The notes beneath the pieces are model-generated. The model was not told the DNA's origin. It made no database searches and was given only the letters and a program-made list of their open reading frames with translations. From Pseudomonadota bacterium (GTDB lineage Bacteria; Pseudomonadota; Alphaproteobacteria; Caulobacterales; Caulobacteraceae): 38,290 nt of DNA. This document shows positions 1 through 38,290 of this stretch, piece after piece. Numbering within the stretch: the stretch's first letter is position 1; each line of letters opens with the position of its first letter. Where the stretch lies: positions 1 through 38,290 of the forward strand of contig JAFEEA010000013.1 of assembly GCA_018241335.1 (NCBI GenBank), written 5' to 3'. The position numbers were made by a program, and so were the translations under genes.

Positions 1-294
1 GAGTACTATTTCAAGGTTCCGGCGGAGATCGACGAGCGCATCGTCATCGTGGTCGACCCCATGCTGGCGACGGGCAACACGGCCATCGCCGCCGTGGACC
101 GGCTCAAGGAGGTCGGCGCGCGCTCGATCCGCATGGCCTGCCTCCTGGCCGCGCCCGAGGGGATATCCAAGTTCCGCGGCCACCACCCCGACGTGCCGAT
201 CTGGACGGCCAGCATCGACCAGCGGCTCAACGACCACGGCTACATCGTGCCCGGCCTCGGCGACGCCGGAGATCGCCTCTACGGCACCAAATAG
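1..294 (+). CDS. upp: Uracil phosphoribosyltransferase, C-terminal part (5' end outside window)
   Basis: The reading frame is open from base 1 and ends at TAG 292-294, giving the last 97 residues of the protein. It contains the PRPP-binding motif [11 protein letters not shown], followed by CLLAAPEGI and a C-terminal [13 protein letters not shown], all typical of bacterial uracil phosphoribosyltransferases. The enzyme converts uracil and PRPP to UMP in the cytoplasm (pyrimidine salvage). The start and the 5' control region lie outside the window. Its position near a PRPP-synthetase-like gene and an AMP phosphorylase gene fits a nucleotide-salvage neighbourhood, but an L,D-transpeptidase gene and macAB lie between, so co-transcription is not shown. 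Confidence 0.93.
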
Positions 295-367
295 GGGACC
301 GCCAGGGCCATACGTGGGAACTTGAGCGCCGCTCGCGCCTTGGGACTGTCTCGGCGCGGAGTATGGC

Positions 368-1453
368 GTGATGGCGTTGCGTGGGATGTTCGCGGCTGCG
401 GCCCTTCTGCTTGCGGCGGCCGCCTTGGGGGCCTGCCAGAAGCGGGCCGCTGTCCCCTCCGGCGCGAACCGTCCCGCCGCCGCGGCGCCCGTCGCCGCCC
501 GAACTTCCGGATCGGCGACGGCGAGGGGGCGGGCGATCGACACGGCTGGCCTTTCGCCCGGCCTGGAGACCGATCCTCGGGTGCTGATACGGGCTCAGGT
601 CCTGCTGGACCGGGCGCGGTTCTCGCCGGGCGCCATCGACGGCCGGGACGGCAGCAACTTCCGCCGCGCTTTCGCGGCCTTCGAAGCCGCGCATGGCCTG
701 CCTGCGGCGGCGGAAGGCGTCCCGACCCTGGACGCGCGCGGCTGGGCGGCTCTGACCGCGGCGGACGCCGGCCCCGTCACCATGGACTACATGATCACCG
801 CCGACGACCTGGTGGGCCCGTTCCTGGGGGAAGTCCCCACCGCCATGCGCGCCATGAAGGGTCTCCGTCGCCTGGGATACGCACGCCCCGCCGAAGAACT
901 GGCCGAGCGCTTCCACATGGACGAACCACTACTCGAGGCGCTCAACCCCGGCGCGGACTTCGGCCGCCCGGGAACCTCCATCGTTGTGCTGCGCGTCGCC
1001 GACGCTCCGCTGCCGCGAGTTGACCGCATTGAGGTGGACAAGACCGCGAACCAGGTCCGCGCCTTCGACGCCACCGGCCGCCTGGCGGGCGTCTTCCCGG
1101 CGACCGTGGGCAGCACAGAGCGGCCCGCGCCGACCGGCCGTTGGGCGGTGCGCGCCGTGGCCCCTGATCCAACCTATACCTACGACCCGTCGAAACTGAC
1201 CTTTGGGCCGAAATCCAAGGGCAAATTCACCATCGCGGCGGGCCCCAACAACCCGGTCGGTTCGACCTGGATCGACCTGACCAAGGACACCTACGGCATT
1301 CATGGCGCGCCCGACCCGGCCAAGGTCGGCAAGACGGCCTCTCACGGCTGCGTGCGCCTGACCAACTGGGACGCCGCCGCTCTGGGCAAGGCCGTGCGAA
1401 AGGGCGCGCCGGTGGACTTCATGGGCGTGGAACAGAAGCGCCATACCGGCTGA
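368..1453 (+). CDS. L,D-transpeptidase (YkuD domain) lipoprotein
   Basis: Protein of about 361 aa. The start is GTG 368 or ATG 371, one codon apart. The N-terminus has a hydrophobic signal ending in a lipobox-like LGAC, so it is probably a lipoprotein in the periplasm. Residues about 70-130 look like a peptidoglycan-binding region (VLLDRARFSPGAIDGRDG resembles the PG_binding_1 type). Residues about 215-350 form a YkuD catalytic domain with GIHGAP and SHGCVRL; the Cys near residue 328 would be the nucleophile. The family forms 3-3 crosslinks in peptidoglycan or anchors proteins to it. The gene stands alone between upp and macA. No FixK-like box was seen in its short upstream gap. The exact role (crosslinking or anchoring) cannot be read from sequence. 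Confidence 0.88.
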   Translation: MMALRGMFAAAALLLAAAALGACQKRAAVPSGANRPAAAAPVAARTSGSATARGRAIDTAGLSPGLETDPRVLIRAQVLLDRARFSPGAIDGRDGSNFRRAFAAFEAAHGLPAAAEGVPTLDARGWAALTAADAGPVTMDYMITADDLVGPFLGEVPTAMRAMKGLRRLGYARPAEELAERFHMDEPLLEALNPGADFGRPGTSIVVLRVADAPLPRVDRIEVDKTANQVRAFDATGRLAGVFPATVGSTERPAPTGRWAVRAVAPDPTYTYDPSKLTFGPKSKGKFTIAAGPNNPVGSTWIDLTKDTYGIHGAPDPAKVGKTASHGCVRLTNWDAAALGKAVRKGAPVDFMGVEQKRHTG

Positions 1454-1481
1454 CGCGGCACGCCCGCCCGCGACCCCGGGT

Positions 1482-1495
1482 TTGGCCTAGGTCAA
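1482..1495 (+). promoter_or_regulatory. FixK/FNR-type box upstream of macA
   Basis: TTGGC-CTAG-GTCAA, a 14-bp near-palindrome close to TTGAT-N4-ATCAA, with one half-site deviating (TTGGC). Its centre is 41 bp from the macA ATG at 1530. An activator site at -41.5 would put the transcript start on or next to that ATG. GCTAGA at 1516-1521 could be the -10. Assignment is by resemblance to the CRP/FNR-family consensus and by recurrence of such boxes in this region. Confidence 0.6.
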
Positions 1496-1529
1496 GGAAC
1501 CGCGCCGCCATTGTCGCTAGAGCGGCGTC

Positions 1530-2788
1530 ATGAAGAGACGTCGCACCTGGATTCTTCTCGCCGGCGGACTGCTGATCGTCGCGGCCATCGCCGGCGGCCT
1601 TTGGTTCTGGAGCGCGCAGAACGGCAAGGCGGTTAAGTATGTCACCGCGCCGGTGGAACGCGGCGCCGTGCGCCGCACCATCGCCGCCAGCGGGACCGTC
1701 AATCCAGAGATCACCGTCCAGGTGGGCGCCTTCGTCTCGGGCACCATCAAGGCCCTGTCCTGCGACTACAATACTGAGGTCCGCCAAGGTCAGCTCTGCG
1801 CCAAGATCGACCCCAGGCCTTATGAAACGGTGGTCGCCAAGGCCGAGGCGGACCTCACGTCCCAGAAGGCGCAACTGGCCAAGGACAGCGCCACCCTGGC
1901 TTATGCCGACCTCAAGCTCGGCCGCTCGCGCACCCTCGCCCAGCAGGGCTGGAACTCGCAGGACACGCTGGACTCGGTCCGCGCCTCCCGCGACCAGGCC
2001 GCCGCTCAGGTCCAGCTCGACCGCGCCCAGATCCGGCAGAGCCAGGCCTCGCTGGACGCCGCCAGGATCAATCTGAACTACACCGACATCGTCTCGCCGG
2101 TGAACGGCACCGTGGTGTCGCGCAACGTGACAGTCGGCCAGACCGTGGCGTCCAGCTTCCAGACCCCGACCCTCTTCCTGATAGCCAAGGACCTGACGCG
2201 AATGCAGGTCGACACCAATGTCAGCGAGACCGATATCGCCGGGGCGGCCATCGGCGCGCGCGCGACGTTCACCGTCGAGGCCTATCCGGGCAAGGTCTTC
2301 CGCGGCAAGGTCGTGCAGGTTCGCCAGGCGCCGATCAGCGTCCAGAACGTGATCACCTACGACGTGGTCATCGCCGCCGACAATCCCGACCTGCAGCTCA
2401 AGCCCGGCATGACCGCCACCGCCCGCATCATCGTCGCCGAGCGGCGCGACGTCCTGCGCGTCCCGGTCCAGGCGCTGCACTTCAACCCCGCCGCCGTCCA
2501 AGGCGCCGCCCAGGGCGCGGGCGGGCAGGGGCAGGGCCAAGGTCAGGGGCAAGGTCAGGGCCAGCGCCGCCGCGGTCGCGGCGCCGGCGCCCAGGCCCAG
2601 CAGGTCTGGGTTCTGGAGGACGGCAAGCCGCGCAAGGTCGCCGTGACGGTCGGCCTCGACGACGATTCCAACGCCGAGATCACCGGCGGCGCCCTCAAGG
2701 CCGGCGATCAGGTCATCGTTTCCGCCAGCCATCCGGGCCAGCCCAAGCCTCGCGCCGCGGCCACCGGCGGCCAGCCCCGCTTCGGCCC

Positions 2789-2792
<4 letters not shown>
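1530..2792 (+). CDS. macA: MacA-like periplasmic adaptor subunit (membrane fusion protein)
   Basis: Protein of 420 aa with an N-terminal membrane anchor (about residues 7-27 after KRRR). It then shows the usual order of an RND/MacA-type adaptor: a biotinyl-lipoyl-like half (VQVGAFVSGTIKAL), an alpha-hairpin (about residues 95-175), the second lipoyl half (NYTDIVSPVNGTVVSRNV) and beta-barrel and membrane-proximal domains. It would link the inner-membrane MacB to an outer-membrane TolC-type channel; no tolC gene is in the window. A Gly-Gln repeat followed by RRRGRG interrupts the C-terminal domain near residues 332-355 and is unusual. The stop overlaps the macB start by 4 nt (ATGA). The ATG has no clear ribosome binding site and a FixK-like box lies 41 bp upstream, so a leaderless message is possible. 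Confidence 0.9.
2523..2564 (+). repeat. Gly-Gln dipeptide repeat within macA (seven units)
   Basis: Seven consecutive 6-bp units of the type GGN-CAR encode seven Gly-Gln dipeptides, followed by an arginine-rich stretch (RRRGRG). The units vary at third codon positions, so the protein repeat appears to be kept rather than being a freshly slipped DNA repeat. It lies in the C-terminal, membrane-proximal part of the adaptor. A variable-length loop is likely. Confidence 0.85.
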
Positions 2793-4903
<2,111 letters not shown>

Positions 4904-5019
4904 CCGCCCGCGCGCGTCCGTAGAACACCGTAGGGATGCGCCCCGAATTCCGACGGGCGGACCAGCAGGCTAGGGTCACCGGCGGTCCGAGGGGGTATCC
5001 TCTCTGAAGGGGAGGCCCA

Positions 5020-6561
5020 ATGAACGAATCGACATCCTTCGGCGACCCGGTGCAGGGCCCCTCCACCGGCGGCAAGCTCAGGGCCAAGCCCCTTCGCCTG
5101 GACACCTTCCGCGAGAACGTCATCCTGCTGTCGCGCGATTGCACGGCCCTGCGGCCCGAGCGGCTGCGCGGGGTGCGCAAGGTCGAGATCTCGGCGCGAG
5201 GCGTGGCGATGCTTGCGGTGCCGATGCTCTGCGACGACCCGGCTCTGGTGTCGCCCGGAGAGGCCGGCATTCCCGAACCCCTGGCGCGCCGGCTGTGCGT
5301 GCGAGACGGTGAGCCGGTGCAGGTTTCGCCAGCCTCGCCCCTGCGCACCCTCGAGGCGGTCAAGGCCAAGGTGGCGGGCGAAAGCCTGAGCCTGGCCGAC
5401 TACGAAGCCATCGCCCGCGACCTCGCCCAGCACCGCTGGTCGGACATCGAGATCTCGGCCTTCCTGGTCGCCTGCGCCAGCTTCATGACCGCCGACGAGA
5501 CCCTGGACCTGACCCGCGCCATGGTGGCCGCAGGCGACCGCCTGACCTGGGACCGCGACCTGGTGGCCGACAAGCACTGCATCGGCGGCATTCCCGGCAA
5601 TCGCACCTCGCTGATCGTGGCGCCCATCGTGGCCGCCCACGGTCTCCTGATCCCGAAGACGTCCTCGCGCGCCATCACCTCGCCCGCCGGCACCGCCGAC
5701 ACCATGGAGGTGCTCGCGCGCGTGGACCTCACCGAGCCGGAGATGCGGGCGGTCGTGGAACAGTGCGGCGGCTGCATCGTCTGGGGCGGGCGGGTGAACC
5801 TGTCGCCGGCCGACGACGTGCTGATCTCGGTGGAGCGGCCCCTGTCCATCGATACGCCGGAGCAGATGGTCGCCTCCATCCTGTCCAAGAAACTGGCCGC
5901 CGGCGCGACCAACCTGGTCCTCGACATCCCCGTCGGGCCCACGGCCAAGGTGCGCGACCGCCGCGCCGCCCTGCGCCTCAAGAAGCTGTTCGAATACGTC
6001 GGCCGCCGGCTGGGCCTCGACCTGCAGGTGCTGGTCACGGACGGCGGCCAGCCCATCGGTCGCGGCGTCGGCCCGGCGCTCGAGGCGCGCGATGTCCTCG
6101 CCGTGCTGCGCCGCGACGCCGACGCCCCGCAGGACCTGCGCGAAAAGGGCATCATGCTGGCGGGCGCGGTGCTGGAGTCCGATCCGGCCCTGGCCGGCGG
6201 CTCGGGCGCGGCCCGCGCCCGCGAACTGTTGGACAACGGCGCCGCCCTGGCCAAGCTCGAACAGATCATCGCCGCCCAGGGCCCGTCGCCCATCGACGGG
6301 CGTCTGGGACCCCTCGCGCACGAGGTCACCGCCCGCCGAAGCGGTAAGGTGGAAGCCATCGACTGCCTGAAGATCGCCACCGTGGCGCGGCTTTCCGGCG
6401 CCCCCACCGATCCGGGGGCGGGAGTCGACCTGCTGGTCAAGGCGGGTGACACGGTGCGGGTGGGTGATCCGCTGTATCGGATCCACGCCTTCGAACCCAG
6501 CGACTTCGGCTTCGCCATCGAAGCGGCGGGCGAGGATCCCGGCTACAGGATCGGGACGTGA
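5020..6561 (+). CDS. AMP phosphorylase / thymidine phosphorylase family (archaeal AMPpase type)
   Basis: Protein of 513 aa, longer than DeoA-type thymidine phosphorylases (about 440 aa) because of an N-terminal domain of about 85 residues, as in archaeal AMP phosphorylases. Motifs include DKHCIGGIPGNRTSLIV (K185-H186 region), PKTSSRAITSPAGTADT and CIVWGGRVNLSPADD, which match the AMPpase lineage. AMPpase splits nucleoside 5'-monophosphates with phosphate into base and ribose 1,5-bisphosphate. GGGAGG lies just before the ATG. A 116-bp gap separates it from macB, and its stop overlaps the next start by 4 nt (GTGA). No RuBisCO or ribose-1,5-bisphosphate isomerase gene is in the window, so the fate of the product is open. 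Family assignment is firm; substrate specificity is inference. Confidence 0.85.
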   Translation: MNESTSFGDPVQGPSTGGKLRAKPLRLDTFRENVILLSRDCTALRPERLRGVRKVEISARGVAMLAVPMLCDDPALVSPGEAGIPEPLARRLCVRDGEPVQVSPASPLRTLEAVKAKVAGESLSLADYEAIARDLAQHRWSDIEISAFLVACASFMTADETLDLTRAMVAAGDRLTWDRDLVADKHCIGGIPGNRTSLIVAPIVAAHGLLIPKTSSRAITSPAGTADTMEVLARVDLTEPEMRAVVEQCGGCIVWGGRVNLSPADDVLISVERPLSIDTPEQMVASILSKKLAAGATNLVLDIPVGPTAKVRDRRAALRLKKLFEYVGRRLGLDLQVLVTDGGQPIGRGVGPALEARDVLAVLRRDADAPQDLREKGIMLAGAVLESDPALAGGSGAARARELLDNGAALAKLEQIIAAQGPSPIDGRLGPLAHEVTARRSGKVEAIDCLKIATVARLSGAPTDPGAGVDLLVKAGDTVRVGDPLYRIHAFEPSDFGFAIEAAGEDPGYRIGT

Positions 6562-7457
6562 AGCTGCTGGTTCAGGCCTTCGAGGACGAGGCCGCGCCGG
6601 CCCGGCGCCTGGCCGAGGCGCTCGGCGCGCCGTTTGCGGCTATCGCGCTGCACCGCTTCCCCGACGGCGAAGCGCTGCCGACCGTCTCAGGGGCGGGTGA
6701 GACCGTGGTCGTATATCGCTCCCTGGATCGGCCGGACGCCAAGCTAATGCCCCTGCTCCTGGCCGCCGAGGCCTGGCGCGGCGCCGGGGTGCGGCGGCTG
6801 GTCCTGGTCGCTCCCTACCTCTGCTATCTTCGCCAGGACGCGCGATTCCGGCCGGGTCAGCCGATCAGTCGGGATGTCATAGCCGCACTCATCGGCCCGC
6901 GCTTCGACCGCATCGTCACGGTGGCTCCGCATCTGCATCGGACGCGCGACCTAGCGACGACCTTCGGGACCAGGGCCACCGTGCTTTCGGCCGGCGACGC
7001 CTTGGCGCGCGCCCTATCTGACGGCGAGACGGACACGCCGATCGTCATCGGCCCCGACGAGGAGTCCGAACCCAGCGCCGCCGCCCTGGCCGAACGGCTG
7101 GAGGCTCCGCACGCCACCCTGCGCAAGATTCGCCGCGGCGATCGCGAGGTGGCCCTGACCTTGCCCGCCGACCTCGACGTCGCGGGCCGCCGGGTTGTGC
7201 TGGCGGACGACGTCTGTTCCAGCGGCGCCACCCTGGCCGAGGCGGCGCGCGCCTTGGCTTCCCGCGGCGCTCGCCATATCGAGGCGGCCATCGCCCACGG
7301 CCTCTTTGACGAGGCGACCCTCGCGGCCCTCAGCGACGCCGGAGTCGCCAGAATCGTGGCGTCGGACAGCTGCGCCCATCCGGGTCCGTCCGCGCCGCTT
7401 GCTGAAACCCTGGCCCAGGCCCTGAAGCCGGACCTGACTGGAGTCCCAGATCGATGA
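6558..7457 (+). CDS. Ribose-phosphate pyrophosphokinase-like protein (PRPP synthetase family)
   Basis: Protein of 299 aa starting at GTG 6558, overlapping the upstream stop by 4 nt. It has the two-domain PRPP-synthetase layout: HRFPDGE near residue 35, YLCYLRQDARFRPGQPIS near residues 90-110, a flexible-loop segment KIRRGDREVAL and the PRPP-binding loop VVLADDVCSSGATL near residues 213-226. The KIRRGDREV loop looks more like archaeal-type (class III) enzymes than the KRR loop of the housekeeping bacterial enzyme. The family makes PRPP from ribose 5-phosphate and ATP. Placed directly after an AMP phosphorylase, it may feed PRPP to base salvage. It is probably a second, specialised copy, though the rest of the genome is not visible. 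Confidence 0.85.
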   Translation: MKLLVQAFEDEAAPARRLAEALGAPFAAIALHRFPDGEALPTVSGAGETVVVYRSLDRPDAKLMPLLLAAEAWRGAGVRRLVLVAPYLCYLRQDARFRPGQPISRDVIAALIGPRFDRIVTVAPHLHRTRDLATTFGTRATVLSAGDALARALSDGETDTPIVIGPDEESEPSAAALAERLEAPHATLRKIRRGDREVALTLPADLDVAGRRVVLADDVCSSGATLAEAARALASRGARHIEAAIAHGLFDEATLAALSDAGVARIVASDSCAHPGPSAPLAETLAQALKPDLTGVPDR

Positions 7458-9043
7458 GCGTTCAACTGAGCTTCCATGGCGCCGCCGGCTGCGTCACGGG
7501 CTTTTGCGCCCGCCTGACCACCGATCGCGCCACGGTGCTGATCGACTGCGGCATGTTCCAGGGCTCCAAGACGCTGAAGGCTCTCAACTACGGCACCTTT
7601 CCCTTCGACGCCGGCGGCGTCGACGCCGTGTTGCTGACCCACGCCCACATCGATCACTCGGGTCTCCTGCCCAAGCTGATGCTGGCGGGGTTCGAGGGGC
7701 CGATCTACGCCACCACCGTCACCCGCGAACTCTGCGAAGTCATGCTCGCCGACGCCGGATCGATCCAGGAGAGCGAGGTCGAGCACCTCAATCGCCGCAA
7801 TCAGCGCCGCGGTCGGGCCGTCGTACAGCCGATCTACACGGCCGAGGATGGCCGCGCGGTGGTCCGCCAGTTCCGCAAGGCGTCATTGAACGAACCGGTG
7901 ACTGTCGCTCCGGGGATCACCGCCACCTACTGGGAAGCGGGCCATATCCTGGGATCGTCCTCCATCGAAGTCGCGGTCGACACTGCAGAGGGACCCGTGC
8001 GCATCCTGTTCTCCGGCGACCTCGGCCCCGGCGGCCGGGACTATGCGCCGGACCCCGAGGGGCCGACCGGCATCGATCACATGGTGATCGAGAGCACCTA
8101 CGGCGACCGCGAGCGCGTCGACCTGACGCCCGACGCGCGCCGCAAGCTGCTGGCCGATGAACTGAATGACGCCTGCCGCGCCGGCGGCCCGCTGCTGATC
8201 CCCGCCTTCGCCGTGGAACGCTCGCAGGAACTGCTGGCCGACATCCTGACCCTGATGGAGGACGGTCAGGTTCCCGAGGCCAGCATCTTCCTGGATTCGC
8301 CGCTCGCCATCGAGGCCACGCAGATCTTCCAGCGTCGCGGCTGGAACCGGTCCAGCCAGCGCAATCCCTTCGCCGAAGTCCACGCCGGCCAGAGGCTGAA
8401 GTTCATGCGCAGCCCCGGCGAGAGCGACAGCCTGGAGCGGCTCAAGGGCTGGCACATCATCATGGCCGCCAGCGGCATGTGCGACGCCGGCCGCGTGCGC
8501 AAGCACTTGAAGCGCCTGCTCTGGCGGCGAGAGGCGACGGTGTTGATCTCCGGCTACCAGGCCGTTGGCACCCTGGGGCGCCTGCTGGTGGACGGTCAGC
8601 GTCATGTGACCATCCAGGGTGACGATATCCGGGTGGCGGCGCGTATCCGGGTGGTGGACGCCTATTCCGGCCACGCCGACGCCGCAGCCCTGGTGCGCTG
8701 GGCCAAGGCGCGCGCGCCTGTGACCGGCTCGGTCTTCCTGGCCCATGGCGAGACGGAAGCCCTCAACGGCCTGAAGAAACGACTGCAGGATGCCGGCTTC
8801 AGGCCGGGGCAGTTGCTGATCCCCAACCTCGACCAGAGCTTCCGCCTGACCGCCGCGGCCACGGAGGCCGGTCCACCGGTCACGGCGCGTATCGCCGCGC
8901 CGTCTGTCGGGGCCCTCGACTGGCACAACGCCCGCGCCCGGCTGCTGACGGAACTCGAGGAGCGCCTCGAAAGCGCCGCCTCCGACGAGGACCGCGCCGA
9001 TCTGTTGCGGCGCCTGACGCGCACGCTGGAGAAGGCCGGGTGA
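7454..9043 (+). CDS. Metallo-beta-lactamase/beta-CASP ribonuclease (CPSF73-like)
   Basis: Protein of 529 aa with an N-terminal MBL fold carrying the zinc motif THAHIDH (H63, H65, D67, H68), then GHILGSSSIEV and FSGDLG, followed by a beta-CASP domain (STYGDRERVD, PAFAVERSQELL, IIMAASGMCDAGRVRKHL) and the closing DAYSGHADAAALVRW and FLAHGE motifs. A C-terminal tail of about 60 residues (VGALDWHNARARLLTELEE) is extra. Relatives such as Thermus TTHA0252 are RNA exo/endonucleases. Its start (ATG 7454) overlaps the PRPP-synthetase-like stop and its stop overlaps the ATPase start, both by 4 nt, so the four genes are probably translated together. RNA degradation would supply nucleoside monophosphates to the AMP phosphorylase (inference). 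Confidence 0.9.
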   Translation: MSVQLSFHGAAGCVTGFCARLTTDRATVLIDCGMFQGSKTLKALNYGTFPFDAGGVDAVLLTHAHIDHSGLLPKLMLAGFEGPIYATTVTRELCEVMLADAGSIQESEVEHLNRRNQRRGRAVVQPIYTAEDGRAVVRQFRKASLNEPVTVAPGITATYWEAGHILGSSSIEVAVDTAEGPVRILFSGDLGPGGRDYAPDPEGPTGIDHMVIESTYGDRERVDLTPDARRKLLADELNDACRAGGPLLIPAFAVERSQELLADILTLMEDGQVPEASIFLDSPLAIEATQIFQRRGWNRSSQRNPFAEVHAGQRLKFMRSPGESDSLERLKGWHIIMAASGMCDAGRVRKHLKRLLWRREATVLISGYQAVGTLGRLLVDGQRHVTIQGDDIRVAARIRVVDAYSGHADAAALVRWAKARAPVTGSVFLAHGETEALNGLKKRLQDAGFRPGQLLIPNLDQSFRLTAAATEAGPPVTARIAAPSVGALDWHNARARLLTELEERLESAASDEDRADLLRRLTRTLEKAG

Positions 9044-11646
9044 CAGCCGCCGCCGCGGCTCATACGGGCATGGCGGGGGAAGCCTCCGCCGACGCCGAGC
9101 TGCGGACGCTCGCCAACCTGCCGATCGGCGAGGCGCTGGCCCGGCTGAAGTCCTCGGCCGAAGGCCTAAGCGCCGCCGAATCCGCCGCGCGGGTCAAGGT
9201 CGTCGGTCCCAACCGCGTCGTCAGCCAGGTCCGCGCCCCGATCCTGCTGGAGATCTGGCGGCGCGCGCGCAACCCGCTCAACATCCTGCTGGTCACCCTG
9301 GCCAGCGTCTCCCTGGCGCTTGGCGACCTCCGCTCTGCGGCGGTGATCTTCGCCATGGTGGCCTTGAGCGTCGGCCTCGGCTTCGTGCAAGAGCACCGCT
9401 CCAGCCAGGCGGCGGCCAAGCTGTCGGCCATGGTGCGGGTGCGCGCGGCCGTCCTGCGCCCCGGCGCCGCCGAGCCGCAGGCCGAGCCGATCGACGACCT
9501 TGCGCCGGGCGACGTCGTGCGCCTGGCCGCCGGCGACATGATCCCCGCGGACGTCCGCATCCTGACGTCCAAGGACCTCTATGTGAACCAGTCGGCCCTG
9601 ACGGGGGAATCCATCCCCGCCGAGAAGCATGCCGACGCGCCGGGGCCGCCGACGGACGACCTTGTCGGGGCGGTGAATCTCGCTTTCCTGGGCTCCAACG
9701 TCACCAGCGGCTTCGCCGAGGCGGTGGTGGTGCGCACCGGCCCCCGCACCGCCTTCGGCCATTTGGCCGGCGCCATCGTCGGTCTCGCCCCCCCGACCAG
9801 CTTCGATCGCGGCGTCGCCGGCGTCGCGCGCCTGATGATGATGCTGATCCTGGTGATGGCCCCGCTGGTCTTCCTGATCAACGGCCTGACCAAGGGCGAC
9901 TGGCTGCAGGCGCTTTTCTTCGCCCTGGCGGTGGCGGTGGGGCTGACGCCCGAGATGCTGCCCATGATCGTGACCATGAACCTGAGCCAGGGCGCGCTCG
10001 ACATGGCCAGGAAGCGGGTGATCGTGAAGCGCCTGAACGCCATCCAGAACTTCGGCGCCATGGATGTTCTGTGTACGGACAAAACGGGCACGCTCACCGA
10101 GAATCGCGTGGTCCTGAAGCGCCACCTTGACGTCGACGGCCGGGACGATGACGCCGTCCTGGTGTGGGCCTACCTCAACGCCCGCTTCCAGAGCGGCCTT
10201 CGCAACATCATGGACGACGCTGTCCTGGCCCATGCCGAGCTCGAGGATCACCTCGACACCCATGGCTACCGCAAGCTCGACGAGGTTCCCTTCGACTTTC
10301 AGCGCCGGCGCCTTTCGGTGGTGGTGGCGGGAAGGGACGGCAGGCCCCTCCTGGTCTGCAAGGGCGCGGTGGAAGAGGTGTTCGCCTGCTGCACCCGCTA
10401 TCGCCTCGGGGACGAGGAAGGCCCCCTCGACCCACGCCACGCCGCCACCGCCCGCGATGTCGCCGCGCGCCTCAACGCCGACGGCTTCCGGGTCGTGGCG
10501 GTGGCCAGCCGGACCTTCGACGCCCCGAAGGCCGCCTACAGCCCCGCCGACGAGGCCGGCCTGACCCTTCTGGGCTACATCGCCTTCCTCGACCCGCCCA
10601 AGGCCAGCGCCGGCCCGGCCATTGCCGCCCTGGCCGCCGCGGGGGTGGGGGTGAAGATACTCACGGGCGACAACGAGATCGTCTGCCGCAAGATCTGCCG
10701 CGATGTGGGCGTCGCGGCCGATCCGGTGTGCCTCGGCGCCGACATCGCCGCCATGGACGACGAGGCCCTGGCGCGCCGCGCGCCCGAGGTCGCCATCTTC
10801 GCCAAGCTGTCGCCGGACCAGAAGGCGCGGGTCATCACCGCCCTGCAGAAGGCCGGCCATGTGGTCGGCTTCATGGGAGACGGGATCAACGACGCGCCCG
10901 CGCTGAAGGCGGCCGACGTCGGGGTCTCGGTGGACGACGCCGCCGACATCGCCAAGGAGTCGGCCGACATCATCCTTTTGGAGAAGAGCCTCGAGGTGCT
11001 GCAGGACGGCGTCAACGAGGGCCGGCGGGTGTTCGCCAACATCATCAAGTACATCCGCATGGGCGCCAGCTCGAACTTCGGCAACATGTTCAGCGTTCTG
11101 GGGGCCAGCCTCTTCCTGCCGTTCCTGCCCATGGCGCCGATCCAGGTGCTGACCAACAACCTGCTCTACGACATCTCCCAGACCGCCATTCCCACCGACC
11201 GCGTCGACGCCGAATACCTGAAGAGCCCCCGTCGATGGGAGATCGGCCAGCTACTGCGGTTCGTCCTGGTGGTCGGGCCGATCAGCTCGATCTTCGACTA
11301 CGCCACCTTCGCCCTGATGCTGTTCGGCTTTCATGCCTGGGGGAGGCCGCACCTTTTCCAGACCGGCTGGTTCGTGGAATCCCTGCTGACCCAGACCCTG
11401 ATTATCCACGTCATCCGCACCACGCGGATCCCTTTCCTGCAGAGCCGCGCCTCGACCGCCCTGATCATCACCAGCCTGGCCGTCTGCGCGGTCGGGATCG
11501 CCTTGCCCTACACGGTGTTTGGCGCGGCCCTGGGGTTCGAACCCCTGCCGGCGGCCTACTGGCCGGTCATCGCCGCCTTCATGCTGGCCTATGCGATCCT
11601 GGCCCACACGGCCAAGCGCTGGTTCGTGCGCCGCTGGGGGATCTAG
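9040..11646 (+). CDS. mgtA: MgtA-type Mg2+-importing P-type ATPase
   Basis: Protein of 868 aa from GTG 9040, which overlaps the RNase stop by 4 nt. It shows an N-terminal cation-ATPase domain, the TGES motif (ALTGESIPAEK), the phosphorylation motif CTDKTGTLTE with Asp near residue 347, VGFMGDGINDAPALKAADVG and about ten membrane segments. LTNNLLYDISQTAIPTDRVD and GPISSIFDYATFALMLFGF match the P3-type MgtA/MgtB proteins rather than Ca2+ pumps. It would import Mg2+ at the inner membrane. It closes the AMP phosphorylase operon; a link through ATP/Mg2+ and RNA-bound Mg2+ is attractive but speculative. No MgtA-type leader RNA is possible before it, because the upstream gene runs into its start codon. 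Confidence 0.9.
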   Translation: MTAAAAAHTGMAGEASADAELRTLANLPIGEALARLKSSAEGLSAAESAARVKVVGPNRVVSQVRAPILLEIWRRARNPLNILLVTLASVSLALGDLRSAAVIFAMVALSVGLGFVQEHRSSQAAAKLSAMVRVRAAVLRPGAAEPQAEPIDDLAPGDVVRLAAGDMIPADVRILTSKDLYVNQSALTGESIPAEKHADAPGPPTDDLVGAVNLAFLGSNVTSGFAEAVVVRTGPRTAFGHLAGAIVGLAPPTSFDRGVAGVARLMMMLILVMAPLVFLINGLTKGDWLQALFFALAVAVGLTPEMLPMIVTMNLSQGALDMARKRVIVKRLNAIQNFGAMDVLCTDKTGTLTENRVVLKRHLDVDGRDDDAVLVWAYLNARFQSGLRNIMDDAVLAHAELEDHLDTHGYRKLDEVPFDFQRRRLSVVVAGRDGRPLLVCKGAVEEVFACCTRYRLGDEEGPLDPRHAATARDVAARLNADGFRVVAVASRTFDAPKAAYSPADEAGLTLLGYIAFLDPPKASAGPAIAALAAAGVGVKILTGDNEIVCRKICRDVGVAADPVCLGADIAAMDDEALARRAPEVAIFAKLSPDQKARVITALQKAGHVVGFMGDGINDAPALKAADVGVSVDDAADIAKESADIILLEKSLEVLQDGVNEGRRVFANIIKYIRMGASSNFGNMFSVLGASLFLPFLPMAPIQVLTNNLLYDISQTAIPTDRVDAEYLKSPRRWEIGQLLRFVLVVGPISSIFDYATFALMLFGFHAWGRPHLFQTGWFVESLLTQTLIIHVIRTTRIPFLQSRASTALIITSLAVCAVGIALPYTVFGAALGFEPLPAAYWPVIAAFMLAYAILAHTAKRWFVRRWGI

Positions 11647-11671
11647 CGCGGCTGGCGCGCCAGGACCGCGA

Positions 11672-11685
11672 TTGACGGTGGTCAA
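11672..11685 (+). promoter_or_regulatory. FixK/FNR-type box upstream of the cytochrome c gene
   Basis: TTGAC-GGTG-GTCAA, a perfect 5-4-5 inverted repeat of the FNR/FixK form. Its centre is about 74 bp upstream of the ATG at 11753, so a -41.5 activator position would give a leader of about 33 nt that includes the AGGAG at 11741-11745. Confidence 0.78.
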
Positions 11686-11752
11686 GGCGCTGGCGGGCGT
11701 GCTGATGTGCCCTGGAATCGGGATGTTCGCCCGTTCGTCCAGGAGCCCTCCC

Positions 11753-12103
11753 ATGCGCGTCCTTGCAGTCGTTCTCCTGATGGCCGGTCTGGCCGGCTGC
11801 GCCGCGCCGCGCCCCGAACGCGTGAGTTACGGGCCGGAGGCCGATGCCGGACGGGCCTTCGTCGCGCGCGCCTGCGCCGGCTGTCACGCCATCGGCGAGA
11901 CCGGCCGCTCAACCGACCCCGCCTCGCCGCCGTTCAGGGTTCTCGCCCAGACCCGCTCGCCTGAACAGCTGCAAGCGGCGCTTGAGGCGGTGGCCCAGCA
12001 CGGCCACGTACAGATGCCGCCGATCTACAGCACTCCGGACGAGCGCGACCATATTCTGCGCTACCTGGCCGCCCTCAAGCTCAGGACCGCGCCCCGCACC
12101 TGA
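11753..12103 (+). CDS. Small lipoprotein c-type cytochrome
   Basis: Protein of 116 aa. The N-terminal signal ends in the lipobox LAGC (Cys16), so it is probably anchored to a membrane facing the periplasm. The single haem motif is CAGCH (C41, C44, H45), with a likely axial methionine in HVQMPP (M88) and the class I C-terminal helix (ERDHILRYLAAL). AGGAG lies 7 nt before the ATG. A perfect FixK-type box upstream suggests low-oxygen induction, which fits an electron carrier for a microaerobic chain. Its redox partner is not in the window. A longer reading from 11519 is rejected because it runs through the ATPase end and lacks the signal. Confidence 0.9.
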   Translation: MRVLAVVLLMAGLAGCAAPRPERVSYGPEADAGRAFVARACAGCHAIGETGRSTDPASPPFRVLAQTRSPEQLQAALEAVAQHGHVQMPPIYSTPDERDHILRYLAALKLRTAPRT

Positions 12104-12126
12104 CGCCCGCCGCCGTGGTGGTGGCC

Positions 12127-12140
12127 TTGAGCCGGATCAA
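12127..12140 (+). promoter_or_regulatory. FixK/FNR-type box upstream of the host-attachment-like gene
   Basis: TTGAG-CCGG-ATCAA. A transcript start about 41 bp from its centre (near 12175) leaves a leader of about 37 nt before ATG 12212. This supports 12212 rather than the in-frame ATG at 12167. Confidence 0.75.
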
Positions 12141-12211
12141 GGCGCAAGATCGCTCCAGGAACGAGCATGCGACGTCGGCCGTTTCCGGTCGATGGTCCGG
12201 GAGCCGCTAAG

Positions 12212-12658
12212 ATGGTGAAAGCAAAGAAGATCCTGTTCGTCCTGGCCGATGGCGGCCGGGCGCGCTTTGTCGCCAAGGTCCCCGCGTCGGGCGACTACGC
12301 CACCCTGGAGACCCTCGACCACGCCGAGGCCCTGCGCGACGCCCGCGCGGCGGCGCGCGGCGCGCCGGCGGGCCGCAGCTTCGAAAGCGCCGGTCCGGGC
12401 CGCCACGTGGTCGGCAAGGAGGACGCCTCCAAGGAGACCAAGCTGGCCTTCATGGGCGAGGTGGCGGCGCGGGCCAAGGTCCTCGCCCACGAAGGCGGCT
12501 ACGAGAGCATGTTCCTGGCCGCCCCCACGACCTTGCTGGGCGTGTTCCGCGACGAGCTGGACGGCGAGGCGGTGGCGGGATCCCTCGGCAAGGATCTGAC
12601 CAAGATCCCCGATCACGATCTCGGCCGCTGGCTCGACAGTCCGTCCTGGGTCGGCTGA
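12212..12658 (+). CDS. Host-attachment family protein (baeRF/eRF1-like)
   Basis: Protein of 148 aa beginning MVKAKKILFVLADGGRARFV. The K-x-x-LFVLADGGRARF strand followed by EDASKETKLAFMGEVAARAKVLA and FLAAPTTLLGVFRDEL is the pattern of the family named for attachment to host cells, related to the bacterial/archaeal eRF1-like (baeRF) domain. The biochemical role is unknown; the name is historical. I chose ATG 12212 because GGGAG sits about 8 nt upstream and homologues start just before this strand; an in-frame ATG at 12167 would add 15 residues with no family match. It converges with the alcohol dehydrogenase gene 19 bp away. A ribosome-linked role in dormancy is only a possibility. Confidence 0.82.
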   Translation: MVKAKKILFVLADGGRARFVAKVPASGDYATLETLDHAEALRDARAAARGAPAGRSFESAGPGRHVVGKEDASKETKLAFMGEVAARAKVLAHEGGYESMFLAAPTTLLGVFRDELDGEAVAGSLGKDLTKIPDHDLGRWLDSPSWVG

Positions 12659-12677
12659 GCCAGAGTCCCGGGCCGCG

Positions 12678-13679
12678 TCAGGCGCGCGGGGGGATCAGCA
12701 CGGCCGCGCCCGCGAAGGCGCCGGACCTCAGGTCGTCGAGCGCCTGGTTGGCCTCGGTCAGGGGATAGAGGGTCACCTGGGGCTTCACGCCGGCCGCGGC
12801 GGCCATGGGCAGGTAGTCGATGGCGTCCTGGCGCGTCAGGTTGGCCACCGACACCAGCCGCCGCTCCTCCCAGAGCAGGGCGTAAGGCATCGCGGGGATG
12901 TCGCTCATGTGGATGCCGCCGCAGACCACTGTCCCGCCCTTGCGCACCGCCTTCAGCGCCGCCGGAACCAGCGATCCCACCGGCGCGAAGATGATCGCCG
13001 CGTCCAGGGGCTGGGGCGGCCTATCGTCCGATCCGCCGGCCCAGGCGCAGCCCAGCGTCCGCGCCAGGCCCTGGGCTTGCTCATCGCCGGTGCGGGTGAA
13101 GGCATAGACCTCCTGCCCCTCGAACCGGGCCAGCTGCGCCAGCAGGTGGGCCGCCGCGCCGAAGCCATAGAGCCCCAGTCGCTTCACCGGCCAGGCTTCG
13201 CAGGCCATGCGCCACGACCGGAACCCGATCAGCCCGGCGCAAAGCAGGGGCGCGGCCTCGGCATCGCCGTAGACGTCGGAGATAGGAAAGGCGTAGCGGG
13301 CGTCGGCGATGACCTGGTCGGCGTAGCCGCCGTCACGGGTCCAGCCGGTAAACTGCGGGTCGTCGCAGAGGTTCTCGCGTCCCTCGCGGCAATAGGCGCA
13401 GACCCCGCAGGTGCGCCCCAGCCAGGGCACGCCCAGGCGCTGGCCAAGGTTCACGCCGTCGACGCCCGGTCCGACGGCCTCGACCCGGCCGACGATCTCG
13501 TGGCCCGGCACGATGGGATGGAGGCGCTGGGCCAGGTCGCCGTCGACCACGTGCAGGTCGGTGCGGCAGACGCCGCAGGCGCAGACGCGCAGCCGGATCT
13601 CGCCGGGTCCCGGCGTCGGATCGGGGCGGGTCTCGGGCTTCAGTCGATCGCCCGGTCGCTCAAGGCTCATCGCGAACAT
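12678..13679 (-). CDS. Zinc-dependent alcohol dehydrogenase (MDR family)
   Basis: Protein of 333 aa. It carries the catalytic zinc region CACGVCRTDLHVVDGD and PGHEIVGRVEAVG, the structural-zinc cysteines CGVCAYCREGRENLCDD, and a nucleotide-binding motif LYGFGAAAHLLAQLA in which GFGAAAH replaces the usual GxGxxG-type loop. It would oxidise alcohols or reduce aldehydes with NAD(P). I chose ATG 13679 (MFAMSLERP) because GGAGGG lies a few nt upstream; the frame remains open to 13877 but that extension looks unlike an ADH. The FixK-like box at 13815-13828 lies about 140 bp upstream, implying a leader near 100 nt. Under low oxygen it could help dispose of reductant (inference). Confidence 0.88.
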   Translation of the reverse strand: MFAMSLERPGDRLKPETRPDPTPGPGEIRLRVCACGVCRTDLHVVDGDLAQRLHPIVPGHEIVGRVEAVGPGVDGVNLGQRLGVPWLGRTCGVCAYCREGRENLCDDPQFTGWTRDGGYADQVIADARYAFPISDVYGDAEAAPLLCAGLIGFRSWRMACEAWPVKRLGLYGFGAAAHLLAQLARFEGQEVYAFTRTGDEQAQGLARTLGCAWAGGSDDRPPQPLDAAIIFAPVGSLVPAALKAVRKGGTVVCGGIHMSDIPAMPYALLWEERRLVSVANLTRQDAIDYLPMAAAAGVKPQVTLYPLTEANQALDDLRSGAFAGAAVLIPPRA

Positions 13680-13814
13680 GCGCCCTCCAGCCAAGGCCCG
13701 GACAAAAAAGGGAGCGCACCATACCCTGATGCGCTCCCATGGCGGCTCGCCCTCACGGGGGAGTGATGTGGACGAGCCATGAATGAATTCTGGAATCCAT
13801 GCCGTCGCCTCGCC

Positions 13815-13828
13815 ATGATCCAGATCAA
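13815..13828 (-). promoter_or_regulatory. FixK/FNR-type box, probably serving the alcohol dehydrogenase
   Basis: On the minus strand this reads TTGAT-CTGG-ATCAT, one base off a perfect palindrome. It is one of two boxes in the divergent gap between the dehydrogenase and the PAS-like gene, 53 bp centre-to-centre from the other. A -10-like AGAATT (minus strand, 13786-13791) is at a fitting distance. Confidence 0.68.
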
Positions 13829-13867
13829 CCGCCATGCACGCTGACTCGGCCGCGCGCATCGACGGGG

Positions 13868-13881
13868 TTGAGCCCAATCAA
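13868..13881 (+). promoter_or_regulatory. FixK/FNR-type box upstream of the PAS-like gene
   Basis: TTGAG-CCCA-ATCAA. Its centre is about 63 bp from ATG 13938, so a -41.5 position predicts a leader of about 22 nt containing GGAG at 13924-13927. Confidence 0.75.
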
Positions 13882-13937
13882 GGCGGCACGGGCGACGCGC
13901 GTCCACGATCGCCCGACACCACCGGAGTGCTTTCGAC

Positions 13938-14381
13938 ATGTCCCATCGCGGCCGTCCCTTCGCCGTCGAGTCCCCGCTGCCGCCGCATCTCGACGGCCTG
14001 CTGGCGTACTGGAAGGACCTGTGCCGTGGCCAGGCCGATATGCCCTTCGCTGACGACATCGACATGAACCGCGTGCGCGAACTGGTGAGCGACAGCTTCA
14101 CCCTGGGAGTCTTCGCCAAGCCGGCCCGCTACCGCATGGAACTGGCCCGCACGCCGCGCGCGCCCGTGGTCGAGGCTGATCTGCCGGACCGGTTCATAGA
14201 CGAGGTCGCCTTGCCTTCGCCCCTGGAATACCTGCGCGCCCAGGCCGAAGCCACGGTGGAGGGTATGGGGCCGACGATCTACGCCCATGATCACGACGGC
14301 GTCGCCTACCAGCGGCTGTTGCTGCCGGCGTGGGGCGAGGGACAGGTGAAACTGCTGCTGGGCGCCGTCGAATACCGCTGA
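13938..14381 (+). CDS. Small PAS-like (PAS_5 type) protein, function unknown
   Basis: Protein of 147 aa with no signal peptide or membrane segment. The opening LDGLLAYWKDLCRGQADMPFADDIDMNRVRELVSDSFTLGVF and the following RYRMELA strand resemble the PAS_5 proteins common in alphaproteobacteria, where a helical W-x-D-L region precedes a degenerate PAS fold. The ending LLLPAWGEGQVKLLLGAVEYR is the strand pair typical of such folds. No output domain is present, so it could be a stand-alone sensor or adaptor. A FixK-type box lies upstream. Its stop codon is inside a hairpin shared with the convergent pfkB stop. Family assignment is tentative. Confidence 0.72.
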   Translation: MSHRGRPFAVESPLPPHLDGLLAYWKDLCRGQADMPFADDIDMNRVRELVSDSFTLGVFAKPARYRMELARTPRAPVVEADLPDRFIDEVALPSPLEYLRAQAEATVEGMGPTIYAHDHDGVAYQRLLLPAWGEGQVKLLLGAVEYR

Positions 14382-14398
14382 CCGCGCCTGCGCGGTCA
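14379..14398. terminator. Hairpin containing both convergent stop codons
   Basis: TGACCGCG - CCTG - CGCGGTCA forms a perfect 8-bp stem with a 4-nt loop. The left arm starts with the TGA of the PAS-like gene and the right arm ends with the complement of the pfkB TGA. There is no U tract on either side, so it could be a bidirectional, Rho-assisted or processing signal rather than a classical terminator. Confidence 0.5.
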
Positions 14399-15385
14399 GG
14401 GCTGCGGCGTATCCGGCCGCGCCTGGGCCGCCGCCTCGACGACCGGCTGCGCGCAGATCCGGCGGCTCAGCTTCTCCACGTCGGCGGCCCGGCACAGCTG
14501 GGTTCCCGGCGCCAGCAGGGACGCCGCGCCCGCCGCCACGCCCTGGCGCAAGGCCTCTGGCGGGGCTCCCCCCTCGGACAGGGCGCCCACCACGCCCGCC
14601 AGAAAGCTGTCGCCGGCGCCAACCGTGCTCACCGCCGTGATCATCGGGGCTGCGGCGCGCCACGCCTGCCCGCGTGAGACCAGCAGCGCGCCGGCCGATC
14701 CCATGGACAGCGCCACCCACTCGGCCGCCCCCTGCAACACCAGGGCGCGGCAGGCGGCGATACGGCTGGCGTCGTCGTCCAGCGCCAATCCCGTCAGGTC
14801 GCGCAGTTCGTCCAGGTTCGGCTTGACCAGCCAGACCCCCTCGGCCAGGGCGGCCTTGAGGGCCGGGCCGCTGGCGTCCAGGGCCAGCCTGAGGCCCTTG
14901 GACCGGGCCGTGGCGGCCAAGGTCGCATAGAGCCCCATCGGTGCGCCGAGCGGCAGGCTGCCGCTGGCGACCAGGATCCCGCCGGGCTCCGCGGCGGCGG
15001 TCGCGGCGTTCAGCACCTCGGCCCATTCGCAGGCTTTCATGCGGGCCGAGGGCAGGACGAAGCGGTATTCCTCGCCCGTTGCGTCGTCGATGGCGGTGAA
15101 GTCCTCGCGTGTCTCGCCGTGCACGGGCACGGCCTCGACGGGCGCCTTCTCCGCGCGCAGCAGGGCCTTCAGCCGTTCGCCGGAGGGGCCGCCCACGGGC
15201 GCCACGGCCAGCACCGGATAGCCCAGCCGGCGCAGCACCCGCGCTACGTTCACGCCGCCGCCGCCGGGGTCGTGGCGCAGATCGTGCCCGCGCAGCTTGC
15301 GGCCCGGCCGGACGTGGTCGACGGCGAAGGTGACGTCGACGCTCGGGTTCAGCGTCAGGGTGACGATGCGAGGGCGAGGGCTCAT
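14396..15385 (-). CDS. pfkB: 6-phosphofructokinase II (Pfk-2 type, PfkB family)
   Basis: Protein of 329 aa. It begins IVTLTLNPSVDVTF, has the sugar-phosphate signature PGGGGVNVARVLRRLG (41-49 core), EYRFVLPS, LVKPNLDEL and the ATP/anion-hole motif STVGAGDSF (256-261, catalytic Asp259), ending with GTQLC. The order and wording are close to E. coli Pfk-2 more than to fructose-1-phosphate kinase, so phosphorylation of fructose 6-phosphate is the best guess; tagatose 6-phosphate or related sugars are alternatives. It follows the universal stress gene after 16 bp and has no strong ribosome binding site of its own, suggesting coupling. The same USP-pfkB pairing is known in the mycobacterial DosR hypoxia regulon. 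Confidence 0.87.
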   Translation of the reverse strand: MSPRPRIVTLTLNPSVDVTFAVDHVRPGRKLRGHDLRHDPGGGGVNVARVLRRLGYPVLAVAPVGGPSGERLKALLRAEKAPVEAVPVHGETREDFTAIDDATGEEYRFVLPSARMKACEWAEVLNAATAAAEPGGILVASGSLPLGAPMGLYATLAATARSKGLRLALDASGPALKAALAEGVWLVKPNLDELRDLTGLALDDDASRIAACRALVLQGAAEWVALSMGSAGALLVSRGQAWRAAAPMITAVSTVGAGDSFLAGVVGALSEGGAPPEALRQGVAAGAASLLAPGTQLCRAADVEKLSRRICAQPVVEAAAQARPDTPQP

Positions 15386-15401
15386 GCGCCGGCCGGACGC
15401 G

Positions 15402-16265
15402 CTAGTGGCAGAGGAACAGGTGCGGGCCCTCCCGAGCCTGCAGGAAGGCCCGGGTCGCGCCGCCCAGGACGGCTTCGCGCAGGCGCGCGTGGCCGAAGGC
15501 GCCGGCGACCAGGACCCCGGCCCCGATGCTCGCCACCGCCTCCAGGATCGCCGGCCCCACCGCCTCGCCCTTGACCAGGTTGGTCGCGACGTCGCGAGCT
15601 CCGGCGGCGCGCAGATACTCGTTCAGCCGCTCGGGATCGGCCGCGCCGTCCTTGGCGGCGTCCAACTCTCCGGGCCGCTGCAGGATGGTCACCTTGGCGG
15701 CGTCCTGCAGCAGTGGCGCGGCCGCGCGCACCGCGCGGCCGGCCTCCAGGCTTCCATCCCAGGCGATCGCCACGTGCCCGCCGCCCAGGGGCGCGTGGCC
15801 CCGCGTGAGTAGCAGCGGCGCGCGGGCGCCCATCAGCACGTCCGCCAGCAGCCCCGTCCAGGGCCCGTCGGCGCGGGCGCTGCTGGCGGCCATCAGGACC
15901 AGGTCTGCCAGGGGCAGTTCGCGTTGCAGGGCCAACCAAGGCGTGGCGGCCGACGCGGCCATCCGCACCGCCGGCGCTCCGCCCGCCGCGCGGGTCAGGC
16001 CATGGGCGGTCGTCGCCGCCTCGACCAGGCGCAGCGTGCGGGCCAGGACGTCGCGGCGGTGTTCGTCCACCGCCTTCCAAGCCTCGGCCGACAGCAGGCC
16101 GCCCGCGCCCAGCCCCACGGGGGCCAGGAGCGGCATCTCCAGGGGAGCGGCGCCGACCACCCTGGCGAGCGCGCCTTGCCGCGCCGCGAGGGCGCAGGTG
16201 AGGTCGATGACCTGGGCGTCGTCGTCGGCGCCGGCGACGACCGCGGCGAGGGAGAAATAGGGCAT
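15402..16265 (-). CDS. Universal stress protein, tandem Usp domains
   Basis: Protein of 287 aa with two Usp-like halves. The second half is well kept, with HVAIAWDGSLEAGRAVRAA and the nucleotide-binding pattern GAFGHARLREAVLGGATRAFL before PHLFLCH (G-2x-G-9x-G-T type). The first half (residues 1-140) is more divergent. GGAGG lies just before the ATG at 16265. A FixK-type box 50-63 bp upstream points to low-oxygen induction. Usp proteins of this tandem kind are cytoplasmic and commonly rise in growth arrest; the molecular role is not settled. It is the first gene of a two-gene operon with pfkB. Confidence 0.85.
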   Translation of the reverse strand: MPYFSLAAVVAGADDDAQVIDLTCALAARQGALARVVGAAPLEMPLLAPVGLGAGGLLSAEAWKAVDEHRRDVLARTLRLVEAATTAHGLTRAAGGAPAVRMAASAATPWLALQRELPLADLVLMAASSARADGPWTGLLADVLMGARAPLLLTRGHAPLGGGHVAIAWDGSLEAGRAVRAAAPLLQDAAKVTILQRPGELDAAKDGAADPERLNEYLRAAGARDVATNLVKGEAVGPAILEAVASIGAGVLVAGAFGHARLREAVLGGATRAFLQAREGPHLFLCH

Positions 16266-16314
16266 GGCGGCCTCCGGTTTCGTCGCACCCTCGCCCGGCC
16301 GGCCGTCACTCGCA

Positions 16315-16328
16315 TTGAGACGGATCAA
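16315..16328 (-). promoter_or_regulatory. FixK/FNR-type box upstream of the usp-pfkB operon
   Basis: Minus strand TTGAT-CCGT-CTCAA. Its centre is 56 bp upstream of the usp ATG, which predicts a leader of about 15 nt with GGAGG inside. It pairs with the box at 16359-16372, which faces the other way. Confidence 0.75.
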
Positions 16329-16358
16329 CCGGCCCTCGCACGGCGCCTGGCCGACGGG

Positions 16359-16372
16359 TTGACCTCGCTCAA
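16359..16372 (+). promoter_or_regulatory. FixK/FNR-type box upstream of the two-TM protein gene
   Basis: TTGAC-CTCG-CTCAA. A -10-like TAGGGT at 16394-16399 lies where a class II activated promoter would have it, giving a transcript start near 16406. Confidence 0.7.
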
Positions 16373-16448
16373 GGCCTGGATCGCCATTGGGTCTAGGGTC
16401 AATATCGTGCGGCGGGGCAAGGGTTCCGCGCCTGCCGGAGGGTTGGCA

Positions 16449-16673
16449 ATGGCGGTTCGCAGGCTTCTTGGTCTGGCGCTCTCGGTCGTGTCGGCGGCCG
16501 TGCTCGGCTTTCTGATCTACGAATCCGCCGCCGGACCGCCGCACGTCTCGTCGATCTACGCCATCGGCATGGCGTGGGCCCTGGTCTTGGGCATGTTCGC
16601 CACCGTCGCCTTGGCCTTCGGTGTCCACCTGATGGCTTCGCGCGGCCCGCGCCGCCCGCCGTCAGCCACCTAG
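16449..16673 (+). CDS. Small two-transmembrane protein, function unknown
   Basis: Protein of 74 aa: MAVRRLLGLALSVVSAAVLG starts the first membrane segment, and YAIGMAWALVLGMFATVALAF forms the second, followed by a basic tail (MASRGPRRPPSAT). GGAGGG lies about 7 nt before ATG 16449. I recognise no family. A FixK-type box upstream and divergence from the usp-pfkB operon place it in the same proposed regulon. The open frame upstream to 15924 is antisense to usp and is not used. Confidence 0.7.
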   Translation: MAVRRLLGLALSVVSAAVLGFLIYESAAGPPHVSSIYAIGMAWALVLGMFATVALAFGVHLMASRGPRRPPSAT

Positions 16674-16792
16674 GCCCTCTTCGCGGCGTCGCGGGCGATC
16701 CCTGGTAAGGGCTGGCCCGTAGGTGATGATCCCGAATGGATCGCCCACGCGTTCGGACGGAATGATCCCTTCATCAGCTCGGAGGTCTCGCC

Positions 16793-17041
16793 ATGCCAAT
16801 GCTTCAAGCCGCCAACGCCCACAGCGCCATCGTCGCCTGCCCCGCGACGGTCGGCGCCGCATCCGCCCGCTATCTGCGCCTCGCGTCCGACGGAGCCGTC
16901 GCCTGGGAAGCCGACCCGGAAATGGCGACGCCGTTCGAATCCATGCGTGAGGCCGCGCGCGCGGCGTTGCGCCTGCCCGCCGCCCTGCGCGCCTTCGGCC
17001 TGCCGCGTCACGCCGAGCTGATGCTCTCGCACTCGGCCTGA
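16793..17041 (+). CDS. Hypothetical 82-aa protein
   Basis: Starts at ATG 16793 with GGAGG a few nt upstream and ends 6 bp before the L,D-transpeptidase start, so the two are probably co-transcribed. The protein is alanine-rich, with ARYLRLASDGAVAWE and ESMREAARAALRLPAALRAFGLPRHAEL, the latter likely helical. There is no signal peptide or membrane segment. I do not recognise a family. A clear ribosome binding site and tight spacing support it as a real gene. The 119-bp gap before it holds no FixK-like box that I can see. Confidence 0.62.
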   Translation: MPMLQAANAHSAIVACPATVGAASARYLRLASDGAVAWEADPEMATPFESMREAARAALRLPAALRAFGLPRHAELMLSHSA

Positions 17042-17047
17042 GGCGTC

Positions 17048-18577
17048 ATGCGCCCCAGTACCCGGTGGGCGGCCCGCCTGGCCGCGCCGCTGCTCTGTGT
17101 CGTCCCGATGCTCGCCGCCGCCCAGGCGACGATCGGCCCTGGTCCGGCCCCTGTTCCGGCGACGGCGCCGGCAAGCGCTGTCCCCGCCGCCCAGCCGGTT
17201 CCTGCGCCACCTCCGCCGCTGACCCCGGCCGACGGCGCGGCCATCGCCGCGGCGGCGCGGGCCGCGGCCCAGGACGGCCTGGCGGTCGCCGATCTCGATC
17301 CCCTGGCCGCCGCGCTTTCCGCGCCTGACGCCACCGCCCGCGCCGGCGCCGAGGCCATGCTGAGCCTCGCGGCAGTCCGCATCGCCGAGGCACAGCATGG
17401 GCGCCTCGCCAACCCGCGCGCCGTCGATTCCGACTGGGCCCTGCGCGCGCCCTTCGACGCGGCCAAGGCCTTTGCGGCGGCGCGGGCGGCCGGGACCATT
17501 CCCGCCTGGGCCGCCGCCCTGCGGCCCGTTCAGCCGGGCTACGTGACCCTCGCCGCCGCGCGGGCCCGCTATGCCGATCTGGCCGCCAAGGGGGGCTGGC
17601 CGCTGCTCGGCGCCGGCCCAAAGGTCGCCGTCGGCGCCGCCGATCCGCGCGTCGCCATCCTGCGCGCCCGCCTGGCCGCCGAGGGCTACGCCACGCCGGA
17701 GATCAAATCGCCCGAAACGACCCCCGAAGCGGCCCTCAAAGCGGCTTCCGTCCTCGACCTTCCTCTGTCGGAGGCCCTGAAGGCCTTCCAGTCACGCCAC
17801 GCCTTGCCGGCCAACGGCGTCCTCGACGCCGCCACCCAGGCCGAACTCGACGTCCCCGCCGCAACCCGGCTGGCGGTCATCGACCTGAACCTGGAGCGCG
17901 AGCGCTGGCTGCCGGCGGCCCTGCCGGCCGACCGCATCGAGGTCGACATCGCCGCCCAGGTGCTCACCGTCTTCCAGAGCGGCCAGGCGGCCCTGACCAT
18001 GCGGGCCATCGTCGGCAACCCCACCCACCACACGCCCAGCTTCACCACCCACACCACCGCGGTGGTGTTCAACCCGCCCTGGGTGGTGCCGTCGTCCATC
18101 GCCAGCGCCGAGCTCTACCCCAAGGAGCGGCGCTCGCCCGGCTACTTCGCGCGCAACGGCTTTCACATCGTCGGCGGCCAGCTGGTCCAGGCGCCTGGCC
18201 CCAAGGCCGCGCTCGGCTACGTGAAGTTCGACCTGGTCTCGCCTTTCGGGGTCTATCTGCACGACACACCCTCCCGCAGCCTCTTCAAGCGTGACCGCCG
18301 CGCCCTCAGCCACGGCTGCATGCGCCTGGAGATGCCGCGCGAACTGGCCGCCCTCCTGCTCGGCAAGCAGGGCTGGAGCCGGGCCGATGTCGATGCGGCC
18401 ATCGCCGCGGGGGCCACCCGTCGCGTCGGCCTGGCGATCCAGACCCCCGTGTTCGTGGTCTATCGGACGGTCACGGCGGACGCCGCCGGCGTGTTGTCGG
18501 TCCGTCCGGACATCTACGGCTGGGACGCCAAGCTGGCCGCCGCCCTGCAAGGACAACCCGCCGCAGTGGTTCATTAG
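17048..18577 (+). CDS. L,D-transpeptidase, YcbB/LdtD type
   Basis: Protein of 509 aa with an N-terminal signal peptide (to about AAAQA) and a long Pro/Ala-rich linker. A scaffold region follows (residues about 75-200), then a peptidoglycan-binding motif (ALKAFQSRHALPANGVLDAATQAEL) and a YkuD domain with VVFNPPWVVPSSIA, YLHDTPSRSLF and the active-site SHGCMRLEMP (Cys near 424). This layout is that of E. coli LdtD/YcbB, which makes 3-3 (mDap-mDap) crosslinks in the periplasm and can take over from penicillin-binding proteins under stress. The next gene encodes a MepK-like endopeptidase, as in the E. coli ycbB-ycbK pair. The start at ATG 17048 has GAGG about 5 nt upstream. Confidence 0.9.
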   Translation: MRPSTRWAARLAAPLLCVVPMLAAAQATIGPGPAPVPATAPASAVPAAQPVPAPPPPLTPADGAAIAAAARAAAQDGLAVADLDPLAAALSAPDATARAGAEAMLSLAAVRIAEAQHGRLANPRAVDSDWALRAPFDAAKAFAAARAAGTIPAWAAALRPVQPGYVTLAAARARYADLAAKGGWPLLGAGPKVAVGAADPRVAILRARLAAEGYATPEIKSPETTPEAALKAASVLDLPLSEALKAFQSRHALPANGVLDAATQAELDVPAATRLAVIDLNLERERWLPAALPADRIEVDIAAQVLTVFQSGQAALTMRAIVGNPTHHTPSFTTHTTAVVFNPPWVVPSSIASAELYPKERRSPGYFARNGFHIVGGQLVQAPGPKAALGYVKFDLVSPFGVYLHDTPSRSLFKRDRRALSHGCMRLEMPRELAALLLGKQGWSRADVDAAIAAGATRRVGLAIQTPVFVVYRTVTADAAGVLSVRPDIYGWDAKLAAALQGQPAAVVH

Positions 18578-18624
18578 GCGTCCCTGGGTTAGTCTGGCCG
18601 CCTTCGATACAGTCCGGAGGCGGC

Positions 18625-19164
18625 ATGAACTGGTCCAGGCGCGGATTCCTCGGCGCGGCGGCTCTGACGGGCGTTGCGTCCGCAACCCCTGTCCTGGCCA
18701 ATATCCCTGGCGGCGTGCGCAAGGTCGGTTTCCACAACCTGCACACCGGCGAGGCCCTCGATGTGGCCTATTGGGAGAACGGCGCCTACGTCCCCGACGC
18801 CTTGCAGGCCGTGAACCACGTGCTGCGCGATTTCCGCACCGGCGACGTGCACGAGATCAGCCCCAAGCTGCTCGACCTCCTGACCAGCCTGTCCGCGCGC
18901 CTCGAAACGGGCCAGCGCTTCCAGGTGATCTCGGGCTACCGCTCGCCCCAGACCAACGCCCATCTGCACGAGCTCAGCGGCCAGGTCGCCAGCGGCAGCC
19001 TGCACATGAAGGGCCAGGCCATCGACATTCGCCTGCCGGGCGTCGACCTGACACACGTCCGCGACACCGCCTTGTCGATGGCGGTGGGCGGGGTGGGGTA
19101 CTATCCGACCTCGGACTTCGTCCACGTCGACGTGGGCCGTGTCCGGCGGTGGAGCGGGTCCTAG
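18625..19164 (+). CDS. MepK/YcbK-like murein endopeptidase (M15-type, DUF882)
   Basis: Protein of 179 aa with a Tat-type signal (SRRGFLGAAALTG) and export to the periplasm. The zinc site is visible: SLHMKGQAIDI (H127, D134) and FVHVDVG (H167), with the family motif SGYRSPQTNAHL. E. coli MepK is a metallo-endopeptidase that prefers 3-3 crosslinks, the product of L,D-transpeptidases. Sitting 47 bp after a YcbB-type gene, it is probably the hydrolase that opens those same links. GGAGG precedes the ATG. Confidence 0.9.
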   Translation: MNWSRRGFLGAAALTGVASATPVLANIPGGVRKVGFHNLHTGEALDVAYWENGAYVPDALQAVNHVLRDFRTGDVHEISPKLLDLLTSLSARLETGQRFQVISGYRSPQTNAHLHELSGQVASGSLHMKGQAIDIRLPGVDLTHVRDTALSMAVGGVGYYPTSDFVHVDVGRVRRWSGS

Positions 19165-19193
19165 AACAGGGGCGCCGCCGCCAAGCCGGGTCG

Positions 19194-19219
19194 CGGGCGA
19201 CGGCGCGCGCCGTCGCCCG
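19194..19219. terminator. 26-bp perfect palindrome between convergent genes
   Basis: The left arm CGGGCGACGGCGC (19194-19206) is followed directly by its exact reverse complement (19207-19219). With a 4-nt GCGC loop it makes an 11-bp GC-only or nearly GC-only stem. It lies between the convergent ends at 19164 and 19276. No U tract follows, so a bidirectional terminator is a likely but unproven reading. Confidence 0.5.
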
Positions 19220-19275
19220 TCCGTCCAGGTTCCGCGCGGCCGGCTCGCGGCCAGCCTCGCGCAAAACCGCAGCAA

Positions 19276-19857
19276 CTAGTTCGGCACGGCGGTGATGGTC
19301 ACGGTGCCGGTGTAGTCGCCGGCCACGGGACGGTCGTTGCCGACGGTGCCCTGGGGCAGGGTGATCTTCAGCGAGGCCTTGGAGTACTGGCCCGTGCCGG
19401 TCTCGAAGGCGCCGAGGATCGAGTAGGTCAGCACGCCGCCGTTCACCGCCGACGAGACGCTGGTGGCGCCGCCGAAGTAGGTCTGCAGGACCTTGGCTCC
19501 GGCGTCGTTGCCGACGATCATGTCCAGGTGATTGACGAACGACGTGGGGTCGCTCACCGGCGACTGGGTCGCCAGCGGCGTGACCGTCATGGTCAGGGTG
19601 CTGGGCGTGTTGCACCACAGGTTGTCGAACTCGATGTCGCGGTCGGCGACGCTGAGGAAGCCGTTGGCGTCCACCAGGTTGGCGATGGTCACCACGTCGC
19701 TGCCGGCTGCGCGCGTGCCGTTGCCGCTCTGATGGCCGGTGCCGCAGAGCCCGGGAACGGAGCCGTTGATCGTGACATTGGTCGACGCGCCGTCGGCGAA
19801 GGCCGGCGCGGCGGTGAGGAGGGAGGCCGCGGTAAGGGCCGCGAGTGCGATCTTCAT
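19276..19857 (-). CDS. Secreted protein of unknown function, beta-rich
   Basis: Protein of 193 aa with a clear Sec signal peptide (MKIALAALTAASLLTAAPAFA). The mature part is rich in Thr, Val, Gly and Asn, has only two cysteines (GLCGTG and LWCNTP) and ends with GDYTGTVTITAVPN. This end resembles the last strand of spore-coat-U/DUF4402-like fimbrial beta-sandwich proteins, but the match is weak and I do not assign a family. GGAG lies about 10 nt before ATG 19857. An in-frame start further upstream (19971) would add a stretch with no signal and is rejected. No chaperone or usher gene is nearby. Confidence 0.72.
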   Translation of the reverse strand: MKIALAALTAASLLTAAPAFADGASTNVTINGSVPGLCGTGHQSGNGTRAAGSDVVTIANLVDANGFLSVADRDIEFDNLWCNTPSTLTMTVTPLATQSPVSDPTSFVNHLDMIVGNDAGAKVLQTYFGGATSVSSAVNGGVLTYSILGAFETGTGQYSKASLKITLPQGTVGNDRPVAGDYTGTVTITAVPN

Positions 19858-20336
19858 GAGGTAGTCTCCAATGATGCGCCGGCCCGAGGGCGCGCTCGCG
19901 CCGGAGGGCTTCGGCTGTCGTTGGGCCCGCGAGGGCCCGGTTGAACCGGTTCGGCAGCCCGAACCGGGCACGCGAACTCACCCATCCAACGGAGATGGCG
20001 GTACTGGTTCGGGGAGAAGTTTCAGGCGCGCGCGGCCTCGGCGCGCGAGTCGGCCTCGCACGAGTTCGGACGCTTCGACTTTCACGGGAACCTCGGCGTC
20101 GCCGAGGGTCGCCCCCCACACGCAGGAAAGTTACCGGTTTCCTAATTTCAATCTACGGACGCGGACAAACGGTCGCATTCCCAAAAATGGGTACGACCTG
20201 TGGTTTCACCTGGTGCGCGAGTCGCGTTCTCAGGATACCCTCAACATGGGTGCAATTGATCCGCAGACGGCAAACAGGGCCTGTCAGAATTCGTGACATC
20301 TCATCGACGAGATTCGCGCGGCTCCGGCGAACGAAT
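19858..20336. other. Intergenic region of 479 bp, 5' of the secreted-protein gene
   Basis: No supported gene. The part from about 20130 to 20330 is clearly lower in GC than the neighbours and should hold the promoter and leader of the minus-strand secreted-protein gene. Open frames here lack ribosome binding sites and protein-like composition. No FixK-like box or hairpin terminator is obvious. Confidence 0.5.
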
Positions 20337-20945
20337 CTAGAGAAGTACAACCCGAAATGGGCTGATGGTCGCAAACAACTCCTCTCGGCTGCCGATCGAC
20401 AGCTTATTGTAGATTCGGCGAATGTGAGTTCTCACCGTCTCCAACGAGAGGCCCAGGTCCTCGGCCACCTTCTCCGCGCGATCGCCGCCGACCAGGCGCT
20501 TGGCGACACCGGCCTCAGACGCGGTCAGGCCGAAGACCTGTGTGAGATCGGCCCAGGCGGAAACCTGTCCGGAACCGGCCGGATAGAGGGTGAGGATCGC
20601 GGCCGGCGCGGCGTCGCGCGGATTGAGCACGTCTGCGCGCACAAGCAGGTGAGCGCCGTCCCCGGACCGGCAGGCCCAGACGCCTGACGCATCGCCGAGG
20701 CCCGACAGGAAATTCTGGAAGCTTGCGGCCTGTCCCTTGTCGGCGCAGGTGACCTTCGCCCCCGCGCGGGCGAGATGCCGACCGTCCTCGAGCATGGCCC
20801 CCGCGGCGCGGTTCTCCCAGAGGATGGTGAGATCCGGCGCCAGGATCACCAGGGCGACCGGATGCGCTTCCGCCCAGGCCCTAAGGTAGATCGCGTCGGC
20901 GCCCAACCGCTCAATAGCGGCCTCGCCTTCCGGAAATGCAGCCAT
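20337..20945 (-). CDS. LuxR-family regulator with N-terminal PAS-like domain
   Basis: Protein of 202 aa. The C-terminal 65 residues are a LuxR/GerE helix-turn-helix: FGLTASEAGVAKRLVGGDRAEKVAEDLGLSLETVRTHIRRIYNKL. The N-terminal part (AEAHPVALVILAPDLTILWENRAAGAML) looks like a degenerate PAS sensor domain. I prefer ATG 20945, preceded by AGGGGGCGGGA; the frame continues to a TTG at 20978 without a ribosome binding site. There is no receiver domain, so it is not a classical response regulator. Its target is unknown. A sequence GGTATTGGCGA in its promoter (minus strand, 20972-20982) recurs in the promoter of the AraC-type gene. Confidence 0.85.
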   Translation of the reverse strand: MAAFPEGEAAIERLGADAIYLRAWAEAHPVALVILAPDLTILWENRAAGAMLEDGRHLARAGAKVTCADKGQAASFQNFLSGLGDASGVWACRSGDGAHLLVRADVLNPRDAAPAAILTLYPAGSGQVSAWADLTQVFGLTASEAGVAKRLVGGDRAEKVAEDLGLSLETVRTHIRRIYNKLSIGSREELFATISPFRVVLL

Positions 20946-21011
20946 TCCCGCCCCCTGGGTATCGGCTTTTTTCGCCAATACCCAACTTCGGCGTGTGACG
21001 CAAAATCCCGA

Positions 21012-21512
21012 TCAACGCAAGGCCGTGCCGCTGCGGGGTTCCAGCCGCCGACCCATCCAGCGCTTGGGGCTCAGCCCGGTGTGGCGGCGGAACTGCCTGC
21101 AGAAGTGCGCCTGGTCCGCGAACCCGCAGAGCACGGCGATCTGGGACAGGGCTTCGCCGGTCTCCAGCATCATGGCCTTCGCCCGTTCCACGCGCCGGCG
21201 CAGCACATAGGCGTGAGGCGGATCGCCGAACGTCGTCCTGAAGGCCCTGGACAGATGGCTGACACTCAGGTCGACGAGCGCCGCCAGGGCCCGGTTGCTG
21301 ATGCCGCGTCCCAGGTTCTCGTCGATGTATCGCTGCAGCCGCTTGGCCTTCCATGGCGCAAGGCCATACTCGACCTGTGTTTCGAGAGAGGCGCGGCGCG
21401 TGAAGCCGCCCGCGTCCGGAGGCGCGAACCGCCGCGCCACCGCCCACCGGCATGAACCGCTTGCCCCGCCGTCTTCCTGTCTCAAAGCAACAGTCGATGG
21501 CTGTATTGTCAT
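21012..21512 (-). CDS. AraC-family transcriptional regulator
   Basis: Protein of 166 aa. The C-terminal 100 residues carry both helix-turn-helix motifs: ISNRALAALVDLSVSHLSRAFRTTFGDPPHAYVLRRRVERA and ALSQIAVLCGFADQAHFCRQFRRHTGLSP. The N-terminal 55 residues are short and lack a recognisable ligand-binding cupin, so this is a compact family member. It is upstream of the LuxR-type gene in the same direction and downstream of the epoxide hydrolase gene. Its promoter shares a 16-bp box (21590-21605) with the epoxide hydrolase and histidine kinase promoters. Confidence 0.88.
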   Translation of the reverse strand: MTIQPSTVALRQEDGGASGSCRWAVARRFAPPDAGGFTRRASLETQVEYGLAPWKAKRLQRYIDENLGRGISNRALAALVDLSVSHLSRAFRTTFGDPPHAYVLRRRVERAKAMMLETGEALSQIAVLCGFADQAHFCRQFRRHTGLSPKRWMGRRLEPRSGTALR

Positions 21513-21589
21513 GACCTTTCTCCCGGCCGTTGGACCTGTCGTATCGACGCCCGCGGCGGGAGATTTATTTGGTCGGCCCTGGTCGAGAC

Positions 21590-21605
21590 ATTGTACCTAG
21601 GTGTC
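21590..21605 (-). promoter_or_regulatory. Shared promoter box upstream of the AraC-type gene
   Basis: Minus strand GACACCTAGGTACAAT, 77 nt upstream of ATG 21512. TACAAT at its end is a good -10 hexamer and CTAG is a symmetric core. It matches the kinase promoter box at 13 of 16 positions. It lies in a 306-bp gap (21513-21818) that otherwise holds no supported gene. Confidence 0.55.
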
Positions 21606-21818
21606 GCCAATACCAAAGTATGAACCACTCAATCGGCAAATGTATTCTGCGTGAAGACCTTTATTGGTGCGGGCCCGCCCAGCTTGCCCGAGCGCGACGC
21701 GGCGTTTTGGGCGAAATGGTCGTCGACGCACGGGCGGACGCCGCCGCATGCGCGGAGCGTCCGTATGGGATAGGCCAATGGCCGGAGACCTCCTCGCCGG
21801 CCGCCCGGCCAGGCAACC

Positions 21819-23138
21819 TCAGGCCGACCGCAGCGAGCGGAAGGCGTCGCGGACTTCGCTCGTGAAGGCCGCCGGCTGCTCCCAGGCGGCGAAGTGGCCG
21901 CCTTTTTCCAGCCGATTGAAGTGGATCAGCTTGGGGAAGGCTTTCTCGGCCCAGCTGCGCGGCGAGGCATAGATTTCGTCGGGAAAGACGCTGACCGCCA
22001 CCGGGATGGTGACGTGCTTCGGCGCGAAGAAAGCCAGCTTGTTCTCCCAATAGAGCCGCGCCGAGGACACCGCGGTGTTGGTCAGCCAATAGAGGGTGAT
22101 GTTGTCCAGCACGTCCTCGCGCGTGAGGCCCTCGCTCTGGCCGTCGAACACCCGGCCGATCATGGCGGTGCTGCGGTCGTCATGGTCCAGCATCCAGGCG
22201 GCCAGGCCGATCGGGGAGTCGGCGATGCCGTACAGGGTCTGCGGCCGGTTCGCCATCTCCTGGGCGTATCCCAGCCCGTGCTTGTAGAAGAAGTCGATCT
22301 GGTCGTAGGCGCTGCGCTCGTCGGGAGCCAGGCCGGCCGGCGGGGCGCCGCCGGCCGCCAGGGCCGCGGCGATGTCGTCGGGTATGGTGGCGGGCATGTT
22401 GGTGTGGATGGCCAGGAGCTCGGGCGGCGCCTGCAGGGCCATCTGCTCGGAGATCGCATCGCCCCAGTCGCCGCCCTGGGCCACGAAACGAGTATAGCCC
22501 AGCCGTTTCATGAGTTGCGTCCAGGCGCGCGCGGTTCGCTCCGGGCCCCAGCCGGCGGCCGTCGGCTTGCCGGAGAAGCCGTAGCCGGGCAGCGAGGGGA
22601 TCACGAGGTCGAAGGCGTCCGAGGCGGCGCCGCCGTGCGCGGTTGGATTGGTCAGCGGATCGATGACCTTCAACTGCTCGATCACCGAGCCGGGCCAGCC
22701 GTGCGTGATGATCATCGGCAGGGCGTGCTCGTGCCGGGACCGGACGTGGATGAAGTGGATGTCCAGCCCGTCGATCTCGGTGACGAACTGCGGCCAGGCG
22801 TTCAGGCGCGCCTCGACTTTGCGCCAATCGTAGCCGGCCTGCCACGCCTGGGCGAGCGCGCGCATGGTCTCGAGCCGTACGCCCTGGGTCCGATCGTTCA
22901 CGGTCTCGCGTTCCGGCCAGCGGGTCGCCGCGATGCGCCTCCGCAGATCGACCAGGTCCGCCTCTGGCGCTTCGAACTTGAACGGCCGGATCGCGGCGGC
23001 TGGCGCCGCGCCGCCGCCGCTGGCGGACTCGACGAGGTCCAGCGTCTCGGCGCTAGCGGCGGTGGCCAGGCCGATGGCGCCGACGGTCGCCGACGCGGCT
23101 AGAAAGCTCCGGCGGGTGGATGACGATCCTGCTGACAT
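21819..23138 (-). CDS. Tat-exported epoxide hydrolase (EHN-type alpha/beta hydrolase)
   Basis: Protein of 439 aa. The N-terminus has a Tat motif (STRRSFLAASATVG) and a cleavable signal ending near ATAASA. The EHN domain follows (PFKFEAPEADLVDLRRRIAATRWPE), then an alpha/beta hydrolase fold with oxyanion motif HGWPGS, nucleophile in GGDWGD (Asp224) and catalytic His in KGGHFAAWEQP (His415). The family hydrolyses epoxides to diols; export to the periplasm is less usual for it. The protein lies in the neighbourhood of a two-component system and a second exported hydrolase. The physiological substrate is unknown. Confidence 0.9.
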   Translation of the reverse strand: MSAGSSSTRRSFLAASATVGAIGLATAASAETLDLVESASGGGAAPAAAIRPFKFEAPEADLVDLRRRIAATRWPERETVNDRTQGVRLETMRALAQAWQAGYDWRKVEARLNAWPQFVTEIDGLDIHFIHVRSRHEHALPMIITHGWPGSVIEQLKVIDPLTNPTAHGGAASDAFDLVIPSLPGYGFSGKPTAAGWGPERTARAWTQLMKRLGYTRFVAQGGDWGDAISEQMALQAPPELLAIHTNMPATIPDDIAAALAAGGAPPAGLAPDERSAYDQIDFFYKHGLGYAQEMANRPQTLYGIADSPIGLAAWMLDHDDRSTAMIGRVFDGQSEGLTREDVLDNITLYWLTNTAVSSARLYWENKLAFFAPKHVTIPVAVSVFPDEIYASPRSWAEKAFPKLIHFNRLEKGGHFAAWEQPAAFTSEVRDAFRSLRSA

Positions 23139-23219
23139 GACGCTTCTCCTGTGCCGCTTGTTGCGGCGGCTAGAGTTCAGGGCGATCCGGAAAGTATTCG
23201 GCCGTAGTTCGAGCCGGAG

Positions 23220-23235
23220 ATTGTACCAATGTCTC
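23220..23235 (-). promoter_or_regulatory. Shared promoter box upstream of the epoxide hydrolase gene
   Basis: Minus strand GAGACATTGGTACAAT, 81 nt upstream of ATG 23138. It ends with the same TACAAT as the AraC-type promoter and lies at nearly the same distance from its start codon. Confidence 0.52.
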
Positions 23236-23401
23236 GCCGACGCCCTGGTGTCGGTGGCGACCGCCTCTCCGCTTCACTTGGCGTCGCGTCGTCTTGGTAA
23301 GGATCGATCCAGACCAATACCAATGGGCAATGGCCGGTCACCGTTTCCGCCGCGACAATGCCGTAAGCGGGGACGGGAACGGCGATGAAGACGCGGTCAC
23401 C

Positions 23402-23417
23402 GACACCAAAGTACTAT
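23402..23417 (+). promoter_or_regulatory. Shared promoter box upstream of the histidine kinase gene
   Basis: GACACCAAAGTACTAT, 59 nt upstream of ATG 23477, with TACTAT as a plausible -10. Nine bases of it (ACCAAAGTA) also occur at 21612-21620. Confidence 0.5.
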
Positions 23418-23476
23418 CGACGGCGCGGCGGCTCGGTCGGTATCGTCGACGGCGGGGGTCGTGACGAGAGACAGGC

Positions 23477-25894
23477 ATGGAGATCGATCTCGGCCGTCTG
23501 CTCGACGCCTTGCCCGGCCTGGTCTGGACCGCGCGGCCAGATGGAGCCGCTGAATACATCGGTCGTCGCTGGCTCGAATTCACGGGGATGGACCACCGCG
23601 ACGCCGTCGGCCTGGGATGGCGGCGCGCCATTCATCCGGAAGACGCACCCAGGCTTCTGTCCCGCTGGGCCGAGATCATCGCCTCGGGCCGCGCGGGCGA
23701 GGTCGAGGCCCGTCTGCGTCGGCATGACGGGGTCTGGCGCTGGTTCCTCTTCCAGGCAAGCCCCCTGCCGGAGGCCTCTGGCGCGGTGCTGCGCTGGTGC
23801 GGGGTGAACACCGAGATCGAGGATCGGGTGCGCGCCGAGGCCGCCCTGAGGGACGAGGAGCGGCGCTTCGAATTCATCGTCGAGGGGCTGCCCGCGATGG
23901 TGACGTTGATGACGCCGCAGGGAGAACTCGAGAGCGGCAACCAGTACATGCTCGACTATTTCGGCCGCACGCTGGAGGAGTTGAAGGCGCGGCCTGTCGG
24001 CTTCAGCTTCCACCCGGAGGACCGCCCGCAGGTGATGTCGCGCTGGCGCCGCTCGGTCGAGACCGGCGAGCCCTACGACCATGAGGCCAGGTTGCGGCGG
24101 GGCGACGGGGTCTATCGATGGTTCCATACCCGCGGCTTCCCTTTGAGGGACGCCGAGGGCCGCATCCAGGTCTGGTATCTCCTTCAGGAAGACATCGACC
24201 AGCGGCGGCGCGCCGAGGCGTGGCTGGCGGGCGAGAAGCAGTTGCTGGAACAGGTGGCGCTGGGCCTGCCCCTGTCGACGGTGCTCGACGACCTCTCCGA
24301 TCTGGTCGAGCGTCTGGCGCCCGGGTGCTACTGCAGCATCCTCCTGGTCGACGAAGGCGGCGACCGGTTCAAGGTTGGCGCGGGCCCCAGCTTGCCGCCC
24401 CGCTACAACGCCATTCTCGACGGCAAGGCCATCGACCCGCGCTACGGCCCCTGCTCCCTGGCCGTCGTCGAGAAAGTCCCGGTCATCACCGACGATCTCG
24501 CCCGCGATCCGCGCTGGGAGGGGTCGGTCTGGCCGGGCCTGATGGCCGAATATGGCCTCGCCTCCTGCTGGTCGATGCCCATCCTCTCGGGCGCGCGGGA
24601 TGTTCTCGGGATCTTCGCCATCTATCGGCACGAGCCCGAGGGCCCCACGGCGGAGGAGCAGGAGCTCATCGACCGCTTCACCAAGATCGCCGGCATCGCC
24701 ATCGGGCGGGCCCGGGCGGACGCCGCCCTGAAGGCGGGCGAGGCCGAGCTTCGGCAGGCCTATCGACACCTCACCGAGGCCCAGAGGCTAAGCCAGACCG
24801 GCAGCTTCAGATGGGACCTGACGGCCGACACTCACGACTGGTCCGACGAGACGTACCGCATCTGGGAAGTGGACCCCGGAACGGCGATCACCACGCAGAT
24901 GCTGCTTGACGCCATCCATCCCGACGATCTGTCGGCGACGGAGGCGGTTGTCTCCCGCGCCGCCCAGGGCGAGGACTTCGAACAAGTCTTCCGCATCGTG
25001 ACCGCCGGCGGGGCGATGAAGCATGTCCACGCCGTCGGTCATCTCACCGAGCCGGCGGCGGGACGGCCCGTGTTCTTCGGCGCCATCCAGGACGTCACCG
25101 AGCGCAAGACCGCCGAGGAAGCGCTCAACCGCGCCAGCGCGGAACTGGCCCATGTGGCGCGGGTGACGGCGCTGGGCGCGCTGACCGCCTCCATCGCCCA
25201 CGAGGTCAACCAGCCGCTGGCGGGCATCATCACCAACGCCAGCACGTGCCTGCGCATGCTGGCGGCCGATCCGCCGAATCTCGACGGAGCTCGTGCGACG
25301 GCCCAGCGCACCATCCGTGACGGCAATCGGGCCTCTGAAGTGATCCAGCGCCTGCGCGCCCTCTTCGCGCGCCGGGCGCCGGCCATGGAGCCGATGGACC
25401 TGAACGCCGCCGCCCGAGAGGTGCTTGCCCTGTCGTCGGGCGACCTGCAGCGGCGACGGGTCATCGTCCGCGTCGACTTCGCCGACGACCTGCCGCCGAT
25501 CCGGGGCGATCGCGTCCAGCTTCAGCAGGTGATCCTGAACCTGATCCTGAACGCGGCCGACGCCATGGCGACCGTCGAAGACCGCCCCCGCGATCTGTGG
25601 ATATCCACGGCTCGGGCTGAGCCCGATCTTGTTGCGCTGAGCGTGCGGGACGTGGGCGCGGGGATCGCGCCGGAGGCTGTCGGCCGTCTGTTCGACGCCT
25701 TCTACACCACCAAGGCGGACGGCATGGGCATCGGCCTGTCGATCAGCCGTTCGATCGTCCAGGCGCACGAGGGCCGCATCTGGGCGGCGCCCAACGATGG
25801 CCCGGGGATGACTTTCTCGTTCGCCGTCCCCAGCGGGCTCGAACCCGCCGAGGCGGCGCCGGGGCCGCCTAACTCAGTGCCAAGGGAAGCGTAG
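23477..25894 (+). CDS. Soluble PAS-PAS-GAF-PAS sensor histidine kinase
   Basis: Protein of 805 aa with no signal peptide or membrane segment, so the sensor is cytoplasmic. Order: PAS with PAC (1-120, DALPGLVWTARPDGAAEYIG), PAS with PAC (about 125-250), GAF (about 255-415, YCSILLVDEGGDRFKVGAGPSLP), a third PAS-like region (about 430-550), and a HisKA/HATPase core. The phosphorylated His is in ASIAHEVNQPLAGIITNAS (H575), the N box is NLILNAADAM, then DVGAGI and FYTTKADGMGIGLSISRSIV. The HEVNQPLA type is that of FixL/TodS-like kinases. The stop is immediately followed by the receiver-protein start. No haem-binding His or other ligand was identified, so the signal is unknown. Confidence 0.9.
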   Translation: MEIDLGRLLDALPGLVWTARPDGAAEYIGRRWLEFTGMDHRDAVGLGWRRAIHPEDAPRLLSRWAEIIASGRAGEVEARLRRHDGVWRWFLFQASPLPEASGAVLRWCGVNTEIEDRVRAEAALRDEERRFEFIVEGLPAMVTLMTPQGELESGNQYMLDYFGRTLEELKARPVGFSFHPEDRPQVMSRWRRSVETGEPYDHEARLRRGDGVYRWFHTRGFPLRDAEGRIQVWYLLQEDIDQRRRAEAWLAGEKQLLEQVALGLPLSTVLDDLSDLVERLAPGCYCSILLVDEGGDRFKVGAGPSLPPRYNAILDGKAIDPRYGPCSLAVVEKVPVITDDLARDPRWEGSVWPGLMAEYGLASCWSMPILSGARDVLGIFAIYRHEPEGPTAEEQELIDRFTKIAGIAIGRARADAALKAGEAELRQAYRHLTEAQRLSQTGSFRWDLTADTHDWSDETYRIWEVDPGTAITTQMLLDAIHPDDLSATEAVVSRAAQGEDFEQVFRIVTAGGAMKHVHAVGHLTEPAAGRPVFFGAIQDVTERKTAEEALNRASAELAHVARVTALGALTASIAHEVNQPLAGIITNASTCLRMLAADPPNLDGARATAQRTIRDGNRASEVIQRLRALFARRAPAMEPMDLNAAAREVLALSSGDLQRRRVIVRVDFADDLPPIRGDRVQLQQVILNLILNAADAMATVEDRPRDLWISTARAEPDLVALSVRDVGAGIAPEAVGRLFDAFYTTKADGMGIGLSISRSIVQAHEGRIWAAPNDGPGMTFSFAVPSGLEPAEAAPGPPNSVPREA

Positions 25895-26266
25895 ATGCAG
25901 AGGCGCAGGCTCGTGTCGGTGGTGGACGACGACCAGTCCGTGCGCGAGTCGTTGCCTGATCTGCTGCGGTCGTTCGGCCTGGAGGTGCGGCCCTTCGCCT
26001 CCGCCGAGGAGTTCCTGGCCTCGGAGACCCTGGGACAGACCGGATGCCTCGTCCTCGATGTGGCCATGCCCGGCATGTCCGGCCTCGAACTTCAGCTGGA
26101 GCTCGGACGTCGGCGGCACGACATCCCCATCGTCTTCATCACCGCCCATTCCATCGAGCGCGTCCGCCCTCGCGTGCTGGAGCGCGGCGCTGTCGCCTGC
26201 CTGTTCAAACCCTTCAGTGAGAAGGGGATTCTCGAAGCGGTCAGCGCGGCGCTGGGAACGGCCTGA
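25895..26266 (+). CDS. Single-domain response regulator (receiver only)
   Basis: Protein of 123 aa made of one receiver domain: acidic pocket VVDDDQ (residues 11-13), phospho-acceptor LVLDVAMPG (Asp55), Thr in FITAH (83) and Lys105 in LFKPF. There is no output domain. The ATG follows directly on the kinase stop codon (TAG ATG), so the two are co-transcribed. It may compete with the FixJ-type regulator for phosphate or act as a relay or phosphate sink, as receiver-only proteins often do. Confidence 0.9.
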   Translation: MQRRRLVSVVDDDQSVRESLPDLLRSFGLEVRPFASAEEFLASETLGQTGCLVLDVAMPGMSGLELQLELGRRRHDIPIVFITAHSIERVRPRVLERGAVACLFKPFSEKGILEAVSAALGTA

Positions 26267-26336
26267 GTTTCCGGTGCAATCCTGCATCGGTGGAGCTAAA
26301 CTGAAGCGCGAGCATCCCCAAAAGAGATGGCCGGCC

Positions 26337-26981
26337 ATGGCCGAGGCGTCCCCCGCCACTTTCCCCCCGACCGTCTTCGTCGTCGACGACGACGTCTCCG
26401 TGCGCGAGTCCCTGGAAGCCCTGATCCAGGCGTCGGGCTGGCGCGCCCTGACCTTCGACACCGCGCGCGCCTTCCTGGCCTTTCCGCCGCCGCCGGGGCC
26501 GAGCTGCCTGGTCCTCGACGTCGGGCTTCCGGACCTCAACGGGCTGGACCTCCAGGCGATGATCGCGGCCGATCGGAGCGAAATGCCGATCCTGTTCATC
26601 ACCGGCTACGGCGATGTGCCGATGACCGTACGGGCCATGAAGGCCGGGGCCGTGGAGTTCCTGACCAAGCCGTTCGGCGAGGCGGTGCTGCTGGACGCCA
26701 TAGAGTCGGCCCTCGAACGCAGTCGCTCAGCCGTCGGGGAAAAGGCCGCCCTGCGCACGCTCGATGACCGCTATGCGACCCTCAGCCGGCGCGAACGCGA
26801 GGTCATGGCCCTGGTGGTCACTGGCCTTCTCAACAAGCAGGTGGCCGGCGAACTCGGCATCAGCGAGATCACGGTGAAGGCGCACCGCGGCAGAGTCATG
26901 GAAAAGATGCAGGTCCGCTCCCTCGCCGACCTGGTCAAGGTCAGCCAGAAGATCGCCGCCGCCCCGCCGGGAAACGCCTGA
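26337..26981 (+). CDS. FixJ-type response regulator (receiver plus LuxR HTH)
   Basis: Protein of 214 aa. The receiver has VVDDDVSVRESL (D17-D19), LVLDVGLPDLNG (Asp61), FITGYGDVPMTVRAMKAGAVEFLTKPF, and the output is a LuxR-type helix-turn-helix (LSRREREVMALVVTGLLNKQVAGELGISEITVKAHRGRVMEKM). The wording is typical of the FixJ/TodT/StyR group, pairing with kinases such as the one upstream. I chose ATG 26337; the frame is open further upstream but that part overlaps the receiver gene. The nearby shared promoter boxes are candidate targets of this regulator. Confidence 0.9.
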   Translation: MAEASPATFPPTVFVVDDDVSVRESLEALIQASGWRALTFDTARAFLAFPPPPGPSCLVLDVGLPDLNGLDLQAMIAADRSEMPILFITGYGDVPMTVRAMKAGAVEFLTKPFGEAVLLDAIESALERSRSAVGEKAALRTLDDRYATLSRREREVMALVVTGLLNKQVAGELGISEITVKAHRGRVMEKMQVRSLADLVKVSQKIAAAPPGNA

Positions 26982-27122
26982 GCCCTCGCCGGACGGCCGA
27001 CCGTCGCGGGGCGCGCCGACCAACACCTTCGTCCACTAGATCGCCGCGCGCCAAGACGGTTGGATCGCCGCCGGTCGCCGCGCGCGCCGCACGTTCGCCC
27101 CTCGGGCCCAGGAGTACACGTC

Positions 27123-28181
27123 ATGAGCCGTCCCGACGTCATCGACCGACCTCGCCGCCGCCTGGTCGGCGCCGCCGCCCTGACCTTCGCTGCCGCTCCC
27201 TTCGCCGCCGCCGGAAAAGCCTTCGCCCAGGCCGCCGCCGACGATCGGACCCTGACGCCCGCGCCTGTCGATCACATCGCCTTCGCTTCGCTGCGGCAGG
27301 CGGACGCCGGCCCGCTCAACATCGCCTACGCCGAGGCCGGCCCGGCGGACGGGCCGGCCGTGATCCTGCTGCACGGCTGGCCCTATGACATCCACAGCTA
27401 CGTCGACGTCGCGCCCATGCTGGCCGGCCAGGGATTTCGGGTGATCGTTCCTTATCTGCGGGGGTTCGGTCCCACGCGCTTTCTCTCCGCCGAGACCGTT
27501 CGCAACGGCCAGCAGTCGGCCATCGCGCTCGACATCATCAACCTGATGGACGCCCTCGGGATCCACCGGGCGGTGGTCGCCGGCTACGACTGGGGCGCGC
27601 GCACCGCCGACATTCTGGCCGCCCTCTGGCCCGAGCGGTGCCGGGCGCTGGTCTCGGTGAGCGGCTATCTGGTCGTCAACCTCGAGGCCAACAAGCAGCC
27701 CCTGTCGCCGCAGGCGGAACTGGGCTGGTGGTACCAGTACTACTTCGCCACCGAGCGCGGCCGCCTGGGGTACGAGCGCAACCGTCGCGACTTCGCTCGC
27801 CTGATCTGGAGGATCGCCTCGCCCAACTGGGCCTTCGACGACGCCACCTTCGAACGCACCGCGCCGGCGTTCGACAATCCCGACCACGTGGCGATCGTTA
27901 TCCACAACTATCGTTGGCGACAGAGCCTGGCGGACGGAGAGCGCGCCTATGACGCCCTCGAAGCCCGGCTCCAGGCCTCGCCGGCCATCGCCACGCCGAC
28001 CCTCACCATCGGCAGCGACTTCGACGGCGCCGCGGCGGATGGCGCGCCCTACGCCAGGCGCTTCACCGGACCTTATGCGCACTGGCGCCTGCGCGGCATC
28101 GGCCACAACGTGCCGCAGGAAGCCCCGCGCGCCTTCGCCGACGCCGTCGTCGCGGCGGCCGCGCTGGCGCCCAAGGCCTGA
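27123..28181 (+). CDS. Tat-exported alpha/beta hydrolase (epoxide-hydrolase/haloalkane-dehalogenase-like)
   Basis: Protein of 352 aa. The N-terminus has a basic RPRRRLVGAAAL stretch and a signal region ending near AFAQA, compatible with Tat export. The hydrolase core shows ILLHGWPYDIHSY, nucleophile VVAGYDWGARTAD (Asp156) and a C-terminal GIGHNVPQEAP with the catalytic His. An Asp nucleophile suggests epoxide hydrolase or dehalogenase-like chemistry. It lies 141 bp after the FixJ-type regulator on the same strand and converges with atzF. With the gene at 21819-23138 it makes a pair of exported hydrolases around the two-component system. Confidence 0.87.
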   Translation: MSRPDVIDRPRRRLVGAAALTFAAAPFAAAGKAFAQAAADDRTLTPAPVDHIAFASLRQADAGPLNIAYAEAGPADGPAVILLHGWPYDIHSYVDVAPMLAGQGFRVIVPYLRGFGPTRFLSAETVRNGQQSAIALDIINLMDALGIHRAVVAGYDWGARTADILAALWPERCRALVSVSGYLVVNLEANKQPLSPQAELGWWYQYYFATERGRLGYERNRRDFARLIWRIASPNWAFDDATFERTAPAFDNPDHVAIVIHNYRWRQSLADGERAYDALEARLQASPAIATPTLTIGSDFDGAAADGAPYARRFTGPYAHWRLRGIGHNVPQEAPRAFADAVVAAAALAPKA

Positions 28182-28187
28182 CGCGCC

Positions 28188-29972
28188 TCAGAGGCTGGCG
28201 ATATAGGCGCGCCAGCCGCCCAGGCGGGTGATGTCCTCCGCGCCGTCCAGCGCTCGCGGCTCGGCCACGAAGCCCTTGACCAGCGAGCCGTCGTCCAGTG
28301 TCACCGTGCCGATGGCCAGCGGCGGCGGCACCTCGGCCACGAAGCTGCCGAAGGCGGCGACGTCCAGGTCGTAGACCTCCACCTCGATGGCCGCCCCGCC
28401 GTCGCCCACATGGACCAGGGCCGGCTTGGGCGGGGTCGAATTGGCCATGGCGTAGAGCTTGTAGGCCGGCGCGGTCTGGCAACGCCGCACCAGGCGCGCG
28501 TCGCGCGAGGTCAGCTGCCAGTGCAGCGGCATGGCGGCCAGATGGGCGCCCACCACGGCCAGGCGGATGCGCGTCTCGACGCCGGCGGTGTCCAGGGGCG
28601 GGGTCTGCGGCATGGGGGCGATCTCCTCGTAGCGGCGGGCCAGGGCGAGCAGCGCCCCGTCGGCCCAGGCGGGACCGATCAGGGTGACGCCAAAGCCCGT
28701 GGCGTTGTCGCGGAAGCCGGCGGGCACGGCGATCGCGCTCATGTCCAGCAGGTTGACGAAATTCGTGTAGAGGCCGAGGCCGGCGTTCAGGGCCAGGGGC
28801 TCGGCCTTCACCTCGGCGATGCGGTAGGTGGTGGCGCAGGTAGGCAGCAACAGCACCTCGACCGCCTCCCAAAGCTCCTCGGCCTGGCGGGCCAGGGCGC
28901 GCAGGGCGTACTCGGCGCGGAAGGCTTCGACGGCGGTCTGGGCCAGCCCACCCTGCAGGATCGCCCGCACCGTCGGCTCGATGACCGCGGGCCTTTCGCG
29001 CAGCAGCGTCTCCACCGCGGCCGTGCGCTCGGCCACCCAGGGGCCCTGGTAGAGCAGGTCGGCGGCGGCGCGCAGGGGGGCGATGTCCACCTCGACCGGA
29101 GTCCCGCCAGCCGCCTGCAGGCGACGGATCGCCGCCGCGAACAGGCCCGGGGACTGCAGGTCACCCAGCCAGTTGAGCTGGTCCTCGCGCGGTACGCCGA
29201 ACCGGAAGCTCGGACCGAACGGCGCCGGCGGCGCGGCCGGCGCGCGGCGGGAATAGGGATCATCCGCGTCGAAGCCGGCGATGATCTTGTCAACCGTTTC
29301 GGCCTCGGCGGCCGTGCCGGCGAAGACGGTGATGCAGTCCAGGGTGCGGCAGGCGGGCACGAGGCCCCGGGTGCTCCAGCGGCCCTTGCTGGGCTTGAAC
29401 CCGACCAGGTGGTTCAAGGCCGCCGGCACGCGGCCGGACCCGGCTGTGTCGGTGCCCAGGGCGAAGGCCGCCAGCCCCGCCGCAACCGCTACCGCCGAGC
29501 CGGACGAAGAGCCGCCGGAAACAAAGTCGCGATTATAGACCGAGCCGCAGGCCCCAAAGGGACTGCGCGCGCCCACCAGGCCGGTGGCGAACTGGTCGAG
29601 ATTGGTCTTGCCCAGCAGGATCGCGCCCGCGTCGAGCAGCCGTTGCACGACCGGCGCGGTCTCGACGGGCGCATAGGCGAAGGCGGGGCAGGCGGCGGTG
29701 GTGGGCAGGCCCGCCACGTCGATGTTGTCCTTGACCGCGAAGGGAACGCCCGCCAGCGCCAGGCGCTCTCCGGCGGCGATCCGGGCATCCACGGCGCGGG
29801 CGGCGGCCAGCACGGCCTCGGGCGCCGCGCGGGTGATCCAGACGGCCGGCTGGATCGCCTCATAGGCCGCCACGCGCGCCAGCGCCTCACGCGCCACGGC
29901 CTCGGCGGATCGGCGACCGCCGTTCACGGCGTCGGCGATGGCGGAGAGGTTGAGGCGGTCGAAGTCGGTCAT
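28188..29972 (-). CDS. atzF: Allophanate hydrolase (amidase-signature enzyme)
   Basis: Protein of 594 aa. The N-terminal amidase domain has the Ser-Ser-Lys triad: Lys81 in FAVKDNID, the Ser cluster in VSGGSSSGSAVAVAAG and nucleophile Ser179 in GTDTAGSGRVPAA. The C-terminal domain of about 120 residues (VVGAHLAAMPLHWQLTSRDARLVRR to GGWRAYIASL) is specific to allophanate hydrolases, which split allophanate to ammonia and CO2. The usual partner, urea carboxylase, is not in the window. It lies downstream of a TonB-dependent receptor, separated by a terminator-like hairpin, and near an AtzA/TrzN-like amidohydrolase gene. A role in using a nitrogen heterocycle or urea is possible. Confidence 0.93.
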   Translation of the reverse strand: MTDFDRLNLSAIADAVNGGRRSAEAVAREALARVAAYEAIQPAVWITRAAPEAVLAAARAVDARIAAGERLALAGVPFAVKDNIDVAGLPTTAACPAFAYAPVETAPVVQRLLDAGAILLGKTNLDQFATGLVGARSPFGACGSVYNRDFVSGGSSSGSAVAVAAGLAAFALGTDTAGSGRVPAALNHLVGFKPSKGRWSTRGLVPACRTLDCITVFAGTAAEAETVDKIIAGFDADDPYSRRAPAAPPAPFGPSFRFGVPREDQLNWLGDLQSPGLFAAAIRRLQAAGGTPVEVDIAPLRAAADLLYQGPWVAERTAAVETLLRERPAVIEPTVRAILQGGLAQTAVEAFRAEYALRALARQAEELWEAVEVLLLPTCATTYRIAEVKAEPLALNAGLGLYTNFVNLLDMSAIAVPAGFRDNATGFGVTLIGPAWADGALLALARRYEEIAPMPQTPPLDTAGVETRIRLAVVGAHLAAMPLHWQLTSRDARLVRRCQTAPAYKLYAMANSTPPKPALVHVGDGGAAIEVEVYDLDVAAFGSFVAEVPPPLAIGTVTLDDGSLVKGFVAEPRALDGAEDITRLGGWRAYIASL

Positions 29973-30003
29973 CCGGGCCCCGGGCTGGGTCTCAAAACGT
30001 AAA

Positions 30004-30035
30004 CGGACCCGGCGCCGGGAGGGGCGCCGGGTCCG
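30004..30035 (-). terminator. Rho-independent terminator after the TonB-dependent receptor
   Basis: Inverted repeat with arms CGGACCCGGCGCC (30004-30016) and GGCGCCGGGTCCG (30023-30035), a 13-bp perfect stem with a 6-nt loop. On the minus strand it is followed by TTTACGTTTT. It begins 42 nt after the receiver gene end at 30077 in the direction of transcription and lies just upstream of atzF, so it should separate the two genes. Confidence 0.8.
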
Positions 30036-30076
30036 CGATCAGGCCGCCATACGCACGCGGCGGCCGTCAACTCGGG

Positions 30077-32422
30077 TCACCAGGTGTAGGCGACGGTGCC
30101 GATCACCTGGCGCGGCGGAATGTACTGGTCGCTGGTCTGGAACACGCCGTAGGGGTCGGTGTAGCGCGAGTTGATCCCGGCCTTGTCCCCGACGTTGGTG
30201 ACGGCCAGCGACAGCTTCACGTGGTCGTTCCCCTTCGGGACGTATTCGAAGTTCAGATTGACGACGGTGTAGGCAGGCACCCGGTCCAGTCCCGGCTCGT
30301 TGAAGAACCGCGCCCATTCCTTGCCGCGGTAGACCAGTTCGGCCCGCGGCGTGAAGTCGCCGCCGAACATGTCGAACCGGTACGAGGCCGAAATCGAGCC
30401 GGAGACATTCGGCATGGCCGGCGCCTCGTGGCCCTTGAGGTCCTGGGCGGCCGCGACGACCGCGGCCCAGCAGGTCAGGTTCGACGCGGACGGCGTCGGG
30501 TAGTTGGGGTAGGCGGCGTAGAAGGCGCAGGGGCCAGAGAAGCCGCCGGTGAAGTTCGGCCCTTCCAGCGCGTCGGCGATGGTGGAGTCGATCGACTTGT
30601 AGTGGCTCGACACCGTGCCCTTTTCGAGAGCCAGGCTGGCGTCGACGTGCAGCCGCCCGTTCGCGCCCACGTAGGAGGCTTCGAGCTCGGCGCCGTAGTC
30701 GTGCACTTCCGGGATATTGGCGATGCCGCCGTCGAACGGCACCGGATCGGTCTCAATGTACTGGAAGTTCTTGTGGATATAGTAGAACGCGGTCGCGTTC
30801 AGCCGCAGGGAGTGGTCGAAGAAAGTGTTCTTCGAGCCGATCTCGAAGGCGGTGTTGGTCTCCGGCTTGAACACCGCCGGAATGACCTGCTGACCGTAGC
30901 TGCCGTTGACGCCGCCCGGCTTGTAGCCCTTCGAGACGCTGCCGTAGACCATGCTGGTCGGCGTCACGTCGTACTCCAGCACGCCGCGCCAGGTCGGCAC
31001 CACGTCCCAGGACTTGTTGGTGACGGTGCTGGTGCCGAAGGCCGAGAAGTTGAAGCTCGGGTCCTTGTTGTAGTCGGCGTTGATGCGCACGCCCGCGGTC
31101 AGGCGCAGGGCGTCGCTGAAGTGATAGGTGCCCTGGGCGAAGCCGGCGTAGGACTGGTGCACGGCGTGCGAGTCGTTGCCGTAGCTCAGGTTGCCGGGCT
31201 GAACGGTCTCGATGTTGGCCGGGATCGTCAGGACGGGCGGCGGCCCGAAGCCGCCGTACTCGACCACGAACTGGTGGCTGCGCTGGTTCAGGTAAAAGCC
31301 GCCGACCACCCAGTCGAACTTGCCGCCGGGCTTGGAGACCAGGTCGATTTCCTGGGTGAAGTTGCCGACCCAGGTGTTCCAGGCGGCGATGTGGTCATAG
31401 CGGCCGAGGATCGCAAAGGTCGAACGGTCGCCGTCCTCCTGCTGCACGTGGTCGAGCACCTGGTAGGCGGTGACCGAGCGCACCTGGAACCACGGCAGGT
31501 CCCACTGGGCGTTCACATGGTACAGCTGGGTGTTCAGCTTGAAGTGGCCCGCGTAGTCCTGCGACACAGCCCGCGGATCGGGGTTGGGGTCGAGGATGTT
31601 CTTCTGGGCGTCGCCGGCCTGGTTCGAATGGTACCATTGGCCGGTGAAGGTCACCTGGAAGGTGTCGGTCGGCTTCCACAGCAGGGCCGCCTTGCCGCTG
31701 AAATCGTGCGCCGCGTCCAGGTAGAAGCCCGGGATCGCCACGTCACGGGTGAAGCCGGAACGGTCGAACTTCTGGATCGACAGGCGCGCGGCGAACTGGT
31801 CGCCCAGAGGGATGTTCATCTCCGCCCGCTCGCGCAGCAGGCCGTAGGTCCCGGCGCTGAAGTCGCCGGCGGCGTCGAACGTGTGCAGCTTCGGCTGCTT
31901 GCTGTTCAGGATGATCGCCCCGCCGATCGAGCTCTGGCCATAGAGGGCGCCCTGCGGCCCGCGCAGGATTTCGATGTGGTCGACGTCGAACAGCGACTGG
32001 TCCAGCGACACGGTGTTGGCGATGTAGACGCCGTCCATGAAGAACGACACGCCGGGCGTGGTGGTCAGCGAGTTCTCCGGCGTGGCTGACCCGACGCCAC
32101 GGATGGTGACGAGGTTCTCGAAGCCCGACGCCTTGGTGATTTCCAGGCTGGGCACCACGGCGTTGAGGCCGGCGATATTCATGGTCGCCGACTTGTCCAG
32201 CGCCGAGCCGGACACCGCGGTCACCGCCAGGGCGGACTTCTGGATGTCGACGCTGCGGCGCTCGGCGGTGACGACGATCTGCCCCACCGTGGTGTCGGCG
32301 TCGGCCGCCGTTGCGGCGGCCGCCTCGGCGGCGTGGCTCAGGCCCGGAAGGGCCAGGCCCAGGGCGGCGAAATAGGTCGATGCGATCAGCTTATGTCGCA
32401 GGCGTTGCTTCGAAGTCCTCAT
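30077..32422 (-). CDS. TonB-dependent outer-membrane receptor
   Basis: Protein of 781 aa from ATG 32422. A Sec signal (about residues 1-31, ending SHAAEA) is followed by a TonB-box-like segment (VGQIVVTAERR), a plug domain (ALAVTAVSGSALD, VTIRGVG, VDHIEILRGPQGALYGQSSIGGAIIL) and a long beta-barrel ending in aromatic VIGTVAYTW. It resembles the sphingomonad/Caulobacter receptors for small organic substrates rather than classical siderophore receptors, but the ligand cannot be read. The start replaces an open extension to 32542 that lacks a signal. A palindromic operator like that of the neighbouring MFS operon lies upstream, so both are probably controlled by one regulator. Confidence 0.93.
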   Translation of the reverse strand: MRTSKQRLRHKLIASTYFAALGLALPGLSHAAEAAAATAADADTTVGQIVVTAERRSVDIQKSALAVTAVSGSALDKSATMNIAGLNAVVPSLEITKASGFENLVTIRGVGSATPENSLTTTPGVSFFMDGVYIANTVSLDQSLFDVDHIEILRGPQGALYGQSSIGGAIILNSKQPKLHTFDAAGDFSAGTYGLLRERAEMNIPLGDQFAARLSIQKFDRSGFTRDVAIPGFYLDAAHDFSGKAALLWKPTDTFQVTFTGQWYHSNQAGDAQKNILDPNPDPRAVSQDYAGHFKLNTQLYHVNAQWDLPWFQVRSVTAYQVLDHVQQEDGDRSTFAILGRYDHIAAWNTWVGNFTQEIDLVSKPGGKFDWVVGGFYLNQRSHQFVVEYGGFGPPPVLTIPANIETVQPGNLSYGNDSHAVHQSYAGFAQGTYHFSDALRLTAGVRINADYNKDPSFNFSAFGTSTVTNKSWDVVPTWRGVLEYDVTPTSMVYGSVSKGYKPGGVNGSYGQQVIPAVFKPETNTAFEIGSKNTFFDHSLRLNATAFYYIHKNFQYIETDPVPFDGGIANIPEVHDYGAELEASYVGANGRLHVDASLALEKGTVSSHYKSIDSTIADALEGPNFTGGFSGPCAFYAAYPNYPTPSASNLTCWAAVVAAAQDLKGHEAPAMPNVSGSISASYRFDMFGGDFTPRAELVYRGKEWARFFNEPGLDRVPAYTVVNLNFEYVPKGNDHVKLSLAVTNVGDKAGINSRYTDPYGVFQTSDQYIPPRQVIGTVAYTW

Positions 32423-32804
32423 GTCCCCAACTTCTTTTCTTTCGGCGACTTGCCTTAGGTGAATCCAAAAGCTTCCCGTCTCTACCGCTCGGCCCTCGGC
32501 GCGCCGCCGGTTCCGCTGCAGTCGGCACGCATTCGCGGCCATTTGCCCGGATTTTACTCACCGAACGGTCAAGATTGTCAAATCATGCTGAGAAGAAGCG
32601 TAGAAAATTTCACACCACATGTGACAATTTAGGCGCACATTGCATCCTGAAATTGCTAAATCGCTGCGCCTATCCCGCAAAGGTGTAAATTTCACTTACG
32701 TCACGCATAACAATACTCAACGAAATGTTCCGTTGAGCGGAATATACTTTGCGTGGCGCCCTCAGAACTGAAATTTCCCAAGGGCGCCAGCCGGATGAAC
32801 GGCC
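32423..32804 (-). promoter_or_regulatory. AT-rich control region of the TonB-dependent receptor
   Basis: 382 bp without a gene, distinctly lower in GC than its surroundings. A possible sigma-70 promoter is TTGACA (minus strand, 32576-32581) with TAAAAT (32551-32556), although the 19-bp spacing is long; it would give a leader of about 120 nt. The region includes the operator at 32726-32744 and several AAATTTC-like stretches. Confidence 0.5.
32726..32744. promoter_or_regulatory. Palindromic operator, copy 1 (TonB receptor side)
   Basis: TGTTCCG-TTGAG-CGGAATA: arms TTCCG and CGGAA with 5-bp spacing, one mismatch in the extended arms. The same layout occurs at 36764-36782. The shape is like operators of IclR-family regulators (from memory of that family). 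A second inverted repeat, CTCAACG-N8-CGTTGAG at 32716-32737, overlaps it. Confidence 0.62.
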
Positions 32805-33299
32805 TCAGCTAGAAGCCTTGGCCTTGCCCCACACGTCGCGTGCCTTTTCGTAGACGCCCTGGTCGAAGGAGTATTCGACCGTGTTCCCGTCCGGATCCTT
32901 CAGGAAACAGATGTAGCCGATCTGCTTGGGCATCTGCGTGGGGCCGAAGGCCAGGCAGCCTTCCGCCTTGCCCTTGGCGGCCATGTCGTCGACGGCTTCC
33001 TTGGTGGGCAGCTCGATGCCGATATGGGCGAACGGGCCCATCGGCGGGTGCGGCGCGGGGGCGAAGGGGTCGTGCCCTTCGTAGAACTGGCCGAGCACCA
33101 GCACGAACGGCGAATCGGACTGGGTGTCGTCGCCCAGCCAGGCGTTCTTGCCGTCCTTATCCTCACCGCGCTGCAGCAGCTTCAGGTGGGTGTGGCGCTC
33201 GTACCAGGCGATCGACGCGTCGATGTCCTTCACGCAGAGCGCGATGTGGGTCCAAGTCGACCTCCGGGGGCCGACGGAGTGGGCGGTGGCGGTCGACAT
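32805..33299 (-). CDS. VOC-family protein (glyoxalase/extradiol-dioxygenase-like)
   Basis: Protein of 164 aa from ATG 33299. It shows the two beta-alpha-beta-beta-beta units of the vicinal oxygen chelate fold: THIALCVKDIDASIAWYERHTHL and FAHIGIELPTKEAVDDMAAKGKAEG, ending in YICFLKDPDGNTVEYSFDQG. His in THIAL, His in AHIGI and Glu in TVEYS are the likely metal ligands. It could be a lyase, an isomerase or a ring-cleaving dioxygenase; the sequence alone does not decide. It is the last gene of an operon with MFS, amidohydrolase and flavin reductase genes. Confidence 0.85.
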   Translation of the reverse strand: MSTATAHSVGPRRSTWTHIALCVKDIDASIAWYERHTHLKLLQRGEDKDGKNAWLGDDTQSDSPFVLVLGQFYEGHDPFAPAPHPPMGPFAHIGIELPTKEAVDDMAAKGKAEGCLAFGPTQMPKQIGYICFLKDPDGNTVEYSFDQGVYEKARDVWGKAKASS

Positions 33300-33343
33300 G
33301 GTGGTTTCCTCTTTCAGGTTTCGATCGTTACGGGGCTGAACGG

Positions 33344-33883
33344 TCACTGGCCGCTCAGCCTGGGAAAGGCCCCGCGGTGGTAGAGCAGGGGGGCCGGCTG
33401 CGGGTCGATGTGCGCGCCGACGCCGCGCCCGATGATCACCAGGTGGTCGCCGGCGGCATGGATGTCCTGGACCTGGCAGTCGAGGAACACCGGCGCGGCG
33501 TGCAGCCGCGGCGCCCCGCCCTCGGCCGCCCCCCAGTCGAACTCGACGAACCGGTCGTTCAGCGGCTCGCTGGCGAAGCGCATCGCCATGCGATGGCTGT
33601 CGCTGCACAGGATGTTGACCCCGAACAGGCGCGTGCGCTCGAGCGCCCGGCGGATCGGGTTCTTCAGGTCCAGGCAGATCAGCAGCAGCGGCGGGTCCAG
33701 CGACACCGAGCAGAACGCGTTGATGGTCGAGCCCACCGGATCGGGCCTCCCGTCCGCCAGCTCGTCCCAGGTGGTGACGATGGTCACGCCGGTGGGGAAG
33801 CAGCCCATCGCCTGGCGCCATTGTGTGGGGGAGGGGGCGATCTGGGCCGGATCCGGCCGGGTCATCACTTGCATCTCGATCAT
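33344..33883 (-). CDS. Flavin reductase (HpaC-like, FMN-binding split barrel)
   Basis: Protein of 179 aa. The core FPTGVTIVTTWDELADGRPDPVGSTINAFCSVSLDPPLLLICLDLKN and FGVNILCSDSHRMAMRFAS is typical of flavin reductases that feed reduced FMN/FAD to two-component monooxygenases. GRGVGAH and PLLYHRGAFPRL complete the family pattern. ATG 33883 is two bases from the amidohydrolase stop, so the genes are coupled. The oxygenase partner normally expected is not in the window. Confidence 0.87.
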   Translation of the reverse strand: MIEMQVMTRPDPAQIAPSPTQWRQAMGCFPTGVTIVTTWDELADGRPDPVGSTINAFCSVSLDPPLLLICLDLKNPIRRALERTRLFGVNILCSDSHRMAMRFASEPLNDRFVEFDWGAAEGGAPRLHAAPVFLDCQVQDIHAAGDHLVIIGRGVGAHIDPQPAPLLYHRGAFPRLSGQ

Positions 33884-33885
33884 CG

Positions 33886-35301
33886 TCAGATCACCGGCCA
33901 GCCGGTGCGGTTCGGCAGGCCCGTGCGGGCGATCACGCCCAGGCCGGCCTGCCGCGCGTCGGCCAGCAGCTTTTCCTCGTCGAAGCGGGTCGAACGGCCG
34001 CCGTCGAGCAGTTGCACCCCGTCGACCCAGACGCTGTGAACGCCATGCGGCGGCGCGCTCAGCGCCAGTTGCGCCGGGGCGTCGAACACCGGGCCCCATT
34101 CGACGAGGTCGGTGTCATGCAGCACGATGTCGGCCTTCTTGCCGGCTTCCAGCGAGCCGATCAGCCGGTCCATCCCCATGCCGACGGCGCCGTTGATCGT
34201 CGCCATCTCCAGCATCAGGCCGGGCGGGAACAGGTCCTGGTCCGCGCGCGCGTCACGGAACACGCTGCCCATCAGCCGCGCCGACGACAGGATGTCGGCG
34301 GCGACCCCGTCGGTGCCCAGCATCACATTGACGCCCGCTTCGATCATCTCCGGATAGAGGCCGATGCGCGACAGGCCGAACCCGCCCTGGAACGCCGCGT
34401 GGGCGCAGTGGATGGCATGGACGCCGGTGCGCTTCAGCGCCTCGAGCTCGCCCATGGAGACGTCGGCCAGGTGGGTCAGGCAGACGTTGGGGCCCAGGGC
34501 GCCGATGGCTTCCAAGTGCTCGACCGGCCGCTTGCCGGTGTTGGCCAGGTACCATTCCGGGTCGCCGGCCCGGGGGCTCATATGGGCCGAAACCCGGATG
34601 CCGTGCTCGTCGGCCAGGGTCTTGGCGGCCAGCCAGACGGCGTCGGTGTTGGTGGAGTGGCCGACCATCACCGGCCAGGCGGCCAGCAGGGCCTCGCCGC
34701 CCTTGTCCGGATAGCGCTCGACTTCGGACTGCAGGGTCGCGATCGCCTCGGCCTCGGCGTTCGGGCCATAGCGGCCCTCGACCCACTCGCCCACCCGGCC
34801 GCGGATGCCCGTCTCAGCCAGGGCCTCCATGGTGGCGTCCAGGTGGCTCACCGTTCCGGCTTCCAGGAAGCAGGTCGTGCCATAGCGGATCATGGCCAGG
34901 GCGGCGCACTGGGCGGCCAGGGCCTCGTCCCGCGGCGTCTGCGTCCGGAAGATCGGGATCACCCACTTCATCAGCTTGTCGGACCAGTTGTCGTCCGGGC
35001 CGCCGCGCGCGAAGCCGCGGGTGATGGGATCGCCGGTGATGTGGATATGGCCGTCGACGAAGCCGGGCGTCGCCACGAAGCGCCGCCCGTCCAGGGTGCG
35101 CGCGGCGTCGACGGTGCGTTCCAGCTCGGCGCGCTTGCCCACCGCCACGATGCGGTCGCCGGCGATGGCCAGGGCGCCGTCGGCGATCACCTCGCGCCGG
35201 GCGTTCAGGGTCAGGATCGTCGCGCCGGCGATCAGCAGGTCCGCCTTCAGGCGTCCCGGGGCGGCGCCCGCCGCCGGGCTCTGGGTCAGGGTCTCGCTCA
35301 C
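33886..35301 (-). CDS. Amidohydrolase, AtzA/TrzN/SsnA-like
   Basis: Protein of 471 aa from GTG 35301, which overlaps the MFS stop codon by 4 nt (GTGA). It has the amidohydrolase barrel with metal motif GFVDGHIHI, His in VSAHMSP, the HCAHAAFQGG segment, LTHLADVS and Asp in MLGTDGVAAD, and a C-terminal SLEAGKKADIVLHD typical of the cytosine-deaminase/chlorohydrolase branch. These enzymes deaminate or dechlorinate nitrogen heterocycles and related compounds. The frame is open far upstream (to 36042) but that part overlaps the MFS gene. The substrate is unknown. Confidence 0.9.
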   Translation of the reverse strand: MSETLTQSPAAGAAPGRLKADLLIAGATILTLNARREVIADGALAIAGDRIVAVGKRAELERTVDAARTLDGRRFVATPGFVDGHIHITGDPITRGFARGGPDDNWSDKLMKWVIPIFRTQTPRDEALAAQCAALAMIRYGTTCFLEAGTVSHLDATMEALAETGIRGRVGEWVEGRYGPNAEAEAIATLQSEVERYPDKGGEALLAAWPVMVGHSTNTDAVWLAAKTLADEHGIRVSAHMSPRAGDPEWYLANTGKRPVEHLEAIGALGPNVCLTHLADVSMGELEALKRTGVHAIHCAHAAFQGGFGLSRIGLYPEMIEAGVNVMLGTDGVAADILSSARLMGSVFRDARADQDLFPPGLMLEMATINGAVGMGMDRLIGSLEAGKKADIVLHDTDLVEWGPVFDAPAQLALSAPPHGVHSVWVDGVQLLDGGRSTRFDEEKLLADARQAGLGVIARTGLPNRTGWPVI

Positions 35302-36632
35302 GGCGCGTCCTCCACGACGACGTCGCCGGGCGCCAGGCGCGGCGGCTTGAGGAACACCGTGGCGACCAGCATCACCGCCGTGATCGCGCAGCAGGCCCAG
35401 AACACTTCGGAGAACCCGCCCAGCACGTCGCGCACGTGCCCGCCGTAAGCCGGCCCCAGCGCCGCCGCGGTGGAGAGCAGGCACATCACCGAATAGAGCT
35501 CGAGATAGGGCCGGGGCCCCCAATAGCGCAGCAGCAGCATGGTCGAGGCCACGAACGACAGGCCGAACCCGACGCCCAGGCCCAGCGCGAACACCGACAT
35601 CAGCAGGAAGCCCCGCGCCTCGGCCAGGCCCGCCATGCCCACGGTGGTGCCGATCAGGGCGATGATCAGCAGCGTCTTGGGCGCCACCTTCTCCCCGATC
35701 ACCCCGCCGATCGACGACACCGCCGCCCCGATCAGCGCCTCGATCGAGAACATCACCGCCGCCGAGGTCGAATCCACCCCGCGCTCGATCAGGTGCTGGA
35801 TGGCGAAGCCGTGGGCCGTGGTGTTGATCAGCAGATAGGTCGTGTAGGCGCCGACGATCACATAGTACTGCGGCGTCATCAGCGCCCGGCGCACCGCCGG
35901 CTGGCGCATCTCCCGGAACATCCTGGCCGGTCCCACCTGCTCGGGCGGCTCGTCCTCGTGGGGCAGGTCGCCGCCCTTGCCCGGGGTGGTCAGCACGGCG
36001 AAGAGGCCGCTGACCACCGCCGCCACTGCGAACACCAGCCAATAGCCGCGCCAGCCGTGGGTGATGGCGTTGACCGCCACATAGACCTGCGGCCCGGCCA
36101 CCCCGCCCAGGGCGCCGATGGTGAAATAGGTGCCCAGCACCGTCGAGCGGCGCTTGAAGAGGCCGGTCAGCACGTGCGAGCCCGGCACCGTGCTCACCAG
36201 GGCGAAGGCCAGGCCGATCAGGGCCGTGCCCACCAGATAGCTGGTCACCGAATGCGTGGTCGCCTCCAGGCAGAACCCGGCCAGCAGGATCGCCGCGCCG
36301 ACACCCACGGTCGCGCGCACCCCGATCCAGCGGATCAGCACCGCCGGCACGACGCTGGCGAACCCGCAGGCGATGCCCAGGTAGGTGAAGCCGATGCCGG
36401 CCTCTTCCCAGGTCCAGTGCATCTCCTTGACCATCGAGGGCAGCACCACGCCGATCGACGAGAACGCCCCGGCGGACACCACGAAGAAGATCAGCGACAG
36501 GGCCGCGAACGCCGCCCAGCGACTGCCGATCACAGGCTGGGCCGCGCGCGCGACCACAGGACGAGCCGGCGCGGCGGCCATCGCGCCCACGGCTCCGTCA
36601 CCTTCTCCAACTGTCGGCATGACCTCGCTCAC
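35298..36632 (-). CDS. MFS transporter (12 transmembrane segments)
   Basis: Protein of about 444 aa, first gene of the minus-strand operon. It has an N-terminal cytoplasmic tail, then WAAFAALSLIFFVVSAGAF as segment 1, IGFTYLGIACGFASVVPAVL, a central loop (TTPGKGGDLPHEDEPPEQ) and six further segments ending in EVFWACCAITAVMLVATVFL. The pattern is that of MFS organic-acid or aromatic-acid carriers. The start is GTG 36632 or ATG 36620; neither has a strong ribosome binding site. The operator at 36764-36782 lies about 130 bp upstream. It probably imports the compound handled by the downstream amidohydrolase. Confidence 0.88.
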   Translation of the reverse strand: MSEVMPTVGEGDGAVGAMAAAPARPVVARAAQPVIGSRWAAFAALSLIFFVVSAGAFSSIGVVLPSMVKEMHWTWEEAGIGFTYLGIACGFASVVPAVLIRWIGVRATVGVGAAILLAGFCLEATTHSVTSYLVGTALIGLAFALVSTVPGSHVLTGLFKRRSTVLGTYFTIGALGGVAGPQVYVAVNAITHGWRGYWLVFAVAAVVSGLFAVLTTPGKGGDLPHEDEPPEQVGPARMFREMRQPAVRRALMTPQYYVIVGAYTTYLLINTTAHGFAIQHLIERGVDSTSAAVMFSIEALIGAAVSSIGGVIGEKVAPKTLLIIALIGTTVGMAGLAEARGFLLMSVFALGLGVGFGLSFVASTMLLLRYWGPRPYLELYSVMCLLSTAAALGPAYGGHVRDVLGGFSEVFWACCAITAVMLVATVFLKPPRLAPGDVVVEDAP

Positions 36633-36942
36633 CGGCGCGCCGCCGGGCTGAAAACCGTCCGCGAACAGTGTTCTTCAGGCCCGGCGCCGAAAATCTTCAC
36701 CAATTCGGCAGATGCAGGCCCACCAATACACTCGCCGCACGCCGAATTCATCGTGGCCCTCGATGTTCCGATAAGCGGAACACTGTTTTGAAATTTCAGT
36801 TACTCTTCTCCTCGTGCGCGCTCGTGTCAAGCGCAAGGGCCGCTCCGCAAGCGGCCGGCGCGGCCAAAACGGCGCACGCCCGCCCTCCGCGGAATGCCGC
36901 GTCATAGCTCGTTCAAACTTGGAAAAGCCCGCCCGGCCCGGT
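36633..36942 (-). promoter_or_regulatory. Control region of the MFS-amidohydrolase operon
   Basis: 310 bp with no supported gene, between the MFS start and tRNA-Ser. It contains the operator palindrome (36764-36782), TGAAATTTCA (36789-36798) next to it, and a 10-bp inverted pair AACAGTGTTC (36664-36673) and GAACACTGTT (36778-36787). Other open frames here are shadows without ribosome binding sites. Confidence 0.5.
36764..36782. promoter_or_regulatory. Palindromic operator, copy 2 (MFS operon side)
   Basis: TGTTCCG-ATAAG-CGGAACA, a perfect 7-5-7 inverted repeat about 130 bp upstream of the MFS start. It matches the layout of the copy at 32726-32744 upstream of the TonB receptor, which suggests one shared regulator, not encoded in this window. 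Confidence 0.7.
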
Positions 36943-37031
36943 GGCGGTGAGAGAGGGATTCGAACCCTCGATAGAGTTTCCCCTATACACGCGTTCCAGG
37001 CGTGCGCCTTCAACCACTCGGCCACCTCACC
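36943..37031 (-). tRNA. tRNA-Ser (anticodon GGA)
   Basis: Read on the minus strand from 37031, the acceptor stem GGTGAGG pairs with TCTCACC (one G-U pair), followed by discriminator G and an encoded CCA. The anticodon stem-loop is CACGC-CTGGAAC-GCGTG, giving anticodon GGA at 36995-36997, which reads UCC/UCU Ser codons. A long variable arm, as expected for tRNA-Ser, and the T-loop TTCGAAT flanked by GAGGG/CCCTC are present. Confidence 0.95.
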
Positions 37032-37164
37032 CCACGCGGCGGGCCCCATCGGGGCCGCTGCGGCGGAAGGGGCGAAATATAGCATCGAACCGATGCCCAC
37101 AAGCGGGCGTGAAACCTTCCTTGAAAGTCCCTATCTTGGGGACAACCGACGAAGGAAGCCCGCG

Positions 37165-37818
37165 ATGATGTTCCTGAAGAAGAACCTGCAGATGCCGACC
37201 CGCGAAACCGCCCTGCCGGGGCGCGACGCCGCCATCCCCACCGCCGCCACCCACTTCGTGAACGGCCGTCCCCTGAAGGGCCCGTTCCCGGAAGGGCTCC
37301 AGGTCGCCGAGTTCGCCATGGGCTGCTTCTGGGGCGTGGAGCGCAAGTTCTGGCAGGTGCCCGGCGTCTGGGTGACGGCCGTGGGCTATGTGGCCGGGAT
37401 CACGCCCAACCCCACCTACCAGGAGGTCTGCACCGGCGGCACCGGCCACACCGAGGCCGTGCTGGTGGTCTTCGACCCCAAGGTCGTCACCTACCAGGAC
37501 CTGCTCAAGGTGTTCTGGGAAGGCCACGACCCCACCCAGGGCATGCGCCAGGGCAACGACATCGGCACCCAGTACCGCTCCGGCATCTACTATCGGGACG
37601 AGGCGCAGAAGGCCGAGGCCGAGGCGTCGCTGGCCGCCTACCAGCAGGCGCTGAGCACGGCGGGCATGGGCAAGATCTCCACCGAGATCCTGCCGGCCGG
37701 CCCGTTCTACTACGCCGAGGACTACCACCAGCAGTACCTGGCCAAGAACCCGGACGGCTACTGCGGCGTGGGCGGCACCGGCGTCACCTGCCCGATCGGC
37801 GTCGGCGTCAAGGCGTAA
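37165..37818 (+). CDS. msrA: Peptide-methionine (S)-S-oxide reductase
   Basis: Protein of 217 aa with the catalytic motif [15 protein letters not shown] (Cys54), [45 protein letters not shown] and [24 protein letters not shown], where the C-terminal cysteines are the resolving ones. It repairs oxidised methionine in the cytoplasm. The N-terminus has about 45 extra residues before the core, with no clear signal peptide. GAAGGAAG precedes ATG 37165; the open extension upstream crosses the tRNA gene and is rejected. Confidence 0.95.
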
Positions 37819-37830
37819 GAGCCGCCGGGC

Positions 37831-38178
37831 GTGGACCTCGAGGCTATCGAAGCCTTCTGCCTCGCCCTCCCGGGGGCCAGCGTCGTCGTCCAATGGGGCG
37901 ACGACCACGTCTACAAGGTCGGCGGCAAGATGTTCGCCGTGGCCGGCGGGCGCGCGCTGGGGATCAGCTTCAAGGCCTCCGACATGGCCTTCGAGCTGCT
38001 GCCCGAACAGGGGATCGCCCGCCCGGCGCCCTACCTCGCCCGGGCCCGCTGGCTGCAACTCGTCGACGCCCAGGCGCTGGAGCCGGACGACCTCCTCGCC
38101 TACCTGCGCCAGGCCCACGCCATCGTCGCCGGCAGGCTGCCGAAGAAGCAGCGGATAGCGCTGGGACTGGCGGTCTAG
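37831..38178 (+). CDS. YjbR/MmcQ-family protein
   Basis: Protein of 115 aa from GTG 37831, 12 bp after msrA. It starts [35 protein letters not shown] and continues with [32 protein letters not shown], the pattern of the YjbR (CyaY-like fold) family, sometimes annotated as DNA-binding. Function is unknown. Its stop TAG shares the bases CTAG with the stop of the convergent gene. Confidence 0.85.
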
Positions 38179-38290
38179 TCCTCCAGGATCAGGCTGTGCT
38201 TCTGGGTGTCGCGCATGCGCAGGGCCGTGATCGCCGCCGCCGCGCAGACCACCGACACATAGACGTAGAACCAGCTCTCCACGTGCTTGT
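38175..38290 (-). CDS. C-terminal end of a probable MFS transporter (5' part outside window)
   Basis: The last 38 codons read [20 protein letters not shown]...[14 protein letters not shown] then stop (complement of CTA 38175-38177). One hydrophobic segment followed by a short charged tail with MRDTQKHS is common at the end of MFS metabolite:H+ symporters. Only this part is visible, so the assignment is tentative. It converges on the YjbR-family gene, with overlapping stop codons. Confidence 0.6.

Follow-up and report, generated by a model that had tools for sequence, protein, structure and literature searches.

Boxes before an epoxide hydrolase gene and its neighbours in a Caulobacteraceae genome resemble operators of the FixJ-type regulator encoded next door

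In a contig of the caulobacterial assembly GCA_018241335.1 (JAFEEA010000013.1), a 16-bp box is shared by an AraC-type gene, an epoxide hydrolase gene and a histidine kinase gene, which raises the question of what the box is and which protein reads it. The window, that is the whole stretch of DNA that was analysed, comprises 38,290 nucleotides. The initial annotation described a promoter box ending in -10-like hexamers and suggested one regulon, possibly driven by a FixJ-type regulator. That interpretation as a whole is partly supported: judged from sequence, the boxes look like real control sites rather than core promoters, and they resemble docking sites for the FixJ-type regulator encoded next door. 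In other soil bacteria, too, such sites stand before detoxification genes. The best explanation, with a probability of roughly 0.83, is that each box serves a NarL/FixJ-type response regulator as a promoter-proximal operator; this regulator is most probably the FixJ-type protein encoded by the kinase/receiver/FixJ operon at 23477-26981.

Sites and genes of the window

The boxes of the AraC-type gene (GACACCTAGGTACAAT, 21590-21605, minus strand), the epoxide hydrolase gene (GAGACATTGGTACAAT, 23220-23235, minus strand) and the histidine kinase (GACACCAAAGTACTAT, 23402-23417, plus strand) lie where they were first placed, 77, 81 and 59 nt from the start codons, and each is directed at its own gene. 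With up to three mismatches, the first box has three matches in the window, where shuffled sequence gives an expectation of 0.03, and GASACNNNNGTACWAT occurs exactly three times in the 4.4-Mb genome, always in the window, with no match for the reversed control. When the window is scored with a matrix of the proximal box that was derived entirely from sites elsewhere, 21588-21606 comes first (27.3 bits), followed by 23401-23419 (20.3), 27021-27039 (18.0), 23218-23236 (16.0) and 23315-23333 (15.0); the sixth-best score is 9.9 bits, with 0.35 expected. The match counts in the genome and the window and this ranking rule out a chance origin. All three boxes of the original set are therefore real, but the set was incomplete, as the matrix adds boxes at 27022-27037 and 23316-23331.

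The best site of the window is the proximal dyad of the araC gene, CGACACC-TA-GGTACAA(T) on the minus strand at 21588-21606. It is accompanied by an upstream dyad, TCATACT-TT-GGTATTG (21608-21623, minus strand, 18.7 bits), whose centre lies 17 bp away, and the composite element scores 46.4 bits. A candidate -10 hexamer read from the sequence, TAAATC (21562-21567, minus strand), follows 23 nt past the box end, at the peak found among 79 related sites. The predicted target is a short AraC-type regulator of 166 aa with only a helix-turn-helix domain (21012-21512, minus strand; Pfam HTH_18, 3.5e-24). The epoxide hydrolase-type alpha/beta hydrolase (21819-23138, minus strand; EHN 4.3e-38, Abhydrolase_1 3.8e-11), with an N-terminal RR motif suggestive of a Tat signal, is preceded on the same strand by the proximal dyad at 23218-23236 and an upstream dyad, CGACACC-AG-GGCGTCG (23238-23253), with a composite score of 24.2 bits over 23218-23253. 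Its candidate -10, read as TACTTT (23191-23196, minus strand), lies 24 nt past the box end, one base off the peak.

The kinase operon has its operator dyad at 23401-23419 (plus strand), with no clear upstream dyad and a composite score of just 5.2 bits; the candidate -10, read as TATCGT (23441-23446, plus strand), is again 24 nt past the box end and one base off the peak. The kinase promoters of three relatives (L052, L053, L054) have the same look, and the distance from box to ATG stays at 58-60 nt in all four promoters, in line with the proposed site before the regulator's own kinase. A fifth, weaker site (23315-23333, plus strand, with AATACCAATGGGCAAT at 23316-23331; 0.04 expected in the window at its score) also faces the kinase, 145 nt before the ATG. 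The operon encodes a PAS/GAF histidine kinase of 805 aa (23477-25894, plus strand; PAS_3, GAF, HisKA, HATPase_c), a single-domain response regulator (25895-26266, plus strand; Response_reg 1.4e-23) and the FixJ-type response regulator proposed as binder (26337-26981, plus strand). Scored in the frame 26058-26981, the last has the NarL/FixJ-type architecture of a receiver and a GerE (LuxR) helix-turn-helix, with Response_reg at 84.7 bits (cut-off 30.2) and GerE at 73.8 (23.5). The fourth operator, CCAACACCTTCGTCCACTAG (27021-27039, plus strand, with AACACCTTCGTCCACT at 27022-27037), lies 85 nt before a second alpha/beta hydrolase and predicted target (27123-28181, plus strand; Abhydrolase_1 2.2e-19). 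The orthologue of this hydrolase in Rhizobium johnstonii (62%) carries the related sequence CCAATACCTTCGTCCACTAG 97 nt before its start.

The element and its occurrence

The boxes are part of a larger element that usually consists of two NarL-style 7-2-7 dyads with one base between them, ACNWWGGTRTCG-S-CGAYACCWWNGTNCAAT. Its anatomy was derived from 84 sites with at most three mismatches, obtained by searching 45 loci and reduced to 79 by removing near-duplicates (identity of 80% or more over 110 nt with a site retained). The dyad consensus is CGAYACC-WW-GGTRTCG, two heptamers in inverted orientation separated by two bases, with exact CGAYACC in 70 of the 79 sites and WW in 76, where positions 0-24 belonged to the search pattern (WW in some searches only). 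The upstream AC-N-WW, which was not part of that pattern, is present in 64 of the 79. Outside the 25 searched positions, Y at -9, AC at -5/-4, WW at -2/-1 and G at +26 are conserved, as is a -10-like (T/C)AT-N-TT at +47 to +52. Because these positions lie outside those searched, the flanking conservation is free of selection, and it points to an element of two 7-2-7 dyads, one base apart and 17 bp between centres, the second ending in GGTNCAAT. Conservation in dyads reaches about 34 bp upstream from the end of the box, and triple arrays at 17-bp steps occur at two loci (L240, L242), with a similar array seen by eye at a third (L019).

The same set of sites corrects the original description of the box. 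The second base of the supposed terminal hexamer is C in 44 sites, G in 19, A in 8 and T in 8, and a -10-like signal is found instead 23 nt downstream, where NANNNT occurs in 28% of the 79 sites against at most 8% at every other offset from 5 to 49. If this hexamer is taken to span -12 to -7, the centres of the proximal and distal dyads fall at about -43.5 and -60.5, respectively. The supposed promoter box is thus better described as an operator abutting the -35 region, with a separate -10 downstream. A sigma-54 promoter was rejected by eye, as there is no GC at -12. In three loci, divergent OsmC and TonB-receptor genes share a 35-bp palindrome that consists of two back-to-back boxes separated by three bases (L052 14411-14445, L054 5408-5442 and, alike, L053 13240-13274).

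The 16-bp pattern alone is close to background in 199 genomes of the family, with matches in 12 genomes and beside a kinase only in G159, where the box stands 60 nt upstream of a kinase gene whose product shares 50% identity with that of the window. Kinase orthologues (E<=1e-120) are present in five of 249 family genomes, our own included. A motif search in relatives, which the initial annotation had proposed beforehand, did find related sites around orthologous kinase-FixJ operons: the other four genomes with a kinase orthologue (G168, G286, G137, G159) have many related sites nearby, with back-to-back divergent pairs and the extended element. With at most three mismatches, the 25-mer GGTRTCGSCGAYACCWWRGTNCAAT has 14 copies in G286, 17 in G159, 6 in G137 and 2 in our own genome, and none in G070, G168 or G009; its reversed control has none in all seven. 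In G286, G159 and G137, almost every copy belongs to a single region of 20-40 kb that surrounds the orthologous kinase-FixJ operon (on two contigs in G286). These three are the only genomes among the 249 with at least three sites, and they make up three of the five with a kinase orthologue (Fisher 4e-6, relatedness ignored). One or two matches occur in 14 further family genomes besides these three and our own (G000), against two genomes for the reversed control. Since all 15 such sites lie within open frames of at least 263 codons (best matrix score of their loci 1.9-28.1 bits), they are read as coding background, and single matches are not taken as evidence.

Beyond the family, an exact scan with GGTRTCGSCGAYACCNNRGTNCAAT of about 85,000 genomes (257 billion bases) returned only 26 stretches, where about 0.5 would be expected by our own estimate from 40 bits and 2 x 257 Gb, so that the operator appears specific enough to map the regulon from sequence. 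The 26 stretches come from Caulobacter, Phenylobacterium, Rhizobium (R. johnstonii 3841 included), Mesorhizobium, Bradyrhizobium and other Alphaproteobacteria, and from Acidobacteriaceae, and many precede orthologues of window genes or other detoxification genes. At six Rhizobium loci (L100, L101, L106, L108, L110, L112) a site is found 60-66 nt before orthologues of the window hydrolase (58-73%); the hydrolase orthologues in G009, G003 and G025 are without a site. In a sample of the class too sparse for statistics (385 genomes), 6 have the FixJ-type protein and 7 the pattern. One Acidobacteriaceae genome (G677:C55; L237, L238) has three members of the FixJ clade described below as well as an exact operator, a combination that suggests transfer between phyla.

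The candidate binder

The comparative evidence makes the FixJ-type regulator the likely binder, in line with the earlier suggestion of one regulon possibly driven by it. Operator clusters contain or adjoin relatives of at least 58% identity in G669 (two), G676, G673, G672, G670 and G677, and a relative of 47% identity in G565; in most genomes read, a clade member is found in this position. A tree was built from 48 FixJ-type proteins, labelled by hand beforehand for an operator of at least 20 bits within 10 kb (one short row was left out, and the G532 protein, on a 3.7-kb contig, carries no label). All 19 operator-linked proteins fall into one clade of 22 (SH-aLRT 99), which holds 3 unlinked proteins and leaves 25 of 28 unlinked paralogues outside; the labels change 4 times on the tree, compared with 15.1 in shuffles, none of 500 being as low. 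In the recognition helix, all 22 clade members have KAHRG, as does 1 of 27 others; two more of these others have KAHR followed by a different fifth residue. The alanine presumably sits at the position of the base-contacting valine of NarL. A second FixJ-type protein of our own genome (G000:C421; L150 7268-7882), 53-54% identical, has KVHR instead of KAHRG, and no operator was found within the 8 kb read around it.

Several genomes count against this assignment. G168, whose FixJ is 63% identical, has only diverged sites ending in CAAA, and G605 (64%) has a single weak site (10.3 bits) near its FixJ. G678 holds an exact site and no FixJ at E<=1e-40, and in G070 an array stands beside a hydrolase gene while the FixJs are only 49-50% identical and on other contigs. 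R. johnstonii 3841 has clear sites and an operator-linked FixJ that is only 42% identical, yet inside the clade. These searches for FixJ and AraC relatives covered the operator genomes apart from that of L116.

The position of the operator also bears on the effect of binding. As the proximal dyad abuts the -35 region, the protein is most likely a class II activator. A dimer bound there could also block polymerase, and where a genome has several clade members (two in G669, three in G677) paralogous proteins could share the operator; that the same protein mainly represses, or that paralogues share its sites, is nevertheless improbable, given that the spacing agrees with known activating NarL and FixJ sites and that a clade member adjoins or lies within the operator cluster in most genomes read. 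More doubtful still is binding of the asymmetric box by the short AraC-type protein as a monomer, in the manner of MarA or SoxS at the marbox, with activation of the regulon and of its own gene. The box is directional, its ACAC-N7-CAAT resembles the marbox GCAC-N7-YAAA, and the best site of the window belongs to the AraC gene. The element, on the other hand, consists of tandem dyads whose upstream halves are conserved beyond the search pattern, and the protein does not occur wherever the boxes do: no AraC relative at E<=1e-15 is present in G286, despite its 14 sites, or in the site-bearing G677, and elsewhere relatives are near operators only in G605 and G137. Given its absence from G286, the AraC-type protein is more plausibly a target than the binder, which fits G137, where the AraC gene stands behind an FMN reductase gene carrying an operator. 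The LuxR-type gene at 20337-20945 was rejected as binder as well, having no tblastn match beyond its own genome in the operator loci examined. Least probable of all is that the boxes are core promoters whose TACAAT or TACTAT ends serve a housekeeping or alternative sigma factor as -10 hexamers: TACAAT is like TATAAT and 59-81 nt to the starts would suit a leader, but an A in second place is rare among the relatives, a distinct -10-like signal lies downstream, and the dyads reach far upstream of the box in arrays of up to three.

Probable role and relation to known systems

Under operator control by the FixJ-type protein, a dimer, presumably in its phosphorylated form, would bind the inverted heptamers, at most targets with a second dyad one base further upstream and at some promoters with three. 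Within the window, activation would extend to the genes of the epoxide hydrolase, the AraC-type protein and the second hydrolase and, through the single-dyad promoter, to the regulator's own kinase operon. The signal may be reactive electrophiles, aldehydes or oxidants.

The probable role is suggested by the genes downstream of sites of at least 25 bits, 114 frames that were assigned mechanically and include some spurious ones from mirror-strand sites. The largest groups are epoxide hydrolases (14), short-chain dehydrogenases (SDR; 10, and a second SDR group of 5), enoyl-CoA hydratase-like proteins (9), DJ-1 proteins (7) and HisKA_2 kinases (6). TonB receptors, glyoxalases and alpha/beta hydrolases follow with 4 each, and OsmC, metallo-beta-lactamase-fold and FMN reductase proteins with 3 each. 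Also represented are nitronate monooxygenase, aldehyde dehydrogenase, cytochrome P460, MOSC-reductase, ChrR cupin and thioredoxin-like genes; in L051 the thioredoxin-like gene and in L235 the nitronate monooxygenase gene come after weaker or mirrored sites. In R. johnstonii 3841, whose FixJ-like gene lies at L239 2989-3546, the genes preceded by sites include those of an epoxide hydrolase, a short-chain dehydrogenase and a DJ-1 family protein. Across species, these targets suggest a defence against reactive electrophiles, aldehydes and oxidants. In B. japonicum, the gene bll3418 for a putative epoxide hydrolase 1 is reported to be induced by H2O2 (PMC3420878).

The closest solved structure to the FixJ-type protein is 1yio (E 1e-59, compared with 1.1e-44 for FixJ, 5xso), which we take to be StyR of styrene catabolism, in the TodT group. 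The sty box, ATAAACC-AT-GGTTTAT, shares the inner ACC-WW-GGT of the operators described here and differs in the outer bases; StyR also has KVHR rather than KAHRG in its recognition helix and serves a catabolic operon rather than a dispersed detoxification regulon. The heptamer consensus of NarL differs from that of these operators, and so do its targets and kinase. The NarL promoters of E. coli (PMC7419079) have a single 7-2-7 site just upstream of -35 at yeaR and sites at -44.5 and -77.5 at ogt; the 2-bp spacing of inverted heptamers, the site abutting -35 near -44 and the tandem arrangement are alike, whereas the dyads here are 17 bp apart and the ogt sites 33 bp. With FixLJ of Sinorhizobium, Bradyrhizobium and Caulobacter the system shares the response-regulator architecture and a FixL-like kinase core. 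According to PMC4999443, FixJ covers -69/-44 and -57/-31 at fixK, likewise two binding regions in the same promoter zone, and its sites are said to have no common consensus. The operator here is unlike TAAGTAATTTCCCTTA, and the targets are not fixK/nif. The regulator scores 200.7 bits against FixJ proper (NF006900, NCBIfam cut-off 255) and the kinase 256.9 bits against FixL proper (NF041777, cut-off 850), both below the cut-off.

A search of the openly licensed literature found no paper linking a FixJ-type regulator with these hydrolases and none describing the operator or regulon. The chances appear even that the locus represents an undescribed FixJ-type two-component regulon for electrophile and oxidant detoxification, with a near-invariant 7-2-7 dyad-array operator at 17-bp steps, an island of 20-40 kb in which most promoters bear it, a patchy distribution over Alphaproteobacteria into Acidobacteria and a recognition-helix alanine marking specificity. 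An orphan FixJ-type system gains a predicted operator, a target list and a probable role. The predictions are directly testable in a tractable named strain, R. johnstonii 3841, and in a large regulator family whose operators are hard to predict, the invariant alanine provides a rule for specificity.

Some further features of the locus and its relatives may be mentioned. A hairpin, TGGGTATCGGC-TTTTTTC-GCCAATACCCA (20956-20984), lies upstream of the LuxR-type gene (minus strand) and contains the same GGTATYGG half-sites in inverted order; it could be a terminator, a leader or a variant operator. The single-domain receiver between kinase and FixJ is present in 11 of 11 aligned operons and is placed like a FixT-style feedback protein; in the alignment it is without the 4-Cys motif of Caulobacter FixT (PMC7078487). 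The regulon also has a recurrent small kinase of the HisKA_2 type, about 210 aa long and lacking a sensor domain, in L052, L053, L054, L104, L115 and L228. Two orthologues of the operon's kinase (L052 7522-12126, L054 7204-11943) are enlarged by repeated PAS-like units, to 1,465 and 1,335 aa from the ATG, respectively, compared with 805 in the window.

Follow-up and report, generated by a model that had tools for sequence, protein, structure and literature searches.

Matching palindromes before a TonB receptor gene and an amidohydrolase operon in a Caulobacteraceae genome are probable operators of one IclR-family regulator

Two matching palindromes, located before a TonB-dependent receptor gene and before an MFS-amidohydrolase-flavin reductase-VOC operon, are with high confidence operators of one IclR-family repressor, which is predicted from sequence comparison to be encoded at C99:16381-17175 and to act on its own promoter as well. 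The first-pass annotation of the window (the whole stretch of 38,290 nucleotides that was analysed) had proposed an IclR-family regulator encoded outside it, and such a gene was found on the minus strand of contig C99. If both window boxes and the copy before this iclR gene are sites of one regulator, the receptor, the transporter and the degradative enzymes, which are encoded in two places, would therefore be controlled together. The source genome is a Caulobacteraceae MAG of 4.41 Mb in 458 contigs.

The receptor gene and all genes of the operon lie on the minus strand. The features of the window discussed in this work are as follows.

28188..29972, minus strand: allophanate hydrolase (TIGR02713, 758.8 bits against a cut-off of 511)
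30077..32422, minus strand: TonB-dependent receptor (PF00593 and PF07715)
32726..32744, no strand assigned: predicted operator box of the TonB receptor, TGTTCCGTTGAGCGGAATA (29.0 bits, best in the window, with the matrix from foreign IclR promoters)
32808..33299, minus strand: VOC (glyoxalase/dioxygenase superfamily) protein (PF00903, 45 bits)
33344..33883, minus strand: flavin reductase (PF01613, 125 bits)
33889..35301, minus strand: amidohydrolase, TRZ/ATZ-like (PF01979, 123.4 bits)
35301..36632, minus strand: MFS transporter (PF07690, 77.3 bits; syntenic orthologues 57-65% identical)
36764..36782, no strand assigned: predicted operator box of the MFS-amidohydrolase-flavin reductase-VOC operon, TGTTCCGATAAGCGGAACA (perfect palindrome, 23.4 bits)
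36826..36831, minus strand: TTGACA, a putative -35 element for the MFS operon; it precedes the box by 48 nt, the spacing also seen at the IclR promoter

The motif TGTTCCG-N5-CGGAAYA had been reported at 32726-32744 and 36764-36782, with equal arm spacing and in the control regions of both units. Both boxes are present exactly as given, are the sole exact matches in the window, and are intergenic, 5' of the named genes. At 32726-32744, the arms TGTTCCG and CGGAATA enclose TTGAG, with the symmetry broken at one arm pair, while at 36764-36782, the perfect arms TGTTCCG and CGGAACA enclose ATAAG. The 5-bp centre is also constrained, as it follows NTNAN (T at position 2, A at position 4) in the window boxes and in every box of an orthologous IclR promoter. 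The centre of the MFS box is located 141 bp upstream of the MFS start GTG at 36632. The TonB reading frame is open from 32542; homology starts near residues 35-39 of this longer frame (L047, L057), and the likely start is the ATG at 32422, which places the box centre 313 bp upstream of it and 193 bp from the ATG at 32542. Additionally, GAAATTTC-like words occur around both boxes (window 32607-32780 and 36789-36801) and in the C99 IclR promoter, and these are possibly mere A/T-rich promoter sequence.

Only two IclR genes are present in the source genome. The C99 gene encodes a protein of 264 aa (P0001), whose domains score above curated cut-offs (IclR_C 94.6 bits, cut-off 24; HTH_IclR 53 bits, cut-off 22) and whose nearest solved structures are IclR regulators, e.g., 1mkm. 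The protein misses the cut-offs of the PcaR/PcaU/PobR subfamily (TIGR02431, 115 vs. 284.75 bits) and of BhcR (NF045644, 127.4 vs. 350 bits). The first-pass annotation had suggested a search for an IclR-type gene preceded by a copy of the palindrome, and this search yielded a perfect copy, TGTTCCG-ATTAC-CGGAACA, at C99:17189-17207, which lies 13 bp before the IclR start codon (23 bp when counted from the box centre to the ATG). Downstream of iclR follow the genes of hydantoinase A (hyuA), hydantoinase B (hyuB) and a VOC protein (VOC2).

Orthologues of this IclR, with 65-72% identity, occur in 6 of 198 other genomes of the family. Nine foreign IclR promoters, taken from family genomes and from further named-genome loci, including Sphingomonas colocasiae (65% identical), formed the footprint set. 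The box stands directly before the IclR gene in all nine orthologues, always with the NTNAN centre, and a second, weaker box is located exactly 20 bp upstream of the proximal one. The offset of -20 was the best of 48 in all ten IclR promoters when the source genome was included. The -20 box of the source genome's own IclR promoter scores only 1.3 bits; at this distance, the MFS site has a very weak second box and the TonB site has none. The recognition-helix stretch ISKxRAHRHLRALVQ is nearly invariant among the orthologues. A weight matrix was built from the nine foreign proximal boxes alone, so that the source genome contributes nothing to it; over the window, it ranks the two boxes first and second (29.0 and 23.4 bits), followed by a match of 8.8 bits, and the highest-scoring of 30 shuffles reached 15.9 bits. 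In L047, L059, L060 and L068, a TonB box stands at the corresponding place, each time above all 300 shuffles; it is marginal in L145, and no significant match was found at this position in L055, L056, L057 and L064. Taken at the level of sequence, the distribution of the box supports a tie between the C99-type IclR and this palindrome, and synteny supports a tie between the same IclR and the target genes of the window.

The source genome was scanned by sequence pattern, and the matrix was applied to the window, the loci and the listed places. TGTTCCG-N5-CGGAACA occurs at two places in the source genome and at five places, in four genomes, among the 198 other family genomes. Eighteen places in the source genome carry at most two arm mismatches, and NTNAN fits only three of them, namely both window boxes and the C99 IclR box. 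Many unrelated copies had been named in advance as the finding that would speak against the proposal, which survived the scan: among the pattern-listed places, one equal-scoring place lies beyond the three regulon sites. This is C210:19193 (23.1 bits, as high as 36764), which was rejected as a regulon site, as the genes on either side of it apparently converge, with their 3' ends facing it. All remaining places score lower, and the stronger ones among them are in apparent coding sequence. Also rejected were the TTCCG-N5-CGGAA places in C22, C61, C111 and C245, which fall inside long reading frames of high GC3, with scores of 1.9 to 10.8 bits, and C179:200 (15.6 bits), which is located 3' of an acyl-CoA dehydrogenase gene, close to a contig end. 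In other genomes, the exact copies in G084, G149 and G103 were set aside because their centres do not fit NTNAN, and the L065 site because it is inside a glutamate synthase reading frame. Two exact copies in G179 were likewise discarded, as their surroundings contain a phage tail gene and a GapR/FtsK-gamma gene, and no detectable relative of the C99 IclR. These copies (L053:9348-9366 and 12109-12127) have NTNAN centres, with a third near-copy at 12143, and may be bound by another regulator that recognises a similar sequence. No box was found in the amidohydrolase modules that have no C99-type IclR nearby (L061, L062 from Altererythrobacter, L147, L148, L149 and L150); L150 is a paralogous module of G032, whose IclR sits on another contig. 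The second TonB gene on C99 also has no box (8.8 bits, p 0.16), and the HyuB-VOC2 gap, used as a control, gave no comparable match (best 9.6 bits).

These results bear on what, if anything, binds the window boxes. A loose search of the window (3 mismatches) found 6 matches against 4.7 expected, no significant excess by itself, as would be the case if the boxes were chance palindromes that serve no regulator; however, few exact copies occur in the 198 other family genomes, a matrix trained outside the source genome picks both boxes, and the TonB box recurs in four relatives, which leaves chance with almost no credibility. The motif alone cannot tell one regulator family from another, and the boxes could in principle be bound by the second IclR (C425) or by the TetR-type protein encoded just upstream of C99 iclR, both of which are encoded in the genome. 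Yet the C425 IclR has no box nearby (best 9.9 bits over its 12 kb) and a quite different recognition helix, while the TetR gene was not found in the relatives' clusters and the box accompanies the C99-type IclR in 9 of 9 cases; binding by either of these proteins therefore appears very improbable.

The direction of control is a separate question, as the C99 IclR might be an activator that the boxes recruit to turn the units on in the presence of an inducer. The IclR family includes activators, e.g., PobR and PcaU, and the window boxes are distant from the start codons (141 and 313 bp), which also counts against the regulon reading as such. On the other side, TTGAC is found 48 nt before the box in both the IclR and the MFS promoters of the source genome. 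If TTGACA is the -35 element of these predicted promoters, the transcription start would precede the proximal box by about 20 bp and fall close to the distal box, which is the arrangement of a repressor and makes activation unlikely.

As a repressor, an IclR dimer would sit just downstream of the promoter and block transcription, and in the relatives two adjacent dimers would probably occupy the tandem boxes, which are spaced by 20 bp. In the source genome, the near-perfect proximal boxes and the decayed distal box may reflect the replacement of two boxes of moderate strength by a single strong one. A substrate or intermediate of the pathway would bind the C-terminal domain of IclR, which would then release the DNA, and this derepression would jointly switch on three units: iclR-hyuA-hyuB-VOC2 on C99, MFS-amidohydrolase-flavin reductase-VOC, and the TonB receptor, to which allophanate hydrolase may be added. 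We infer that the protein binds the boxes and that it represses instead of activating; the inducer, the substrate and the direction in which the cluster was split (see below) are likewise inferred.

In six relatives (L047, L055, L056, L057, L060 and L068), the genes iclR-hyuA-hyuB-VOC2-MFS-amidohydrolase-flavin reductase-VOC-TonB are contiguous. Allophanate hydrolase, which adjoins the TonB gene in relatives as the last gene of the ancestral cluster, follows TonB in these clusters wherever the locus extends far enough. In the source genome, the cluster is split over two contigs, with the break between VOC2 (C99) and MFS (window). The MFS gene of the relatives is located close behind VOC2, with no box before it. 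Upstream of the IclR and MFS boxes of the source genome, 33 of 60 bases are identical in register, the highest value for any window alignment, and the MFS promoter may be a copied IclR promoter, with convergent constraint as the alternative. An ancestral single cluster, in which iclR and in many cases TonB have a box, would have been broken here between VOC2 and MFS, the MFS half having its own promoter and box. Since the source genome is a MAG of 458 contigs, a chimeric join could mimic such a split. All seven family genomes with the orthologous IclR also hold the amidohydrolase, which is present in 11 of 199 genomes overall; this co-occurrence is supporting rather than independent evidence because the genes are linked in most genomes.

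The predicted operator can be compared with known IclR-family sites. Group 1 of the family has the operator consensus GKTYCRYW3-4RYGRAMC; for the IclR family as a whole, the published site positions peak at -22, the proteins bind DNA as dimers or as tetramers, and tandem sites whose centres are 18-22 bp apart occur in 94 of 181 groups and are thus not obligatory (Suvorova and Gelfand 2021, PMC8222616). The box described here matches the form GKTYCRYW3RYGRAMC in its arms (TGTTCCG/CGGAACA), its odd 5-bp centre and the T and A at centre positions 2 and 4, and its centre is near -22 at the regulator gene; in the orthologues' IclR promoters the two boxes are 20 bp apart, which falls within the tandem range. 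In contrast to group 1, the outer centre bases deviate at some sites, often violating the Y/R rule, and the distal box of the source genome is decayed next to a perfect proximal palindrome. The operator of PobR from Acinetobacter baylyi, TTGTCCGATSATCGGACAR (table in PMC8222616), belongs to the same family, has equal length and is a very similar site, but its arms read TGTCCG instead of GTTCCG, and PobR governs 4-hydroxybenzoate use. Similar to the repressor predicted here, PheR of Sphingobium sp. SHPJ-2 is an IclR-family repressor that couples catabolic genes with TonB-dependent uptake; unlike it, PheR requires GCAACG and responds to phenanthrene, and its influence on TonB genes was observed in transcriptome data (PMC13273656). 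Given the group 1 operator match (PMC8222616) and the PheR precedent (PMC13273656), the type of regulon is therefore already known, whereas our literature search for this gene set found no description of the pathway.

Regarding that pathway, the gene families hint at a cyclic amide or ureide as a possible substrate, with allophanate as the form in which its nitrogen would end up. The amidohydrolase is similar to TRZ/ATZ deaminases, with a score below every equivalog cut-off, and its metal-ligand residues H85, H87, H240, H277 and D331 are invariant. HyuA and HyuB resemble the ATP-dependent cyclic-amide hydrolase subunits of caprolactamase CapAB from Pseudomonas jessenii (PMC6061476); the comparison covers the proteins, whose scores of 474 and 172 are far below the 1000-bit CapA/CapB cut-offs. 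Equivalogs of the Rut pyrimidine pathway also fall below cut-off (RutA 261 vs. 498, RutB 109 vs. 378, RutF 77.8 vs. 254.75), and none of the window proteins searched was identified as a urea carboxylase. Elsewhere in the window, at 5020-9043, there is a row of pyrimidine phosphorylase-like, ribose-phosphate pyrophosphokinase-like and beta-CASP metallo-hydrolase genes. A second block on C99, downstream of VOC2 (L011:2221-9992), encodes a TonB receptor, an MFS carrier, a RutA-like monooxygenase, an isochorismatase, an M20-like protein and a TauD-like dioxygenase. The isochorismatase is between RutB and biuret hydrolase in likeness, the block has no box, and similar genes accompany the related modules L055, L061, L149 and L150.

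We tentatively propose, as a joint reading whose chances we put slightly below even, that the boxes mark out a regulon for a so far undescribed pathway, which dismantles a cyclic amide or ureide with nitrogen passing via allophanate, and that the window also records an operon split in which the detached half received a copy of the regulator's promoter. Uptake by TonB and MFS, the TRZ/ATZ amidohydrolase, the ATP-dependent HyuAB hydrolase, the flavin reductase and two VOC proteins would be its parts, and its range would cover scattered Caulobacteraceae and Sphingomonas colocasiae.

The pair of palindromes becomes a regulon that is open to testing, for which the regulator is named, three operators are predicted and the gene set is defined, and it offers a clear case of an operon split with the same predicted operator on both halves. 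The inducer of the regulator would offer a direct route to the substrate that the HyuAB-amidohydrolase-allophanate module acts on.
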